Positions 1-64,000 of a stretch of DNA of 64,000 nucleotides are shown here, piece after piece (position 1 is the stretch's first letter; each line of letters starts with the position of its first letter). The notes under the pieces are model-generated. The model did no database searches and was not told where the DNA came from. It worked only from the letters and a program-made list of their open reading frames with translations. Source of the DNA: Spirochaetales bacterium. GTDB taxonomy: Bacteria > Spirochaetota > Spirochaetia > SZUA-6 > DRHE01. The stretch spans positions 1 to 64,000 of the forward strand of contig JAUVWI010000013.1 of NCBI GenBank assembly GCA_030604195.1. Direction: 5' to 3'. Both the position numbers and the translations under genes were made by a program.

Positions 1-116
1 AAAAAAGGTTCCTGATGCATGAATATTCGCTCCAGACATAGTTGCGGGACAGCCTGTTGTTACATCCGTTTTAGTTCCCTGCTATATAAAGAGTCTGATG
101 AGCTAAGTCAATAGGC

Positions 117-153
117 TATAATATAATATAGTATAGCTACACAACAGGAGGAG
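117..153 (+). promoter_or_regulatory. Possible -10 box and strong Shine-Dalgarno for the CsgG-like gene
   Basis: A TATAAT hexamer lies at 117-122 and a GGAGGAG ribosome-binding sequence at 147-153, seven bases before the ATG at 160. No convincing -35 box is seen at the matching distance. I see no gene in bases 1-116. Confidence 0.4.
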
Positions 154-159
154 ACAACC

Positions 160-1842
160 ATGGCCAACAAACATCTTTTCATAACAGTGCTGCTTATTCT
201 CTTAATTCCAGCAGCCGCGTTCAGCGCCGAACCGGTAAGGCTTGCTGTTATCGATTTCCAGGTTCAATCGGACAATCCCCAGTATAAATACCTGGGAAAG
301 GGCTTTGCCGAGTTTATCTCCATAGAGATCTTGAAAGCAAAAGATATAACCCTGATTGAGCGGGATAAACGCAACCGGATAATTGAAGAGATGGAGTTCA
401 GCCTTTCTGATCTGGCGGATGAAGGCAACCAGATCCGCATTGGCCGGTTGCTCGCTGCGAACTACCTGGTTACAGGCAATATCTACGACTTTGCCGGCAC
501 CCTCTCCATTACCTTTGAGCTTATTGACACCGAAACCTCACAAATTATTCTCAAGGATAAGATCGATGATAAGGTAAGTAATTACAATTTTCTGACCGCC
601 TCGATTGCCGGGAGCATCATCAAACATTTCGCCGTTGAAGCGCCCGAAGAAATCGTTGTTAAAGCCGAGGTTAAAGAGGTTAAAGAGGTCAAAGCCGAGG
701 AAGTGCTCCTTCACTTCTCAACAGCCATCGACGCTTACGATAAGAAGGATCTGAGCACAGCCAAGAAGCAGCTTGAACAAGCCAGGAAACTCGATCCCCG
801 CAACACCGCGGTTGTTATCTATCTCAACAAGCTTATCCTTAATACCTCCAAGTTCAAGACCATTACCGAGCAGTACTACCCCACCCAGAATCCGGCCTAC
901 CTGGGCATTATCCAGTATGACCGCCTCCAATTCATCAACGGCGCCACTATCATGACGGCCAACGATGCGCCTGATAACAATTTCGGCTGGCAGACGATCG
1001 AACAGGACACAAGATACGTAATGCGCGAAACAGATGCGCGTACCATGCTCGGCTACCAGATGCCCCTGTTCAGCCGCATGGGTATTGAGGTGGATTGTTT
1101 CTACTTCAATTCAAAGGACGAGATCTACGATCCGGTAAATCAACCCACGGATACGGGCGGTAAAGCCGGCTCCGGCGCCATAATGGCCTTCGGCTGGAGC
1201 CCGGCAGATTCCTTTTCCCTTGGCCTGGCTCTATCCATGTATACCCAGTTCAGAGAGGGGTGGGCAGAAAGCGGCGGCGGCACCGTCGAATACAAAGACC
1301 CGACCTCTTTCCAGCAGGCCTTGGCCGGCGGTTTCCTGGTTAAAAACAGGGATTCAAGCCTGATCTTGGATAGCTTTGGCGGCTACTCCCTTGAGGATAA
1401 CCTCTACTTCAATCCGGAGACCTTTCCTAATCCGCGTTCAGAGATGGAAGAGAGAAGCGAACCCCATTTCTTCAATGAAAACACACTGACCCTCGCTTTT
1501 AACCAGAGAAAGAGCTTCTTCATTCTGAAGCAGTTGAACGATATATACCCGGATACCGGATCATACTCCGGGCGCCTGCTTCCTGCATTCGAGCACTGGC
1601 TCAAGGAATGGTTTTCCGTAAGGGCCGGGGTTGAAGCAGCCCTGATGAAGCAGAGCGGAAATATAAACTGGGGGCTTGGCGGCAGCACCGGTTTTTCATT
1701 CAGACTGGTGAAATCGGGATGGGATTTCGATGTCAATGTAGCTTACAGAAGAAAACCCTCCAGGTTTATTGACGGAGAGTTCCTCAACCAGCTCATCCCC
1801 TTTATCACGGTATCGAAAAACAAGAGCTTCGTTTACCGGTAG
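160..1842 (+). CDS. Secreted CsgG/FlgO-like domain protein with probable beta-barrel C-terminus
   Basis: 560 residues; function unknown. Residues 1-23 form a Sec signal peptide ending AFSA. Residues about 25-158 resemble the CsgG/FlgO-like fold (an AVIDFQ start, a LGKGFAEFI helix, a LIERDK segment and LLAANYLVTGNI), a domain found in bacterial envelope proteins. A charged linker with KEVKEVKAEE repeats (about 168-182) leads to a TPR-like helix pair (about 185-225). The last 300 residues are rich in aromatic residues alternating with polar ones and short Gly/Asp turns, as in outer-membrane beta-barrels; this part is inferred from composition only. The start is fixed by GGAGGAG seven bases upstream. 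It stands alone, followed by a promoter for the next operon. Likely role: an outer-membrane component. Confidence 0.75.
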   Translation: MANKHLFITVLLILLIPAAAFSAEPVRLAVIDFQVQSDNPQYKYLGKGFAEFISIEILKAKDITLIERDKRNRIIEEMEFSLSDLADEGNQIRIGRLLAANYLVTGNIYDFAGTLSITFELIDTETSQIILKDKIDDKVSNYNFLTASIAGSIIKHFAVEAPEEIVVKAEVKEVKEVKAEEVLLHFSTAIDAYDKKDLSTAKKQLEQARKLDPRNTAVVIYLNKLILNTSKFKTITEQYYPTQNPAYLGIIQYDRLQFINGATIMTANDAPDNNFGWQTIEQDTRYVMRETDARTMLGYQMPLFSRMGIEVDCFYFNSKDEIYDPVNQPTDTGGKAGSGAIMAFGWSPADSFSLGLALSMYTQFREGWAESGGGTVEYKDPTSFQQALAGGFLVKNRDSSLILDSFGGYSLEDNLYFNPETFPNPRSEMEERSEPHFFNENTLTLAFNQRKSFFILKQLNDIYPDTGSYSGRLLPAFEHWLKEWFSVRAGVEAALMKQSGNINWGLGGSTGFSFRLVKSGWDFDVNVAYRRKPSRFIDGEFLNQLIPFITVSKNKSFVYR

Positions 1843-1976
1843 CCGCTGCTGAAAAGCTCCGGGCAACCCCAGGCGCCACCGCCAGAGCGCAATAAGCGCA
1901 ATATCCCTTCTATCTCTAGATAAGTCTTATTTTGAGCGTTTTTCATGGTTTTTGTCTGTTTTTCCCCCAAAAAGGC

Positions 1977-2005
1977 TTGCAAAGCATTAAAAGTTTTCTT
2001 ATTAT
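1977..2005 (+). promoter_or_regulatory. Sigma-70-type promoter of the GlpA-like operon
   Basis: TTGCAA (1977-1982), a 17-base spacer and TATTAT (2000-2005) precede the ATG at 2032 by 26 bases, leaving room for a weak ribosome-binding site (GGAGCGG). The rest of 1843-2031 holds no gene that I can see. Confidence 0.55.
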
Positions 2006-2031
2006 TCATTTACTGAATGGAGCGGCTCTAA

Positions 2032-3498
2032 ATGTATGATATAGCAGTAATCGGCGCCGGTATTATCGGAACCTCAGTGGCCAGGGAATTATCCAGGTAT
2101 TCTTTGAGTATTGCCCTGGTTGAAAAAGATAATGACGTGGCAAACGGCACTACCAAGGCGAACAGCGGTATTATTCATGCCGGTTATGATGCCAGACCGG
2201 GAAGCAATAAGGCGAAATACAATGCCCTGGGAAACCCCATGTTTGATAAGCTTTGTCAAGAATTAGCCGTGCCTTTCAAGCGGATCGGCTCACTGGTTAT
2301 CGCCTTAGAGAGTCGGGATATGGAGAAAGTTGAAGAGCTCTATAACAGAGGCCTGGCCAATGGAATACCTGAAATGCGTATTCTTAACGGCAGCGAAGTG
2401 AGAAAAATGGAACCTAATCTGAATAAGGAGGTCATTGGCGCACTCCATGCACCCACAGCGGGCATAATCGATCCCTGGGACCTGGCTATAGCTCTGGCTG
2501 AAAATGCAGTGGAAAACGGGGTGGATCTGCTGCTCAATCACCGGGTTACCGCTATAGATAAATCAACCGACGGTTTCAACATCCGCACCTCCGCCTCGGG
2601 CATTGAAACCCGCTATGTGATCAACTGTGCAGGTCTATATGCTGATCAGGTAAATAATATGGCGGCAGCCCCCTATTTCAAAATCACCCCCAGAAGAGGG
2701 CAGTACTTTGTGCTGGACAAAAACACAGGAAGCCTGGTCAACAATGTTGTATTTCAATCTCCCGGTAAAATGGGTAAGGGTGTTTTGCTCACTTCGTCTA
2801 TACACGGCAACTTGCTCGTCGGCCCGGATTCTGAAGTTCTGGATGATAAGGAAAACGTGGAAACCACTGCAGATAGGTTGCTCTTTGTCAAAGAATCTGC
2901 GGCAAAGACAGCAACTGGAATTCCCTTCAACACCATGATCAAGACCTTCGCGGGGTTAAGAGCCTCGCCGAATACCGGGGATTTTATTATAGAGGAATCA
3001 AAAGAGGCGGCAGGTTTTATCAATGTTGCCGGCATTGAATCACCGGGGCTAACGGCTGCGCCTGCAATTGCAGAAGAGGTTGTCAGGCTGCTAAAAGAAA
3101 CAGCGGGGAAACTTAAAAAAAGAACTGATTTCAATCCCCTAAGGAGAAAAGTGATCAGGTTCATGGAATTGAAGGATCATGAAAAGACGGAACTGGTCAG
3201 GAAAAACCCCGCATACGGCAAAGTTATCTGCAGATGCGAAAATGTTACCGAAGGTGAGGTTGTCGATGCCATCAGCAGGAAAGCCGGCGCCACTACGGTA
3301 AACGGCATAAAAAGAAGGGTAAGGCCGGGTATGGGCAGATGCCAGGGAGGATTCTGTGCCCCTAAAGTTATGGAAATCCTGGCCAGGGAGCTGGGCAGGG
3401 ATATGCAGGAGATTGTAAACGAGGGGAAGGAATCCTATATTATTTCCGGCACAACCAAGGGCGAACAGGATTATAAGGGGAAAGAGCGTGGTGAATAG
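2032..3498 (+). CDS. GlpA-like FAD-dependent oxidoreductase with BFD-like [2Fe-2S] domain
   Basis: 488 residues. The N-terminus has a Rossmann FAD-binding motif (VIGAGIIGTSVAREL) followed by the DAO-family fold typical of GlpA/LhgO proteins (TKANSGIIHAGYD near residue 43). The C-terminal 90 residues carry a BFD-like [2Fe-2S] domain with cysteine pairs CRC (about 401-403) and CQGGFC (about 437-442). This architecture is that of the anaerobic glycerol-3-phosphate dehydrogenase catalytic subunit; the true substrate could also be a 2-hydroxyacid. It is the first of three overlapping genes: the next starts 11 bases before its stop. Together they probably form one flavin/iron-sulfur complex feeding electrons to an acceptor. 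Confidence 0.85.
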   Translation: MYDIAVIGAGIIGTSVARELSRYSLSIALVEKDNDVANGTTKANSGIIHAGYDARPGSNKAKYNALGNPMFDKLCQELAVPFKRIGSLVIALESRDMEKVEELYNRGLANGIPEMRILNGSEVRKMEPNLNKEVIGALHAPTAGIIDPWDLAIALAENAVENGVDLLLNHRVTAIDKSTDGFNIRTSASGIETRYVINCAGLYADQVNNMAAAPYFKITPRRGQYFVLDKNTGSLVNNVVFQSPGKMGKGVLLTSSIHGNLLVGPDSEVLDDKENVETTADRLLFVKESAAKTATGIPFNTMIKTFAGLRASPNTGDFIIEESKEAAGFINVAGIESPGLTAAPAIAEEVVRLLKETAGKLKKRTDFNPLRRKVIRFMELKDHEKTELVRKNPAYGKVICRCENVTEGEVVDAISRKAGATTVNGIKRRVRPGMGRCQGGFCAPKVMEILARELGRDMQEIVNEGKESYIISGTTKGEQDYKGKERGE

Positions 3499-4756
3499 TT
3501 ACGATGTGGTCGTAATAGGAGGTGGCCCTGCCGGTTTAGCCGCGGCTATTGAGGCCAAAAAACATGGGGCGGAGAGGGTATGCGTTATCGAGAGGGACAA
3601 AGAGCTGGGCGGCATACTTCAGCAATGCATTCATAATGGTTTCGGCCTTCATATATTCAAAGAGGACCTGACCGGGCCTGAGTATGCAGAGAGGTTTATA
3701 GATGAACTGAAGGAAGCGGGCATAACCTGTAAACTCGACACAATGGTGCTGGATATAAGTGAAGAGAGGCATCTGCAGATACTCAATACCTACGACGGCT
3801 TTATGCGCCTTAAAGCAGAAGCAATTGTGCTGGCTATGGGCTGCAGGGAGAGAACAAGGGAAGCCGTTAATATACCGGGAACCCGGCCTGCGGGGGTTTT
3901 TACCGCCGGAACCGCACAGCGTTTTCTGAATATGGAAGGCTACCTGGTTGGAAAAAAAATCATGATGCTCGGCACGGGAGATATCGGCCTGATTATGGCC
4001 AGGCGGCTGACATTAGAGGGTGCGGAAGTTAGGGCCGTACTGGCAAGGAGAGGATATCCGGGTGGCCTTATGAGGAATGTGGCCCAGTGTCTTCATGATT
4101 ATGACATTCCCTTAATGCTTAGACATACAATAGTTAAAATTATCGGCAAAGAAAGGGTTGAGGGGGTGCTCGTTGCCGAAACCGATGAAGATAGAAAACC
4201 CATACCAGGCAGTGAAGAGCTTTATGAATGCGATACCCTGCTGCTCTCTTTGGGATTGATCCCGGAAAATGAATTATCCAAAGGCGCAGGGGTGAAGCTT
4301 GACCCGGCAACCGGGGGGCCGGTGGTAAATGAGTCCATGGAAACCAGTGTTAAGGGAATATTTGCCTGCGGCAATGTGGTGCATGTGCATGATCTGGTAG
4401 ATTATGTGACTGATGAAAGCAGGAAAGCCGGAAAAAGCGCAGCTTATTTCGTGCGCAAAAAGCTTAAAGAGAATGGCCCCTTGATAAAGATTGAACCGGG
4501 TAAAGGTATAAAATATATCGTTCCTCATCTGATCAGAGTGGATAACCTGGACAAAAACCTGCAATTATTCATGCGGGTAAAGGAAGTATATCCAAATTCC
4601 AGACTGATAGTAAAAACTGACAATGCGGTTATTAAGAAAAGCAGGAAGATACATATGACACCGGGGGAAATGGATAATATACGTATAGATGCCAAAATCC
4701 TGCGGCAGGTAAAGCCGGCTATACTATCCGTACAGGTGAAGAGGGAAGAAGAATGA
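3488..4756 (+). CDS. NAD(P)/FAD-dependent oxidoreductase (pyridine nucleotide-disulfide fold)
   Basis: 422 residues. FAD motif VVIGGGPAGLAAAIEAKK at the N-terminus, a second dinucleotide motif (MMLGTGDIGLIMARRL) near residue 160, and the GIFACGNV FAD-binding segment near 295. There is no redox-active CxxxxC pair, as usual for the oxidoreductases that accompany GlpA-like proteins. The start is GTG at 3488, with a second GTG directly after it; both overlap the end of the upstream gene. The 4-base ATGA overlap with the following DUF1667 gene shows translational coupling. It probably transfers electrons between the GlpA-like flavoprotein and a nicotinamide cofactor. Confidence 0.85.
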   Translation: MVNSYDVVVIGGGPAGLAAAIEAKKHGAERVCVIERDKELGGILQQCIHNGFGLHIFKEDLTGPEYAERFIDELKEAGITCKLDTMVLDISEERHLQILNTYDGFMRLKAEAIVLAMGCRERTREAVNIPGTRPAGVFTAGTAQRFLNMEGYLVGKKIMMLGTGDIGLIMARRLTLEGAEVRAVLARRGYPGGLMRNVAQCLHDYDIPLMLRHTIVKIIGKERVEGVLVAETDEDRKPIPGSEELYECDTLLLSLGLIPENELSKGAGVKLDPATGGPVVNESMETSVKGIFACGNVVHVHDLVDYVTDESRKAGKSAAYFVRKKLKENGPLIKIEPGKGIKYIVPHLIRVDNLDKNLQLFMRVKEVYPNSRLIVKTDNAVIKKSRKIHMTPGEMDNIRIDAKILRQVKPAILSVQVKREEE

Positions 4757-5151
4757 GCTCTGAAGCAAAAGAAATAATCTGCACTATCTGCCCTGTGGGC
4801 TGCCGCATGACGGCCGTGAGGGACTCAAGCAGCCCTTCAGGTTTTTTGGTTTCAGGAAACGAGTGCAAAAAGGGGGAGGCTTACGGGATAAAGGAGATGA
4901 CCGATCCCACCAGAATGCTGACCACAACAGTGAAGATCAACCTTGGTATTTATAAAAGACTGCCGGTGAGAATTAACGGCCCTATTCCAAAAAACAAGAT
5001 CTTTCCCTGTATGAAGGTAATAAATAAAGTAGAAGTTCGGGCGCCCATAAAAATAGGAAGTGTTATTATTGAAAATATTCTGGATACCGGCTGCGATTTG
5101 ATCGCTTCCAGGAGCATGAGTTCGGCGTTGAGTTTGCTAAAAAAGTGCTGA
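4753..5151 (+). CDS. DUF1667 protein, small metal-binding partner of the GlpA-like complex
   Basis: 132 residues. A CTICPVGC motif near the N-terminus and a further Cys about 27 residues on (NECKKG) suggest an iron-sulfur or zinc site. The middle (YKRLPVRINGPIPKNKI) is characteristic of DUF1667, which is regularly encoded after GlpA-like and NAD(P)/FAD oxidoreductase genes. It overlaps the upstream stop by 4 bases (ATGA). Its biochemical role is not known; a subunit of the same dehydrogenase complex is the simplest inference. It faces a convergent nitroreductase gene 25 bases away, with no obvious terminator between. Confidence 0.8.
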   Translation: MSSEAKEIICTICPVGCRMTAVRDSSSPSGFLVSGNECKKGEAYGIKEMTDPTRMLTTTVKINLGIYKRLPVRINGPIPKNKIFPCMKVINKVEVRAPIKIGSVIIENILDTGCDLIASRSMSSALSLLKKC

Positions 5152-5176
5152 GCTGAATAAAATAAAAGCTGACAGC

Positions 5177-5734
5177 CTAAACCACACGGAAGTTGTTGAA
5201 AAAAACCACCTCATCTCTCGGTTTACGGCTGCGCTCAGAGTGTTCTGAAGTCAGGTGCTTTGAGTTAAGTGTTGACTCATCCCCGGGATATGCAATAACC
5301 ACTATCACAATCAGGGTATAATCATCCGGAATACCAAAGGCTTTCTTGATCGACACCGGCCTGTATCCGGCAATCGGGTGGGCAACCAGCCCCTCTTTCA
5401 TCGCTTGCAGGATCATATTCTCCACGGCCAGTCCTACATCGAAGAAGGCATAATCCCGCTTGTCATCGAGCTGGCAGTCGAACTCCGGTTTGGTTGCCAC
5501 CACCACCATAAGCGGGCTTTTCTTTGCCCAGTAGTTGGCATCCGGCATATTCAATCTTATCTTTTCCAGCTCTTTATCCTGGTCAACAACCAGGAATCTA
5601 TATGGCTGATTATTAAAACATGAAGGGGCGTAAGTGGCAGCGGTCATAATTCGATCCACCGCATCCGCCGGTATCTTCTTTTCGCTTAAAGCCCTTTTGG
5701 CCCTGCGCTTTTCAATTTCTGCGAGCAGTTCCAT
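5177..5734 (-). CDS. Nitroreductase family protein
   Basis: 185 residues. The N-terminus has the family pattern of an early KRRAKRALSEK basic FMN-phosphate contact and the AATYAPSCFNNQPYRFLVV segment that binds FMN; the DVGLAVENMILQA helix follows near residue 100. Members bind FMN and reduce nitro compounds, quinones or other small electrophiles with NAD(P)H; the real substrate cannot be read from sequence. A ribosome-binding site (AAAAGGAG) precedes the ATG. It is shorter than many relatives (about 190-220 residues) but shows no missing core motif. Confidence 0.85.
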   Translation of the reverse strand: MELLAEIEKRRAKRALSEKKIPADAVDRIMTAATYAPSCFNNQPYRFLVVDQDKELEKIRLNMPDANYWAKKSPLMVVVATKPEFDCQLDDKRDYAFFDVGLAVENMILQAMKEGLVAHPIAGYRPVSIKKAFGIPDDYTLIVIVVIAYPGDESTLNSKHLTSEHSERSRKPRDEVVFFNNFRVV

Positions 5735-5816
5735 TGTTTTACGCTCCTTTTAAGATAATATAACAGCTGAGCGCCAATTTGTCATTTAATTTGCGACTGA
5801 ACATCTTTCAGGATTT

Positions 5817-5975
5817 TCACCTGCTCCTGATCTTGAGCATCACCTTATTCGGCTCTTCCACTTCCTTAAGTTCTCTGATCATTCCCAGCAGCGCGCCGGA
5901 GATTATCCGGCCGGCAAAGGGATTAAGATCAACCTCTTCACCATCCAGATAAAGCTCAACAATTTTGGTTTCCAT
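5817..5975 (-). CDS. Small 52-residue protein of unknown function
   Basis: A short gene that length cut-offs would miss. It begins METKIVELYLDGEEVDLNPF and ends with a basic KVMLKIRSR tail. The ATG (5973-5975) is preceded by an AGGAG ribosome-binding sequence ten bases upstream, and the codon use looks normal. The predicted fold is a short strand pair followed by an amphipathic helix (AGRIISGALLGMIREL). It lies alone between the nitroreductase and the divergent promoter of the kinase fusion gene. I do not recognise the family. Confidence 0.6.
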   Translation of the reverse strand: METKIVELYLDGEEVDLNPFAGRIISGALLGMIRELKEVEEPNKVMLKIRSR

Positions 5976-6038
5976 ATTTATAGTCTCCTGTCAGCAGAGA
6001 TTATCTCATTTAAATAGCAAAGTAAACAATCACAGAGA

Positions 6039-6068
6039 TTGACAGCTCCGTAAATTGGAATATACAAT
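6039..6068 (+). promoter_or_regulatory. Near-consensus sigma-70 promoter of the kinase-flavoprotein fusion gene
   Basis: TTGACA (6039-6044), 18-base spacer, TACAAT (6063-6068). The first downstream in-frame ATG is at 6082, only 13 bases after the -10 box, so the message would begin about 5-7 bases before the start codon. The alternative TTG start at 6055 lies inside this promoter and is therefore unlikely to be used from it. Confidence 0.65.
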
Positions 6069-6081
6069 ACTATTCATCACC

Positions 6082-8502
6082 ATGGATAACGAAAATCAAA
6101 AGCAGGACACCGAAACCAGCCAGGACTACATCCGGCTGATTTCTCATCAGCTTAGATCTCCGATAAACTCAATTGAGTCGCTGCTGCGCACCATTTCCGG
6201 GGGCTTTGCCGGTGAGATTAACGCCAAAGCTCTGCACCTCATAGAAAGGGCTGTGGGCCGGACCGGTGAAGCAAGAGAGATCATCTCCGACCTGCTGGAT
6301 TACCAGCTCTATTCCCGGGAAGAAGCCGCGGAACAGAAGGAATTCGACCTGGTGGTGCTGCTTAACTCACTCCTGGCTGTATACAGTGCTAAAGCCTTTG
6401 AAAAGAATGTTTCACTGCATATAGATCTACCGCTGAAAAACAGGATATTCATTTTAGGAGACAGCAGGGGTTTAGAGAATGCTATAACAAATATCATTGA
6501 GAATGCCATTAAATATACGCCTGATCACGGACGGATTTCGGTCGAACTGAATATATTACCTGCTGATAAAAAATGCAGCATCCAGGTAAAGGACAGCGGT
6601 TACGGTATTCCCGGGAGCGAGCTCCCCAAGATATTCAAGCCCTTTTACCGTTCTATTAAACATAAGGCGAATATTTATGGCACCGGATTGGGGCTGGCAA
6701 TTGCTCAAAAAATTATTTCTAATCATCACGGATCCATATCGGTGGATTCTGAGGAAAACAGGGGCGCCACTTTCACGATCACCCTTCCCTATTCCAGGCT
6801 GGCTCAAAGCGAGGACTCAAGAGTAAAGCGGAAAAAGGTGGTAATTATCGGAGGGGTCACTGCAGGCCCCAAAGCTGCCGCCCGCTTAAGAAGATTAGCT
6901 GAAGATATGGATATTACCATCATCGAAAAAAACGAGTTTCTCTCCTATTCCGCCTGCGGCCTGCCCCATTATATCAGCGGCCAGGTGCGTTCTCCCCAGG
7001 AGCTGATGTCAACGGCGGATAATAATATCCGTGATGTCCATTTTTTCGAAGCAATAAAGAATATTACTATTCTCAACAATACCGCTGCGGTTGGTATAGA
7101 TCGTAAGAAAAAGAGAGTCAAGATTAAGGATCTACTTAAAGAGACCTTCGCCTTTCTTCCCTACAATGTGCTGCTCCTGGCTACCGGCTCAGAATCAGTT
7201 ATTCCCCCCATACCCGGTATTAAACAGCCCAATATTTATTCACTACACAGCCTGGAAGATGCGAAAAAAATCAAGAAAGCCTTTGCCGCGGAAAAAGCCC
7301 AGGATGTATTTATAATCGGCGGCGGTTTGATCGGTGTTTCCACAGCCGAATCCCTGATCAACACCGGGGCGCGGGTAACGATACTGGAAAGAGAAGATTC
7401 CATCCTCTTAAACCTCATGGACCGGGATATTGCCGCAAAAATCCAGAATGAATTAAACCGCAAAGGGATCAAGATAATTACTAAAGTGAAGATAACCGGA
7501 ATAGAGAAAAACAGGAATAATCTCGCTATTCTAACTGATAGGGGAGCATATGCCGCGGATCTGGTAATCTTATCCGCCGGTGTAAAACCGAATACCCTTT
7601 TAGCTCAAAAAGCGGGATTGGAAATCGGTAAATCACAGGGCATAAAGGTAAACAAATATCTGCAGACCTCTGATAAGTCCATTTACGCAATCGGTGACTG
7701 TGCGGAGAGTATTAACCTGGTCACCGGAAAACATGAGTACTGGCCATTGGGATCTATTTCTACAAAAATGGGCAGAGTTGCCGCCGACAATATAGCCGGC
7801 ATTAAATCTGAGTTCAAAGGCTCCATTGGCACAGCCATGTTCAGGATAATAGATATCAATGCGGCCCGCACCGGGCTGACTTTAGAAACGGCGCAGCGAA
7901 ATGGCTTTGACGTTGAATCCGTGGTGGTCACCGGCATGGATAAAGCCCATTACTGCAAAGGCCAATACGTCATTATTAAAATCCTCGCCGACCGGAAAAC
8001 AAAGGTTATTCTCGGCGCGCAAGGGTACGGCAAAGGTGAAATTGTCCCCAGAATTGAGATTCTTGCCTGTGCCGTCACCCAGGGGTTGACTCTGGATGAA
8101 TGCTTTAAACTCGACTTAGGCTATGCCCCGGCTTTTAACAATCCAGTTGATATTGTCCAGACCGCCTGCCTGGTACTGATAAATAAAATCGATAAAATAA
8201 TTAAAACAATTACCATGGAGCGCTTTAAAGAGATAAAGGAACAGTTTAAAGGTATAGTTGCTCTTTGCCCACTTGCTGACTACACTTTCTATTCCATTCC
8301 GGGCAGTGTAAATATTCCACTGGAAAACCTCAGGATCGAGGGAATCCCCTTTGACAGGAATGATAAGGTGCTTCTATACAGCCGAACCTCTTCCGGCGCT
8401 TATACGGCTTTTAAATACCTGGAAACCAGGGGCTACACCAACATCTTTGTGCTGGAGGGCGGATACATCTACTGGGAAGGCACGAACCTCTCTTCACCAT
8501 AA
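6082..8502 (+). CDS. Fusion: histidine kinase - CoA-disulfide-reductase-like flavoprotein - degenerate rhodanese
   Basis: 806 residues from the chosen ATG. Residues about 15-240 form a complete cytoplasmic histidine kinase: H-box ISHQLRSP (His22), N-box ENAITNIIENAIKYT, DSGYGIPG and GTGLGLAIA. Residues about 250-690 form a flavoprotein of the CoA-disulfide reductase/NADH oxidase type, with FAD motif VVIIGGVTAGPKAAARL, active-site SYSACGLPHY (Cys292), NAD motif IIGGGLIGVSTAESL and YAIGDCAE. The last 90 residues resemble rhodanese (IPGSVNIPLENL, VLEGGYIYW), but the catalytic loop reads LLYSRTSSGA, with Ser where the sulfur-carrying Cys should be. There is no membrane segment. CoADR-rhodanese fusions are known; the kinase in front of one is not familiar to me. 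I infer a soluble sensor of thiol, persulfide or NADH redox state. No receiver gene is adjacent. Confidence 0.85.
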   Translation: MDNENQKQDTETSQDYIRLISHQLRSPINSIESLLRTISGGFAGEINAKALHLIERAVGRTGEAREIISDLLDYQLYSREEAAEQKEFDLVVLLNSLLAVYSAKAFEKNVSLHIDLPLKNRIFILGDSRGLENAITNIIENAIKYTPDHGRISVELNILPADKKCSIQVKDSGYGIPGSELPKIFKPFYRSIKHKANIYGTGLGLAIAQKIISNHHGSISVDSEENRGATFTITLPYSRLAQSEDSRVKRKKVVIIGGVTAGPKAAARLRRLAEDMDITIIEKNEFLSYSACGLPHYISGQVRSPQELMSTADNNIRDVHFFEAIKNITILNNTAAVGIDRKKKRVKIKDLLKETFAFLPYNVLLLATGSESVIPPIPGIKQPNIYSLHSLEDAKKIKKAFAAEKAQDVFIIGGGLIGVSTAESLINTGARVTILEREDSILLNLMDRDIAAKIQNELNRKGIKIITKVKITGIEKNRNNLAILTDRGAYAADLVILSAGVKPNTLLAQKAGLEIGKSQGIKVNKYLQTSDKSIYAIGDCAESINLVTGKHEYWPLGSISTKMGRVAADNIAGIKSEFKGSIGTAMFRIIDINAARTGLTLETAQRNGFDVESVVVTGMDKAHYCKGQYVIIKILADRKTKVILGAQGYGKGEIVPRIEILACAVTQGLTLDECFKLDLGYAPAFNNPVDIVQTACLVLINKIDKIIKTITMERFKEIKEQFKGIVALCPLADYTFYSIPGSVNIPLENLRIEGIPFDRNDKVLLYSRTSSGAYTAFKYLETRGYTNIFVLEGGYIYWEGTNLSSP

Positions 8503-8515
8503 TATTCCGCTATGA

Positions 8516-9415
8516 TTATCCCCTGCCGGCCACCACTGCCAGTCCAATAGAATTAAGCTTGGCTTCTGCAGAATCCGCCCGTGAAGTCAATACAACCGGC
8601 ACACTGGCGCCCACAATAATTCCGGCAGGCTCCGCTTTGCCAAAAAGAACTAAAGACTTATAGAGAATGTTGCCCGCCTCAATATCCGGAACAACCAGAA
8701 TATCAGCCCGCCCGGCCAGGGGGCTGGTTATACCCTTGTGCTGCGCCGCTTCCACTGATAGGGCATTATCCAGAGCCAGGGGGCCCTCTACCCTGCCGCC
8801 GGTTATAGAGCCCCTTTGGGCCATTTTAGCCAGGCAGGCTCCGTCCAGGGTCGCCGGCATAGCCGGGTTCACCACTTCTACGGCACAGAGTATAGCCGCA
8901 ATAGGCTCCTCAATACCCAGATGAGCAGCCAGATCAATGGCATTCTGAACAATATCCCGCTTCTGTTTCAGGTCCGGAGCAATATTGAGGCCGGCGTCAG
9001 TGACAAAGAGCAGGCGCTCAAAGTCGGAGTGCTCAAATATACCGACATGGGAGAGGGTTCTTCCCCGGTTCAAACCGTTTTCTTTGGCCAGCACCTCTTT
9101 GAGCAGCTCTCCCGTGGGTATCAGCCCCTTCATAAGCAGATCCGCTTCTCCATTCACCACCAGCCTGACCGTATCTCCGGCAACGCTCTTACGGCTCTCA
9201 GGAGCAATTACCGTGTAATGCTTAAGGTCGATGCCGGCTTTTTCAGCCTCCATTTCAATTTCCTCCGGGAAACCCACAAGGATAGCATCGATTATCCCTT
9301 CTCTGCGGGCATCTTCAACCGCAGCCAGCACCGTGGCATCGGCTGCCTGGGCAACGGCCAGGCGGCTCTTGTCCATACTCCTGGCATGCTTAAGTATTTC
9401 TCTGAAGCTTTTCAT
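8516..9415 (-). CDS. ptb: Phosphate butyryltransferase/phosphate acetyltransferase family enzyme
   Basis: 299 residues, the usual length for Ptb. Family signatures: LLMKGLIPTGELLKEVL, TLSHVGIFE, LFVTDAGLNIAPDL and DNALSVEAAQHKGI. The reaction is acyl-CoA + phosphate to acyl phosphate + CoA in the cytoplasm, normally followed by an acyl kinase to make ATP; no kinase gene is beside it here, so the acyl specificity (butyryl, isobutyryl or acetyl) is open. Start ATG with AAGGAG seven bases upstream. It converges with the fusion gene, 13 bases between the stops. Confidence 0.85.
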   Translation of the reverse strand: MKSFREILKHARSMDKSRLAVAQAADATVLAAVEDARREGIIDAILVGFPEEIEMEAEKAGIDLKHYTVIAPESRKSVAGDTVRLVVNGEADLLMKGLIPTGELLKEVLAKENGLNRGRTLSHVGIFEHSDFERLLFVTDAGLNIAPDLKQKRDIVQNAIDLAAHLGIEEPIAAILCAVEVVNPAMPATLDGACLAKMAQRGSITGGRVEGPLALDNALSVEAAQHKGITSPLAGRADILVVPDIEAGNILYKSLVLFGKAEPAGIIVGASVPVVLTSRADSAEAKLNSIGLAVVAGRG

Positions 9416-9505
9416 GACACTCTCCTTAAGAATGAAAATCGGGCAGTGGGCCAGGCAATTCTATCCTGTTACCTGAAGCAAAAATAACCGGACTTTTATT
9501 ATACT

Positions 9506-9907
9506 TCAAGGTTCTGAATAAGGAATAGTAGGCAGCCAGTCGGCTTTCAATAATACTCTATCAAGCGTTGCCAGTTCCAGCCCGTAAATAATTGCCGTAG
9601 CGGCCAGAAAACGATCGGCCGGATCCTGATGGAGAAGATCCAATTCTCTGCTCTTTATTGCAACCTCAATATTTATCGGGGCCTCTTTTAGGTTGCCCTT
9701 TTCCAAAGCTCTGCGCACCCAACTGACAGGATCGGGCTGAAGTTCAAGCCTGCCCTTTTCCGCCAGTACAATGGTCTCCCAAATAGAAATTGGTGAAATC
9801 CAGCTTTCATTATCTTCGTCATTCAAAATCTCTCTGAATCTTGACGGCAACGCTTCAGAACCGGATAAATTCCATATCCAGATATGTGTATCCAGAAGAA
9901 TTTTCAC
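9506..9907 (-). CDS. VapC-type PIN-domain toxin
   Basis: 133 residues from the GTG chosen at 9907. PIN acidic residues are visible: ILLDTHIW (first Asp), SIWETIVLAEKGRL (Glu), HQDPADRFLAATA (two Asp) and TLDRVL. VapC toxins are Mg-dependent ribonucleases, usually against tRNA or rRNA. The GTG overlaps the antitoxin stop (GTGA) and has GGGAGG ten bases upstream, better than the TTG at 9925. The pairing with a Phd-type antitoxin directly upstream makes this a type II toxin-antitoxin system. Confidence 0.85.
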   Translation of the reverse strand: MKILLDTHIWIWNLSGSEALPSRFREILNDEDNESWISPISIWETIVLAEKGRLELQPDPVSWVRRALEKGNLKEAPINIEVAIKSRELDLLHQDPADRFLAATAIIYGLELATLDRVLLKADWLPTIPYSEP

Positions 9908-10143
9908 TTTGCCAAAACCTCCCAATCTTCTTCCGGCAAAGGGCTGACAATATCCCCTGTAATCCTTATGCTTCCCTTCATCGAGCCAAAAGCAGACCTC
10001 TTCTTAGGGAGAGGCGGTGGTGGCGTTACTAATGCTATCGGAGAACCTTTTTTTGTGATCAAAAGTGGTTCCCCCGTATTCTTGACTCTTTCCAGCAATT
10101 TAAGGCAGGTAGCTTTAAACTTCGAGATAGCTATAGTTTCCAT
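9904..10143 (-). CDS. Phd/YefM-family antitoxin
   Basis: 79 residues. N-terminal METIAISKFKATCLKLLERV followed by TGEPLLITKKGSPIALV is the Phd/YefM DNA-binding pattern; the C-terminal part (DIVSPLPEEDWEVLAK) is the toxin-wrapping tail. It is expected to neutralise the PIN toxin encoded immediately downstream and to repress the shared promoter. A TATCTTAAG-rich stretch upstream (10144-10200) may hold promoter and operator, but I could not define them. Confidence 0.85.
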   Translation of the reverse strand: METIAISKFKATCLKLLERVKNTGEPLLITKKGSPIALVTPPPPLPKKRSAFGSMKGSIRITGDIVSPLPEEDWEVLAK

Positions 10144-10200
10144 AATTTACTTCCCTCTTAAGACTATTTTATCTTAAGATACTATGGTCATTTACCATGG

Positions 10201-10716
10201 TCAAGAGCATCCTGGAGACATTCTAAAATAATCACACCGTGCTTTGTGAAAGCTCTCAATTAAGGAACAGAGCGCAGGGATTTCACTACCTTCAAACACC
10301 CTGCTTGATAATAGCAGCTCCCTTATCCGGGACAGATCACTATTATCGCTAATAATCAGATCGGCGCGTTCACGGGCATATTGGGCCGATTTCTTCGGTG
10401 GTTGCTCTTTTGCCGCCTCCACCCCCTGCTGCGGCCCGCCGCCTTCAATGAATATGCAGAAGTCCGGGGTAAAGCTTCTCAAAATAGTGTTGCTTTCAAT
10501 TATGAGGTAGTCGAGGCTGCCCTGACGGCGCCGATCAGTTATTAGCCTGACTGCCGCTTCCGTGCTGTGCAGCAGAAGCTCTTCTTTTCCCTTATCCTTT
10601 CCGTGTCCCACCTTTATCAGCTCAGTTCTCCCGCCCAGCTCTGCTTTCAGCTTCCGCCCCAGGGTTGTTTTACCGAGAGAGCGGTGCGCTCCTGCTATGA
10701 CAATAGTACGCATCAC
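10201..10716 (-). CDS. mobB: MobB-like P-loop protein
   Basis: 171 residues. A Walker A loop GAHRSLGKTT stands at the N-terminus, and DYLIIESNTIL matches the acidic strand of MobB-type GTP-binding proteins, which assist conversion of molybdopterin to the guanine dinucleotide cofactor. The assignment rests on the P-loop and on position: it follows mobA and fdhD in the formate dehydrogenase cluster. GTG (10716) and ATG (10713) starts are adjacent. Base composition is noticeably more GC-rich than mobA and fdhD next to it (the line at 10501-10560 is plainly GC-rich), so it may have a different origin. Confidence 0.6.
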   Translation of the reverse strand: MMRTIVIAGAHRSLGKTTLGRKLKAELGGRTELIKVGHGKDKGKEELLLHSTEAAVRLITDRRRQGSLDYLIIESNTILRSFTPDFCIFIEGGGPQQGVEAAKEQPPKKSAQYARERADLIISDNSDLSRIRELLLSSRVFEGSEIPALCSLIESFHKARCDYFRMSPGCS

Positions 10717-10761
10717 TTTTCCTTAAATTAGTAAGCAGCCAGGGAATGCCATTTTCTCTTT

Positions 10762-11382
10762 TCAGATACAGATTAAACTCTGGCAGAGCTTGCGGGTTGC
10801 TTCAAGATCATGGTAGGTATTGATATTAGAAAAAGAAATCATCCGGGGATCGTAGTTTCTAATTTCTTCCTCCCCGATGTATCTGACTTTCACTTCAGGT
10901 AAAAAAGAGACAATCCGTCTTTTCTTTTTTTCAAGCGCTCTTTGTATATGAGGAATACAGCGCCTGGAATATAATGCGAAGAGAGGTTCGTAGTTCTCCC
11001 CAATTCGGGGGATTACGACATCATAGCCGGCATTTTTTTCAGTAAGTAATTCTTTCATAAAATTAAAAAGCTCGACACAAAAAAAGGGCATATCCGAAGC
11101 AGTTATAAAGCAGTTTTCACTGAAGCTATTCAGAAGTCCTGTGTACAGTCCCATAAGGGGGCCGATTCCTTCCTCTATATCGCGGACAACACGGATTTTT
11201 ATACAGGAATAGAGCTGAGGTTTATTGGTAACTACTAAAAGCTCATCACAGAGGGAAGATAAAACAATGATCTTTCTTTCCAAAAGACTTTTACCGTCAA
11301 TTTGCAGAAAGGCTTTTTCCAGATTTCCAAGCCTCTCTCCCTTTCCACCGGAAAGAACAACTGCTGTAATTCCAGTAACCAT
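10762..11382 (-). CDS. mobA: Molybdenum cofactor guanylyltransferase MobA
   Basis: 206 residues. The nucleotidyltransferase start AVVLSGGKGERLGNLEKAF (GTP loop plus catalytic Lys) and ITASDMPFFCVELF (Asp for Mg binding) identify MobA, which attaches GMP to molybdopterin. The product, bis-MGD, is what the FdhA encoded nearby needs. It starts 4 bases after the fdhD stop, so the two are co-translated from one message. Length is normal for the family. Confidence 0.88.
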   Translation of the reverse strand: MVTGITAVVLSGGKGERLGNLEKAFLQIDGKSLLERKIIVLSSLCDELLVVTNKPQLYSCIKIRVVRDIEEGIGPLMGLYTGLLNSFSENCFITASDMPFFCVELFNFMKELLTEKNAGYDVVIPRIGENYEPLFALYSRRCIPHIQRALEKKKRRIVSFLPEVKVRYIGEEEIRNYDPRMISFSNINTYHDLEATRKLCQSLICI

Positions 11383-11386
11383 GAAA

Positions 11387-12175
11387 TCAGTCCGTAACCC
11401 TTTCTCTACCGCTGTAAATTATACCCTTTTCCCCACGGACATATCCTATAAGGGTAATATTATATTTTTCAGCCAGCTCAACCGCATTGGCTGTAGGGGT
11501 TGTACGGGAAACAAATACGGGAATTTTCAACCGTATCAACTTGGTTATAATTTCAGTTGATATCCTGCCGCTGGAAAGTATAAGGGATTCAGCTACAAGT
11601 TCCAGTTTCCGTAGCTTAAGAAGCTTTCCCACGATCTTATCGATACAGTTATGCCTGCCGATATCCTCGGCAAAAATACTTAAATCATTATGATGGAAAA
11701 GAGCGCTATGTACTCCGCCTATTTTTATGAAGAGACTCGACTGCTCTTTAAAATCTTCCATAAGGGCCCAGATACGATTCATGGATACTTTTCTATTGTC
11801 AGAAATGGGCTCAATATGTCTGACTCTTTCAGTCTGAACAACCGGAAAATTCTTAGCGGAGGTGGAGGATACCCGGCGGTACTCTTTGAAGGGAAGCAAA
11901 TTTTTTTTTATATATATGGAAAAAGTATCATCCTTAATGGAAATCCTATCTACTTCGGAAAAGGAATCTATAATTCCTTCATTGTATAGATTCCCCAGCG
12001 CAAGCTCCTCCAGATGCTCGTTCAGGCAGAGAAATGTTATATATGAAGCTTCATTAATCCGCACCTTGAGCAAAGTCTCAGCTATAACATCTTTCCTGGC
12101 TTGCTTAAGCTTAAGATGGTTTTCCTCTCTGGATACTAAAATTACATCCTTACTGACAACAATGGGTTTAAGCAT
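11387..12175 (-). CDS. fdhD: FdhD, formate dehydrogenase sulfurtransferase lacking the CxxC motif
   Basis: 262 residues. FdhD passes sulfur from a cysteine desulfurase to the molybdenum cofactor of formate dehydrogenase. Family landmarks present: LCLNEHLEELALGNLYNEGII, FAEDIGRHNCIDKIVG and LSSGRISTEIITKLIRLKIPVFVSRTTPT. In the loop where E. coli FdhD has its catalytic CxxC, this protein reads VSSTSAKNFPVVQ, with no cysteine; the only Cys are in the FLCLNEH and GRHNCID segments. Either sulfur transfer uses another residue or the protein mainly binds and delivers cofactor. A TATAAT on the minus strand (12187-12182) lies six bases before the ATG. Confidence 0.85.
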   Translation of the reverse strand: MLKPIVVSKDVILVSREENHLKLKQARKDVIAETLLKVRINEASYITFLCLNEHLEELALGNLYNEGIIDSFSEVDRISIKDDTFSIYIKKNLLPFKEYRRVSSTSAKNFPVVQTERVRHIEPISDNRKVSMNRIWALMEDFKEQSSLFIKIGGVHSALFHHNDLSIFAEDIGRHNCIDKIVGKLLKLRKLELVAESLILSSGRISTEIITKLIRLKIPVFVSRTTPTANAVELAEKYNITLIGYVRGEKGIIYSGRERVTD

Positions 12176-12192
12176 ATTTCAATTATAATCAA

Positions 12193-12223
12193 TCAACCTT
12201 TCCCGGGGTGCGGGAAAGGTTGA
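12193..12223 (-). terminator. Strong hairpin between the ferritin-like gene and fdhD
   Basis: TCAACCTTTCCC (12193-12204) pairs with GGGAAAGGTTGA (12212-12223), extended by a G-C pair inside, giving a 13-base-pair stem with a 5-base loop. It lies between the ferritin-like stop and the fdhD start on the minus strand. The following bases are AT-rich but not a clean T run, so it could be a leaky terminator or an mRNA-processing stem that lowers fdhD-mobAB expression. Confidence 0.6.
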
Positions 12224-12231
12224 TCATTTTA

Positions 12232-12693
12232 TTAAAAAACTTCCGGGTAGCCTATCTCAACGAAAACATTTTCCAGTCGCTTTTTGTGCCCAAGCTCCAT
12301 GTTCTCCAGATTGTGAAACATGTCTCTCATGTACGAATCGGTAGAGCGATCGGCCAGGTCACGGTAAAACTCCACGGCCTGCTGCTCTTTCTTCATGGCC
12401 AGAGCAATAGCGTCGGCCGGCTTCATTTCGATGCTCAACTCAGGAAGCTCCGTAGCCTCTGCGACCTTGTAATCCTGTGAAGGGGCCTTGATCTTCATTA
12501 CCATGGTAGGATCGCTTTTATACTTCTCCAACAGATCCTTGTGGCCCATCTCCTCGGCAGCGAGCTGGGTAAACACCTTCTTGACCTCTTCATCCCGGGC
12601 CCTTTGACTGACTTCCCGGTAAAACTCGTAGGCCTCGATCTCTCTCTTTATGGCAATGGAAAAAACCCTTTCTAACTCCAGTTTATCCATCAT
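12232..12693 (-). CDS. Ferritin-like/rubrerythrin-family di-iron protein
   Basis: 153 residues. Two helix-pair halves each carry the four-helix-bundle metal ligands: KREIEAYEFYREV with AAEEMGHKDLL, and KKEQQAVEFYRDL with NMELGHKKRLE (the Glu and ExxH pattern). There is no C-terminal rubredoxin CxxC domain, so it is a short rubrerythrin or ferritin-like form, probably reducing peroxide or storing iron to protect the oxygen-sensitive enzymes encoded upstream. The stop of fdhA is only 12 bases before its start, so it belongs to the same transcript. Its DNA is clearly richer in GC than fdhA and fdhD on either side. Confidence 0.8.
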   Translation of the reverse strand: MMDKLELERVFSIAIKREIEAYEFYREVSQRARDEEVKKVFTQLAAEEMGHKDLLEKYKSDPTMVMKIKAPSQDYKVAEATELPELSIEMKPADAIALAMKKEQQAVEFYRDLADRSTDSYMRDMFHNLENMELGHKKRLENVFVEIGYPEVF

Positions 12694-12704
12694 TTTTCCT
12701 CTCC

Positions 12705-15395
12705 TTAAAGTTTGCTTACCCTTGCGGCACAGGCTTTGTACTCCGGTATTTTAGCAACAGGATCATATACCGGATTAGTCAGTACATTAGCAGCTGCCTC
12801 ATGGAAATGGAATGGTATATAAATTGTCCCCTTGCCGATTTTATCCGTTACAAAAGCAGGTGTCTGTATTTCTCCCCTTCTACTGCTCACTTTTACTGTC
12901 TCGCCATTGCTGATACCAAGTTCTTCAGCATCTTTAACTGAAATCATTACCCTTGGACCGGCTAAATTATTAAGCCCTTCAGACTTACGTGTCATAGTTG
13001 CAGTATGAAACTGTTCCAGCAGTCGGCCTGTAGTAAGGACCATCGGATATTCCTTATCAGGAAGTTCTTTAGGTTCCTTAAAAGGTATTCCTTTCATAAG
13101 GCCCTTGCCCCGTGCAAATTTGCCTTTATGCAGGTAGGGAGTTCCGGGATGTTCAGGAGTGGGACATGGCCACTGTAAACCGGTAGTTCCAACCCGTTCC
13201 CAGCTAATGCCGCCATACTGGGGTGTAAGTGCACTGACTTCTTCAGCAATGTCATGTGCGCTGGAGTAATTCCAGTCACTTCCCATGGCATTGGCTATTT
13301 CCTGTAAAATAACCCAGTCTTCCTTTGCCTGCCCCGGAGGAGAAAACGCTTTACGCAGTAGTTGGGCGCGTCGTTCTGTATTGGTGTAGAGGCCGTCTTT
13401 CTCGGCATAGCAAGCTGCAGGCAATACAACATTGGCCATACGGGCTGTTTCGGTAAGGAAAATATCCTGTACAACCAGAAATCCAAGAGTATCAAGTTCT
13501 TTTTTAACCTGGTTGATATCCGGATCACTAAGCATGGGATTCTCGCCCATTACATAGAGGGCTTTTAAGCTGCCTTTTTCTATACCTTCAAGCATGTCAG
13601 GAATAGTCAGCCCGACTTCCCCGGAGAGCTTTCTGCCCCATGCCTTTTCAAACTTTGCTCTTGCATTTTCATCTATTACTTTCTGATAGCCAGGATAAAC
13701 ATTTGGAAGAGCACCCATATCACAGGCGCCCTGAACATTGGACTGTCCCCTCAATGGGTTAACCCCGCCGCCATTCTTGCCAAGGTTTCCGCAGAGCATC
13801 TGCAGGTTGGCTGTGGACCAGACATTGTCAGTTCCTGTGGTATGCTGGGTAATCCCCATAGCATAAAAAAGGGAAGCTGTTTCTGCTTTGCCAAAAAGCT
13901 CTGCTATCTCCCTGATCTTCTGAGCAGGGATACCGGAGATCTTCTCTACTTTCTCCGGGGTATAATCTTGTACTGTCGTTTTTAATTCTTCATAATTTTC
14001 ACAACGTTCTTCGATATACTCTTTATCCTGCCAGCCGTTTTTAATTATTTCGTTCATAATCCCGTTTAATACCGCTACATCCGTACCGCAGCGCTGCCGG
14101 GCATATATGGCGGAATATTTGACCATATCGATTTCTTTAGGGTCTATAACGATTAGCTTGCTTTTACCAAAACGAACCGCCTGTTTTATTCTTGAGGCAA
14201 TTACCGGATGAGCCGCAGATGTATCGGATCCGATAATTAAAATAACATCGGCTTCCTTAATACCTGCAATATCGTTTGTCATAGCGCCAGAACCAAATGA
14301 AGCGGCCAGACCGGCCACAGTAGCGCTGTGTCACAAACGGGCACAATGATCTACATTATTTGTGCCTACCTCCCTTCTTATGAATTTCTGAAAAGCAAAA
14401 TTTTCTTCATTAGTACATTTTGCTGAAGCCAACCCGGCAATTGAATCCGGGCCGTATTTCTCTTTTATTTCACTAAAGGTATTTGCCACCAGCTTGATGG
14501 CATCTTCCCAGGAAGCTTCTTTTAATTCACCATTCCCATTTCGGATTAGTGGAGTTGTCAGCCTTTCTTCGCTATTCACAAAATCGTAGCCATAGCGGCC
14601 CTTTACACAGAGCATGCCGTCGTTAGTGGGGCTCTCTTCCACCCCTGTTACTCTGACAATTTGATTGGTTTTTTCATTAATATGAAGGGTAAGCTGACAG
14701 CCTACTCCGCAGTAGGGACACACTGTATCGATTTTTTTCAGCTCCCATGGCCTCCCCTTGCCTATGGCATTTTTATCGAGAATAGCGCCGACAGGACAGA
14801 GCTGAACGCACTCGCCGCACTGCACACAACTTGAATCCCCCATAGGCAGATCGTCATCGCAGATCACTTTGGTCTCACGGCCTCTGTATCCGAAATCCAG
14901 CACCTCGTTTACTACTGTGCAGTTATCACCTTCAATACAACGTCCGCACTTAATGCACTTGCGGTGATCTACAACAATCATTTCACTGGAATTATCTATA
15001 CCGGGAGGTTCAGTTTCAACGATGAAGGAAGGAACTTCAATTCCAAGATAGTAAGCTGCATCCTGAAGCTCACAACTGCCGTTTGCTTCGCAGGTCAGGC
15101 AATTATGCTGGCCATCGGAAAGCAGAAGATTAATAACCATTCTCTGGGCATCCAGAACCACTTCGGAATCTGTAATTACCGCCATTCCATCCTGAGCCTG
15201 AACAGAACAGGATGTTTGCAATCCCCTCATACCTTCAACTTCAACAACACAGGCCCTGCAACGGGATGCAGGCCCTGTTTTCCTATGATAACAGAGAGAG
15301 GGTATATATATGCCCGCCTCCCTTGCTACCTCAAGAATGGTACGTCCCTCTTCAAAGGCAACTTCTTTACCATTTATCGTCATTTTTAAACTCAT
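12705..15395 (-). CDS. fdhA: Formate dehydrogenase catalytic subunit, selenoprotein (UGA-encoded Sec355)
   Basis: One gene of 896 residues, read through an in-frame TGA at 14333-14331. The residues around it are DHCARL-Sec-HSATVAGLA, the exact place where molybdenum FDHs carry Sec or Cys as Mo ligand. Domains: NuoG-like [2Fe-2S] (CYHRKTGPASRCRAC, about 35-49), His-Cys [4Fe-4S] (HNCLTCEANGSC), two ferredoxin clusters (CIKCGRC, CVQCGECVQLCPVG), the Mo-pterin [4Fe-4S] motif CPYCGVGC (about 229-236), then the molybdopterin domains to the dinucleotide-binding C-terminus (LTTGRLLEQFHT). Reaction: formate to CO2 in the cytoplasm, electrons leaving via the NuoEF-like subunit encoded 43 bases upstream. 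A bacterial SECIS hairpin follows the UGA, and selA, selB, selC and selD lie within 18 kb. Annotated naively this splits into two ORFs. Confidence 0.96.
14302..14333 (-). promoter_or_regulatory. SECIS element of fdhA, with the UGA selenocysteine codon
   Basis: On the minus strand the UGA (14333-14331) is followed by 12 bases and then a perfect 6-base-pair hairpin GUGGCC-GGUCU-GGCCGC (14318-14302). The loop GGUCU is the loop bound by SelB in the E. coli fdhF SECIS as I remember it, and the 18 bases between UGA and loop match that element too. It lies within the coding sequence, as bacterial SECIS elements do. Confidence 0.93.
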
Positions 15396-15438
15396 ATCTG
15401 CCTCTCCTTATTCTTAAAACTACTCATGAACAGACTCT

Positions 15439-17157
15439 TTATTTCCTTATGAGCGCTTCAAATTCCGCTCTGAATTTTTTTATCATCACGCCTACAGGTA
15501 TAGCAAAAGCATCACCGGTAGGACAGATTGTCAGTCCTGGAATGTTTCGGCACATTTCCTCTATTTTATTGATGTCTTTACTATTTCCTCTTTTATTGAG
15601 TATTTTCTTTAATAAACCCATAATTGCGTACGATCCGTCACGGCAGGGTGTACATTGACCGCAAGATTCGTGGGCGTAAAATTGAATTGTTCTGAGTGCC
15701 AGCTGAGGAATAGAAATACTATCGTTTATAACCATGATCCCGCCTGAACCAAGCATAGTTCCCGCCTTAACACAGTTATCAAAATCCATGCTTAAATCGG
15801 CAATCTCATCCGCTTTTAAAACAGGCACAGACAAGCCGCCTACAATAACCGCCTTCAGGGTTCCCTTCACACCTCCGGCAGCAGAGAGTATTTTCTCAAG
15901 AGCTGTTCCCATGGGGAATTCATAGACTCCGGGTTTATTAACATGCCCGCTTACACCGTATAGCTTTGGTCCGGAATTACCTACTGAGCCTATCTTTTTA
16001 AAGGCAGCCGCACCTTTTTCAACGATATAAGGAATACAGGCAAGAGTTTCCACATTATTAATAATAGTTGGACAGCCGTATAAACCTATATTAGCAGGAA
16101 AGGGGGGTTTGCTTCTTGGGTGTCCCCGTTTACCCTCTATAGATTCCATTAAAGCAGTTTCATCGCCGCACACATAGGATCCTGCGCCGGTGTGTAGGAT
16201 AATATCAACATGTTTTAAAAGGCCGGCCCTGTCAGCCTGATCAATCGCCTGCTTGAGTATTTCAGCAATCCAGCGAAACTCACCGCGGATATAGATAAAA
16301 GCCGTTTTTGCACCAATAGCATGAGCGGAAATAGCAATTCCCTCAATAAGCAGGTGGGGATCGTACTCCATAATCTGCCGGTCCTTAAAAGTGCCGGGTT
16401 CACCCTCATCAGCATTACAGATCAGGTAAACTGGACGTGGATCATCCTTGGGTAGAAAGCTCCACTTAAGACCGGTTGGAAATCCGGCGCCTCCACGACC
16501 GCGGAGCATGGAATCTTTGACTTCAGCAATAATTTGTTCCCCGGTTATAGCAAGGGCTTTTGTCAGCGCCTCATACCCCCCCCCAAGTTTATACTCTTCG
16601 ATCTCCCTGGCTTTAGGGTTCCCCCTGTTTTTAAGGAGTATACTGCATTCAGTTCCGTAATTGGCGTTTTTATCCGGCTGCGGCATTTCCCCTTGCTCTA
16701 AAGAAGCAATAAGTGCTTCTGTTTTTGCAATGGTCATATTCTCGTAATAAGTATCATTCACCTGAATTACAGGACAGGTTCCGCAAGAGGCTAAGTCCTC
16801 AACATGAGAAAGTGTAAACAAGCCGTCTTTAGTTGTTTCGCCCTCTCTAATATTAAGTATGTCTTTAAGATGCTCCATAATTTCCAATGAACCAGTAAGA
16901 ACACCTGGTATGTTTGTATCTACTTGAAGATGATACTTTCCCACAGGTTTCTTGTTGTACATAGTGTAATAGGTGGCAACACCAAAAGCCCTGCTTTTGC
17001 TGGTGTTCAGAAAAGAAGCAACGCTGTTTATAGCTTCATGCGTAAGATAGTTGTCATTTTCTCTCTGAACCATATCAAGGGCAGACATCATTACAGAATC
17101 TGTTTCAGGGTATTTTTTTGAAAGTTCCAGAATTCCGGATTCTGTTGCTTTTGTCAT
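15439..17157 (-). CDS. NuoE-NuoF fusion, NADH-binding subunit of the formate dehydrogenase
   Basis: 572 residues. Residues about 10-160 are NuoE-like (thioredoxin-fold [2Fe-2S] domain), but three of the four cluster cysteines are gone: the first pair reads VDTNIPG instead of CxxxxC, and the second reads EDLASC instead of CLGAC. The rest is NuoF/HydB-like: the GRGGAGFPTGLKW glycine-rich loop and CNADEGEPGTFKDR for NADH and FMN, SLBB domain, and the [4Fe-4S] motif SCGQCTPC near residue 480. It should move electrons from FdhA to NAD+ (or back). There is no C-terminal ferredoxin extension. GGAGGA sits six bases before the ATG. It is preceded by the focA terminator, so fdhA transcription may be partly separate. 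Confidence 0.9.
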   Translation of the reverse strand: MTKATESGILELSKKYPETDSVMMSALDMVQRENDNYLTHEAINSVASFLNTSKSRAFGVATYYTMYNKKPVGKYHLQVDTNIPGVLTGSLEIMEHLKDILNIREGETTKDGLFTLSHVEDLASCGTCPVIQVNDTYYENMTIAKTEALIASLEQGEMPQPDKNANYGTECSILLKNRGNPKAREIEEYKLGGGYEALTKALAITGEQIIAEVKDSMLRGRGGAGFPTGLKWSFLPKDDPRPVYLICNADEGEPGTFKDRQIMEYDPHLLIEGIAISAHAIGAKTAFIYIRGEFRWIAEILKQAIDQADRAGLLKHVDIILHTGAGSYVCGDETALMESIEGKRGHPRSKPPFPANIGLYGCPTIINNVETLACIPYIVEKGAAAFKKIGSVGNSGPKLYGVSGHVNKPGVYEFPMGTALEKILSAAGGVKGTLKAVIVGGLSVPVLKADEIADLSMDFDNCVKAGTMLGSGGIMVINDSISIPQLALRTIQFYAHESCGQCTPCRDGSYAIMGLLKKILNKRGNSKDINKIEEMCRNIPGLTICPTGDAFAIPVGVMIKKFRAEFEALIRK

Positions 17158-17211
17158 TACAGTTCCTCCATTGATAGATACGATACCTTCACATTTTTAT
17201 TAAAAGAAAGC

Positions 17212-17237
17212 TATAACCCCGGCATAGCGGGGTTATA
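17212..17237 (-). terminator. Hairpin terminator after focA
   Basis: TATAACCCCG (17212-17221) and CGGGGTTATA (17228-17237) form a perfect 10-base-pair stem with a 6-base loop just after the focA stop on the minus strand. The sequence after it on that strand is CTTTCTTTTAAT, T-rich but broken, so read-through into the NuoE-NuoF gene is possible. Confidence 0.65.
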
Positions 17238-17255
17238 ACCTTGATTGGTAATCTT

Positions 17256-18128
17256 TTAGCTTTCTTTTTTCTGGCTCGGACTTTGTCGCACAAAAATCGC
17301 CCAGTAGAGAACGCCAACAAATATTGCGCCGCCTACTATGTTGCCAAGGGTTACTGTAATAATATTCTGCGAAAAGAAAGTGCCCCAATTCAAATTGGCA
17401 AGGGCGTCTGCGGATATTCCTGATGCAGCAACCGCATCGGGAAACTGCTTTGCAATAATACCGGCAGGAATAAAATACATGTTTGCTATAACATGCTCAA
17501 AACCTGATGTTACAAAAGCCATAATCGGGAAAAATATCGCCAACACTTTTCCAGCGATATCCTGTGATGCAATTGCCATCATTACTGTTATACAGACTAG
17601 AAAGTTACAACCGATTGCCCTGAAAAAATATGCCACATTATGGTTTATTCCGCCGGGAACCGCAGCAACTTTACCGTAAGCTATGCTTATTGCTGTTCCG
17701 CCGACATTACCTGCGAGAAGTCCCGAGCCCCATGCAATTATGAGCGCAAGAATAATTGACCCAACCAGGTTTGCAAGGTAAACGGTTATCCAGTTTCGGA
17801 GCATCCTGCCGAAAGAGATCTTTTTATCACAGAGCGCAACAGTCATCAGGTTGTTGCCTGTAAAAAGCTCTGATCCGGGGATAATAACCATCATCAGTCC
17901 AACAGAAAAAACAGCGCCGATAAAGAACTTTTTTAGTCCAAACAGAGCAGCTTCTCCGCCAATGGTCCAGCCTGTACCCACCATTGTTGCAAGGTGGGCT
18001 GCAAGTCCGATAAAAACGCCTGCAAGTAAGCCCAGACCGATCATCTTCCCGATAGAAAGGGAAGCCTTCTTTTCACCGACGCCTATAAGGGCCTTAGACA
18101 GATCTGCCGGTGCCAAAAAATTCGCCAT
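17256..18128 (-). CDS. focA: FocA-type formate channel
   Basis: 290 residues with six hydrophobic segments, as in the pentameric formate/nitrite transporter family. Recognisable pieces: an N-terminal LAPADLSKAL amphipathic helix, GSELFTGNNLMT and the ITVYLANLVGS helix, NFLVCITVMMA, and SGFEHVIANMYFIPAG. It moves formate (with or without a proton) across the inner membrane. Its place between the receivers and the formate dehydrogenase genes fits uptake of formate or export of formate made by CO2 reduction. GGAGG precedes the ATG. Two short hairpins lie in the 110-base leader (18147-18195); their role is unclear. Confidence 0.93.
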   Translation of the reverse strand: MANFLAPADLSKALIGVGEKKASLSIGKMIGLGLLAGVFIGLAAHLATMVGTGWTIGGEAALFGLKKFFIGAVFSVGLMMVIIPGSELFTGNNLMTVALCDKKISFGRMLRNWITVYLANLVGSIILALIIAWGSGLLAGNVGGTAISIAYGKVAAVPGGINHNVAYFFRAIGCNFLVCITVMMAIASQDIAGKVLAIFFPIMAFVTSGFEHVIANMYFIPAGIIAKQFPDAVAASGISADALANLNWGTFFSQNIITVTLGNIVGGAIFVGVLYWAIFVRQSPSQKKES

Positions 18129-18239
18129 TAAATACCTCCATGGTGTACTGCATTTAAGCAGTGTTTAATATTTTTGGTCCTTAACCGTAAGGACTCTAAT
18201 ATATTACAAATGATTATTCAATACTAAATTGATAATAAA

Positions 18240-18620
18240 CTAAATGCTTTCTTTAAGTTTGTTTAACAGTAAGCCGGGTTCTACAGGTTTCTCCAGTGCT
18301 GCTTTTATATTCGGCCACTTCTCCCCGGGCGCATAACTTGAAAGAAGCTGATCAGCCCTGCGTATGCCTGTTAACAGTATCACAGGAATTCCCGCTGTAT
18401 CAACATTATCCCGCAGTTTTTTTGCAATATCCAGGCCTGCGCCTGAATCTTCAATCATAACATCAAGCAGAATACCATCGGGTTTTTCCGTTTTTGCTTT
18501 TTCAAATCCTTCTGAACCGCTGGCCGTGGTAATAACTTCATAACCCTCCGATTCCAGAATTGTGGTTGTTGAAATTCTAAAATCGGGATCATCGTCTACT
18601 ATTAAAATTCTTTTTGCCAT
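18240..18620 (-). CDS. Stand-alone response-regulator receiver 1
   Basis: 126 residues, a CheY-like receiver with no output domain. Acidic pocket ILIVDDDPDF, phospho-acceptor Asp in DGILLDVMIED, the conserved Thr in VILLTGI and Lys in ALEKPVEP. First of three tandem receiver genes counted from the focA side; it is the most divergent of them (DVMIEDSGAG instead of DVMM..DTEGF). The likely partner is the Cache-type kinase encoded in the same operon. With no DNA-binding domain the output must be protein contact or phosphorelay. Confidence 0.9.
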   Translation of the reverse strand: MAKRILIVDDDPDFRISTTTILESEGYEVITTASGSEGFEKAKTEKPDGILLDVMIEDSGAGLDIAKKLRDNVDTAGIPVILLTGIRRADQLLSSYAPGEKWPNIKAALEKPVEPGLLLNKLKESI

Positions 18621-18645
18621 TTCCCTCTCCTTCTATAATTATTTT

Positions 18646-19038
18646 CTATCCTATTTTACTTCGAATAGCCTTTAAAAGATCATCAGGCGCTACCGGTTTC
18701 TCCATAATTTCATCTACCGGAAGCCAGCTTTTATCCGGTTCAAATTTAAAGGGCAGGTTCATCTCTTTTGTTATCCCTGTTACCATTATTATTTTCGTAT
18801 TTTTTAATTCAGGATTTTTATCCACCTCTCTGCTAACCTCAAATCCCTCGGTATCATGTGCCATCATTACATCCAGGATTATAAGGTCCGGATGTTCACC
18901 TTTTGCTATATCCAACCCCTCTGAGCCGTTGTACGCGTAAATAACACTATAGCCTTCACTTGTTAAAAGATCTCTAACACTCTGTACAAAATACTTATCG
19001 TCATCAATAATAAGAATCCTTTTATTTTCGTTTTTCAT
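18646..19038 (-). CDS. Stand-alone response-regulator receiver 2
   Basis: 130 residues, CheY-like and without an output domain. Acidic pocket IIDDDKYF, phospho-acceptor Asp in LIILDVMMAHDTEGF, Thr in IIMVTGIT, Lys in IMEKPVAP. It shares with receiver 3 the unusual DTEGF after the Asp site and a SWLPVDEIMEKP segment, so the two are recent paralogues. It starts 25 bases after the stop of receiver 3, in one operon. Confidence 0.9.
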   Translation of the reverse strand: MKNENKRILIIDDDKYFVQSVRDLLTSEGYSVIYAYNGSEGLDIAKGEHPDLIILDVMMAHDTEGFEVSREVDKNPELKNTKIIMVTGITKEMNLPFKFEPDKSWLPVDEIMEKPVAPDDLLKAIRSKIG

Positions 19039-19062
19039 CTTTCTTTCCTCTTTAATAAGCTT

Positions 19063-19458
19063 TTATTTACTTAAAATATTATCCACTTCTTCAATCAACT
19101 TTGCAGGGTCAATTGGTTTTTCCATAATCCGGTCAACCGGCAGCCAGTCTCCATCCGCCTTTAATTTAATTTTTAATTTCATTACACTTGTAATCCCGCT
19201 GACCAGTAATATTTTAATATTGTCACTTAAGGCAGGTTCTTCCCTTATCTTCCGCGCAAAATCAAAGCCTTCGGTATCGTAGGTCATCATTACATCCAGT
19301 ATAATCAGGTCCGGATGTACATTCTTTGCAATTTTGAAGCCACTCTCGCCATTATAAGCATAATGTACCACATATCCATAGGCTTCTAATAGATCCTTAT
19401 TGGATTCTATAAAAGATTTGTCATCATCAACAAGAAGGATTGTTTTGGGCGTATCCAT
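19063..19458 (-). CDS. Stand-alone response-regulator receiver 3
   Basis: 131 residues, CheY-like and without an output domain. Acidic pocket LLVDDDKSF, phospho-acceptor Asp in LIILDVMMTYDTEGF, Ser in LLVSGIT, Lys in IMEKPIDP. Closest to receiver 2. It begins three bases after the stop of the NuoE gene, so expression of receivers and bifurcation subunits is coupled. Confidence 0.9.
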   Translation of the reverse strand: MDTPKTILLVDDDKSFIESNKDLLEAYGYVVHYAYNGESGFKIAKNVHPDLIILDVMMTYDTEGFDFARKIREEPALSDNIKILLVSGITSVMKLKIKLKADGDWLPVDRIMEKPIDPAKLIEEVDNILSK

Positions 19459-19461
19459 GTT

Positions 19462-19974
19462 TTATTCCTCTTTCTTTTCTTTTCCGGCTCGTAGTTGATG
19501 AAGAATTTTTCGCACCTTTTTAGTGGTTAAAAGATTATAAATTTTACCATTAATCATCATAACCGGAGCCTGGGCACATGCTCCTAAACAGCGTACAGTC
19601 AATAGGGTAAACATCATATCTTCTGTTGTTTCCCCTTCCTCTATACCCAGTTCCTCTATAATTGCAGTTAATATGTTCTCTCCGCCCTTTACATAACAGG
19701 CAGTACCGTGACAAACTGATATTACGTATTCTCCCCTGGGCTTAAGGCTGAAGTAGTTATAAAAGGAAGCTACTCCCCAAACCCGGGACTTAGAAATATC
19801 CATAAGCTCTGCAACTTTAGCAAGGACATCTTTCCTTAAGTAACGATAAGATTCCTGAACTTTATGTAGAACTTCTATAAGAAAAGAATCTGTATATTCT
19901 TTTGTTTTTGTATTATCTATAAACGTTTTTATTTTGTCCATCTTCTGTTTTTCTTCACACATAGGAACCTCCAA
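19462..19974 (-). CDS. NuoE-like [2Fe-2S] subunit, intact cluster
   Basis: 170 residues. All four [2Fe-2S] ligands are present: CHGTAC and, 37 residues later, CLGAC, followed by AQAPVMMINGKIYN. The N-terminal helical part (YRYLRKDVLAKVAELMDISKSRVWGVASFYNYF) is standard for NuoE/HydC. It forms the small subunit of the flavin complex whose large subunit is the NuoF-GltD fusion encoded 21 bases upstream. Contrast with the degenerate NuoE part fused to the other NuoF in this cluster. Confidence 0.92.
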   Translation of the reverse strand: MEVPMCEEKQKMDKIKTFIDNTKTKEYTDSFLIEVLHKVQESYRYLRKDVLAKVAELMDISKSRVWGVASFYNYFSLKPRGEYVISVCHGTACYVKGGENILTAIIEELGIEEGETTEDMMFTLLTVRCLGACAQAPVMMINGKIYNLLTTKKVRKILHQLRAGKEKKEE

Positions 19975-19995
19975 TATTTCAAGTCTATATTTTTA

Positions 19996-22900
19996 TTAAT
20001 TAACAATTGCCTTTGTAAACTCAAGATCACATCGCAAACACTTTTCGGCTTCACAAATTGCTTCTTCTTCAGAAATGGTTCGCTCTACTTCAATGTCACC
20101 TTTGCGATTCTCTGCCGGGAGTTTATATGTTCTGCATCTTTCAACACCTTCTGTTTCTTCTTCATCCTCAACCGGTAATTGAGGTATATAATATTCAGGC
20201 AGGTTCACTGTCGGTTCAACCTTTAGATTTTTTCCTTTTAAGTAATTTTCGATTATTATTGCTGCTTTTTTCCCTGCGGCTATAGCCTCAACAACGGTAT
20301 TGGGCCCTGTAACTGCATCACCGCCGGCAAACACACCTGCACGGCTGGTAGCAAAAGTATCGGAATCTACCATTACGGTTCCCTGCTTTGTTGCAGCTAT
20401 ATGGTCTCCGTCAAAATTATCCATATCAGGTTTTTCACTTATAGCTACTATCAGCGTATCAATTGTTTCTATATACTCTGAATTTTCTATTGGTAATGGT
20501 CTGCGCCTTCCTGAATCATCCACTTTTCCCAATTCATTCTTCTGGAATTCAATTCCTTTAATATGGCCGTTTGTACTAATTATCCTTTTCGGAGCAATTA
20601 ATGTTTTCAGTATTATTCCTTCCTCAAGAGCCTCTTCTATCTCCTCATTTATGGCAGGCATCTCTTCGCGGGAACGTCTATAAAAAACGGTAACGCTTTC
20701 GACCCCTTCCTGTCTTATAGATATTCGGGCTGCATCCATAGCTGAATTACCACCCCCAATTATGCCGACATGGCCTTTAGATAATTTTTCCCCTTTTAGA
20801 TTGTATGCTTTAAGGAAATTCATGGAATTAAAAACGCCCTCTTTTTCCTCTCCTTCGATTCCAAGTGATAAACTCTTATGGGCGCCTATTGCAATAAAAA
20901 CCGCTTCAAACCCCTGGTTGAGTAATCCGTCAACCGTTATATCTCGTCCAAGTCTTGTATTTCCTTTAAAAGCTACATTTTCGTCAATTAATGCTTGAAT
21001 GTCCCTGTCAAGGATATCTCTTGGCAGCCTGTATGCCGGTATTCCTGAACGAAGCAAACCACCGGCTTTCTCTTCCTGCTCAAAAACCGTTACCGGATAT
21101 CCTTGCAAAGAGAGCATATGCGCAGCGCTTAAACCAGCAGGACCGGCGCCAATTACAGCAACTTTTTTAACTGCCTTCCCTTCAAGTTTCACACGTTCGG
21201 GTTTATAAATTGAAGGATCAATGTTATCAGTAACAAATCTTTTGAGTGTTCTGATTGCTACGGCTTCACCACCGCTTCTACCTGCTCTACAGCTCCTTTC
21301 ACAAGGATGATTACATACACGAGCACAAATAGAAGGAAAAGGATTGGGCGTTCTGATGGCAATATAGGCCTGGTCATATTCTTTTCTCTGCAGATGAGCA
21401 ATATAACGCCACGCTTCCGTACCAAGCGGGCAGGCAGCCTGACAGGGAGCTCCTGTAAGTTCCTTACATACACCTGCTGAACACTTTTTATCCCGAATAT
21501 GTTCTATAAATTCCTCACGGAAGTATCTCAGTGTTGCAATAACCGGATTTGGCGCTGATTGACCCAAACCGCAGAGAGCCGTACTTTTTATTGTATTGGC
21601 AAGGTTTTCCAATGTATCAAGATCTTCCATCTTTCCCCTGCCTTCAGTTATGCGGCTCAGGATATCATGCATTCCTGCTATTCCCTCCCGGCAGGGTGTA
21701 CACTTGCCGCATGATTCCTCTTTTGTAAATTCAAGAAAGTATTTTGCCAGATTTATCATACATGTGTTTTCATCAACAACAATCAGCCCGCCTGATCCCA
21801 TTATTGATCCTGCTTCGGCAAGAGATTCGTAATCGATTTCTACATCCAGGCATTGAACCGGTAAACAGCCTCCGGAAGGTCCCCCTGTTTGAGCAGCTTT
21901 ATACTTTTTACCATTAGGAATACCACCGCCGATATCATAGACTATTTCTCTTAAAGTCGTTCCCATTGGAACCTCTATCAGCCCGGAATTTCTTACATTA
22001 CCCGCTAATGCAAAAACTTTTGTGCCCTTGCTTTTTTCCGTGCCAATGGATTTAAACCATTTTGCCCCATCAAGAATTACAACCGGGATATTTGCTAATG
22101 TTTCTACATTGTTAATTATTGTTGGATATTTAAAAAGACCTTCCTTTGCCGGGAAAGGTGGTTTTGGTGTAGGAATTCCACGGTAACCCTCTATAGAATG
22201 AATTAAAGCAGTCTCTTCACCACAAACAAAAGCGCCGGCGCCAAGGCGTATTTCAATATCAAAAGAAAAATTAGAACCGAAAATATTGTTTCCTAAAAAC
22301 CCTTCCTCCCTTGCAGCTGCTATAGCTATTTTCAACATTCTAACAGCTAAAGGGTACTCTGCCCGTATATAAACAATACCTTTATTTGCTCCTATTGCAT
22401 AACCGGCTATTGCCATTCCTTCCAGAACAGTATGTGGATCACCCTCTATTGTATTTCCATCCATAAATGCACCAGGGTCGCCTTCATCTGCGTTGCATAT
22501 AATATATTTAATATCACTCTTTTCTTTATCTGCAAATTCCCATTTCAAACCGGTAGAAAACCCAGCCCCGCCTCTGCCGCGAAGACCGGAAGCTTTTACT
22601 TCTGCTATGACTTCTTCCGGGGACATTTCCGTTAGTACTTTGGCTAAGGCTTCGTAGCCTCTCAAAGCAAGGTAATCGTCTATACTTTCAGGATTAGTAA
22701 TTCCGCAGTTCCTTAATACAACCCTCATCTGCTTGCCAAAAAAATTAACATCGCCAAAAATTCTATAGGATTTGTTAAATAGATTATTCGGCTTAATAGC
22801 TAATCTGCCAACAGGTCGATCCTGTAATATATGTTCTTCCACAATCTCCTTAATATCAACTGGCTTCACATTGCCATAAATTACATATCCGGGGTTAACA

Positions 22901-23082
22901 ATAACCAGAGGCCCATATTCCTGCATGCCCAGACATCCGGAAATAGTTATTTTCACTCTTTCTGAAAGATCATGAATACCAATCAGTTCCTCAAGGATTT
23001 TCTCATTTTCTTTAGCGCCATTTTTTATACAATCCGGGCACTGGCATAATGTTATTACGTAGTCCTTGCTATCTTTCGCCAT
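19996..23082 (-). CDS. NuoF-GltD fusion, probable Stn-type electron-bifurcating transhydrogenase subunit
   Basis: 1028 residues from the ATG at 23082, which has GGAG eight bases upstream; an ORF start at 23115 would overlap the previous gene. Order: thioredoxin-like [2Fe-2S] domain (CQCPDC, GCLGMQ; 1-95), NuoF core (GRGGAGFSTGLKWEF, CNADEGDPGAF, ESCGKCTPCREG), a [4Fe-4S] GltD N-terminal domain (CQAACPLG, CARVCNHPCERSCRAG), a GltD/NfnB-like FAD-NADPH domain (VAVIGAGPAGLSAAHML, VGIIGGGNSAMDAAR, GVFAGGDAVTG) and a short Cys tail (CLRC). Known Stn and HydBC-type complexes couple NADH, NADPH and ferredoxin by flavin-based bifurcation; here two of their subunits appear fused. That function is inferred from architecture. 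Confidence 0.88.
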   Translation of the reverse strand: MAKDSKDYVITLCQCPDCIKNGAKENEKILEELIGIHDLSERVKITISGCLGMQEYGPLVIVNPGYVIYGNVKPVDIKEIVEEHILQDRPVGRLAIKPNNLFNKSYRIFGDVNFFGKQMRVVLRNCGITNPESIDDYLALRGYEALAKVLTEMSPEEVIAEVKASGLRGRGGAGFSTGLKWEFADKEKSDIKYIICNADEGDPGAFMDGNTIEGDPHTVLEGMAIAGYAIGANKGIVYIRAEYPLAVRMLKIAIAAAREEGFLGNNIFGSNFSFDIEIRLGAGAFVCGEETALIHSIEGYRGIPTPKPPFPAKEGLFKYPTIINNVETLANIPVVILDGAKWFKSIGTEKSKGTKVFALAGNVRNSGLIEVPMGTTLREIVYDIGGGIPNGKKYKAAQTGGPSGGCLPVQCLDVEIDYESLAEAGSIMGSGGLIVVDENTCMINLAKYFLEFTKEESCGKCTPCREGIAGMHDILSRITEGRGKMEDLDTLENLANTIKSTALCGLGQSAPNPVIATLRYFREEFIEHIRDKKCSAGVCKELTGAPCQAACPLGTEAWRYIAHLQRKEYDQAYIAIRTPNPFPSICARVCNHPCERSCRAGRSGGEAVAIRTLKRFVTDNIDPSIYKPERVKLEGKAVKKVAVIGAGPAGLSAAHMLSLQGYPVTVFEQEEKAGGLLRSGIPAYRLPRDILDRDIQALIDENVAFKGNTRLGRDITVDGLLNQGFEAVFIAIGAHKSLSLGIEGEEKEGVFNSMNFLKAYNLKGEKLSKGHVGIIGGGNSAMDAARISIRQEGVESVTVFYRRSREEMPAINEEIEEALEEGIILKTLIAPKRIISTNGHIKGIEFQKNELGKVDDSGRRRPLPIENSEYIETIDTLIVAISEKPDMDNFDGDHIAATKQGTVMVDSDTFATSRAGVFAGGDAVTGPNTVVEAIAAGKKAAIIIENYLKGKNLKVEPTVNLPEYYIPQLPVEDEEETEGVERCRTYKLPAENRKGDIEVERTISEEEAICEAEKCLRCDLEFTKAIVN

Positions 23083-23099
23083 TATATATCTCCATTCCT

Positions 23100-23456
23100 T
23101 TACTGAATTTGCCAATCTTTAATAACTTCACCTTTCTTTAAATGCCGTTCAATAATTCCACGGGCTCTGTCGGGAGTAACCTTCTGATATTTAATAGGGA
23201 TCTTGCCAGGCATAATAACCTCAACCAGTGGATCAAGACTGCACCGTCCGGGACAACCTTTCGGACTTAAATAGACATCTTTAAGACTGCCATCCTCAAT
23301 AGCAAATTTAAAAACATCATAAACTTCCTGTGCACCCGCCGCCAGACCTCCGGTTGACATGCAGATATATATCCTGGTTTTCAAATAACCTTTTTCAACT
23401 ATATCGTGGACAGCCTGTGTTCTACGCTTCTTTATTAATTCCAATGGTGTGCTCAT
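23100..23456 (-). CDS. Thioredoxin-like [2Fe-2S] ferredoxin-type protein
   Basis: 118 residues. Fold and motif resemble the 2Fe-2S thioredoxin-like ferredoxins seen before NuoF subunits: RIYICMSTGGLAAGAQEVYDVF, then GCPGRCSLDPLVEVIMPG. Only three cysteines are visible (32, 68, 72), one fewer than a full cluster needs, so a cluster is uncertain. It overlaps the kinase gene start side by 4 bases (ATGA) and ends 17 bases before the fusion gene. Probably an electron-transfer or regulatory piece of the same complex. Confidence 0.75.
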   Translation of the reverse strand: MSTPLELIKKRRTQAVHDIVEKGYLKTRIYICMSTGGLAAGAQEVYDVFKFAIEDGSLKDVYLSPKGCPGRCSLDPLVEVIMPGKIPIKYQKVTPDRARGIIERHLKKGEVIKDWQIQ

Positions 23457-25441
23457 TCTTCTTCTCCTTTAACTGTCTTTTCTTTTTTTTCCGCTATTTT
23501 ATATACCGGCAGTGTAAAAACAAAATCAATCCATTCATTATGAGTAGATTTTACCGTTATTTTACCACCGTGGGCTTCTATAATTTTTTTAGTAATAAAC
23601 AATCCTAACCCGGTTCCTCTTCTCTTTCTTGCTTCTTTTTCATTCTCCAGCCTGGAAAATTTCTTAAATAGATTATCTATCTGTTCAGGCGCTACACCTT
23701 CACCTTCATTGAACACACTAAAACGAATGAAGTCCTTTTCTACAATCGCCCCAAGTTTAATTGTTCCACCATCCCTGCCATACTTAACCGCATTACTTAT
23801 TAAATTCTCAAAAACCTCTCTGGTCATATTCAAGTCTGTTTTAAGAATAGTATCAGCCGGGATGTTATTAATTATCTTAATGTTACGTTCATCCGTGGAA
23901 GCTTGAAATGAATCAATAAGCTGATCTAAAACCTCTTCATTAAGCAGGACCCTTGAAACCACCGGTTCAAGTTCATTGTTTTCGATCCTGGAAAGATTAA
24001 GATAATGCCTGACCATTTCCACAAGCAGCCTGACATTATCATCAATATTCTTTATTCCCCTTTCCTGTTTTTCAGTAAGAGGCCCGAATTTCTTTTCCTG
24101 TATCAGGTATACATAATTCATAATGGTGGCCAACGGGCTCTTTAGCTCATGTGAAATAAACCCTACTGTTTCCATATAACTGCGGTTAACAACTGTAAGC
24201 GATTCATTTAATACCCCTAATTTCTCATTGGCATTTTTAAGGCTGTTTTCCCGTTCACTCAGGGAGGAAACCATTTCATTAAAAGCCTCCATAAGAAGAG
24301 CGGTTTCCCTGGTTGATCTTTTACAAAAAACAGGTTCCGGCATTTCCCCCTTGCGCATTTTCCTGGCAGCTTGAGCCAGACTATGCAGGGGTTTTGCTAT
24401 GCGTCCTGCCAAAAAGAAGGCAAACAGCAAAGATAGAACAAAGCCGATAAGGGAAAGATAAACATACCGTAAAATTGTACTTCTTATCAGGTCAATAAAT
24501 GGTTTTTCAAGAAGACCGACATAGAGCATTCCGATTACCTGTTGCTGACTGTTAAGTACCGGCTCATATGCCGTCAGGTACCAGTCGTTAACAACAAATG
24601 CCCGCTCCTGCCAGATGCGGACATTATCAAGCACTGTATCTGCAACCTCTTTCGAAACCCTTGTGCCGATAGCCCTGTTGCCGTTGTTGAGTCTTACAGT
24701 TGTGGCAATTCGGGTATCATTGAGAAATATTGTAACCGTGCCTGTACTCCTTTCGTTATATTGCTCATTCTTGAAAAGCATGTCTTTGATTCTATCTACA
24801 ATTTCCTCATTTCTATTAACAAGCACACCTCCATAAAGGGCGCCCAGTACCTGATTCCCGCTCCTTACCGGCACAGCGCCAAGCATTACCAGGCCCCTGG
24901 TTTCTGCGATTTTTGCTGTGGGCCGCGAACGCGGTGTATCCTCAAGAACCGTATAAGCCTTTTCAGACAAACCTTCACCCTCATTTTCAAGTTCCTTGAC
25001 TGACAGGAGCTCATAGCTGGTTACACTTTCTCCTTTAAGAGCCTTTTGAACAGGGTTGCTGGCTATTCTATAATCACCTGTTTTATAAGGAGCGGCAGAG
25101 CGTATAACAACTTCAGATTTTGGTGAAACCAGGGTTAAGAAATCAAATCCGCTATTAATTCGTATTAGTTCAAGCCTGTTCTGTATTTCCCGCTCTGACC
25201 AATCTTGTTCAAAACATGAATCCACAATTAATTGTTTGTCGGAAACCAGTTCGAGTACCGTTTCTATCCTGTTCAGCTCTGAATCTAGAATACCCCAGGC
25301 GCTGTTTAAATTGAGCTTGACACTGGTTTGAGCTTCTTTAACAACCTGCTCTTTGATAACACCAACACTGATAAAAGCAGAGAGTCCTCCGAAGATTAAT
25401 ACCATCAGAGCAAAACCGGCAAACAATTTGTTTCTAATCAT
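23453..25441 (-). CDS. Cache-domain sensor histidine kinase
   Basis: 662 residues. Membrane segment 1 at about 7-28, an extracytoplasmic Cache-like sensor region (about 30-310), membrane segment 2 (about 321-343), HAMP (to about 395), then HisKA (VGFISHELKSPLATIM) and HATPase (TREVFENLISNAVKYG, GTGLGLFITKK). It sits between rex and the electron-transfer genes, overlapping rex by 8 bases and the ferredoxin-like gene by 4, so it is part of the operon. The ligand may be formate or another small carboxylate, as is common for Cache domains, but this is a guess. The three stand-alone receivers downstream are the obvious phosphorylation targets. Confidence 0.9.
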   Translation of the reverse strand: MIRNKLFAGFALMVLIFGGLSAFISVGVIKEQVVKEAQTSVKLNLNSAWGILDSELNRIETVLELVSDKQLIVDSCFEQDWSEREIQNRLELIRINSGFDFLTLVSPKSEVVIRSAAPYKTGDYRIASNPVQKALKGESVTSYELLSVKELENEGEGLSEKAYTVLEDTPRSRPTAKIAETRGLVMLGAVPVRSGNQVLGALYGGVLVNRNEEIVDRIKDMLFKNEQYNERSTGTVTIFLNDTRIATTVRLNNGNRAIGTRVSKEVADTVLDNVRIWQERAFVVNDWYLTAYEPVLNSQQQVIGMLYVGLLEKPFIDLIRSTILRYVYLSLIGFVLSLLFAFFLAGRIAKPLHSLAQAARKMRKGEMPEPVFCKRSTRETALLMEAFNEMVSSLSERENSLKNANEKLGVLNESLTVVNRSYMETVGFISHELKSPLATIMNYVYLIQEKKFGPLTEKQERGIKNIDDNVRLLVEMVRHYLNLSRIENNELEPVVSRVLLNEEVLDQLIDSFQASTDERNIKIINNIPADTILKTDLNMTREVFENLISNAVKYGRDGGTIKLGAIVEKDFIRFSVFNEGEGVAPEQIDNLFKKFSRLENEKEARKRRGTGLGLFITKKIIEAHGGKITVKSTHNEWIDFVFTLPVYKIAEKKEKTVKGEEE

Positions 25442-26093
25442 TTACTGCCTTTTTATCCATTTTATTAACAAAATAAGCTAAATTCCCAAGTTCCAATTCA
25501 AGATTGACATTATTAACAATGCAATGTTCCGGTAACCTGAGCTGAATCTGGCTAAAATTTAATATTCCCTTTATACCGCCTAGAATCATCAAATCGGCTG
25601 CGCGTTGGGCAGCTTCATCGGGAAGTGTTAAAATGCCCGTTTTTATCTTATTTTCCTGTACATAGCTTATTAATTGTTCAATCGGTAAAACAGGAACAGG
25701 AGCATCTTTGTCAAGCTTATCAGGATTATTATCAAAAGCGGCACATATCTTGATATGTTCTTCTTCAAAACCCTTATAATGAAGCAGTGCGGTTCCCAGC
25801 TTTCCGGCCCCGGCAATAACAACTTTCAGGATTTTATCCTTACCTAAAATTGAATCCAGCTTCTCAATAATTTCATCAATGTTGTAGCCGCCCTTTTTAT
25901 TTCCTGATATCCCGTATAAGGAGAAATCTTTTCTCACAAGAGCGGAAGATGCCCCAATGGAATCTGCAAGGTTGTCAGAGAAAACTTTTACCAGGCCTAA
26001 ACTTTTTAGCCGTTTAAGGGTGATTTTGTATTTCAGTAATCTCATCACAGAATTATCAGATTCCGTTACTTTAATCTTGCTCTTTGCCATCAC
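25434..26093 (-). CDS. rex: Redox-sensing transcriptional repressor Rex
   Basis: 219 residues. N-terminal winged helix (RLLKYKITLKRL, DSIGASSALVRKDFSLYG, as in Rex) and a Rossmann NAD(H)-binding domain (VVIAGAGKLGTALLHY). Rex senses the NADH/NAD+ ratio and leaves DNA when NADH rises. It is the first gene of a minus-strand operon for formate and NAD(P)H metabolism and is divergent from the selenocysteine genes, so it probably controls both. Starts GTG 26093 and ATG 26090 are adjacent; the promoter -10 box ends only 7-10 bases before them. Confidence 0.93.
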   Translation of the reverse strand: MMAKSKIKVTESDNSVMRLLKYKITLKRLKSLGLVKVFSDNLADSIGASSALVRKDFSLYGISGNKKGGYNIDEIIEKLDSILGKDKILKVVIAGAGKLGTALLHYKGFEEEHIKICAAFDNNPDKLDKDAPVPVLPIEQLISYVQENKIKTGILTLPDEAAQRAADLMILGGIKGILNFSQIQLRLPEHCIVNNVNLELELGNLAYFVNKMDKKAVND

Positions 26094-26100
26094 AAGCTAA

Positions 26101-26129
26101 GATATATAGATATATTGTTACTGTGTCAA
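26101..26129 (-). promoter_or_regulatory. Promoter of the rex operon
   Basis: On the minus strand TTGACA (26129-26124), 17-base spacer, TATATC (26106-26101). The start codons of rex lie 7-10 bases after the -10 box, so the message would have almost no leader. A second possible -10 (TATATA) overlaps it with a 15-base spacer. Confidence 0.6.
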
Positions 26130-26135
26130 GGCTTT

Positions 26136-26153
26136 ATGTTATTTTTTTCACAT
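26136..26153. promoter_or_regulatory. Possible Rex operator between rex and the selenium operon
   Basis: An 18-base imperfect palindrome, ATGTTATTTTTTTCACAT, matches the general Rex pattern of TTGTNA and TNACAA half-sites with the right total length, but the two halves differ at several positions. It lies just upstream of the rex -35 box and between the two divergent promoters. Weak by sequence alone. Confidence 0.3.
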
Positions 26154-26222
26154 TATCCACAGTTTTTTTGCTTTTTTTTGCCTATCCCCCGGCAGAGTTC
26201 AGGCTTTCAGGTGATTTTTGTA

Positions 26223-26251
26223 TTGAACCACGTAATACTTTTTCTTATTAT
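26223..26251 (+). promoter_or_regulatory. Promoter of the selenium operon
   Basis: TTGAAC (26223-26228), 17-base spacer, TATTAT (26246-26251). The ATG of the desulfurase-like gene at 26262 is ten bases beyond the -10 box, again leaving only a few bases of leader. Confidence 0.6.
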
Positions 26252-26261
26252 TGTCGGTGAA

Positions 26262-27398
26262 ATGATCTATCTTGATAATGCTGCAACATCTTTTCCGAAG
26301 GCTCCGGGAGTTGCTCAGTCGGTTAACAGATTTTTAACAGAAATAGGAGCAAATGCAGGAAGAGCTTCTCATTCATTGGCAAGAAAATCCAGCAGCCTGA
26401 TCTTCAACTGCCGGGAAAGCCTGGCGAAATTACTTGGAGTAGTTGAAAGCGAAAGGATAATTTTTACTTCAAATGCAACAGAAGCTCTCAATATTGCAAT
26501 TATAGGAATGGTTCAAGAAGGTGCAACGGTTTTAACTTCCTTTATGGAACATAATTCAGTAATGAGACCTCTGCATTTTCTGGAAAAAACAAAAGGAATA
26601 AAGGTAATAAAATTCTTATCAGATAGTATAGGGTTTCCTGATATAGCGGATTTTAAGGAAAAATTGAAAATAATTCCGGATTTACTGGTCTTTACCGCAG
26701 CTTCTAATATTACAGGTGTTATTTCTCCATTTGAAAAGATGGCCTCTCTTGCAGCATCAAAGGGTATAACAGTCTGTGTGGATGGGGCACAGCTAACCGG
26801 AAGCTACCCTGTTTCGCTCAAAGATACCCAAATAGATATGTTCGCTTTTTCAGGACATAAAGGGCTGCTTGGTCCTACAGGAACCGGAGGATTGTACATC
26901 AGGGAGAGTGTAATACCTGCTCCCCTCTTTTATGGAGGAACAGGCAGCAGATCTATAGAGGAAGTTCAACCGGACTTCATGCCGGATAAATACGAGAGCG
27001 GCACCCCTAACATTGCAGGAATTTCGGGTCTTGGTGAGTCGGTATATTTTCTAAATCAGACAGGTATAGAAAAAGTCAGAAAAAAAGAAAACCTCCTCAG
27101 GGAGATGTTAATTTCGGGTCTCAAAGAGATCCCGGGTCTGAAACTATTTAGCGCTTGTGGAAGTATTGAAAGTACTGCAGTTATCTCACTCATCCATGAA
27201 AAAATGAGTATCTCGGAAATAACTCTTATATTGGACCGGAAAGATATAGCTGTAAGAATGGGACTCCACTGTGCACCGTCAGCTCACCGGACAATAGGCA
27301 CCTTCGCTTCCGGCGGAACAGTTAGACTCTCACCGGGCTATTTTACCACGGACGAGGAAATAGAGGAAACAATAAAAACATTCAGGGGTATGATATGA
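26262..27398 (+). CDS. Class V aminotransferase/cysteine desulfurase-like enzyme of selenium metabolism
   Basis: 378 residues from the ATG at 26262; the longer reading back to 26115 adds a non-conserved hydrophobic stretch that crosses the promoter. IYLDNAATSFPK starts the fold, SGHKGLLGPTGTGGLYI holds the PLP lysine, and LHCAPSAHRTIG carries the conserved Cys of the EF2568-type desulfurase family. Such enzymes release sulfur or selenium from (seleno)cysteine as a persulfide. Position directly before selD (ATGA overlap) suggests it supplies selenium to SelD and perhaps sulfur to FdhD. Confidence 0.88.
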   Translation: MIYLDNAATSFPKAPGVAQSVNRFLTEIGANAGRASHSLARKSSSLIFNCRESLAKLLGVVESERIIFTSNATEALNIAIIGMVQEGATVLTSFMEHNSVMRPLHFLEKTKGIKVIKFLSDSIGFPDIADFKEKLKIIPDLLVFTAASNITGVISPFEKMASLAASKGITVCVDGAQLTGSYPVSLKDTQIDMFAFSGHKGLLGPTGTGGLYIRESVIPAPLFYGGTGSRSIEEVQPDFMPDKYESGTPNIAGISGLGESVYFLNQTGIEKVRKKENLLREMLISGLKEIPGLKLFSACGSIESTAVISLIHEKMSISEITLILDRKDIAVRMGLHCAPSAHRTIGTFASGGTVRLSPGYFTTDEEIEETIKTFRGMI

Positions 27399-28435
27399 CA
27401 GATAGAATTAAACTCACAAAATATACCCGCTTTTCAGGCTGTGGCGCAAAACTGGGGCCCGGAACTCTTGATAGAGCTCTTTGCGGATTAAGTCAACCCG
27501 AATATCCCGATCTGATTGCCGCTTTCAGGACAGGTGAGGATGCAGCCATTTATAAGATATCAGAAGATCTTGCGTTGATTCAGACAGTTGATTTTTTTCC
27601 TCCCATTGTAGATGACCCCTACATATTCGGCCAGATAACTGCTGCAAATGCCCTTTCCGACATCTATGCCATGGGAGCAACTCCCATTACAGCCTTGAGT
27701 ATTGTAGGATTTCCGAAAGATACTCTGGACATGAAACATCTAAGAAAAATAATGGAGGGCGGTTTAAATAAGCTTATTGAGGCGGGGGCGGCACTTGTAG
27801 GGGGCCACAGCCTGGAAGATAAAGAGCTGAAATTCGGTTATGCAGTTACCGGTTTGATTCATCCGGACAAAGCACTTCGCAATAATACACTGAAACCCGG
27901 CGAAACTCTTATCCTGACAAAACCTATTGGTACGGGAGCAATAAATACCGCCCTGAGAGCTGAAATGGTCTCAAAAGAAACAATGAATCAGGCAATCAAA
28001 TCTATGACAACCCTGAACAGAAGGGCTGCTGAAATTATAAGCAAGTATCCTGTATCTGCGTGTACTGATGTAACAGGCTTCGGCCTTATCGGACATGCAT
28101 GTGAAATGATATCCGGCTCAGAAGCCGGAATGGAGATTGATTATAAGTCTATTATTCTTTTTCCCAATGCCATGGATTATATATCCATGGGACTTATTCC
28201 TGCAGGGACATACAGGAACAAAGAGTACCGGTTGAAATATATCAAAGATTCGGACAGAATTTCCACCGAAGTTCTTGATATTCTTTTTGATCCACAGACT
28301 TCCGGGGGACTCTTATTTGCAGTACCTGATAGTTTTGCATATGAAATACTGGAAAAATTAAAAACAACAGATCACCTTGCCTCTATAATCGGAAAAACAA
28401 CCACAAACAGAGAAATAATTGAAATCAGCGAATAA
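27395..28435 (+). CDS. selD: Selenophosphate synthetase
   Basis: 346 residues. SelD makes selenophosphate from selenide and ATP, the Se donor for selenocysteine. The active-site loop FSGCGAKL carries Cys, not Sec, in the position used for catalysis. Other landmarks: GEDAAIYKISEDLALIQTVDFFPP, the DPYIFGQITAANALSDIYAMG nucleotide-site segment, GAALVGGHSLEDKELKFGYAVTG and DPQTSGGLLFAV. It overlaps the desulfurase-like gene by 4 bases and the DUF3343 gene by 17. Confidence 0.96.
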   Translation: MTDRIKLTKYTRFSGCGAKLGPGTLDRALCGLSQPEYPDLIAAFRTGEDAAIYKISEDLALIQTVDFFPPIVDDPYIFGQITAANALSDIYAMGATPITALSIVGFPKDTLDMKHLRKIMEGGLNKLIEAGAALVGGHSLEDKELKFGYAVTGLIHPDKALRNNTLKPGETLILTKPIGTGAINTALRAEMVSKETMNQAIKSMTTLNRRAAEIISKYPVSACTDVTGFGLIGHACEMISGSEAGMEIDYKSIILFPNAMDYISMGLIPAGTYRNKEYRLKYIKDSDRISTEVLDILFDPQTSGGLLFAVPDSFAYEILEKLKTTDHLASIIGKTTTNREIIEISE

Positions 28436-28679
28436 CTTTCTCATAACATTTTTTTCCACACACCAGGCCCTTAAAACAGAGAAGCAGCTTAAATCTAAAA
28501 CCGAGAAGATGGATCTGATTCCAACTCCCAGAGAGATCAGTTCTGAATGCGGGTTCAGTCTCCTCATTACCGATTATACGGGCGATTTAAACTTATTATT
28601 ATCTAACCTGACCTATGAACATGGATATCTTATAAAAGAACACGAAGAAGGTGGAAAATGCTATGAAAAAATTGATTGA
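28419..28679 (+). CDS. DUF3343 putative Se/S carrier protein
   Basis: 86 residues. The pattern FFSTHQALKTEKQLKSK followed by DLIPTPREISSECGFSL is that of DUF3343 proteins, which regularly accompany selenium genes; the Cys in SSECGFS is the candidate carrier residue. It overlaps selD and the yedF gene, so it is co-expressed with both. Likely a carrier of Se or S between the desulfurase-like enzyme and SelD or SelA; no direct proof from sequence. Confidence 0.85.
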   Translation: MKSANNFLITFFSTHQALKTEKQLKSKTEKMDLIPTPREISSECGFSLLITDYTGDLNLLLSNLTYEHGYLIKEHEEGGKCYEKID

Positions 28680-29292
28680 TGCAAGAAACCTACCCTGTCC
28701 ACAGCCGTTGATGCTGGTAAAAAAAGCTATTGATACAGGAGACCCGGATGTTGTTGAAATAACAGTCAACAGTTCAGCAGCTAAAGAAAATATTCTAAAA
28801 TATGTAAACTATGTAAAACTCGAAGTAACAAATATCATTGAATCCGGTGAGGAATATATAATATCAATTAGTACAGGAAAACCGGAAAAGGAACCTGCCC
28901 CGGCCCATTCGGTGGTAGAAAATCAGGCAGATGGCTGCCCGATGGACGAAAGGCCGATGGGGAAAATAATATTCTTTAATGCTGATAAAATTGGGAATAA
29001 AAACCCCGAATTGGGTGAACTTCTAATGAAGGGTTTTATCTACACCTTAGCCGAACTGGAAAATAAACCAGGAGTTCTCATTTTTATGAATGATGGAATA
29101 CGCCTGACGGTTGAAGGCTCTGACTCAATTGGAAACCTGAAAAAGCTGGAGAAATCCGGAGTGGATATATTGGTCTGTGGAACATGCCTGGAATATCTGA
29201 AACTACAGGACAAACTTAAAGTCGGAAGGGTTTCAAATATGTATGATATAACTGAAAAACTTATGAACTCGAAACAGGTAATGACAATATAA
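28663..29292 (+). CDS. yedF: YedF-like selenium metabolism protein
   Basis: 209 residues from ATG 28663, preferred over GTG 28651 because the TusA-like domain begins right there (LIDARNLPCPQPLMLVKKA). The CPQP Cys is the sulfur-relay residue of TusA-like proteins. The C-terminal DsrE-like half contains FMNDGIRLTVEGS and LVCGTCLEYL, a second thiol pair. This two-domain form is the YedF family found with selD; exact chemistry is unsettled. The start overlaps the DUF3343 gene. Confidence 0.88.
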   Translation: MKKLIDARNLPCPQPLMLVKKAIDTGDPDVVEITVNSSAAKENILKYVNYVKLEVTNIIESGEEYIISISTGKPEKEPAPAHSVVENQADGCPMDERPMGKIIFFNADKIGNKNPELGELLMKGFIYTLAELENKPGVLIFMNDGIRLTVEGSDSIGNLKKLEKSGVDILVCGTCLEYLKLQDKLKVGRVSNMYDITEKLMNSKQVMTI

Positions 29293-29294
29293 TA

Positions 29295-29324
29295 TTGACA
29301 TCATCTCTTTATCCTTACTATATT
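29295..29324 (+). promoter_or_regulatory. Promoter of tRNA-Sec and selAB
   Basis: TTGACA (29295-29300), 18-base spacer, TATATT (29319-29324), ten bases before the tRNA. Transcription would start at or just before the first tRNA base. Confidence 0.55.
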
Positions 29325-29334
29325 AGTTTAACAA

Positions 29335-29421
29335 GGATGCTGATGGGGTCTGGTGGCTTCCGCGGTCTTCAAAACCGTTGGCTGTGTTAAGCAGCGGCAG
29401 GTTCGATTCCTGCCACATCCG
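29335..29421 (+). tRNA. selC: tRNA-Sec (anticodon UCA)
   Basis: Anticodon UCA at 29369-29371, in a 7-base loop CTTCAAA on a 5-base-pair stem. The acceptor pairs GGATG with CATCC, with G as discriminator and no encoded CCA. There is a long variable arm (GCTG and CAGC pairing) and a TTCGATT T-loop on a GCAGG/CCTGC stem. The long D-stem region and large variable arm fit tRNA-Sec. Two mismatches are seen in the inner acceptor stem. It lies between yedF and selA and reads UGA in fdhA. Confidence 0.92.
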
Positions 29422-29441
29422 GAAAAGGTCAAGATACTTAT

Positions 29442-30806
29442 GTGAATATCAAAAGGCATAATCTATTAGCACAATTACCACAGATAGAAAAATTACTCTC
29501 TCACCAGGATATGAATCTCTGGTTTCATCGCATAAGCAGACCATTGGTCAGCGAAATCTGTCAAAGAATAATAACTGATGAAAGAAAGAAACTGCTGGCG
29601 GGAAATCCTGCCGGCAGTTTAACACAGCTTATTGAAAAAATCAGCGAAGAGTGCAGCCAGGTATATAACCGGCGAATCAGAGGGGTAATAAATGCTACAG
29701 GTATAATTCTCCACACAAACATGGGACGCTCTCCGCTAGCGGCCTCTGTCTGGCAGGAAGCCGCCACGGTCAACACGACCTATTCCAACCTTGAATTCAA
29801 TCTGCAGACGGGTAAAAGGGGGTCCAGAGGGGGTCTGATTCCCGACCTTCTCTCTCTGCTTACAAAGGCGGAATCTGCTCTTGTTGTCAACAATAATGCT
29901 GCTGCCGTTTTTCTTATGCTTTCAGCGCTGGCAGGGGACAAAGAGGTTATTGTTTCCAGAGGCGAACAGATACAGATAGGAGGCGGTTTCAGAATACCTG
30001 ACATCCTTGCCCTTTCAGGCTGCAGACTCGTCGAGGTTGGCACAACGAATATAACAACTACTGAAGACTACCTGAATGCAGTGAGTCCGGATACGGCAAT
30101 GGCACTCTCGGTACATCCATCTAATTTTGTAATAGCGGGTTTTACCGCTAAACCCACTATATCCGATCTCTCTTCAAATTTACCGGAAGGGGTCATTCTT
30201 GCCGTTGACCAGGGTTCCGGAGTGACAACCGAACAGATATCCGGAGAGACCCCGATTATCCGGCATATTCAAGACGGCGCCGACCTGGTCTGTTTTTCCG
30301 GAGATAAGGTGCTTGGAGGCCCACAATCAGGAATCATCGTTGGAAAAAAGAAACTCATTGAAAAAATGAGCAGCCATCCCCTTATGAGGATTTTCAGACC
30401 AGGGAAGACAATACTATCTCTCCTCGAAGAGTTCCTGATACGGAAACTTAATAAGGAAGAAACCGGGCATACAGAGCTTATTCTCAATCTCCCGGAAAAA
30501 GAGTTGAAATCCAAAGCGCAGAAAATCCTGCGAGGTTTAAACAGAGAGTGTTTTTCTATTGTGCCTGCCACAATGTTAGCCGGCGGGGGAAGCTCGCCCT
30601 TAAAGTCTCTTGCCTCATGGGCAATTAAAATATCTCTGAACCGAAAAGCAACGGATATTTTAAAGCAATTAAGGGAATATGACCCGCCAATAATAGGAAT
30701 AATCAATGAGGACTCTGTTCATCTAAATACAGCAACTCTTTTCCCGGAAGATACCGCTCATATAAGAAATGCATTAAAATCATTACTATCAGGGAATAAA
30801 CCCTGA
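29442..30806 (+). CDS. selA: L-seryl-tRNA(Sec) selenium transferase
   Basis: 454 residues. SelA is a PLP enzyme that converts Ser-tRNA-Sec to Sec-tRNA-Sec with selenophosphate. GTG start, 20 bases after the tRNA gene. Landmarks: RRIRGVINATGIILHTNMGRSPL, SALVVNNNAAAVFLML, SRGEQIQIGGGFRIPDI, and the PLP lysine in CFSGDKVLGGPQSGIIVGKK. Length is typical. It shares one base with selB (TGATG), so the pair is translationally coupled. Confidence 0.96.
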   Translation: MNIKRHNLLAQLPQIEKLLSHQDMNLWFHRISRPLVSEICQRIITDERKKLLAGNPAGSLTQLIEKISEECSQVYNRRIRGVINATGIILHTNMGRSPLAASVWQEAATVNTTYSNLEFNLQTGKRGSRGGLIPDLLSLLTKAESALVVNNNAAAVFLMLSALAGDKEVIVSRGEQIQIGGGFRIPDILALSGCRLVEVGTTNITTTEDYLNAVSPDTAMALSVHPSNFVIAGFTAKPTISDLSSNLPEGVILAVDQGSGVTTEQISGETPIIRHIQDGADLVCFSGDKVLGGPQSGIIVGKKKLIEKMSSHPLMRIFRPGKTILSLLEEFLIRKLNKEETGHTELILNLPEKELKSKAQKILRGLNRECFSIVPATMLAGGGSSPLKSLASWAIKISLNRKATDILKQLREYDPPIIGIINEDSVHLNTATLFPEDTAHIRNALKSLLSGNKP

Positions 30807-32593
30807 TGTTCACAATTGGAACCTCAGGTCATATTGATCATGGGAAAACCCTGCTTATCAAGGTGCTTACCGGTATTGATACCGACCGCCTGCCTGAAGA
30901 AAAAAAAAGAGGAATGACTATCGACCTGGGATTTGCCCACTTCCTGGATTCCGGAGGTGAGCCTGTTGGTGTAATTGATGTTCCCGGACATGAAAGGTTT
31001 ATCCGCAACATGGTTGCCGGAGCCTGGAGTCTTGATTTAGCCCTGCTCGTTGTTGCAGCAGACGACGGCTGGATGCAGCAATCCGGAGACCACCTGCTTG
31101 TGCTCCATTATCTTGGAATTACAGATATTATCCTTGTTATTTCAAAGTGTGATATTGCTTCACCTGATAGAATCAGAGAAGTAGAAAAGGACTCTCTGGA
31201 TAAAATTAAATCTATCACCGGACTTGATGTTCCATCAGTATCAGTTTCCGCCATAACAGGTAAAAATATAGATAAGCTGAAAGAACTGATTTTATCAGAA
31301 CTGAGAAAGATAAAGAGATCCGGCGAATCTTTTCCCTTTCTCTATGTTGACAGAGTATTTAATGTAAAGGGTTCAGGAATCATTATTACCGGTAGTCTGA
31401 AGGGAAAAGGTATCGACAGAGAAACAAAACTTTTCTGTCTTCCGGAAAAAAAACCGGTAAGGATACGGAGTCTTCAATCATATAATTCCAGTGTGGATGA
31501 AGCTGTTCCAGTATCCCGGCTGGCAATAAATATTATAAATCTCAAAAGAGATGAAATACACAGAGGGGCCTGTTTAACAACAGAAGAGAGTGATTTTCTG
31601 GCAGTTTCAGAGTTCATTTTCAGACTTAAAAAGGAAAGGGTAAAACATAATATAAGGAACCATTCAGAGGTTGAAATTGCCCTGGGTACAGCTCACCGGC
31701 TGGGGGAAATCCACTTCCTGAAAGATTCGCGCATCGGCAGAATCATTCTGAAACACCCTGTTGCGGCCCGCTGGAACCAGCCTTTCCTGCTAATAAGGCA
31801 TGGAGGCAGCACCATTATTGGTGGTGGAAATATTTTCTGGATCGGGAAGACTGATAGGGAAAATCGAAGGAAAATCGTTGAAATTGCAGCTGAACTTCCG
31901 GATAATCTGAAGGGTAGAAGTAATTCAGGTATCCTTTTCCGTTTACAGGGATATATCGAGAAAAGGGAGATTAAAGTCCTTTCCCCATCCTTAACCGGAG
32001 AATCGTTGGTTGAAAATACCATTGCCGCCGGAGAATGGCTCTTCAGGAAAGATAGACTCATTCATTATACCGGCATGATTAAAAAACTGGCGGCAGCATC
32101 CGGAGGGATTGGAATTCCGGAACTGCCGGGGAAAATGAAAATTCCAGAGGCTGTAATAAGAGTTATAGTCAATTCAATGGTAGAAGCGGGAGAACTTAAC
32201 GTAAAAGGTTCAATAATATGCGGATCAACCAACAAGATACCGGCTCTCTCACCTCTGGGGAAAGATCTCCTATTAAGATCGGAAAAAGCCGGAAAAACCG
32301 GACTTGAACTCTCTAAACTGAATATCCCGGGTGCGCAGAGAGAGCTAAGGAATCTGGCAAGGGCAGGGCTTATTATCAATCTGGACGGGAATCTCTATTA
32401 TCATCCAGAAGTTTATTCCGATTGTGTAAACTCGATTATAAGTGGTATGGCTATCGGTTCCCGCTTTACAATACCCGATGCAAAAGCAAAATCAGCTCTT
32501 TCGAGGAAATATATAATCCCCCTGCTCAATAAGATGGAAAGCGATGGTTTTGTAAAAAGAAAAGAGGATGAAAGGATTGTTTTAAAAAACTGA
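30806..32593 (+). CDS. selB: Selenocysteine-specific elongation factor
   Basis: 595 residues. SelB is the EF-Tu-like GTPase that brings Sec-tRNA-Sec to UGA and binds SECIS RNA. The GTPase motifs are GTSGHIDHGKTLLIKVL, GVIDVPGHERFIRNM and SKCD. Domains II and III follow. The C-terminal winged-helix repeats (residues about 360-595) would recognise the GGUCU loop in fdhA. Length is at the usual size. Last gene of the selenium operon. Confidence 0.96.
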   Translation: MFTIGTSGHIDHGKTLLIKVLTGIDTDRLPEEKKRGMTIDLGFAHFLDSGGEPVGVIDVPGHERFIRNMVAGAWSLDLALLVVAADDGWMQQSGDHLLVLHYLGITDIILVISKCDIASPDRIREVEKDSLDKIKSITGLDVPSVSVSAITGKNIDKLKELILSELRKIKRSGESFPFLYVDRVFNVKGSGIIITGSLKGKGIDRETKLFCLPEKKPVRIRSLQSYNSSVDEAVPVSRLAINIINLKRDEIHRGACLTTEESDFLAVSEFIFRLKKERVKHNIRNHSEVEIALGTAHRLGEIHFLKDSRIGRIILKHPVAARWNQPFLLIRHGGSTIIGGGNIFWIGKTDRENRRKIVEIAAELPDNLKGRSNSGILFRLQGYIEKREIKVLSPSLTGESLVENTIAAGEWLFRKDRLIHYTGMIKKLAAASGGIGIPELPGKMKIPEAVIRVIVNSMVEAGELNVKGSIICGSTNKIPALSPLGKDLLLRSEKAGKTGLELSKLNIPGAQRELRNLARAGLIINLDGNLYYHPEVYSDCVNSIISGMAIGSRFTIPDAKAKSALSRKYIIPLLNKMESDGFVKRKEDERIVLKN

Positions 32594-32630
32594 TGCCTTA
32601 TACTGTATTCTTGAGGAAGAATAATAGCCT

Positions 32631-34781
32631 ATGGATGATAGCAGTAAGAAAATCTTTGAACATACCTGGCATGCTGTTTTAGCTCTAAACAGTAGAGGTG
32701 CAATTACCTATACTAATTCCGCATTTACTGAGATCTTCGGCTATACTTTTGAAGAAGTGCTCAATAAAAAGTTTATTACCCTGATCGTTGGTGATTCCAA
32801 AAAAATGTTTCAGAAAAAACTGGAAAATTGCAACGGGCAAAGAATCAGTCCGAAAGCGACTCTTCCAGCCAGAGAGACCCTCTCTATTACCGCCCTTCAC
32901 CAAAGAGGCGGCTTACTCAATATTGAGCTCTCCTTCCTGCCTAAACAGCAAAATGAACAGAATAACATTATCGCCTTTGCCCGTGATCTTACCTTACATA
33001 AAAGGCTTTTCAGAGAGCTTAAGGCCAGCAGAGACAGCTATTGGGCATTATCAGAGACCACCTCTGATGCAATCCTGCAGATAAACCAGGACTTCACCAT
33101 CCAGTTTGCCAATACAGCCATAAAATCGGTTTTTGGCTATAGCAGCGAGGAACTGAAAGGGAAAGGGTTCGACCTGCTCTTTCCTCCCTCCATATATAAA
33201 AGACATAACGCTACCTTCCAGAAATATTTTATTATTGACGATCAACACCGGAAAGCAAAAAGCCTGACCAATACCCTGGAAATACTGGGGAAGACCAGGA
33301 AAGGTGAGATCATCCCCCTTGAAATATCATTCGGCAATTCACGCAGTGTGGCCGGCAGTCGGGTTCTTACCTGTATTGTACGCGATATCACCGAACGGAA
33401 AAAAACCGAGCGCAAATTGAAGTACCTTGCTTATCATGACCGGCTCACCGACCTCGGGAACAGGGATTTCTTTAATATTTCACTTGATAATTTTCTTTCC
33501 CTGGTCAAACGTTCTGAAAACATAATGGGCGCTCTTTTTTTCCTGGATCTGGATGGCTTTAAAAAGGTAAATGACACCCTTGGTCATAATATTGGCGATA
33601 TGATATTAATGGAATGTGCCCGGCGGTTGAGCAACTGCCTGCGGGAAAGTGATATTGTCTACCGCTTCAGTGATGATGTAAATTCTCCGGCAAGAACGAA
33701 GGAAGATCTTTTCCGTTTCGGCGGTGATGAATTTGTAATACTGCTCACCAATCTCCAAAAATCGACAGATGCTGCAGTAGTAGCGCAAAAAATCATTGAC
33801 AGTGTTAAACGGTCCTACTTTGTAAAAGAACACAAGACTATTTCCAAGATCAACCTGGGTGTCAGTATAGGCATTGCCATGATACCGGCTAACGGCCAGG
33901 ATCCCACCTCTTTGATCAGCAGCGCCGATGTGGCCATGTATAAAGCCAAGGAGCTCGGCAACCGCTATATGTATTTTAACCAGGAAATGAATAGGCGGGC
34001 CACTGAAAGGCTGCTTATCGAAAACGGCATCAGGAACGCATTGGAAGACAACACCTTTAAGCTGCACTACCAGGCCCTGGTAGCTAATGACGGCACGATA
34101 AAAGGAATAGAGGCATTAATCAGATGGCCCCATCCGGAAAGGGGCTATATCCCACCCAAAGAGTTCATTCCGATTGCCGAAGAGACCGGCCTGATTATTC
34201 CCCTTGGTGACTGGGTCTTTGAAACCGCGTGCAGGCAGTTGAAAAAGTGGCATGATCATGGTTTTACCGATATAGACATGTCCATAAATCTCTCTTTGCG
34301 GCAGTTCAATCAGGCGAAGATTATTGAAAAACTCATAAAAATAATTGATAAAACCGGAATCAATCCGGCAAAGCTCAAAATAGAGATCACCGAAAGCAGT
34401 ATTATGAAAAATCCGGCGGAAGCCAGGACGATTATGGAGGAACTAAAAAAGAATAAAGCAGGTATCCGTATTGCTATAGATGATTTCGGCACCGGCTATT
34501 CCTCTTTAAGCTATCTTTCCCAGTTTCCCGTGGACATTATAAAAATCGACCGCTCCTTTGTGATGAATCTTCACAATCCGACCAATGAAAAAATTATCAA
34601 TACTATCATTGCCCTGGCTCACAGCATGGCCCTCGAGCTGGTAGCCGAGGGAGTGGAAACGCAGACTCAATTCGAATACCTCTCTTCAAAGAAGTGCCAC
34701 ACCTTCCAGGGTTACTACTTCGGTAAAGCCGTGGCTGCTGAGCAGATGTCGCCCATGCTCACCCGGGGCAGGCTGCCATAG
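32631..34781 (+). CDS. PAS-PAS-GGDEF-EAL cyclic-di-GMP protein
   Basis: 716 residues, cytoplasmic, no membrane segment. PAS 1 about 10-125 (AITYTNSAFTEIFGYTFEEV), PAS 2 about 130-260 (NTAIKSVFGYSSEELKGKGF), GGDEF about 270-440 with intact FRFGGDEFVILL, EAL about 460-710 with IEALIRWPHP and the DDFGTGYSSLSYL loop. Both enzyme signatures look complete, so it could make or degrade cyclic-di-GMP depending on the PAS signal. A possible promoter (TTGTTT, 16 bases, TATACT at 32599-32604) and GAGGA precede the ATG. Confidence 0.92.
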   Translation: MDDSSKKIFEHTWHAVLALNSRGAITYTNSAFTEIFGYTFEEVLNKKFITLIVGDSKKMFQKKLENCNGQRISPKATLPARETLSITALHQRGGLLNIELSFLPKQQNEQNNIIAFARDLTLHKRLFRELKASRDSYWALSETTSDAILQINQDFTIQFANTAIKSVFGYSSEELKGKGFDLLFPPSIYKRHNATFQKYFIIDDQHRKAKSLTNTLEILGKTRKGEIIPLEISFGNSRSVAGSRVLTCIVRDITERKKTERKLKYLAYHDRLTDLGNRDFFNISLDNFLSLVKRSENIMGALFFLDLDGFKKVNDTLGHNIGDMILMECARRLSNCLRESDIVYRFSDDVNSPARTKEDLFRFGGDEFVILLTNLQKSTDAAVVAQKIIDSVKRSYFVKEHKTISKINLGVSIGIAMIPANGQDPTSLISSADVAMYKAKELGNRYMYFNQEMNRRATERLLIENGIRNALEDNTFKLHYQALVANDGTIKGIEALIRWPHPERGYIPPKEFIPIAEETGLIIPLGDWVFETACRQLKKWHDHGFTDIDMSINLSLRQFNQAKIIEKLIKIIDKTGINPAKLKIEITESSIMKNPAEARTIMEELKKNKAGIRIAIDDFGTGYSSLSYLSQFPVDIIKIDRSFVMNLHNPTNEKIINTIIALAHSMALELVAEGVETQTQFEYLSSKKCHTFQGYYFGKAVAAEQMSPMLTRGRLP

Positions 34782-34920
34782 GCTATGATAGCTAAAAAGC
34801 TTGTTATTTTAACAAGAAATATTAAAGTCAGCGACCGCAGGAAGTCCTGTGGACGCCCGAATATATTGAATTGGACTTCTGCCTTAAGAACTTTGGTTGC
34901 GGATGTAATCTGCGATGGGT
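34782..34920 (+). repeat. Dispersed repeat copy A, possible structured leader
   Basis: First of three related sequences. Hairpin CTTGTTA-TTT-TAACAAG (34800-34816); an inserted hairpin (ACCGCAGGAAG...) absent from copy B; and a hairpin GGTTGC-GGAT-GTAATC (34895-34910). It directly follows the GGDEF-EAL stop and lies 61 bases upstream of the TPR gene of the chaperone cassette, in the same orientation. No ORF and no terminal inverted repeats are seen. Confidence 0.75.
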
Positions 34921-34981
34921 AATCTTAGCCTTTAGGTAAATTGACTAAATAAAGGTTTAAAATTTAAGTTAAGCTGAAAGT

Positions 34982-37060
34982 ATGTCAAAAAAATCCAAAA
35001 AACAGTTTAAACGAAAACAGTCATTCCATCCGGACCTGCAGCAGGCGCCGGTACAAATTTTGCAGACTTTCAAATCCTTATGGAAAGCCGATGAATGGCT
35101 CCAGGCTCTTTCCTGCTACCGCACCTGGACCAATAAAACAGCAAAGAAGCGGAGCGCTGTAATTGAAGGCGAACTCTTATTCCGCTGTGCCTCTTCTCTT
35201 TGTGTGAAAAGCAATTATGAGAGTTCACTGAATTATCTGGATGAAGCAATAACCAGGGACCCGGGCAACATCAGCCGTTATCTCTTTTTTAAGGCTGTTT
35301 GCCTGGCAAAGATGGGACAATTATCCGCCAGTATGAATCTCTGGAAAGAGTTAAAAGATGATTTCCACCAGTTGCTCCTTTCCCATTTTATAGAGCATAA
35401 CCGCTCTTTGCCCCGGAAGCTGCCGGGCGACCCGGCAATTGAAAATTCCCAGCTCATACGCTTCTGGAAAAGCCTGAAAAGCGCTAAAAACGCAGCGCAA
35501 ATTGAAACTAACAATAATGCGCTTAAAAATATTGGCCAGGCATTTCTACTTTTTTCCGCTGCAAATGATCCGGAGCCCCAGCTCAAGCTTCTGCAAAAGA
35601 AACCCGGGTTTGATTCCCTGGCTGCCTACCTCCTGCTCCTCTCAGCAATCCATAAAAGAAATAAAGTAAAAATCAGGAACCTTATCAAACAGAATCCTTT
35701 TCCCGAATTAATCGATATACACCTCCGCACCCTTTTCCGAGAAAAAAATTACAGTGAAATTGATTATCTGGATAAGCTCTTGCGCGAAAAAGGAATTCAG
35801 TCCAACGCCCTGAATTCACTCCGGGATGAGCTTTACTTTAACCTGGGCCTAAAAAAGATTGAAGCGAATCAATTGGAAAGCGCCCTGGCCTATTTCCTGG
35901 ATATAAAAAACAAGACTCCCGCCGTATTACATAATACGGCGCTGTTATATCAAAAAATGGACAAGTACGATGAAGCCAATGGAATCTGGATCAGGCTCCT
36001 GAAACAGGAGAAGAAGCCGAAGAGATCGGATCCCGTGGAAATCTGCCTGGCTTACACAACCGCCTGCAAATATATAGCCCAAAATTTCCTTCACAACGGT
36101 CAACCGAAAGAAGCGCAAAAGTATTTCAAGGAAGTATTAACAATCACTAAAGATGAGCGGGAAGCTCTTGAAGCCCTGGTGACCATTTCCGGAGATCTCA
36201 ATAATTCCCGGGAAGCCTTGCTCTATGCAGGGAGGCTGTACGAACTGGAGCCGGAAAATGATGAATACTTATTCTCCTACATCATGGAATTGCAGAAGAA
36301 TAAGCAATTAGATTCTTTGATGTCTATTTACAGAAAGGAGCTGGAAAAAGATCCTGAGAATTTTTTTTATAAAAAGGGCCTTGCCTATTGCTACATCCAT
36401 ACCGCCTGGCCCCTCCGTAACCGGGACCCTGAAGAAACCAAAAGATTGATGAAAGAGGTAAAAAAGCTCGGCGGCTTCCACGACCGGCTCCGGTATCTGG
36501 AAGGATATTTCCTCCTGAAAAAAGGTAAAAAGAAAGAAGCATGGAACAAATTCGAGCAGGCCCTGAAAAAAGCAAGAGATCATATGAGTGAGTTTCAACT
36601 GGGCATGTCTTTCTATGAGGACGGCCTGATGGATTTTTCCCGTAAAGCATTCGATCGCATTATCGCCTGCGGATGTACAGCAAGTATGATGATATTTGAA
36701 AAGATCGTTAAGTTTTTAGCCCAATTTGATGATCCGCAAAACACCATAAGAATGTGTGATTCCGGTCTTAACCGACCGGGTTATAACTTATATAATATAG
36801 CCGAATTGCTTTTTGATTATAAAAAGCCGTGCCTGGCAAAGATATATTCTTTAAAACTGATTGAGTCGGATGGTGCGGATGAGGACGACAGGTTCCTTCA
36901 CCTGCTCATCCTGAATGAGATTGGTGAAAAAGAGGAGACCCTCAACTACCTGGGCAAGCTCCGGCAGAATGCTGTACAGAGAGAAGACAATGAGGATGTT
37001 TTCGTTTATAAAGAAATGACCAAGCAGGTTAAAGCCAGGGGAAGGTTCAGGAATCCATGA
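34982..37060 (+). CDS. Large TPR-repeat protein of the Hsp70 cassette
   Basis: 692 residues. A very basic N-terminus (SKKSKKQFKRK), then repeated 34-residue helix pairs of TPR type throughout (for example SSLNYLDEAITRDPGNIS, ESALAYFLDIKNKTPAVL, EAQKYFKEVLTITKDE). No signal peptide and no catalytic motif. It overlaps the J-like gene by 4 bases and begins a five-gene operon, so it is likely a scaffold or client adaptor for the Hsp70 encoded downstream. Confidence 0.8.
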   Translation: MSKKSKKQFKRKQSFHPDLQQAPVQILQTFKSLWKADEWLQALSCYRTWTNKTAKKRSAVIEGELLFRCASSLCVKSNYESSLNYLDEAITRDPGNISRYLFFKAVCLAKMGQLSASMNLWKELKDDFHQLLLSHFIEHNRSLPRKLPGDPAIENSQLIRFWKSLKSAKNAAQIETNNNALKNIGQAFLLFSAANDPEPQLKLLQKKPGFDSLAAYLLLLSAIHKRNKVKIRNLIKQNPFPELIDIHLRTLFREKNYSEIDYLDKLLREKGIQSNALNSLRDELYFNLGLKKIEANQLESALAYFLDIKNKTPAVLHNTALLYQKMDKYDEANGIWIRLLKQEKKPKRSDPVEICLAYTTACKYIAQNFLHNGQPKEAQKYFKEVLTITKDEREALEALVTISGDLNNSREALLYAGRLYELEPENDEYLFSYIMELQKNKQLDSLMSIYRKELEKDPENFFYKKGLAYCYIHTAWPLRNRDPEETKRLMKEVKKLGGFHDRLRYLEGYFLLKKGKKKEAWNKFEQALKKARDHMSEFQLGMSFYEDGLMDFSRKAFDRIIACGCTASMMIFEKIVKFLAQFDDPQNTIRMCDSGLNRPGYNLYNIAELLFDYKKPCLAKIYSLKLIESDGADEDDRFLHLLILNEIGEKEETLNYLGKLRQNAVQREDNEDVFVYKEMTKQVKARGRFRNP

Positions 37061-37446
37061 GCACAAAGAATCTAAAACCCCCTGATCCGTACATAAAGAG
37101 CCCCTATGAAATCCTTGAAGTTCCGGAAACCGCCTCTTTTGGAGAAATCAGAAAAGCATACCTTCAAAAGGTAAGGCTTTCACCGCCGGAAAGGGACCCT
37201 GAAGGCTTCAAGACCATTAGAAAGGCCTACGGCCTGCTGAAAGACAGCGTCCAGAGAAAAAAGCTGGACCTCTCCCTTTTCCGCAAGGATTCAGACCTGG
37301 GGCTCGTTCAGCACGAGCAGTGTAATTTCGTTGCTCTTTTTGAAGACAGGATTTTTCATATTTTCCTGGCCTCATCGGAACTATACGTAGAGGATTTTCA
37401 AAACCATTTTCATTATATCGAAGATGAAATCAGGAACCTGAAATGA
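37057..37446 (+). CDS. J-domain-like protein lacking the HPD motif
   Basis: 129 residues. PYEILEVPETASFGEIRKAYLQKVR and FKTIRKAYGLLKD match helices of a J domain, but the HPD that stimulates Hsp70 ATPase is replaced by LSPPERDPEGF. Similar PPERDPE-type J-like proteins occur in other bacteria, as I recall. It may bind Hsp70 without stimulating it or do so by another mechanism. It overlaps both neighbours by 4 bases. Confidence 0.8.
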   Translation: MSTKNLKPPDPYIKSPYEILEVPETASFGEIRKAYLQKVRLSPPERDPEGFKTIRKAYGLLKDSVQRKKLDLSLFRKDSDLGLVQHEQCNFVALFEDRIFHIFLASSELYVEDFQNHFHYIEDEIRNLK

Positions 37447-38024
37447 GAAAACCCAAACCCCGGTTCCCATTTATCATCAGCCCCTATGAAATGAAGAAAG
37501 AGCGCTCTTCCGGGGAGGGTATCCTGCAAATCCTGGAAAAAATCCTCAACCAAAATGAAGAGACCAGGGAAAAGATATCCAAACTCTATAAGAAACTCGG
37601 ATTTCTGGAATCAGCCCTGGATGATTTTCTGGACCGGGAACCCGCCGGAGGGGAGCCTTCCAACCGGGAAGCCGGCGATAAAGAAATGGGCAGCTTCTTT
37701 ACCAGGCTCATTCCCATCCTTGACAGCCTGGACTCGATAAAACGCACGGTCGAAGAATCCGGCCAGGAGGAATGGAGGAAAGGTATTGCTTTTTTCCATG
37801 AAAAACTGATTAATAACTTTGTATCTTTCGATTTCAAGCCTTCAGCCGGAATCGGGATGACCTTTGATCCCTCTCTTCATGAGTCTGTCGGAGTGGATAA
37901 CCAATCCGATTTGGCTCCGGGGTCCATATCTGAGATCATTCAACCCGGATGGCTTTTCAAAAGAGAAGTGTTGAGATTTGCAAAGGTAATTGTTGCCAGG
38001 GAAAAAACAGTAACATGGGAGTAA
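37443..38024 (+). CDS. Divergent GrpE-like nucleotide exchange factor
   Basis: 193 residues. An N-terminal coiled-coil region (about 20-60) and a C-terminal head with FTRLIPILDSLDSIKRTVE and the GrpE-like beta-wing sequence GMTFDPSLHESVGV resemble GrpE, which opens Hsp70 for ADP release. The rest is divergent. Its stop is two bases before the Hsp70 ATG. Confidence 0.8.
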   Translation: MRKPKPRFPFIISPYEMKKERSSGEGILQILEKILNQNEETREKISKLYKKLGFLESALDDFLDREPAGGEPSNREAGDKEMGSFFTRLIPILDSLDSIKRTVEESGQEEWRKGIAFFHEKLINNFVSFDFKPSAGIGMTFDPSLHESVGVDNQSDLAPGSISEIIQPGWLFKREVLRFAKVIVAREKTVTWE

Positions 38025-38026
38025 AT

Positions 38027-39724
38027 ATGGATAAAATATTCGGTATTGATCTGGGCACCACTTTGTCAGAAATATCCTATCTCAAGAATGGAAAGCCGGT
38101 CGTGGTTACGCTCGAAAACGGCAGGAAATATTTACCTTCCGTGGTCGGGATCGATCCCTCCGGGAAGATTATCACCGGGTTTAGAGCCAAAAACCAGTAC
38201 ACCGCTTTCCCGGAAAACACGGTAGTTTCCGTTAAACGAAAAATGGGCAGCGGTCAAACCTTGACTATGGGTGGAAAATCCTACACACCCGCGGAAATAT
38301 CAGCCGAGATATTGAAAACCCTGAAAAGCTTTGCTGAAAAGGAAGCGGGTCTACCGGTGGAAAAAGTGGTTATTACCGTGCCGGCCTATTTTACCGACGC
38401 CCAGAGGAAAGATACCATAAAAGCCGGAGAGATTGCGGGACTGGAGGTGGTCCGGATTATCAACGAGCCCACAGCTGCGGCTCTTGCCTATGGCTGCCGG
38501 GAAGATGGGCTTGAAAAAATACTCGTCTATGATCTCGGCGGCGGCACATTCGATGTTTCACTTATTATAGTCGAAGAAGGCGTTATCGAAGTGCTTGCCT
38601 CCGACGGGAACAGCCAGCTCGGCGGTGATGATTTCGATCGCCTGCTTGAAGAGTATTTTATTTCCTATTTACCTGAAAACGCGGTATCCCCGAAAGATCT
38701 CCGGCTCAAGGCACGCCTGGAGAATATAGCCGAAGCCGTAAAAATCCAGCTTTCTACCGAGACCGGGATCGAAGTGAAAGAAGAGTTTATTGCCAGCATC
38801 AAGGGTAAACCTATTAACCTCGATCTTTCCGTTTCCAGGAGCGAATTTGAAGGGTTAATTGAAGAAAAACTGGGCGCGACTTTCAAACAGGTTGAACAGG
38901 TCATAAAAGAAGGCAAGCTCAAGAAAGAGGATATTACCAAGATTCTTCTGGTCGGCGGTTCCACTTATATACCCAGGATATTCAATACCTTGAGCGATGA
39001 CCTGAATTTCGATGTTCACAGGGAAGTGGATCCCACCTACTGCGTAGCCATGGGAGCGGCAATTCAGGGAGGCATCATCGCCGGTGAACAAATAGATACA
39101 ATCCTGATCGATGTAAACTCCCACTCGCTGGGAATACGGTGTCTTAATATCAAGCCGACCGGAAAAGTCGACTATGATCACTACAGTATCATTATTCATA
39201 AAAATACTACTATTCCGGCATCAATGAGCAGGACATATTACACCTCGGTAGAAAATCAGAGAGCGATTGAGATAGAGGCTTTTCAGGGTGAGAACCCGGA
39301 AGCATCGAAAAATACCTTTATCGGTTCCTTTGTCATGGATAAGCTGTCCAGGAAACTCCCTGATGGATCGGCGGTAGATGTTGCCTTTGAATATAATCTG
39401 AATGGTAACGTGGAAATAACTGCACACGAGAGAATAAGCGGCAGAAAGCGGAAGATGAAGGTAGATGTAAACAGGCTTGAAAAAACAGCAGATATTTCCG
39501 GGAAAGAGCCCACAGATAACAGGCCCAAAAAAGATGGTATTGATGAAAAGAAAATAGAACGAATTTTCAAGACCGCTCATAAAAAATTGGACCAGATTGA
39601 CAATCCTGAATTACTTGCAAAGATTAAAGATATAATCGATTTCTTGGAAAAAGCCATTCCTGAAAACGGTCAAAAAACCAAACAAAAAGCAGAGGAATTA
39701 GCAGAGCTGATTGCCGAAATTTAG
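38027..39724 (+). CDS. Hsp70/DnaK-family chaperone of a dedicated cassette
   Basis: 565 residues from the ATG at 38027 (GGGAG upstream; the longer reading from 37949 runs over the GrpE-like gene). ATPase motifs: IFGIDLGTTLSEISYL, VVITVPAYFTDAQRKDTIKAGEIAGLEV, INEPTAAALAYG, VYDLGGGTFDVSL, ILLVGGSTYIP. The substrate-binding region is present, but the lid and tail are shorter than in DnaK (about 610-640 residues). It should use the J-like and GrpE-like proteins of the same operon rather than being the general DnaK. Confidence 0.9.
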   Translation: MDKIFGIDLGTTLSEISYLKNGKPVVVTLENGRKYLPSVVGIDPSGKIITGFRAKNQYTAFPENTVVSVKRKMGSGQTLTMGGKSYTPAEISAEILKTLKSFAEKEAGLPVEKVVITVPAYFTDAQRKDTIKAGEIAGLEVVRIINEPTAAALAYGCREDGLEKILVYDLGGGTFDVSLIIVEEGVIEVLASDGNSQLGGDDFDRLLEEYFISYLPENAVSPKDLRLKARLENIAEAVKIQLSTETGIEVKEEFIASIKGKPINLDLSVSRSEFEGLIEEKLGATFKQVEQVIKEGKLKKEDITKILLVGGSTYIPRIFNTLSDDLNFDVHREVDPTYCVAMGAAIQGGIIAGEQIDTILIDVNSHSLGIRCLNIKPTGKVDYDHYSIIIHKNTTIPASMSRTYYTSVENQRAIEIEAFQGENPEASKNTFIGSFVMDKLSRKLPDGSAVDVAFEYNLNGNVEITAHERISGRKRKMKVDVNRLEKTADISGKEPTDNRPKKDGIDEKKIERIFKTAHKKLDQIDNPELLAKIKDIIDFLEKAIPENGQKTKQKAEELAELIAEI

Positions 39725-39727
39725 TTT

Positions 39728-40384
39728 ATGGACCATGATGCTGACTATAAAACCGTTCTGGAACTGGCTTCAACCTCCAGGTATAAGGAAGCCCGGGAGA
39801 AACTGCAAGAACTCCTCCTGGAAAGGCCCGGCCATATCGGCGCCCTGATACTTCTGGGAAAGGTTGAATACTACTTAAGGCTTTTTGCTTCCTCCCGCAC
39901 TCGTTTCGAAACGGTCCTTACCTATGATTCGGGCAACCTGGCCGCTTATTTCGGGCTTGAATATTTTAAGGAAAGAAAGAGAAGGCTTTTCTTTTTATCA
40001 ACCTTTGCTCTCATTCTTATTACCTTGCTAATTTCTTTCTTTTTTTCCAGCGCTCTACTAAAGAGGGACCTGCTGCAGGCTGAAATGAGCATTTCACTCA
40101 AAATCGATACTTATGCTTCAGCGAGCGAGACCGTGGAAAAAGAGATTCTCTTAAAATTAGACACTCTATTCGATCAACTCAAAGAGGCTGTTGATTCAAT
40201 TGAGTCCGATCAGGGCGAGGCGAGCTATAGAATAGAGGCTCTAAACAGGAAGGTTTTTGAACAGCGATCACGACAAACGCAAATCCTTGCAGATACCGAT
40301 CTTCTTACCAGGATGATCAGCCTGGAAATCGAAGAGCTTAAACAGAGGCTTGAAACACTTTCCGAGCGGAATGAGCAAAAATAG
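39728..40384 (+). CDS. TPR protein with one membrane helix and a coiled coil
   Basis: 218 residues. Two TPR-like helix pairs (residues about 1-85), one hydrophobic membrane segment (about 92-113, LFFLSTFALILITLLISFFF), then a long coiled coil rich in Glu, Lys and Leu to the end. Starts three bases after the Hsp70 stop and ends the cassette. It may anchor the chaperone system to the membrane with the TPRs in the cytoplasm. Confidence 0.75.
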   Translation: MDHDADYKTVLELASTSRYKEAREKLQELLLERPGHIGALILLGKVEYYLRLFASSRTRFETVLTYDSGNLAAYFGLEYFKERKRRLFFLSTFALILITLLISFFFSSALLKRDLLQAEMSISLKIDTYASASETVEKEILLKLDTLFDQLKEAVDSIESDQGEASYRIEALNRKVFEQRSRQTQILADTDLLTRMISLEIEELKQRLETLSERNEQK

Positions 40385-40512
40385 GTTAACTATAATAACC
40401 AGATTTATTGTTCATACCTTGAGCCCGATGTTGAAAACTTTATAATTACAGCATATAATTCTAAAAACATGAATTTGTTAGAAGTCAAAACAAGGGAATA
40501 GATGAAAACAAA

Positions 40513-41373
40513 ATGGAGATAAATACTGAGTTATTACTTGGAGATTGCAAAGAAGAACTGAGAAAACTTCCAGAAAATTCAATAGATCTGATATTTACTT
40601 CGCCTCCTTATGCTGACCAACGAAAAAAGACCTATGGCGGTATCCATCCTGATAACTACGTAGAATGGTTTCTTAAAACAACAGAACAGCTTCTTAGGGT
40701 TTTAAAACCAACAGGAACCTTTATATTAAATATCAAAGAAAAAGTAGTTAATGGTGAGCGTAGCACTTATGTAATGGAACTTATTATTGCTATGAGAAAG
40801 CAAGGATGGTATTGGACAGAAGAGTTCATCTGGCATAAAAAAAACTGTTATCCAGGGAAATGGCCTAACCGCTTCAGGGATGCCTGGGAACGACTTCTTC
40901 AATTCAACAAAGACAAAAAATTCAACATGTATCAGGAAGAAGTTATGGTGCCAATGGGTAATTGGACAAAAACCAGATTGATAAAATTAAGTGAAACAGA
41001 CAAAGAAAGAGATGAATCAAGAGTTGGTAGTGGCTTTGGGAAAAATATTTCAAATTGGTTAAACAGAGATATGGCCTATCCAACAAATGTTCTACATTTA
41101 GCAACAGAATGTAATAACAAAAATCATAGTGCTGCCTTCCCGGAAGGACTACCCGAATGGTTCATTAAACTTTTCACAAAAGAAGGGGATACTGTTCTTG
41201 ACCCGTTTATGGGCTCTGGAACAACAATTTTAGCTGCAAACAGAATGAAGCGAAATTCAATAGGAATCGAAATAGTGCCTGAATATTATGAGATGGTGCA
41301 AAATCAAATCGAACCCGTTGAACTGTATCTATTCGAGCCGAAGGCGAAATATGGAAAAACTTGTAAGGTTTAA
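40513..41373 (+). CDS. Orphan DNA methyltransferase (beta-class, N4-cytosine or N6-adenine)
   Basis: 286 residues. Catalytic motif TSPPYADQR (motif IV) comes before the SAM motif DPFMGSGTTILAANRM (motif I), the order of beta-class methyltransferases; the S-P-P-Y form favours N4-cytosine but does not prove it. The DNA is clearly AT-rich (my count for 40741-40800 is 20 of 60 G+C) against its neighbours. No restriction endonuclease gene is next to it. Probably recent arrival by transfer; it could protect DNA or alter expression. Confidence 0.87.
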   Translation: MEINTELLLGDCKEELRKLPENSIDLIFTSPPYADQRKKTYGGIHPDNYVEWFLKTTEQLLRVLKPTGTFILNIKEKVVNGERSTYVMELIIAMRKQGWYWTEEFIWHKKNCYPGKWPNRFRDAWERLLQFNKDKKFNMYQEEVMVPMGNWTKTRLIKLSETDKERDESRVGSGFGKNISNWLNRDMAYPTNVLHLATECNNKNHSAAFPEGLPEWFIKLFTKEGDTVLDPFMGSGTTILAANRMKRNSIGIEIVPEYYEMVQNQIEPVELYLFEPKAKYGKTCKV

Positions 41374-41428
41374 CTCTTCAACCACGTCTCCGATAATAAG
41401 AAAGAGAAAGAAGTAAACTTAAGCCGGG

Positions 41429-41450
41429 AAAAAGCGGGGTTTTATCCCGC
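41429..41450 (-). terminator. Intrinsic terminator of the glycosyltransferase gene
   Basis: On the minus strand GCGGG (41450-41446) and CCCGC (41438-41434) form a stem with a 7-base loop, followed by five T (41433-41429). It starts two bases after the glycosyltransferase stop. Confidence 0.75.
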
Positions 41451-41451
41451 C

Positions 41452-42714
41452 CTAATCGTGATTCTTGCCCCAAAACATTGTGAGGATATCTTCCAGTTTG
41501 GTCTCCAGTATCTTATAGGAGTAGTAGCGCAGAGCCAGGGCATAGTTGGTCTCTGCCATCTCTTTTATACGCTCCTGACTCTGCAGCACTTTGCGGGTAT
41601 CATCAATCGTAGCCTGGGAAATAAAATCATCCATCTCAATAACATCGAAGCCCTTGGGTTTGATATCAAAGGAATAGATGGAGTAATTATTTACCATAAT
41701 GGGTTTCTTAAAATAGATAGCCTCTAAAAAGGCATTGCCGAAACCTTCGACAATAGAGGGGTAAGTTACCAGGTCAGCGTGACGGTAGATATCCTGAAGC
41801 GAGTATATCTTGCGGCCGTCAGCCGTTGTTCCCCGGGTATCATCGATTATATCCTGAACAAAGAGGGCTTTTATATTTAAAAGCGCGGCGAATTCCTTTA
41901 CACGCTGCTGGTATTCATAGCCTTCATCTCCGGAGGCGTGGGAAATCACCAGGGCGGCCTTCATGCCCAGGCGGGCCACCAGCTCAATGGCATGCTCGAT
42001 CCCCTTGCGCTGCACCACCCTGGTGGGCTGCAGTACCAGGAGTTCATCATCGGCTATGCCTAAGGATTGACGCACGTCTCTGGCATATTCATCCATAGGC
42101 TCCGGCGGTTTCTCAAATTCCATAACATTGGGTATTAGAGTGGAAGAGATGCCACTGCGCAGAGCCAGCTGGTTCTGGGCGGAAGAATTGATTACCACGT
42201 GGTGAATGGAGTTAAGATGGGGCGGATAGCAGGAATTGAAATAATCCCAGACACAGTTGCGCAGGAATCTCTTCCTCTCCCAAAAAAAATCGTGATGATG
42301 GGCTATAGTATTGATCCCGGTTTCTGCGATCACCTCGGTTATAGCCATACCCAGGGGAATATTCAAGGGGATGGTGAGCACATTCTGCGGAATTAAAATT
42401 TCAATATTAAATTTTCTGATGAACTCATAGATCTTTTTCTTTAAGAGCTCACGATATTCATGAAGGCCTGCGGTCAGCGCAGGGGGTCGGTGACGGTTAT
42501 TGAAACTCTCCAGATAGAGTTCCCTGATCCTGGGATGCGTGAAATGAGCCTCTTCAACAATCATGGATCTTCCCGCCGGTGTTTCCAGCTCTCCAGCCAT
42601 AAAATAACTGGTATGGCCCATTTTCTCTAAAATTTCAGACCATTTCATGGTTTCCAGCGAAACGCCGTCCGTGCCTGAAATCCGAAAAGAGATAAAACCT
42701 ATATTTTTGCCCAT
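41452..42714 (-). CDS. Family 4-type glycosyltransferase
   Basis: 420 residues. GT-B fold signs: TRVVQRKGIEHAIELVARL (nucleotide-sugar domain start), YSLQDIYRHADLVTYPSIVEGFGNAFLEAIYFKKPIM with the E-x7-E motif of the GT4 family. It transfers a sugar from an activated donor; the acceptor is not known. No neighbours of a polysaccharide cluster are seen, so it may act in glycolipid or storage-sugar metabolism. It is monocistronic with its own terminator. Confidence 0.85.
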   Translation of the reverse strand: MGKNIGFISFRISGTDGVSLETMKWSEILEKMGHTSYFMAGELETPAGRSMIVEEAHFTHPRIRELYLESFNNRHRPPALTAGLHEYRELLKKKIYEFIRKFNIEILIPQNVLTIPLNIPLGMAITEVIAETGINTIAHHHDFFWERKRFLRNCVWDYFNSCYPPHLNSIHHVVINSSAQNQLALRSGISSTLIPNVMEFEKPPEPMDEYARDVRQSLGIADDELLVLQPTRVVQRKGIEHAIELVARLGMKAALVISHASGDEGYEYQQRVKEFAALLNIKALFVQDIIDDTRGTTADGRKIYSLQDIYRHADLVTYPSIVEGFGNAFLEAIYFKKPIMVNNYSIYSFDIKPKGFDVIEMDDFISQATIDDTRKVLQSQERIKEMAETNYALALRYYSYKILETKLEDILTMFWGKNHD

Positions 42715-42827
42715 TGCTGCTCCGCCTTTCTTATTATTATCTATCTTTATAAAGTATATTTGTAATATTGTTATTAAAATTGGTCAAGATTAAAATTTCC
42801 ATGGGTAGACATCCATAAGCAGTACTT

Positions 42828-44798
42828 CTACAACAGCTCCTTAAGCTCTCTGTCAATAATCTCCCAGCGCCTCAGGGATTCTTGCTGAAGGCGCTGGTTC
42901 TGCTCAAGCTTTTGCTTAATTTCACGCATTTTATCACCGTCCCTGTATGCCTCCTCATAGGACATGGTCTCTTCCAGCATGGCAGCCTCCTGCTGCAGCT
43001 CTTCCAGCCCGGCCATTACTTCTTCCTCTTCTCTGGCCAGCTTTCTTAAGGCGCTTTTCAGCTGCTTACTCTTAAGGCGCCGCGTATAAGCCTCCCCCTT
43101 TTCTTCGTCACTCTCCGCCGCCCGTTTCACGCGCTTCGTTCGCTTCGCGCATTTCCCGGCTCTTTCCGGAATTTCTTCGTTATGCTCTCCCTCTTTCTTC
43201 CAGAGATAATAGCGGTAATCACCAAAATAATAATGTGCTCTGCCCCGGTTAAGCTCTAAAACCCTGTTTGCCAGAGACTCAATAAAGTAGCGGTCATGAG
43301 AGACAAAAATTAAAGCGCCGCTGTACTTCTCCAGCGCCGAGAGCAGAATATCCTTTGAAGCCATATCCAGGTGATTGGTGGGCTCATCTAAAAACAGCAG
43401 ATTAGCCGGCTGAAGCAGCAGCCTTAAAATTGCCAGCCTGGACTTTTCTCCCCCGCTTAAAATGCGCACTGATTTGTAAATATCATCACCGCGAAAGAGA
43501 AAAGCGCCCAAAAGCTGCCGCAAATTGGGTATATCTTCAATCGCAGCCCAGGATTCAACAGTTTCCAGCACACTTTCCTCATAATCAAGCTTATCTGTCA
43601 GCTCCTGGGAGAAATAGCCCGCCGAAACATTCTTGCCGTAGCGCACCATCCCGCTGTCCGGCTTTTCAACTCCGGCCATCAACCGCATGAGAGTGGATTT
43701 ACCGGCGCCATTTATTCCCACCAAAGCCAGTCTCTGCCCCGCAGAGAGCTGCAGGCTTACCTGCTGGAAAACATTATTGTCACCATAGGCTTTACCGATG
43801 CCATCAAGTTCCAATACCACCTTTGCTGAACGTGGCGCTTCAGGAAAGGTGAAGTGCACGTTTTTAACCACCGGCGGCAATTCTATTCTATCCATACGCT
43901 CAAGCAGCTTAACCCTGCTCTGTACCTGTCTGGCCTTTGTAGCCTGGTAACGGAAACGGCGGATAAAACCCTGCAAACGGGCAATCTCTTCCTGCTGGCG
44001 GTTGTAGCGGTTTTCAATTTCCTCCATCTTTTTCCCGCGCGCTCTTTCATATTCGCTGTAATTACCCGAATAAAGGTTGAGCTTACCCGAATAAAGCTCA
44101 GCCACTGAATCCACCGTTACATCAAGGAAGTAACGGTCATGAGAAACCACCAGCACGCTTCCCCGGAAATCAGCTAAAAAGCCCTCAAGCCAGTTGCGCG
44201 CCTCCAGATCAAGGTAATTCGTAGGTTCATCCAGCAAAAGGGTATCGGGATTTTCCAATAGAACTTTGGCCAGAGCTATTCTCATCTGCCAGCCGCCTGA
44301 GAAGGCGGCGGTATTTTCAGAGTACTCTTCTTTTTTGAAACCCAGACCGGAAAGCACCCTGCCAATAGCCTCTTCCCGCCGGTAATAGCCGCTTAGGGTT
44401 AGTTTTTCTGATAAGTCATGGTGGAGATCAAGCAATTGTGCCCCTGAAGTTGATTCAGATGTCAGGGCGGCCAGCTCTTGCTCCAGCCTCTCCTTTTCCC
44501 GGATCAGATCATCGGCCCAGGCAAAGGCCTTCTCCGCCTCCCTGTAGAGAGTAGAGCCTGAGTGAACAAGCCCCGATTGGGGCAGGTAGGATATGCGCGC
44601 ATTCTTATCGCAGACAACCTTACCGGAGTCGGGTATTAAAGCCCCGGAAATTATACGCATAAGCGTGGTTTTGCCGCTGCCGTTAGCTCCTGCAAGAGCT
44701 ATGCGGCTGCCCGTGGGCAGAGTAAAGTTTACATCGGCCAGTAACTGGTGGCCGGTAAAAGCGTGGGATATATTGCTTAAAATAATAGGGGGCATCAA
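42828..44798 (-). CDS. ABC-F family ATPase
   Basis: 656 residues with two ATP-binding cassettes and no membrane segment. Walker A GANGSGKTT and GINGAGKST; signatures FSGGWQMRIALA and LSGGEKSRLAIL; Walker B LLLDEPTNYLDLEA and LFLDEPTNHLDMAS, each with Glu. A charged linker lies between (KARQVQSRVKLLERM) and a coiled coil follows. ABC-F proteins act on ribosomes; the exact role (translation quality, antibiotic relief) is not decided by sequence. Its start overlaps the SH3 lipoprotein gene by 4 bases. Confidence 0.92.
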   Translation of the reverse strand: MMPPIILSNISHAFTGHQLLADVNFTLPTGSRIALAGANGSGKTTLMRIISGALIPDSGKVVCDKNARISYLPQSGLVHSGSTLYREAEKAFAWADDLIREKERLEQELAALTSESTSGAQLLDLHHDLSEKLTLSGYYRREEAIGRVLSGLGFKKEEYSENTAAFSGGWQMRIALAKVLLENPDTLLLDEPTNYLDLEARNWLEGFLADFRGSVLVVSHDRYFLDVTVDSVAELYSGKLNLYSGNYSEYERARGKKMEEIENRYNRQQEEIARLQGFIRRFRYQATKARQVQSRVKLLERMDRIELPPVVKNVHFTFPEAPRSAKVVLELDGIGKAYGDNNVFQQVSLQLSAGQRLALVGINGAGKSTLMRLMAGVEKPDSGMVRYGKNVSAGYFSQELTDKLDYEESVLETVESWAAIEDIPNLRQLLGAFLFRGDDIYKSVRILSGGEKSRLAILRLLLQPANLLFLDEPTNHLDMASKDILLSALEKYSGALIFVSHDRYFIESLANRVLELNRGRAHYYFGDYRYYLWKKEGEHNEEIPERAGKCAKRTKRVKRAAESDEEKGEAYTRRLKSKQLKSALRKLAREEEEVMAGLEELQQEAAMLEETMSYEEAYRDGDKMREIKQKLEQNQRLQQESLRRWEIIDRELKELL

Positions 44799-46135
44799 CT
44801 GCGGCCAAAGGTAAAATAGAGTATCAGCGGCGAAAGCCCTGTTCTTCCTACTTCCAGATCATCTATGTTCTCAGAGCGGATAAAGACCATCCTGATTCCC
44901 TTCTGATCTATTTTATACAAGAAACTGGTTCCCTCTTCAGCCTGATATTCGTCAAAACGGAAGGTAATAATCCCGTCGAATTTCCCGGCCAGCTCTGCTG
45001 ACAGAAAGAAGGGAAAATCAACAATACCGCTTCCTTTTACCTCTTTTAGGAAAATTTGCGAGCCGAGCCGGCCGAAATTCGTCCATTCAAAGGACAAGCC
45101 CTCCGGCAACCGGATATTTCCATAACCGCTGCTTTTAAGCACCCTTCCCTGGCTGGTAATTGTGTTGAATATCTCCAGACGCCGCGATCGCTCCTGCTCA
45201 ATTATCTCTCCCAGGTTCTCTTCTATCAATATATAAGCTACACTCAAAGCCCGGCCGGCTAAATTATAGCTGATAATGATCCTATTATCCCGCACAATGC
45301 TAATGCGCAGATCCTTCTTTTGATCCCTGCTTTGAAAATGATAACGGCCGGTACCCGTCTTTTCTATTTTCTCATAGGTGAAGTTGATGGTATATTTTGC
45401 GGTAACCAGTCTGATAGCCCTGCTGTCCGCTGACGGAAAGAGGCCTATACCCTGACGGAGACGAAAAAGATCGATCCTCTCTTTATCGATCATTTCTGCA
45501 AAATACTCAGGCCGCCAGATTTCCGAAAGGAGTTTATCCAGCAGCGGATCCTGACCCATCAGCATTTGCGCCTCTTCCCTGGGGTTCCCCCGGCTTTCAA
45601 AGCCGGACAGATAATAGCCGAAACAGAATCCTTCATAACCATCTTCGGTGAGCACCCGATACCAGTAATCCTGATAACTGCCAATGTCAACCGGCCCCGT
45701 TTCCCGGTTAAGCACCTTGACCAGCTGGCCCGCTTTAAGCATATATATTCTTTTAGCCTCCTGGTGCGCCTCTTCACGAACAGGAAGCCCGTCCTTCTCT
45801 GAAAAAGCGAACTGATTAAAACAGGCTTCATAATCGCGGATAAAAGCATCCGCATCTGCCTTTAATTCAAAGAAACGGGTTTTGAAGGCCTCAATATCTC
45901 GAAGATTTTTTTCTCCCCCGGCAACTACCAGATAAGTTTTTCGTATCTTTGATTCCTCCATTACCTCCAACAGCTCACCTATTTTGAACTCTTCGCTCTC
46001 ATCCCAGAGCACAACAGCATAACCCATCGGTTTCGCTGAACAGGACAGAAAGCTCAAAATCAAACTGAAAAAAAACAAAAGTATAATCCGGTAAAAATAT
46101 TTTCTGATGAACAACAGCCGCCCTCCTGACAACAA
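44795..46135 (-). CDS. Lipoprotein with SH3-type domain
   Basis: 446 residues. A signal peptide with lipobox LSFLSC near residue 32 predicts a lipoprotein. Residues about 125-170 (YMLKAGQLVKVLNRETGPVDIG..WYRVLTEDGYEGFCFG) look like a bacterial SH3 domain. The rest has no family I can name. Likely an envelope protein conserved in spirochaetes. Confidence 0.75.
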   Translation of the reverse strand: MLSGGRLLFIRKYFYRIILLFFFSLILSFLSCSAKPMGYAVVLWDESEEFKIGELLEVMEESKIRKTYLVVAGGEKNLRDIEAFKTRFFELKADADAFIRDYEACFNQFAFSEKDGLPVREEAHQEAKRIYMLKAGQLVKVLNRETGPVDIGSYQDYWYRVLTEDGYEGFCFGYYLSGFESRGNPREEAQMLMGQDPLLDKLLSEIWRPEYFAEMIDKERIDLFRLRQGIGLFPSADSRAIRLVTAKYTINFTYEKIEKTGTGRYHFQSRDQKKDLRISIVRDNRIIISYNLAGRALSVAYILIEENLGEIIEQERSRRLEIFNTITSQGRVLKSSGYGNIRLPEGLSFEWTNFGRLGSQIFLKEVKGSGIVDFPFFLSAELAGKFDGIITFRFDEYQAEEGTSFLYKIDQKGIRMVFIRSENIDDLEVGRTGLSPLILYFTFGRS

Positions 46136-46230
46136 TCAGCTGAGAGTCAAGACTAGAGTATATCAAAGAAATTGTAAAGCTTTAAACCATGGCCCTTGCC
46201 CTGATTCCGATAACAGTATATAAAATTCAG

Positions 46231-46355
46231 TTATGCTATTACCTTTAAAATCTTGCGTGTTTAGCACGAAAAATAATCAAGTCCAGCGCCCGAATATATA
46301 TTGTGTTGGACTTTTGCTTTAAGGACTTTGATTGTGGATGTAATCTGCGCTGGGG
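46231..46355 (+). repeat. Dispersed repeat copy B, abutting the M20 gene
   Basis: Second copy. A hairpin with CGTG and CACG arms takes the place of the CTTGTTA/TAACAAG stem in A and C. AAGTCCA (46279-46285) pairs with TGGACTT (46307-46313). GATTGT-GGAT-GTAATC (46330-46345) is the conserved end hairpin. TCCAGCGC can instead pair with GCGCTGGGG (46347-46355) directly before an ATG at 46356, so two folds exclude each other. Confidence 0.75.
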
Positions 46356-47584
46356 ATGAACTTAAAAGAGTTTTCCGGAATATCGAAGAATACCGGGCTG
46401 CGATGATTTCTTTACAGAAAGATCTTACCGCGGTCCCCGCTTTAGCCCCGGGGAGCGGCGGCCAGGGTGAAGAAGAAAAAGCTATAGTACTTATAGAGCG
46501 CCTCTCCGAACTCGGCATTAATGACATTGAGGTTATCCGAGCCCCGGATGAGAGGGTAGCCTCAGGCGGGCGTCCCAATATTATAGTCACCATACCGGGA
46601 AAATCAGATAATAAACGCTTCTGGATTATGACCCATCTTGACATAGTTCCCCCGGGCGAGGAATCATTATGGCAAAGCGATCCCTACACAATGGTTACCC
46701 GGGAGGACCGGATAATCGGCAGGGGTGTGGAAGATAATCAGCAGGACCTGGTGGCTTCTGTTTTTGCCGCGCTTTCCCTGCTCAAGGCCGGCCTTACCCC
46801 CCGTTACACTATCAAGCTTCTCTTTGTGGCTGATGAGGAAACCGGCTCCAAATACGGCATCCAGTACCTTCTGAACAAACACAATCACTTTAAAAGAGGA
46901 GATCTGATACTGGTGCCAGACGGCGGCAGCGCTGACGGCAGCCAGATTGAAATTGCTGAAAAATCTGCTCTCTGGCTTAGGTTTGCGACTAAAGGAAGGC
47001 AATGCCATGCCTCTACCCCTGCCAGGGGAATAAATGCTTTCGTGGCTGCTTCCGAGCTGGTGCTGGAACTTAACAACTTCAACCACACCTATACGGAAAA
47101 AAATGAACTTTTTAATCCACCGGTATCTACCTTTTCACCGACCAAGAAAGAGGCTAATGTCCCTAATATCAATACTATTCCCGGAGATGATGTTTTTTAC
47201 CTGGACTGCCGGATTTTACCGTCAGTCGATCTTGAGCATTTCATGGGCCGGGTCAAAGAAATAGCTAAAGGGGTAGAAGAAAAACACGGGGTTACCATTA
47301 CTATCTCTACTGTTCAGCGCGCATCTTCTCCTCCTACTCCGGTGGATACCCCATTGGTTTCTTCCCTGAAAAAAGCGCTGGCAGAGGTCTATAATGTGGA
47401 AGGTATACCCATTGGCATAGGCGGCGGCACAGTGGGCGGTCATCTGCGCCAGGCAGGGTACGATACCGTAGTCTGGTCAAGAATTGCTGAAACAGCTCAT
47501 ATGCCCAATGAATATTCGCTTATTGATAATATGATAGGTGATGCCAGGGTGATGGCCTATATAATGCTCTTCCCTGATGCTTAA
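46334..47584 (+). CDS. M20 family metallo-hydrolase (ArgE/DapE/ACY1 type)
   Basis: 416 residues from the GTG at 46334 (the reading frame reaches back to TTG 46301; the start is uncertain). Zn ligands: MTHLDIVPPG, GVEDNQQDL (His, Asp), ADEETGSKYG (Glu), and HMPNEY near the end. The dimerisation domain lies between. Family members hydrolyse N-acyl amino acids or small peptides; specificity unknown. The N-terminus is odd: ATG at 46356 gives M-N-L-K-E and then a wrong frame, while the real domain (VFRNIEEYRAAMISLQ) continues in the neighbouring frame; one extra A would join them. It lies between repeat copy B and a convergent gene. Confidence 0.85.
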   Translation: MDVICAGDELKRVFRNIEEYRAAMISLQKDLTAVPALAPGSGGQGEEEKAIVLIERLSELGINDIEVIRAPDERVASGGRPNIIVTIPGKSDNKRFWIMTHLDIVPPGEESLWQSDPYTMVTREDRIIGRGVEDNQQDLVASVFAALSLLKAGLTPRYTIKLLFVADEETGSKYGIQYLLNKHNHFKRGDLILVPDGGSADGSQIEIAEKSALWLRFATKGRQCHASTPARGINAFVAASELVLELNNFNHTYTEKNELFNPPVSTFSPTKKEANVPNINTIPGDDVFYLDCRILPSVDLEHFMGRVKEIAKGVEEKHGVTITISTVQRASSPPTPVDTPLVSSLKKALAEVYNVEGIPIGIGGGTVGGHLRQAGYDTVVWSRIAETAHMPNEYSLIDNMIGDARVMAYIMLFPDA

Positions 47585-47615
47585 TATTTTGGCAATTGAA
47601 CCTTGACTATGGCTT

Positions 47616-48479
47616 TTATGGCTGATCAAGTATAATAAGGATTCTGCCCTCTCTTAAAAGCCGATGGTTGCTCTCTTCTGCTAAAAGCTGCCTGGCTGTT
47701 TCATTGGGAATTATTATATCACTCCCATTCTTTCCAAAAACCCCGCGAGCCATTGTTCTTAAAGGGTTAGCACCTACCCGCGGCAGGAAAGGTGCTTCAT
47801 CCAGCGAATAGCTGTAAGCAGCCATACCCCATTTCTTCAGGCTCCGGGGATCGCACATCTCCCGCTCTAAAACCAGGTTCAGTTCCTCATCAAAAATTCG
47901 AAAAAATAGGGCCGCCTTCACTTTTTCTTCGCCATCTTTACCGTAAGAGGGATAGCTACCCCTGGCATAAATAACCAATCCCGGGAAATCCCTGACGGGC
48001 ACATAACCCAGATACCTCTCCATCGGAAAACTGTCGGTATGAGTAAGTAAGGGAAGAATAATCCCCGATTCCCCAAAAAAGGGGAAATCATAGCGTACGA
48101 CCACTTCCCTTAAATCAGTGGAAAGATGGGTATAGGTTTTATTATTTGCCTGGGCTGCTTCACTTAACCATAAAGCCGCTTTAGTATTCTCCTTAACGTA
48201 TTCTCCCACATTGTAAAAAGAATCCAGGGTGACAGGGAAAAGCGCGTCCAGAAAAACAGCCGGAAGCCGGAGCTGAATTTGCTGCTCGGCCAGAAAACGG
48301 GCCCTGGATAGATTGCTGATCTGCGAATCGAGCCCTGCCGAACATTCCATTACTAAAACCCCTCGCTGCCAATCCACCTCAACTATAGTTTTCACCTCTT
48401 GATCGAGAGCCGGCAGGGGCCATTGAAGAGAAAACAGAAGCAAAGACAGGCAAATAAAGCGAATTGAGTAATTTTTCAT
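47616..48479 (-). CDS. Secreted protein of unknown function, spirochaete type
   Basis: 287 residues. A signal peptide (residues 1-24, LSLLLFSLQWPLPALD) precedes a beta-rich body, including RSLKKWGMAAYSYSLDEAPFLPRVGANPLRTMARGVFG and a C-terminal ILIILDQP. No catalytic motif seen. It overlaps the aminotransferase stop by 4 bases. Probably an envelope protein; I do not recognise a named family. Confidence 0.7.
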   Translation of the reverse strand: MKNYSIRFICLSLLLFSLQWPLPALDQEVKTIVEVDWQRGVLVMECSAGLDSQISNLSRARFLAEQQIQLRLPAVFLDALFPVTLDSFYNVGEYVKENTKAALWLSEAAQANNKTYTHLSTDLREVVVRYDFPFFGESGIILPLLTHTDSFPMERYLGYVPVRDFPGLVIYARGSYPSYGKDGEEKVKAALFFRIFDEELNLVLEREMCDPRSLKKWGMAAYSYSLDEAPFLPRVGANPLRTMARGVFGKNGSDIIIPNETARQLLAEESNHRLLREGRILIILDQP

Positions 48480-49705
48480 ACCTGCTCTTTAATTAAAACC
48501 GCCAGCCGCCTGATCCCTTCAACTATCTCCTCATCTGACGGATAAGAGAAGTTAAGGCGCATGGTATTATGTCCGCCGCCATTAGGGAAAAACGCGGAAC
48601 CGATTACATAGGCAACATTATGGTCGATTGCCCTTTTAAACATCTCATCAGCATCCATATTCCGGGGCAGCATAATCCAGAGGAATAGTCCGCCTTCAGG
48701 CACTATCCATTTGAGTCCAGGCAGCCTGGGCATATATTCTTCCAGCGCCCCAATCATTATTGCCAGTTTATCACGGTAGAACTTGATGTTAGCTTCAATA
48801 CCGGGATCCAGGAGACCCCTTTTTATATATTCGGCAGCGATCGCCTGACTGAAGGCTGAGGTGCAGAGATCGGTTCCCTGTTTTGCCTGTACCAGCTTAT
48901 CGATAATCATCGGAGCCGCGGTTACCCAGCCCAGCCGCATACCGGGGGAGAGGATCTTGGAGAAGGTAAAAAGATTGACCACCCTGCGCCCTTTATCAAG
49001 CGCCGAGATAAGGGGGACCTCTTTACCCTCATAGCGCAGCCACCTGTAGGGTACATCTTCAATTATCACCAGATCATATTCCTCTGCCAGTTCCAGCAGC
49101 TCCAGGCGGCGCTTCAGGGACATTGTTACTCCTGAAGGATTCTGGAAATCCGGGATTGTATAGATAAATTTAGGCATATTCTGATAGTATTCTGCGTCAC
49201 CGCCGGCAGATTTCTTCAATTCAGCCAGCGCCTTTTTCAGATCAGTGGTTATCAGCCCCTCATTATCCATATCGATAGTGGTAAAGCGCACACCATAGGC
49301 TTTGAAAGCGCTAATTGCCCCCAGGTAGCTCGGGTTTTCTACGATAACTGTGTCACCCCGGTCAATGAAGATCTTTCCCAGCAGGTCCAGAGACTGTTGT
49401 GAGGCGGTGGTAACCAGCAGTTCCTCCATCTTTACCACAAGACCGCGATCCTTAAGAAAGGCAATCAGAAGTTCACGGAGTTCGGACAGCCCCTCTGTGG
49501 CGCTGTATTGAAGGGAAACATGGGGGGTTTTAGTTAATATATCCGTACAGATACCGGACAGCTCTGCAGCAGGGAAAGTACCAGGGCTGGGAAGCCCTCC
49601 GGCAAAAGAAATAATCTCCGGTTTATTGGCCAGTTTGAGCAGTTCTCTGATAATAGACCGCCCCATTCTCCTGGCGGATACGGAGAACCTGTTTCTTATT
49701 TCCAT
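48476..49705 (-). CDS. PLP-dependent aminotransferase (2-aminoadipate/MocR-like catalytic fold)
   Basis: 409 residues. Fold type I aminotransferase: SFAGGLPSPGTFP, PDFQNPSGVTMSLKRR, VIIEDVPYRWLRY, and FTFSKILSPGMRLGWV with the PLP lysine. It lacks the N-terminal GntR-type DNA-binding domain of MocR proteins, so it is an enzyme. The substrate may be a branched-chain, aromatic or 2-aminoadipate-like amino acid. It starts two bases before the end of the lytic transglycosylase gene. Confidence 0.88.
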   Translation of the reverse strand: MEIRNRFSVSARRMGRSIIRELLKLANKPEIISFAGGLPSPGTFPAAELSGICTDILTKTPHVSLQYSATEGLSELRELLIAFLKDRGLVVKMEELLVTTASQQSLDLLGKIFIDRGDTVIVENPSYLGAISAFKAYGVRFTTIDMDNEGLITTDLKKALAELKKSAGGDAEYYQNMPKFIYTIPDFQNPSGVTMSLKRRLELLELAEEYDLVIIEDVPYRWLRYEGKEVPLISALDKGRRVVNLFTFSKILSPGMRLGWVTAAPMIIDKLVQAKQGTDLCTSAFSQAIAAEYIKRGLLDPGIEANIKFYRDKLAIMIGALEEYMPRLPGLKWIVPEGGLFLWIMLPRNMDADEMFKRAIDHNVAYVIGSAFFPNGGGHNTMRLNFSYPSDEEIVEGIRRLAVLIKEQV

Positions 49706-49707
49706 AT

Positions 49708-51045
49708 TTACTCTTTCCTTTCTTTTTTGCCGGGCACTTTTATTATCTGTCCGGGCAGGATAACGGCTTTAAGTTTCAATCCATTCTGCAGGGCCAGCTC
49801 TTCAGGAGTTACCCGGAAGAAGCCGGCAATAGACCAGAGAGTATCTCCTTTTTTGATCTCATAAGCACCGGTCAAGCTTTCGCCCCCTGCTCTCTTCTCA
49901 GAATAGTGCTTTAACGAGACCCCCGGCATTGCGGGAACTAAAAGAGCACCGCCTAGAGGCAACCGCAAAGCATCCAGACCGGGATTGCAGGATTTTATCA
50001 TTGCCACCGTGGCCTGGTAATAGAGAGAGAGGCCGTAAAGAGTATCTCCTGAACGAATAGTATGCAAATGGAAATCCATCAATTCTATTTTCGGATCATT
50101 CAGCGCTTTTAGTATAACATCTTTATACTTTTCTGGATATTTCAGCCAGTAACCCGCCGGGTAAGCAGGGGTCACACTGTACTTCAATTCCGCATTTGCC
50201 TCTTTTAAATGCTCAAGGCCAACGCCTGAAGTTCCGGCCAAAAGCCTCAGATCTATGCTGCGCTTTAACAGGGTCCGCTCCCAGATCGGCGATGGCTCCC
50301 AATTCCTCTTGAAGCCGTAGCGCCCCGGATAAGAACATATACAGGCTAAAGCCAGGAATTTAGGAACATAATCAGCCGTTTCTACAGGCAGAAGACCTTT
50401 CTCCCTTAATATCCAGAAATCACTGATACCGCTCTCTCGTATAAGCCGCCGGAGCTTACCGCTGCCGCAGTTGTAAGCGGCCAGGGCCAGGTACCAGTCC
50501 GCGAAGTACCTATAGTTTTCTTCAAGCTTTTTCAGGGCAGCTATACTGGCTTTCCAGAAATCCCGCCGCTCATCGATCCAGTTATCATTGAGTAGATCGA
50601 AATGAACCGCAGTATTCTCCATAAACTGCCATAGTCCCACCGCCCCTGACCTGGATACCGCGAGGTTATAAAATGTCGACTCCACTGCCGGAACAAAGAA
50701 GAGCTCCCCGGGCAGAGCCAATAAATCTATCCGGGCGGCGATAAAACGCCGGTAGAGTGCGGAGCGTTTCAGGTTCAGCTCAACAACTCTTCTGCCCCCA
50801 GCCAGGTAATAGCTTATATAACCGTCCACAATCTCCTTATCAGGTATATCAATAGTAAAAAGCCGGGGTCCCTCGTGACCCTGCAGTGGCGGTAATGCCT
50901 GTGATAGCGCTTCCCGAAAAAGGGTGCGCCTTGGTCCCTTAACCGGCGCCGAAAGGCTTGGAGGTTCAGAGAGAACCATTCCGGCGACCAGGAAGAACAG
51001 AAGGATTAAAGTTTTTCGCCCAGGTATATTCCGGCCCATTCCCAT
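49708..51045 (-). CDS. Membrane-bound lytic transglycosylase with two LysM domains (MltD-like)
   Basis: 445 residues. An N-terminal signal/anchor (about 12-27) is followed by a lytic transglycosylase domain (PAVESTFYNLAVSRSGAVGLWQF; catalytic Glu in VEST, and LALAAYNCGSGKL), then two LysM peptidoglycan-binding repeats (HTIRSGDTLYGLSLYY, YEIKKGDTLWSIAGFF). The enzyme cuts peptidoglycan with 1,6-anhydro ends. It overlaps the TPR lipoprotein gene by 40 bases, so the two are co-translated. Confidence 0.9.
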   Translation of the reverse strand: MGMGRNIPGRKTLILLFFLVAGMVLSEPPSLSAPVKGPRRTLFREALSQALPPLQGHEGPRLFTIDIPDKEIVDGYISYYLAGGRRVVELNLKRSALYRRFIAARIDLLALPGELFFVPAVESTFYNLAVSRSGAVGLWQFMENTAVHFDLLNDNWIDERRDFWKASIAALKKLEENYRYFADWYLALAAYNCGSGKLRRLIRESGISDFWILREKGLLPVETADYVPKFLALACICSYPGRYGFKRNWEPSPIWERTLLKRSIDLRLLAGTSGVGLEHLKEANAELKYSVTPAYPAGYWLKYPEKYKDVILKALNDPKIELMDFHLHTIRSGDTLYGLSLYYQATVAMIKSCNPGLDALRLPLGGALLVPAMPGVSLKHYSEKRAGGESLTGAYEIKKGDTLWSIAGFFRVTPEELALQNGLKLKAVILPGQIIKVPGKKERKE

Positions 51046-52076
51046 CTTCCATTGATCTCCGGATCAGGCTTGAAGTTTACTTTTCGGAAATAAAGATACC
51101 AGGTGGGAATCCGGTAAGACCAACGGGTTGTGCGCAGGAATGCTTCACCCGCATTGGAGTCTATATCCAGCTCCGGGTCCGTAGTAACCCTGGAGGTATG
51201 CAGGAATGAGCCTATATCAAAAATCAAAGCCCCATGTTGATCGGCCTCCGCCTGTGACCATGACATGGTGAAGAAATTGACTTTAGCCTGGTAGGTAAGC
51301 AGGCGGCGGGTATTACGGGTCCTGATGGCTTTTTTTATTTCCTCCACCAGGGTCTGCAGATTTTCCACAGCCCATGATTTATCTGAATAATAAAAATCAA
51401 CCTGTTCCCTGATCCTGGCCTGGGCATTGGCAGATCCTGGTATCTCGGCTTCCGGATATTTTAAAAACTTCTGAAAGGTACGGATGGCCTGTTCCCATTG
51501 CCCAACCTCTTCATACGCCCGGGCCAGGAAATAGTAGGCCACGCCCAGATCAATATTTTCACTGAACCGGGAAATTATTTCTTTATAATACCCGATCCTC
51601 TCTTCCGGCTCATCAACCAGGTTTATCATTTCCTGCAAACAGCTGAAGTGTAAGGAGCTGCCATTTACCGCCAGATCGGGATAATTCAGCAGAATACGTT
51701 CATAGTAATGAATTGCCAGCGGTAAAGCTGCCAATTCCTTATAACTCTGGGCTACAATTCCCAAATAATAGCCATTATAGGGATCCCTTGGGTTTTGCTC
51801 TACATAGGTAGTGAGAAAGAGAATGGCTTTTCCCCGTCCGCCAGTGCTTAACAGGCGGTTGGCAATCTGCTGCACCAGGATAAAGCGGTTTTCACCAACC
51901 TCCTGCTGCTGCTCGAGCAGTTTAAAGAGCCTGCGCAGCACCTGTTTCTGTTCCAGGTTCCCCTGCAGGTAATAGGAATAGGTATCCCGGCATCCTGAAA
52001 GGTAAAAGAGTAAAGCAAGCGCTATTATAATTCTTAAAAATTTATTTCTGATCTTTCCCATTCCTCTGAAAACCAA
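51006..52076 (-). CDS. TPR-containing lipoprotein
   Basis: Up to 356 residues; a TTG start at 52076 or ATG at 52061. The signal peptide with lipobox YLSGC gives a lipoprotein. TPR-like helices occupy about 40-200 (LAIHYYERILLNYPDLAV, QAIRTFQKFLKYPE); the C-terminal part is beta-rich. Its end overlaps the transglycosylase gene by 40 bases. Possibly part of an envelope complex with that enzyme. Repeat copy C ends five bases before the TTG. Confidence 0.78.
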   Translation of the reverse strand: MVFRGMGKIRNKFLRIIIALALLFYLSGCRDTYSYYLQGNLEQKQVLRRLFKLLEQQQEVGENRFILVQQIANRLLSTGGRGKAILFLTTYVEQNPRDPYNGYYLGIVAQSYKELAALPLAIHYYERILLNYPDLAVNGSSLHFSCLQEMINLVDEPEERIGYYKEIISRFSENIDLGVAYYFLARAYEEVGQWEQAIRTFQKFLKYPEAEIPGSANAQARIREQVDFYYSDKSWAVENLQTLVEEIKKAIRTRNTRRLLTYQAKVNFFTMSWSQAEADQHGALIFDIGSFLHTSRVTTDPELDIDSNAGEAFLRTTRWSYRIPTWYLYFRKVNFKPDPEINGRWEWAGIYLGEKL

Positions 52077-52080
52077 ATTA

Positions 52081-52197
52081 GCCCATCGCAGATTACATCT
52101 GTAACCTAAATTATACTAATAAAATTCAACATAATGGGTATGAGCGCTGGACTTTAATACTTCTTGTTAAAATAACAAGCTATTAAGCTATCATAGC
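52081..52197 (-). repeat. Dispersed repeat copy C, upstream of the TPR lipoprotein gene
   Basis: Third copy, on the minus strand. It shares GCTATGATAGCT and the CTTGTTA-TTT-TAACAAG hairpin with copy A (52179-52163) and ends in GGTTAC-AGAT-GTAATC (52106-52091) followed by TGCGATGGG. The middle third is diverged. It is divergent from the promoter at 52212-52240. Confidence 0.75.
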
Positions 52198-52211
52198 ACA
52201 TAAACCTGCGG

Positions 52212-52240
52212 TTGGCAAGAAGGCCGCTATCTGTTATTAT
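52212..52240 (+). promoter_or_regulatory. Promoter of the membrane-protein/glycosidase operon
   Basis: TTGGCA (52212-52217), 17-base spacer, TATTAT (52235-52240); the ATG at 52251 is ten bases after the -10 box. The longer ORF start at 52212 is this -35 box, not a start. Confidence 0.6.
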
Positions 52241-52250
52241 AACCTTGAAT

Positions 52251-52796
52251 ATGGAGCAAAAGAAAACAAGGTCTCTTCAGTTTCCACTTAAAATGCTGAT
52301 TGCCGGGATCTCTCTGATAATCATCGGCGGGCTCTTGCTTCTCTGGAATCTGGGCTATTTAGCCTTTCTTGGTTTGCTCTGGCCACTGCCTTTTATGGTT
52401 GTTGGTATTTTTCTGCTTTACCAGGTCTTTGTTAAAAAAAAGGGGGACTGGTATATTTTCCCCGGCATGATCTTCTCACTGGCAGGACTCTTTTTTCTCT
52501 TATTAAACACGATTATGCAGAAGAGCAGCCTGATCATGATCTGGCCGTTTTTTATGACCATAACCGGGCTCTCTCTGATTCCCTATGCTTTAAGAAGAAG
52601 GCGCCGCCACCGGATTGATCTTTTAATCTCTTCTATTTTTATTGTGCTTCTATCCCTTATGTTCCTGCCCTTCAGCCTCAAGCGCACCGGTATTACCTTT
52701 TTTCAGTTCGTGCTCAAATGGTGGCCCCTGCTGCTGGTAATTGCCGGTTCGTCATTAATCATTTCATTAATAATCAGGAAAAAACCGACTAAATAA
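52251..52796 (+). CDS. Multi-pass membrane protein, LiaF/DUF5668-like
   Basis: 181 residues from the ATG at 52251. About six hydrophobic segments; the LLWNLGYLAFLGLLWPLPFMVVGIFLL pattern recalls the LiaF/LiaI-type membrane region. A basic loop RRRRRHR lies between segments four and five. No catalytic residues. It is followed three bases later by the glycosidase-like gene in one operon. Function unknown. Confidence 0.72.
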   Translation: MEQKKTRSLQFPLKMLIAGISLIIIGGLLLLWNLGYLAFLGLLWPLPFMVVGIFLLYQVFVKKKGDWYIFPGMIFSLAGLFFLLLNTIMQKSSLIMIWPFFMTITGLSLIPYALRRRRRHRIDLLISSIFIVLLSLMFLPFSLKRTGITFFQFVLKWWPLLLVIAGSSLIISLIIRKKPTK

Positions 52797-52798
52797 AT

Positions 52799-54805
52799 AT
52801 GACCAGACGCTACTCTCTTTTTTTCATTTCAGCAGTAATACTTCTCTCTTCATTGGGAATGGCCGCTATGCTGCAGGCGCAGGAGGAAGAAACAGATATC
52901 TATTCCGATAGCGATATCTATTCCGAGACCGAGATTGAAATTTTTAATCCTGACAAGCAAGCTGCAACCGCCCCTCAGGAAAAGCCCGACAATATTGAAG
53001 CTGCCCGGGAGGACATTATCTATGCTATTTCCAATCAACAGGGCTTTTTGGTCTCTTTTGATTCAGGAAAGAGCTGGACAGAGCGAAACCAGGGACTGCC
53101 TCTCAGATTGATTTATCCCTTTGATTCAGCCCGGGTACGGATGCTGACCTCACTGGCTACGGATCCGGTAAATGTCAAACGGGTTGTGGTGACCACTGCC
53201 AGTGACCTTTTTCTCTCCGAGGATTACGGCTTAAACTGGCAGCAAATCCCTATTGGTAAACGACTGCGTAAGAATTATTATCTCACATCAAGCGCGCTCT
53301 CACCCCACAACAGAGAGGCGATCCTGCTGGGAACCTCATTCAACGGATTTTTCCAGACCCGCACCCTGGGTAAAAGCTGGGAGGATCCTTCAGAGAACGC
53401 CCCTTTTCTATACCGCGGCGCCGGTTTTTATGAAGAAATCGCCGCAGTTGCTTACTCTCCCGCCAATCCGCAGACCACGGTCTTTGCCTGCGGTTTTGGC
53501 GGCGATATATATATCTCTTCCGGCGATCAGAAAAGCTGGCATAACCTGAATTTTCCCGGCGTTATGGATAACGAGATCGTTCAATCCCTTAACTATAAAA
53601 GGCTTGCGCCGGAAGCTGAATGGTTCCTGGAAGCACGCACAGACAAAAGTAACTGGAACTACTACCCCGGCCGCAATGAATGGCGGAAAGACGGGCAGAG
53701 CGCAGCCACCGCTGCACAGGAAAAAAACGCGGTAAAGGTGACCCATGGGAACCATGTGAGCCCTGCGAACCCCGACGCTCTGAATAAATTCGGCATCTAT
53801 ATTTCCTCCTACAATGCCCGGGGGGAGCAACTCGATAAACATATAAGCTTTCTTAAAAGCCACGGCCTGAATTCTATGGTAGTCGACTTTAAGGAAGATT
53901 TCGGCTGGGTCACCTATAATACCAGGCTCGATCTGCCCTGGAAAATCGGCGCCGTCTCTTTACGCATAGACCTGGAGGAGCTGCTTGAGAAGGCGCACGC
54001 CAACAACATCTATGTAATCGCCCGCCTGGTGGTTTTCAAAGACAGACAACTTTTCAACTACGACAACTATAAGTACGCCCTGAAAAAGCGCAACAGCAAT
54101 GAACCCTGGCGCTACCTGGTTGAAGTGAAAAATGAAGAAACAGATGAAACCACCTATGCGCAGCGGGAATACTGGGTTGATCCCTTTTCCCGATTTGTCT
54201 GGGAGTATAACACAGCCATAGCGCGTGAGCTGCAGGACAGAGGAGTTGACGAGATCCAGTTTGACTATATCCGCTTTCCCTCTGACGGTCCCCTATCTGC
54301 AATTGATTACAGTTATCAGCGGCCGGGCATGACCAAAATCGATGCCCTGGAATCTTTTTTGGCTTTGAGCAGGGAAGCTATCCACATCCCCATCAGCACC
54401 GATCTCTACGGTTTCAATTCCTGGCACAGAATGGGGCGCTGGATCGGCCAATCCATTGAGTTGCTGGCTGATTATGTTGACGTGATCTGTCCCATGTTCT
54501 ATCCCTCTCATTTTCCTATAGATTTTATTTCCGAAATAGATTACCTGGAAAGAGCAAAGATAATCTATGATCAGGGCACTTTCCGCGCCGCGTCTATTAC
54601 CGGTGAGCGGGCCATTATCCGTCCCTATATCCAGGCCTTTCTTATTGGCCGGGAACTGGAAATGTCCACTGAGGAATATTCAACCTATCTGAAGCAGCAG
54701 CTTGCCGGAACCAGGTCAGCGCCATCCTCCGGTTTTACCCTCTGGAATGCCTCCAATCGCTACTATATGGTAAGAGAATCACTGCAGCCCTTTGTGGCCA
54801 ACTGA
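52799..54805 (+). CDS. Secreted BNR-repeat and DUF4015 (glycoside-hydrolase-like) protein
   Basis: 668 residues. A signal peptide (1-27) is followed by BNR/sortilin-like repeats with SxDxGxxW motifs (FDSGKSWTERN, SEDYGLNWQQI), about 75-260, then a DUF4015 TIM-barrel-type domain (about 325-640) with KFGIYISSYNARG, VVDFKEDFG, VDEIQFDYIRFPSDG and DVICPMFYPSHF. The acidic residues after the strands are as expected for a glycosidase; the substrate is unknown, perhaps a wall or extracellular polysaccharide. The family is common in spirochaetes. Confidence 0.85.
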   Translation: MTRRYSLFFISAVILLSSLGMAAMLQAQEEETDIYSDSDIYSETEIEIFNPDKQAATAPQEKPDNIEAAREDIIYAISNQQGFLVSFDSGKSWTERNQGLPLRLIYPFDSARVRMLTSLATDPVNVKRVVVTTASDLFLSEDYGLNWQQIPIGKRLRKNYYLTSSALSPHNREAILLGTSFNGFFQTRTLGKSWEDPSENAPFLYRGAGFYEEIAAVAYSPANPQTTVFACGFGGDIYISSGDQKSWHNLNFPGVMDNEIVQSLNYKRLAPEAEWFLEARTDKSNWNYYPGRNEWRKDGQSAATAAQEKNAVKVTHGNHVSPANPDALNKFGIYISSYNARGEQLDKHISFLKSHGLNSMVVDFKEDFGWVTYNTRLDLPWKIGAVSLRIDLEELLEKAHANNIYVIARLVVFKDRQLFNYDNYKYALKKRNSNEPWRYLVEVKNEETDETTYAQREYWVDPFSRFVWEYNTAIARELQDRGVDEIQFDYIRFPSDGPLSAIDYSYQRPGMTKIDALESFLALSREAIHIPISTDLYGFNSWHRMGRWIGQSIELLADYVDVICPMFYPSHFPIDFISEIDYLERAKIIYDQGTFRAASITGERAIIRPYIQAFLIGRELEMSTEEYSTYLKQQLAGTRSAPSSGFTLWNASNRYYMVRESLQPFVAN

Positions 54806-54894
54806 TATAACCGGAGAAATGATTAAGTCACTCTAAATATTGACGTTAAAAAGTCGAATATGATAGTGTATACCTAATAAGTAAGGGGGTAACT

Positions 54895-55215
54895 ATGGTA
54901 GGCAGCCGTACCGCTGCAGTAGCTATAGCAGCGGATGATGAATTTACTACGGATAAGGTTTACTGTGCAAATTGCACACACTGCAAACTTATCAGAATAT
55001 CTGCCGGAAATGGAAGCCAGTATTACTTAAGGGTACGCTGCGACGCAGGAATGTGGAAAAAGAAACTGGGCGAAGAGAAGGTATACAAATATTTCACCGT
55101 AGCCCGCAGAACCCTGGATGAATGTGAATACTATGAACCTATGGGTGATATAAAGGATTTCTTAAAAGAACTTAAGAAGAACCTGCCAATAAAGGATGAG
55201 ATTTACAGCTACTGA
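54895..55215 (+). CDS. Small Cys-cluster protein of unknown function
   Basis: 106 residues with CANCTHC near the N-terminus (about residues 24-30), a single Cys at RVRCDAG and another in DECEYY. The CxxCxxC plus C arrangement suggests a zinc or iron-sulfur site. A GGGGG ribosome-binding sequence precedes the ATG at 54895. It touches the following lipoprotein gene by one base. The sequence looks like a conserved small spirochaete protein whose role I do not know. Confidence 0.7.
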   Translation: MVGSRTAAVAIAADDEFTTDKVYCANCTHCKLIRISAGNGSQYYLRVRCDAGMWKKKLGEEKVYKYFTVARRTLDECEYYEPMGDIKDFLKELKKNLPIKDEIYSY

Positions 55216-55643
55216 TGTATTTTACCAGATCAATTAACCGGAAAATTATAATTGCATTTTTAACGGCTGCTTTAGCCCTTTTCCTGATTTCCTGCCGGTC
55301 AGCCACTGAAACCCTTGAACCTGACCTGCTGCCTGCGGAAATCTTTCAGCGTGCCCAGGAGGCAGCGGACAGCAGGCGCTACAACCAGGCCCTTCTGTAC
55401 TACCAGACATTTCAGGAGCGTTATCCTGAAGAGGTGGAGCGAAATCTCTGGGCCTCCTATGAGATTGCTTTTCTGTATTATAAGCTGGGTGAATCTGACC
55501 GGGCTGTTGAACTCTTCGACGAGCTGATTGAGCTCTACACCACTGGAGAAAGCGCAGCCATGGTCCAGGCTCCCAAAATTTTGGCTTTAAAGGTGAAGTC
55601 AATTATTCTTGAAAAACAAAAACAAACTACTGCGGCAGAATAA
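55215..55643 (+). CDS. Small TPR lipoprotein
   Basis: 142 residues. A signal peptide with lipobox LFLISC (near residue 27) and two or three TPR-like helix pairs (AADSRRYNQALLYYQTFQERYP and LGESDRAVELFDELIELY). Its last 17 bases overlap the end of the convergent VWA gene. Probable outer-envelope scaffold; no catalytic features. Confidence 0.78.
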   Translation: MYFTRSINRKIIIAFLTAALALFLISCRSATETLEPDLLPAEIFQRAQEAADSRRYNQALLYYQTFQERYPEEVERNLWASYEIAFLYYKLGESDRAVELFDELIELYTTGESAAMVQAPKILALKVKSIILEKQKQTTAAE

Positions 55644-56757
55644 TCGTATTTATAGTAATCCCTTTGCCTTCAGCATCTGTATAAACCATCTCCGGAGTTA
55701 TCTTTCCCCGCGGCCGCGGATGGGGTGGGGCATCCCCGATTAGAATGATCAGCCGTGATTCAGCCTGCCAGTTGTAGTAATGAATAGAATTGTACAGCGC
55801 CTCAAATACCGCCTCGGGAATATCCCTGCCCCCGGCAACCCTTACCCGGTCAATGCTTTTCTGTATATCCTCCAGGCTGGTGACAAAGGGAAAGGGTTTA
55901 ACCAGGTATTCCTCAAAATAATCACGGTAGAATAAAAGACCCAGGCGGTAATGGCTGAAACGCGAAGAATGTTTGGAGATTAACGGCACTATCTGCTTTT
56001 TTAAGTGCGGCATGTCATTTTCCATGCTTCTGGTGGTATCCAGGGCCAGCACCAGGTCCAGAGAGCGCCCTTTGGCTTCGCCCAACACCTGATCTATCTT
56101 TTTAATCAGATCCTCACCGCCCGCTGAACGGAGGGCTTTACCCCCTCCCTCTTCGGCAATTCCGCTGAAGCTTATCACAGCAGCTTCCATGAAAGTTGTA
56201 TCCGCCTCTTCGACAATCTCTGCAGGCAGTTGCGTGACCCGCAGAACATAGGGGTTGTCGTTATAAGGACCGCTGTAGTCGGCATAGTTTTTGGCAAAGG
56301 CCCTGATATTTAGAAAAGCGCCGTCAAGCACCTGGGTCTCTCCCTCCCGGCTCCAGGGATAGCCATAGATCACTACATAGGGAATAAAAACGTGAAAAGC
56401 ACTGCCCAGCTCCTCATGTATCTCCGGGGTGGAATCCAGGAGAAAGAAGAGTTTACCGGAATCCATCATTTTGCCATCCAATATGCGCTTTTCGTCGCCA
56501 TTTACCGGATGGTACATGGGGTTCCTTAAGGTAAAGGAGTGTGCTTTTTTGTCAGGATCAGCAGTAGATTCAGTGAGCAGAACCGAATTAATATCTCCCC
56601 GCTTGCGGATCCAGAGATGATAGCCGCCCTCGAGGCTCTGCTTGATCCTTAAGTCAGATCCTGATAGCTGCAGATCGCTTTCCGGGAACAGGGGGATTAC
56701 CGGCCCGAGGCAGAAGAGCAACAGCAGGATCAAGGTTGCTGAAAAAGGGTTTTTCAT
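55627..56757 (-). CDS. Secreted von Willebrand factor A-domain protein, spirochaete type
   Basis: 376 residues. A signal peptide is followed by a spirochaete-type N-terminal part (GYHLWIRKRGDINSVLLTES, NPVNGDEKRILDG-like) and a VWA domain starting LVLALDTTRSMENDMPHLK (MIDAS motif, here DxTxS), with TxG (RVAGGRDIPEAVFEAL) and IILIGDAPPHP. VWA domains bind metal and ligand; the protein may be a periplasmic or surface adhesion factor. It starts 45 bases after the stop of the 151-residue gene upstream. Confidence 0.87.
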   Translation of the reverse strand: MKNPFSATLILLLLFCLGPVIPLFPESDLQLSGSDLRIKQSLEGGYHLWIRKRGDINSVLLTESTADPDKKAHSFTLRNPMYHPVNGDEKRILDGKMMDSGKLFFLLDSTPEIHEELGSAFHVFIPYVVIYGYPWSREGETQVLDGAFLNIRAFAKNYADYSGPYNDNPYVLRVTQLPAEIVEEADTTFMEAAVISFSGIAEEGGGKALRSAGGEDLIKKIDQVLGEAKGRSLDLVLALDTTRSMENDMPHLKKQIVPLISKHSSRFSHYRLGLLFYRDYFEEYLVKPFPFVTSLEDIQKSIDRVRVAGGRDIPEAVFEALYNSIHYYNWQAESRLIILIGDAPPHPRPRGKITPEMVYTDAEGKGITINTIILPQ

Positions 56758-56802
56758 TATCCCTTATATAATCGGTAAATAGCCACGCTTTTTTAGAAGA
56801 GC

Positions 56803-57258
56803 TTATTGAGCCGCCGGCTCCAGCACCGCGGGGAAGGGAACATCAACCTCATAAACAGAGAAACCTATCAGGAAGCTGAAACGCTCCACAAAGATGTTGA
56901 TAAAATCACACCAGAGATCAAAGTCAGGGTTAAAGACAAACAGAAGGGAAATGTTACGATTATTGGAATAATAGAATATCCGCTCCCACTCATCGGGCAG
57001 CTTAAAAAGTTGCAGTTTGCCGCAAGCCAAGGAAAGCCACTCCCCGGATTGCAACAGAGGCTCCCTGGTAAAGATTACCCTGATCTCCTCTTCCTTATAA
57101 CGGTAAAAACCTTCATAAGCAACAAGCGCATTAGGAGCAAGGATATCTATGCCCCTGATCTCGGCCGGACTCTTGATAAGCAGCGCGGGTTCTTCCCCTC
57201 CATAGAGCTGGGAAGCTGCGGTTAATAGCAAAAGGGGCAGCAATAAACGCTTACTCAA
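56803..57258 (-). CDS. Secreted protein of unknown function
   Basis: 151 residues from the TTG at 57258, which gives a clean signal peptide (SKRLLLPLLLLTAASQLYG); a longer reading from 57318 would put the hydrophobic segment too far in and overlap glmS by 68 bases. The body has no recognised motif. The TTG overlaps the end of glmS by eight bases, so translation is probably coupled. Start choice is an inference. Confidence 0.6.
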   Translation of the reverse strand: MSKRLLLPLLLLTAASQLYGGEEPALLIKSPAEIRGIDILAPNALVAYEGFYRYKEEEIRVIFTREPLLQSGEWLSLACGKLQLFKLPDEWERIFYYSNNRNISLLFVFNPDFDLWCDFINIFVERFSFLIGFSVYEVDVPFPAVLEPAAQ

Positions 57259-59077
57259 CTGTAACACTCTTTGCCAGGTTTCGCGGGTGATCCACATCTC
57301 TTCCCAGCTCCAGGGCACAATAATAAGCGAAGAGCTGCAGGGGCACTACCATTAAAAAGGGATAAAAGATACCGTTCTTCAATTTGGGAATCTCAATAAT
57401 ATCGTCAGCAATACCTTTTAGGCTGTTTTGGCCTTCCACAGCCACGGCGATAATCTTACCACCCCTGGATTTCACCTCTTTCATATTACTGATCACCTTT
57501 TCTTTAAGACCATCATCGGGAACCAGGAAAAAACTGGGGGTTTCTTCATTGATCAGGGCAATCGGACCATGCTTGATCTCAGCCGCACTGTAACCCTCGG
57601 CATGGATATAGGAGATCTCCTTTAGTTTCAAAGCCCCCTCCATGGCTACCGGGTAGTTTATGCCCCTGCCCAGAAAAAGGAAGTTTTTATAATGGGCATA
57701 CTTTGCGGCAAGCTCTTTAATACCATTCTGTTGTGCAAGGATCTGTTCCAACCTGGCTGGAATAGCCTGCAGCTCATGGGCCAGCTCCAGGCCCGCCTCA
57801 TAGGAAAGGTGGCGCATTCGGCCAAGAAGCAGGGCAAACAGGTAGAAAACGGTAATCTGCGAGGAAAAGGCCTTGGTGGATGCCACGGCAATCTCAGGGC
57901 CGGAGTGGATGTAGATCCCGCCGTCGGACTCACGCGCAATCGAAGAACCAACAACGTTGCAGATTCCCAGCACGGTTGCACCCTTTCTTTGAAGCTCCCT
58001 CAGGGCATAGAGGGTATCCGCAGTTTCCCCGGACTGGGATACGGCAAAATGCAGGGTATTGCGCTCTACAATCGGGTTGCGGTAGCGCAGCTCTGAAGCC
58101 AGCTCAACAGTGCATGGAACCCGGGCCACCGATTCCAGCAGGTAAGTGCCCACCATACCGGCATAGTAGGAGGTGCCCGCAGCGGTTATGCGCACCCTCT
58201 CTATATTGAGCAGATCACGGTTGGGCATATTCAGGCCGCCAAGGTGGGCGGTGGCCTGTTCCAGATCGATCCTGCCGCTCATTCCTCTTTTTACCGCCTC
58301 AGGCTGCTCAAATATCTCCTTCTCCATGAAAAAGCTGTAGCCGCCCTTCTCGATCTCTTCCAGCTCCCAGGATACGGCTTCCACCTTTTTCTCGATCTCC
58401 CGGTCGCTCAAGTCCGTGGTTTTGTACTCAGCCGCTGTCAGGGCAACCACTTCGCCATCCTCAAGGTAAACCACGGCCTTAGTATAGCTGATTATTGCAG
58501 TTACATCTGAAGCCAAAAACATCTCGCTGTTACCCACACCCAGCACCAGCGGCGAGCCGTTACGCGCCCCGATTAAAAGCCCGGGATGGTCGCGGTGCAT
58601 ACAGACAATTCCGTAGGTTCCTTTAAGCATCGCTAAAGCTTCTTTTACCGCCTCTTCCAGGTTTCCCTGATAGAACTTTTCAACCAGGTGAACAATTACC
58701 TCCGAATCGGTTTCACTCCGGAAAACATGACCCTCAGATTCCAGTTTTTCCTTCAGGCCGCTGTAGTTCTCAATAATTCCATTATGCACTACAGCAATGT
58801 TGCCGCTGCAATCCAGGTGTGGGTGGGCATTGAGGTCGTTTACCCGCCCATGGGTGGCCCAGCGGGTATGGCCAATACCTGTATTTCCCTTGATATCCGC
58901 GGGCACCTTCTCAACAAGCCGGCGTATTTTACCTTCTTTCTTAATTAAACGGAGGCCTTCTTGCTCAGCCACACAAATCCCGGCAGAATCATAACCCCGG
59001 TATTCCAGTCTTTTTAACCCCTCTAAAAGCACTTTGGCAGCCGCTCTGGGACCGCAATAACCGATTATTCCACACAT
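57251..59077 (-). CDS. glmS: Glutamine-fructose-6-phosphate aminotransferase
   Basis: 608 residues, full length. The first residues after Met are CGIIGYCG, giving the catalytic N-terminal Cys; glutaminase motif GIGHTRWATHG; two SIS sugar-isomerase domains (AAGTSYYAGMV, FAVSQSGETADTL, LGRGINYPVAMEGALKLKEISYIHAEGY) and the conserved C-terminal LAKSVTVE. It makes glucosamine-6-phosphate for peptidoglycan. No glmS ribozyme is apparent upstream (only 150 bases to crp). Confidence 0.97.
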   Translation of the reverse strand: MCGIIGYCGPRAAAKVLLEGLKRLEYRGYDSAGICVAEQEGLRLIKKEGKIRRLVEKVPADIKGNTGIGHTRWATHGRVNDLNAHPHLDCSGNIAVVHNGIIENYSGLKEKLESEGHVFRSETDSEVIVHLVEKFYQGNLEEAVKEALAMLKGTYGIVCMHRDHPGLLIGARNGSPLVLGVGNSEMFLASDVTAIISYTKAVVYLEDGEVVALTAAEYKTTDLSDREIEKKVEAVSWELEEIEKGGYSFFMEKEIFEQPEAVKRGMSGRIDLEQATAHLGGLNMPNRDLLNIERVRITAAGTSYYAGMVGTYLLESVARVPCTVELASELRYRNPIVERNTLHFAVSQSGETADTLYALRELQRKGATVLGICNVVGSSIARESDGGIYIHSGPEIAVASTKAFSSQITVFYLFALLLGRMRHLSYEAGLELAHELQAIPARLEQILAQQNGIKELAAKYAHYKNFLFLGRGINYPVAMEGALKLKEISYIHAEGYSAAEIKHGPIALINEETPSFFLVPDDGLKEKVISNMKEVKSRGGKIIAVAVEGQNSLKGIADDIIEIPKLKNGIFYPFLMVVPLQLFAYYCALELGRDVDHPRNLAKSVTVE

Positions 59078-59091
59078 CAGTATAAGCCTCT

Positions 59092-59241
59092 CTATTCATT
59101 ACCATAGCTCTTCCGGATGAGTTTTTCCAGTTGAGTTATGGTTTTCCTGAGTATTCTCTTTTCCTGTCCGGTTCTCTGATCTAGAATGTTGATCAACCGC
59201 AGGCGCAGCAACTTTAAACTCGACCGGCTAGTGGCCGACAT
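59092..59241 (-). CDS. Possible small basic protein (49 residues) between the CRP-family gene and glmS
   Basis: A short ORF with ATG at 59241, overlapping the CRP-family stop by 14 bases and ending 14 bases before glmS. The product is basic, with an amphipathic pattern (MSATSRSSLKLLRLRLINI, then RTGQEKRILRKTITQLEKLI). No clear ribosome-binding site; translation could be coupled to the upstream stop. Confidence 0.4.
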   Translation of the reverse strand: MSATSRSSLKLLRLRLINILDQRTGQEKRILRKTITQLEKLIRKSYGNE

Positions 59242-59854
59242 TTTCGGCAATCTGGTCCAGTTTTTCACTGTCTAACAGGCGGAGGGTATTGCTTTCTAAA
59301 AGAATAATACCGGCGCTTTTGAACTCCTCCAGATATTTCCTGACCTCTTCCATGGAGAGCTCAATACCCCGGGCAATATCCTCAATTGTCCGATCCATTA
59401 GCAGACTGGCCCCCTGTGAAGCCGCTCCCTGGAAGGCATATCGCAGATTCAAGGCAACCATTCCCCGCGCATTCCTTTTAGCCAGCTGATGGATCTGCAG
59501 ATTGGCATTCTGCAGTCTCCGGCAGAGTTTATCAATAACATTAAGGGCTATCCGGGCATTTTTACTGATCATACTCAAAAAACCCTGCCGGTTAAAAGCG
59601 AGCATCTCAACCCGGTCAATTGCGGTAACCGTAGCCGTTCTCTTTACCAGGTTGATAATGGCCATTTCGCCAAAGAAATCACTCTTCTCTAAAATGGCCA
59701 GGGTCAGCTCCTGGCCGCCGATATTGCGGGAGACCTTAACCCGGCCCGACTGGATAATATACATCTGATCGCCCTCTTCACCCTCTTTAAAGATGATGGT
59801 ACCCGGTTCCGCCGAATGGCCGAACTTCTGAAAAAGATTTGCACCCTCAGCCAT
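59228..59854 (-). CDS. CRP/FNR-family regulator with cyclic-nucleotide-binding domain
   Basis: 208 residues. cNMP-type jelly roll (GTIIFKEGEEGDQMYIIQSGRVKVSR, GEMAIINLVKRTATVTA, with an R-T-A-T in the phosphate-binding cassette), long C-helix, then a short helical C-terminus with DRTIEDIARGIELSMEEVRKYLEEFKSAGII resembling a winged helix. No cysteines of the FNR oxygen type are seen. Ligand is unknown. It precedes glmS on the same strand. Confidence 0.87.
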   Translation of the reverse strand: MAEGANLFQKFGHSAEPGTIIFKEGEEGDQMYIIQSGRVKVSRNIGGQELTLAILEKSDFFGEMAIINLVKRTATVTAIDRVEMLAFNRQGFLSMISKNARIALNVIDKLCRRLQNANLQIHQLAKRNARGMVALNLRYAFQGAASQGASLLMDRTIEDIARGIELSMEEVRKYLEEFKSAGIILLESNTLRLLDSEKLDQIAENVGH

Positions 59855-59964
59855 TTTTCTGCCTCCCTTTTTTTACAGCCTTCATTAACAAATGATAACC
59901 TAATTCCGATTGTTTTAAAAGCGCCACCGCCTAATTATCGGTAATTTACTGTAAGGAGGCCAAT

Positions 59965-60993
59965 GTGAAATCGAATCTCGCCCTGAGCCTGGTCATTATT
60001 CTGGGCTGCTCAATAGCAGGTGTATCCTGCGGACCGATTGCCGAGCTTATAGACTTCTCTGATGCTGATCTTACACCCCCTGCACTGGTTAAGGTCTGCT
60101 CTATAAGTCCCACTGAAATAGAGCTCACCTTCGATGAGCAGTGTATCACCATGGTTGAAGAGTTGAAAATTTACCCGGAACTGGAAATAAGCAGGGTCAG
60201 CACCCGGGAAAAGGCAATAATCCTGACAGTTTCTCCACAGACCCCCGGAAATGAATATACCCTGGAAGGGGTGGTTGAAGATGCCTGCGGCAACAGTCTC
60301 TCTTTTATGGCCCGCATCTACGGCTACAACCCCTCAATTCCGGAGCTCCTGATAAATGAGTTTACCACCAGGGGAACGGGCTATCACCCGGATGTAGTGG
60401 AATTAAGGATCTTAAGTCCGGGAAATATGGGCGGGGTCACCCTTTATCAGGGAACCCCTGATAACTGGCGTGACCGGCTTATCTTCCCACCCTTTGCAGT
60501 GGCTGGAGATGATTTCATTATTATTCATTTCAAGCCAGAGGGCCTGCCCGAAGAGATCAACGAGACCGAGGCCATGGACATCTCCGGCGGTCTCGATGCC
60601 TCGGATGATGCCTTTGATTTCTGGATAGCTGAAGGCAGCGGCATTTCGGGAAACAACGGGGTGATTTCCCTCTATGAACAGCCCGGAGGCAGGATTATTG
60701 ACGGTGTACTCTACAGTGACCGCACCTCAGAGTCAGATACAACCTACCGTGGCTTCGGTACCAGGGATGCTCTGGAAAGGGCGGATGAACTGGTGGCTGA
60801 CAAAGGCTGGATTATCTCCTTTGATCTGGCCAGACCTGAGGATGCGGTCAACCCGGAAGGCTCCACCGGCACCCGCTCAATATGCCGCAGCTCTCTTTCT
60901 GCGGATACTCATACTTTAGCTGACTGGCATATTGTTCCCACCAGAGGGGCAACCTTCGGCTATACCAACAGCGACGAGATCTATATTCCGTGA
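59965..60993 (+). CDS. Lipoprotein with LTD-like domain
   Basis: 342 residues. Signal peptide with lipobox AGVSC near residue 22. An N-terminal Ig-like region (LTPPALVKVCSISPTEIELTFDE) precedes a lamin-tail-like domain (about 125-330: LLINEFTTRGTGYHPDVVELRILSPG, then GDDFIIIHFKPEG, ending in SLSADTHTLADWHIVPTRGATFG). Such domains bind carbohydrate or serve as surface modules. AAGGAGG precedes the start; the gene is alone on its strand. Confidence 0.78.
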   Translation: MKSNLALSLVIILGCSIAGVSCGPIAELIDFSDADLTPPALVKVCSISPTEIELTFDEQCITMVEELKIYPELEISRVSTREKAIILTVSPQTPGNEYTLEGVVEDACGNSLSFMARIYGYNPSIPELLINEFTTRGTGYHPDVVELRILSPGNMGGVTLYQGTPDNWRDRLIFPPFAVAGDDFIIIHFKPEGLPEEINETEAMDISGGLDASDDAFDFWIAEGSGISGNNGVISLYEQPGGRIIDGVLYSDRTSESDTTYRGFGTRDALERADELVADKGWIISFDLARPEDAVNPEGSTGTRSICRSSLSADTHTLADWHIVPTRGATFGYTNSDEIYIP

Positions 60994-61010
60994 ATGATAG
61001 GTTAAGGTGA

Positions 61011-61337
61011 TTAATCTATATACTCAGCTACCATCTGCTCCAGGGTCTGGCGGGGCACGGCCCCGATTTGCTGGTTAACCACCTTACCCTTATCAAAGAG
61101 CAGGATACTGGGAATACTTACAATATTATACTCTGCGGCCAGCTCTCCGGCCTCATCTACATTAATTTTAGCGACTTTCAGTTTACCATCATATTCATCA
61201 GCCATCTGGGCTAATATGGGGCCAACCATTCTGCAGGGCACGCACCATTGCGCCCAGAAATCAGCCAGAACAGGTATAGTTGATTCCAGTACCTCTTCCT
61301 TGAAATTATCAGTGGTTACCGTCACTTCAGCAGCCAT
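61011..61337 (-). CDS. trxA: Thioredoxin with WCVPC active site
   Basis: 108 residues, typical length. Active site FWAQWCVPCRMVGP with Val where most thioredoxins have Gly, and the cis-Pro loop SIPSILLFDKG. It reduces protein disulfides with a partner reductase; the reductase gene is not next to it. The Val change may shift the redox potential. GGAGG lies before the ATG. Confidence 0.92.
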   Translation of the reverse strand: MAAEVTVTTDNFKEEVLESTIPVLADFWAQWCVPCRMVGPILAQMADEYDGKLKVAKINVDEAGELAAEYNIVSIPSILLFDKGKVVNQQIGAVPRQTLEQMVAEYID

Positions 61338-61349
61338 ATTTATCCTCCC

Positions 61350-62120
61350 TTATTTCTGTTTTTTTAAGTCTTTTAAACGGAAATCATCAACCAGGCCCTT
61401 TACATAGCCGGTAATTTCCTGAAGGCACTTTTTATCATCATCATCCAGATCCAGATTTAAGCCAAGCCGCTCAAGCACTTCCTGCAGATCATTCAGTAAA
61501 AAGGCGGATTGCAGTATATATTCCTGCTCTTCTCTGTCAATGGTCCGGTAGTCCCTGGGAAAGCTGTTAAGATGATATATATAGCGCGAGAGCCCTGCAG
61601 AAGCCCGTGAGCTGTCTATATAGCCCAGGTAGCGGAGCTGACTCTCCATATTCATCATTATCATGGAATTCCTTGAATAGTTGGTATCGCGCAAAACAAA
61701 GGTCAGGGAAGGCCAATATTTTCTTTCCAAAACACTCATTCCTCCCAGCAGGCGGCGCAGTTCCTCACTGGCATCCGGGTGAAAATTAATCTCTTCATAT
61801 TTAAGGATCATCTGCCGCTGCTCTTCAAGAATGCGGTCGGCAAAACTCTGCTTTTTCCCCTGCTGCGGTTCTGCGCGGCATACTACACCATTGGCTACCT
61901 TTTCTTCCTCCCTGCGTATTAGCTCCTCTATTGCGCTGATCTCTGCTAAGAAAAAGCTGGAAACATCCACGCCCATATTAAGGGCCTCCAGATAGCGGTC
62001 CTCAAAGGCTAACTTGAGCTTCCTGGTCTTGAAATACTTGTAGATATAGAGATCGTAACGCTCCCGTATTTTCCCCACAACCTCTGATATCTCACCCGGC
62101 GTTAACTTTTGCATTAGCAT
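61350..62120 (-). CDS. Conserved helical protein of unknown function
   Basis: 256 residues, no signal peptide or membrane segment. Mostly helical and charged (FEDRYLEALNMGVDVSSFFLAEISAIEELI). A central region ERKYWPSLTFVLRDTNYSRNSMIMMNM and an acidic stretch DLDDDDKKC stand out. It ends 12 bases before the thioredoxin start, suggesting one transcript. I cannot assign a role. Confidence 0.7.
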   Translation of the reverse strand: MLMQKLTPGEISEVVGKIRERYDLYIYKYFKTRKLKLAFEDRYLEALNMGVDVSSFFLAEISAIEELIRREEEKVANGVVCRAEPQQGKKQSFADRILEEQRQMILKYEEINFHPDASEELRRLLGGMSVLERKYWPSLTFVLRDTNYSRNSMIMMNMESQLRYLGYIDSSRASAGLSRYIYHLNSFPRDYRTIDREEQEYILQSAFLLNDLQEVLERLGLNLDLDDDDKKCLQEITGYVKGLVDDFRLKDLKKQK

Positions 62121-62224
62121 ATATCAGTAATATCTTAAGAATTGCCCTGTATGTCAATGATAAGGCGCAGATTCTGCTGTAAGAGGTCCGGCAGAGATCG
62201 AGGTGCGTCCCATAGAAAGCAATT

Positions 62225-62368
62225 CTAATATTGAAAAATGGAAAACTGACCGGGAAATATAGCAAAGCCTATCTTTTTAGAGAGCGTTCTCATCGATTTG
62301 TCTAATGAGCAGATTGTGATTGCTTCAGTACTATTCTTACCAAACTCAAGTGCTGTTGATAGTTGAAT
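62225..62368 (-). pseudogene. VapC-type PIN toxin, C-terminal remnant
   Basis: The frame reads IQLSTALEFGKNSTEAITI and then CSLDKSMRTLSKKIGFAIF, the C-terminal third of a PIN toxin (normally D-A-I-x-L-A-T-A-L-E at this point). The N-terminal two thirds with the first catalytic Asp are missing: the sequence upstream is the Phd-type antitoxin in another frame. An internal deletion has joined them. 62121-62224 shows no gene. Confidence 0.7.
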
Positions 62369-62498
62369 CCTGATTATATTTTCGAATTTCAGCAATAATC
62401 CTATTATGATCCTTTACCAGTACCTTCTGACCTTCTCTGACCAAACGAAGATACTGTGAGAGCTTATTTTTGAGATCTTTTATACCAACACTTATCAT
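62346..62498 (-). pseudogene. Phd/YefM antitoxin, truncated by fusion to the VapC remnant
   Basis: 50 residues: MISVGIKDLKNKLSQYLRLV and GQKVLVKDHNRIIAEI form the Phd N-terminal DNA-binding half, but the toxin-binding tail is gone and the frame runs into the vapC remnant. It could still bind its old operator. Upstream, 62499-62590 shows no gene. Confidence 0.7.
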
Positions 62499-62590
62499 GT
62501 TTATAATGTAACCCTAATAGCTGCTTTTATCAAATAAATCAGCCGTGAGTCAGAGATCTCCCATTTACACTTACACAAAGATAATACGGC

Positions 62591-62743
62591 TTAGGGGCCT
62601 GGAATGTCCCTGACTGTTGAGGTAATTGGCGCAATGGTAACTTCTTCCAAATACTCCAGAATAGAATCTCTTGTTAGAATAAGAACAGGACGCCTTTTGT
62701 CAGGGGATTTAAACTTGTACCATCTGATCTCTCCCCGTTTCAT
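62591..62743 (-). pseudogene. MazF/PemK-type toxin, N-terminal remnant
   Basis: 50 residues, beginning MKRGEIRWYKFKSPDKRRPV and going on LILTRDSILEYLEEVTIAPITSTVRDIPGP before a stop, about half of a normal MazF. The start overlaps the antitoxin stop (ATGA). The remaining C-terminal half is absent from the following sequence. RNase activity is unlikely. Confidence 0.75.
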
Positions 62744-62814
62744 TCATCCCCCCAATCCTGTTCTTCCTCCCACACATTGAACTCACCTTTGCTAACCGGA
62801 TGAATCTCGTATCC
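62740..62814 (-). pseudogene. Antitoxin C-terminal remnant paired with the MazF remnant
   Basis: The frame reads GYEIHPVSKGEFNVWEEEQD and ends WGDE before the stop, an acidic tail typical of MazF antitoxins, with no N-terminal DNA-binding part. Its upstream end runs into the 3' end of ssb in another frame, so a deletion or insertion has joined the two. Confidence 0.6.
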
Positions 62815-63184
62815 TCTCCTGTTCCTGCTCGGATTCAGGCTGATCACCGTCCTTTTTCAAGCGGGGCTTGAACTCCACGTGCTCAGCAATAATCTGCACC
62901 TTAGACCTGGTTTTACCCTCGCTGTCCTCCCAGCGGTCCTGTTTGAGCCGCCCCACTACCCTGACACCGCGACCCTTGCTCAGGTATTCATTGCATACCT
63001 CTGCCAGCCGCGACCAGGCAGTGATGTCGAAGTAGGATACCTCCTCCTGTTTCTCATCGTCCTGCTTGAAATAACGGTTGGAGGCCACGGCAAAATGACA
63101 CACAGCAGTGCCCTTTTCCGTATACTTCAGCTCCGGGTCCCTGGCCAGGTTGCCCTCCAGTAGAATCGAGTTGAGGTTGTTCAT
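62792..63184 (-). CDS. ssb: Single-stranded DNA-binding protein with non-standard C-terminus
   Basis: 130 residues. OB-fold: NNLNSILLEGNLARDPELKY, CHFAVASNRYF, FDITAWSRLAEVCNEYLSKG, RVVGRLKQDRWEDSEGKTRS. It binds single-stranded DNA in replication and repair. The usual acidic tip (DDxPF-like), the docking site for partner proteins, is missing; the protein ends QERIRDSSG. The 3' end overlaps an antitoxin remnant, so the original tip was probably lost in the rearrangement. AAAAGGAG precedes the ATG. Confidence 0.9.
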   Translation of the reverse strand: MNNLNSILLEGNLARDPELKYTEKGTAVCHFAVASNRYFKQDDEKQEEVSYFDITAWSRLAEVCNEYLSKGRGVRVVGRLKQDRWEDSEGKTRSKVQIIAEHVEFKPRLKKDGDQPESEQEQERIRDSSG

Positions 63185-63356
63185 AACAAACTCCTTTTAG
63201 ATTGGATTTGGCTTAAAGCCTATACCCATAACTACCGGAGTTCGTTAAGCGCTGCTTTAAAAAATGAGCACAAATTATTCAGCAAGGCTCTCCCGCTGCA
63301 ATACTCTAATAGATGACCTTGAAAATATTAAGGGCAGAACATATACCATGATGTCG

Positions 63357-63815
63357 CTAAAAATCTTCTTTTGCCAGTCTAAGGAATTTCATTTCAAGTT
63401 CTTCTGAAATACGGAAATTTTGATTTTTAATCTCATCTAACAATGGCGCTACATTTTGTATAGTACCCTTGTCTTTGGCTGCCAATATTACACCAAGAGT
63501 GCCCGTGAATCTTATGCCTACTTTTTGTGCTATTTTTCTTCCTTTTAAGTCATCTATAATCAAAATACTATCGTCAATTTCCAATGCGAGCGCTAAAGAG
63601 CTTGCTTCTCCTGGGTCAACAATGGACTTAAGAAGGCTATAATATTTTTTATCTTTCGTAGGTATAATCTCTATGAAAGCAGGTAACTCTTCTCCATATT
63701 CCTCCTGAACTTCAGGGGTAATCAGCACTCTGGAATATAAGTCTTTCAGTACGGACAAGGCATTAATCTTATCCAATACTATCAAGCAGGAAGTGTCAGA
63801 AATGACATTGGGCAT
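63357..63815 (-). CDS. DUF3368 PIN-like toxin
   Basis: 152 residues. VISDTSCLIVLDKINAL (first Asp), DPGEASSLALALEIDDSILIIDDLKGRKIA (Glu and Asp pair) and TGTLGVILAAKDKG are the DUF3368 pattern of PIN-like toxins found with UPF0175 antitoxins. It overlaps the antitoxin frame by about 20 bases. Complete and probably active. Confidence 0.85.
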   Translation of the reverse strand: MPNVISDTSCLIVLDKINALSVLKDLYSRVLITPEVQEEYGEELPAFIEIIPTKDKKYYSLLKSIVDPGEASSLALALEIDDSILIIDDLKGRKIAQKVGIRFTGTLGVILAAKDKGTIQNVAPLLDEIKNQNFRISEELEMKFLRLAKEDF

Positions 63816-64000
63816 TTTCGAAGTCTTCTTCTAACTCTTGAGCGCTCATATTAAATACTGATACTTCATATCTGCCCAGAATCTCAAAAAATGTCCTTTT
63901 TGATAAGCCTGCTACAGTTGCAGCCTGGCCTAATGACAGCTTTCCTTTTTTATATAGCTGCGCCGCAAGTATGTTCTTTGCCTCAGAGCCATCCAAATCG
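63796..64000 (-). CDS. UPF0175 antitoxin, start beyond the window edge
   Basis: At least 67 residues; the frame stays open to base 64000, so the true N-terminus is probably outside. AAQLYKKGKLSLGQAATVAG and LSKRTFFEILGRYEVSVF are the UPF0175 helix-turn-helix pattern. It is the likely partner of the DUF3368 toxin just downstream. Confidence 0.82.
   Translation of the reverse strand, partial: DLDGSEAKNILAAQLYKKGKLSLGQAATVAGLSKRTFFEILGRYEVSVFNMSAQELEEDFENAQCHF

Follow-up and report, generated by a model that had tools for sequence, protein, structure and literature searches.

A histidine kinase fused to an NADH-dependent reductase-like flavoprotein in Spirochaetota, a candidate one-piece redox sensor

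The window, a stretch of 64,000 nucleotides from a Spirochaetales bacterium, contains a single forward-strand open reading frame (6082..8502, ATG at 6082 to TAA at 8502) that codes for an 806-residue protein in which a histidine kinase core is followed by a flavoprotein of the CoA-disulfide reductase (CoADR)/NADH-dependent persulfide reductase (NPSR) type and a rhodanese-like domain. An alternative in-frame start, TTG, lies 27 bp 5' of this ATG, and the closest homologue (L042, 91% identical) starts at the equivalent ATG. The Pfam domains are arranged in series on the forward strand, bearing out the first-pass annotation, which had placed a kinase and a flavoprotein in one frame: a HisKA/DHp domain (residues 18-74; 6133..6303), HATPase_c (residues 126-237; 6457..6792; E 1.2e-28), a 13-aa linker (residues 238-250; 6793..6831), the flavoprotein (residues 251-695; 6832..8166), comprising Pyr_redox_2 (residues 251-548; E 2.6e-63) and the dimerisation domain Pyr_redox_dim (residues 590-686; E 3.6e-14), and the rhodanese-like domain, which lacks the active-site cysteine (residues 733-799; 8278..8478; E 1.4e-8). 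The HisKA match (E 7e-5) scores 23.2 bits against a Pfam cut-off of 26.9, and this region forms a two-helix hairpin of long helices (4-39 and 48-78) in an AlphaFold2 model of the fusion protein built from a 24-sequence alignment. The model has a mean pLDDT of 87, with the helix hairpin, the ATPase fold and the flavoprotein-rhodanese half all well predicted, and a pTM of 0.67, the relative placement of the two halves not being confidently predicted; together with the weak linker, in which residues 244-248 fall below a pLDDT of 50, this means that the model does not fix how the halves are arranged.

The kinase half is closest in the PDB to VicK/WalK/PhoR-type kinases, and the claim that all of its boxes are intact holds: His22, the predicted phospho-acceptor (SHQLRSP; 6145-6147, +), and Pro27 at His +5 are both invariant across 13 homologues, and N137/N141 (N box), D171-G173-G175 (G1), F185/F188 (F) and the G200-TGLGL box (G2) are invariant or nearly so. 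HisKA H-boxes usually carry an acidic residue directly after the phospho-acceptor histidine; here that residue is Gln, rather than Glu or Asp, in the window protein and most homologues, and Glu in L015, L017 and L040. No domain N-terminal to HisKA was found by Pfam or by inspection of the reading frame, so input should come from the flavoprotein or from a partner, with the flavoprotein as the sole candidate within the chain.

The best PDB match of residues 252-798 is the Archaeoglobus fulgidus NPSR (6pfz, E 1.6e-108), and Foldseek with the C-terminal half of the model recovers NPSR/CoADR-RHD structures at TM scores of 0.90-0.96 on the target, with 6pfz as the closest (TM 0.95). The flavoprotein motifs include FAD GGVTAG, NAD GGGLIG, Glu436 and GDC at 538-540; the FAD and NAD glycines, Glu436 and Cys292 are invariant among 13 aligned members. 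Glu436 is located where the second strand of the NAD domain ends, which by Rossmann-fold rules suggests NADH rather than NADPH as the cofactor. The name CoA-disulfide reductase, used in the first-pass annotation, does not carry over, since the protein reaches 378 bits against the TIGR03385 equivalog, well below the curated cut-off of 579. The same annotation described a complete oxidoreductase with the active site SYSACGLPHY. The motif is present, and its Cys292 (6955..6957, +), the flavin-proximal redox cysteine, aligns with catalytic Cys42 of A. fulgidus NPSR; completeness fails at the C terminus, where the position of the rhodanese sulfur-accepting cysteine (Cys519 in A. fulgidus) is occupied by Ser767 (8380..8382, +). 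In the NPSR relay, C519 accepts the sulfane sulfur first and bound CoA passes it to C42 (PMC7969121).

These two cysteines have had different histories. Cys292 is present in every homologue examined, with no case of loss. The rhodanese position is Ser in all 17 aligned members of the window's clade; in a second fusion clade it is Cys in four members (L049, L138, L141, L142), Ser in two (L139, L140) and Asp in one (L143). A 45-row tree implies three losses of the rhodanese cysteine, all of them within kinase fusions, and its retention in every kinase-less row as well as in an Acidobacteria fusion (L052). A general rule that it is lost only in kinase fusions was rejected, because two more distant kinase-less homologues outside that tree (L027, L028) also have Ser. 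The window's genome additionally codes for a stand-alone 570-aa CoADR-rhodanese homologue (L002; G000:C133:13994-15670) that keeps both cysteines, and this second gene probably still supplies the ordinary enzyme activity. We interpret the pattern as the conversion of an enzyme into a sensor, in which the sulfur relay has apparently been abandoned and the redox centre kept.

The searches yielded about 26 such fusion genes in about 24 genomes, the window's included (25 further ones); among 395 genomes sampled from the class, 12 carry full-length fusions at 49-91% identity. The hosts are Spirochaetota, two Fibrobacteres metagenome-assembled genomes (MAGs; L046, L050) and one Acidobacteria MAG (L052), which has a more distant form. 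The closest gene, L042, is from the nearest relative, Spirochaetales bacterium HyVt-362 (G001), and the second clade, which comes from further families within the phylum (L138-L143, G456), is distinguished by a longer N-terminal helix and the H-box SAHQMKSPL. The kinase, flavoprotein and rhodanese parts are all under purifying selection, with dN/dS of about 0.16, 0.13 and 0.19, respectively, between the window gene and L042. In the flavoprotein tree the two fusion clades are recovered at 100/100 each and group together at 84/58; in the kinase tree, support is 100/100 for the second clade and 95/91 for the core clade, next to which the Acidobacteria kinase falls. Forcing all of the fusions into one clade gives an AU p of 0.29, which neither rejects nor shows a single origin. 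The trees are compatible with one fusion followed by cysteine loss and with two or three separate fusions. No relative was confirmed in viral contigs, and no plasmid record covers 80% of the query, the listed matches being confined to the flavoprotein part.

Several members lie in or next to gene sets of energy metabolism. In L053, the fusion sits in a same-strand run with Rnf-Nqr, 2Fe-2S thioredoxin-like (NuoE), Complex1_51K (NuoF), Fer2 and polyprenyl synthetase genes. Behind the fusion in L047 comes an Rnf set, and NuoF-like and 2Fe-2S genes (Fer2 matches) precede it in L124 and L125. Mrp antiporter/membrane-hydrogenase genes flank the fusion in L043, L049, L152 and L157, the last two by likeness of their translations to L049. 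Bioenergetic neighbours are absent at L045, L121 and L154, and in the contexts examined the fusion showed no recurrent sulfur-metabolism neighbours.

Receivers adjoin the fusion in 6 of about 19 contexts examined, three of the six being from one family. In L158 and L159 the fusion is followed on its own strand by a stand-alone receiver gene, which overlaps it by 10 bases in L158 and starts after a 16-base gap in L159 (5167-5529), and the convergent neighbour in L012, L015, L017 and L050 is a receiver of a different subfamily. The window gene has no adjoining receiver, and candidate partners were sought by homology: a search of the window's genome (G000) with the L012 receiver gives 76 receiver matches, and three of the best four lie at 18.2-19.5 kb of the window. 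These are three single-domain receivers on the reverse strand (18240..18620, 18646..19038 and 19063..19458), homologous to the fusion-adjacent receivers of other genomes, and the genome's best match to the L012 receiver is the second of them; all three are putative partners. They sit among formate-dehydrogenase, NuoE/NuoF-like and formate-channel-like genes, and behind them are a membrane kinase (23453-25441, -) and a Rex-like regulator (25434-26093, -), all of these names being read from translations.

We propose, with a probability of about 0.6, that the fusion protein is a soluble, dimeric redox-sensing kinase that uses the flavoprotein as a C-terminal input and signals to a receiver-only protein. 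The input domain would be a former NADH-dependent persulfide/CoA-disulfide reductase, placed behind the kinase core rather than before it. NADH would reduce FAD and Cys292, whose disulfide partner is probably bound CoA, and the resulting redox state, or a domain movement in the flavoprotein dimer, could shift the kinase/phosphatase balance of the DHp-HATPase core via the short linker. Kinase DHp domains are homodimeric. NPSR-type enzymes are homodimers as well (PMC7969121), and since each half belongs to a dimeric family, changes in the dimer formed by the flavoprotein could be transmitted to the DHp bundle. Phosphate would then move to a stand-alone receiver of the adjacent or homologous type, which may adjust hydrogen, NADH or ferredoxin metabolism. 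The kinase activity, the signal, the direction of information flow, the partner in the window's organism and the target genes are all what we infer from sequence, and the signal itself may be NADH/NAD+, CoA-thiol or persulfide.

The first-pass annotation had proposed that the redox enzyme reports the thiol or persulfide state directly to the kinase. Conservation, selection, adjacent receivers and genomic context make a redox sensor plausible. The persulfide part is weakened, because the sulfur-accepting rhodanese cysteine of NPSR is Ser in the whole clade; a persulfide relay via the rhodanese is disfavoured by Ser767 in the window's clade, and the state of NADH/flavin or of the CoA thiol is no less likely than persulfide to be the signal.

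Retention of the FAD, NADH and Cys292 motifs would also fit a flavoprotein that still works as an NADH-dependent disulfide/persulfide reductase, for which the kinase part serves as regulator or tether, with phosphorylation or ATP setting enzyme activity, or with the enzyme merely recruited to a signalling complex. Better conservation of the flavoprotein half than of the kinase half (61% versus 48% identity between the window protein and L053) fits this reading too, as does a Tyr at each of two positions in most core members, positions that we take to correspond to Tyr361 and Tyr419 of the Staphylococcus aureus enzyme. However, the clade-wide loss of the rhodanese cysteine, with both cysteines kept in the L002 paralogue, weighs against a working reductase, and the receivers beside the gene argue for phosphotransfer output, so that we consider it unlikely. 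More doubtful is a persulfide or polysulfide sensor in which sulfane sulfur bypasses the rhodanese to reach the bound CoA and Cys292 and, on being reduced, switches the kinase. CoADR enzymes without a rhodanese can use per- and polysulfides (PMC6026696), and four second-clade members do keep the rhodanese cysteine; but the first sulfur acceptor of NPSR is that very cysteine (PMC7969121), whose replacement in 17 of 17 core members is accompanied by two further losses in the second clade, and the absence of recurring sulfur-metabolism genes beside the fusion also speaks against such a sensor. Although the window is from a fragmented assembly (145 contigs), an assembly chimera, a sequencing error joining two neighbouring genes, or a chance fusion in one lineage can be dismissed, as the same junction recurs across these genes and genomes, which were assembled separately and whose fusion proteins are 32-91% identical to that of the window, and the fusion is under purifying selection.

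The preferred reading, that of a redox-sensing kinase with a C-terminal flavoprotein input, can be set against known systems. The fusion shares its C-terminal 555 residues with A. fulgidus NPSR (6pfz), Bacillus anthracis CoADR-RHD (3icr) and Shewanella loihica Npsr (3ntd), and has in common with NPSR/CoADR-RHD enzymes the FAD/NADH domains, the catalytic Cys, the dimerisation domain and the C-terminal rhodanese fold; unlike them, it is headed by a histidine kinase core, has Ser for the rhodanese Cys and falls below the CoADR equivalog cut-off. It resembles HisKA sensor kinases with cytosolic redox input in its DHp/HATPase core and, as proposed here on general principle, in redox-responsive control (for a redox-sensing kinase, see PMC6456745), but whereas those kinases have an N-terminal PAS/GAF or reactive-Cys domain, the input here would be a C-terminal pyridine-nucleotide disulfide oxidoreductase. 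The regulatory hydrogenase HoxBC with its kinase HoxJ is an example of an energy-metabolism enzyme acting as a kinase sensor (PMC6978683), as proposed for the fusion; HoxBC and HoxJ are separate proteins and HoxBC is a different enzyme, whereas the fusion is covalent and flavin/thiol-based. The principle is therefore already known, both from enzymes as kinase inputs and from redox kinases. As to the architecture, which the first-pass annotation suggested was new, no description of a kinase with CoADR, rhodanese or Pyr_redox_2 was found in a literature search that was not exhaustive and took in few subscription papers.

At about even odds, these genes represent a widespread and previously undescribed group of one-piece redox kinases, in which a reductase turned sensor would relay the NADH/CoA-thiol state to receivers controlling Rnf, hydrogenase and formate-dehydrogenase metabolism. 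In anaerobes that possess Rnf along with bifurcating hydrogenases and formate dehydrogenases, NADH and thiol sensing is known mainly via transcription factors such as Rex. With a soluble protein that unites a well-understood flavoenzyme with a kinase core, one could test directly how flavin or thiol state is coupled to phosphorylation, and the Cys-to-Ser change may preserve a natural trace of the passage from enzyme to sensor.

Several other features of these loci are of note. The window receivers belong to a large reverse-strand redox cluster (12705-26093) with formate-dehydrogenase, NuoE/F-like and formate-channel-like genes, the membrane histidine kinase and the Rex-like regulator, and the second and third of the three consecutive receivers share 51% identity. 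In a recurring module, the gene after that for a membrane histidine kinase codes for a single-domain receiver bearing the signature W-M-P-V...KP (L047:8406-10690, L131, L130, L133 and L135), and in L047 the module comes directly after the Rnf genes and the fusion. One second-clade copy, L049/L137 (G456:C70), has no H-box in the open frame, which starts at SPLSTII; G456 holds a further copy, this one full-length, on C32, and the C70 copy may have arisen by decay of a duplicate or by misassembly. In several families, a polyprenyl synthetase gene lies immediately upstream of the fusion (L053 at 9006-9944, L013, L039, L047 and L040), with a similar protein upstream in L014, and a gene for a cyclic-nucleotide-binding-domain protein occupies this position in L012 (958-1458, by Pfam) and L015 (3936-4448, a homologue).
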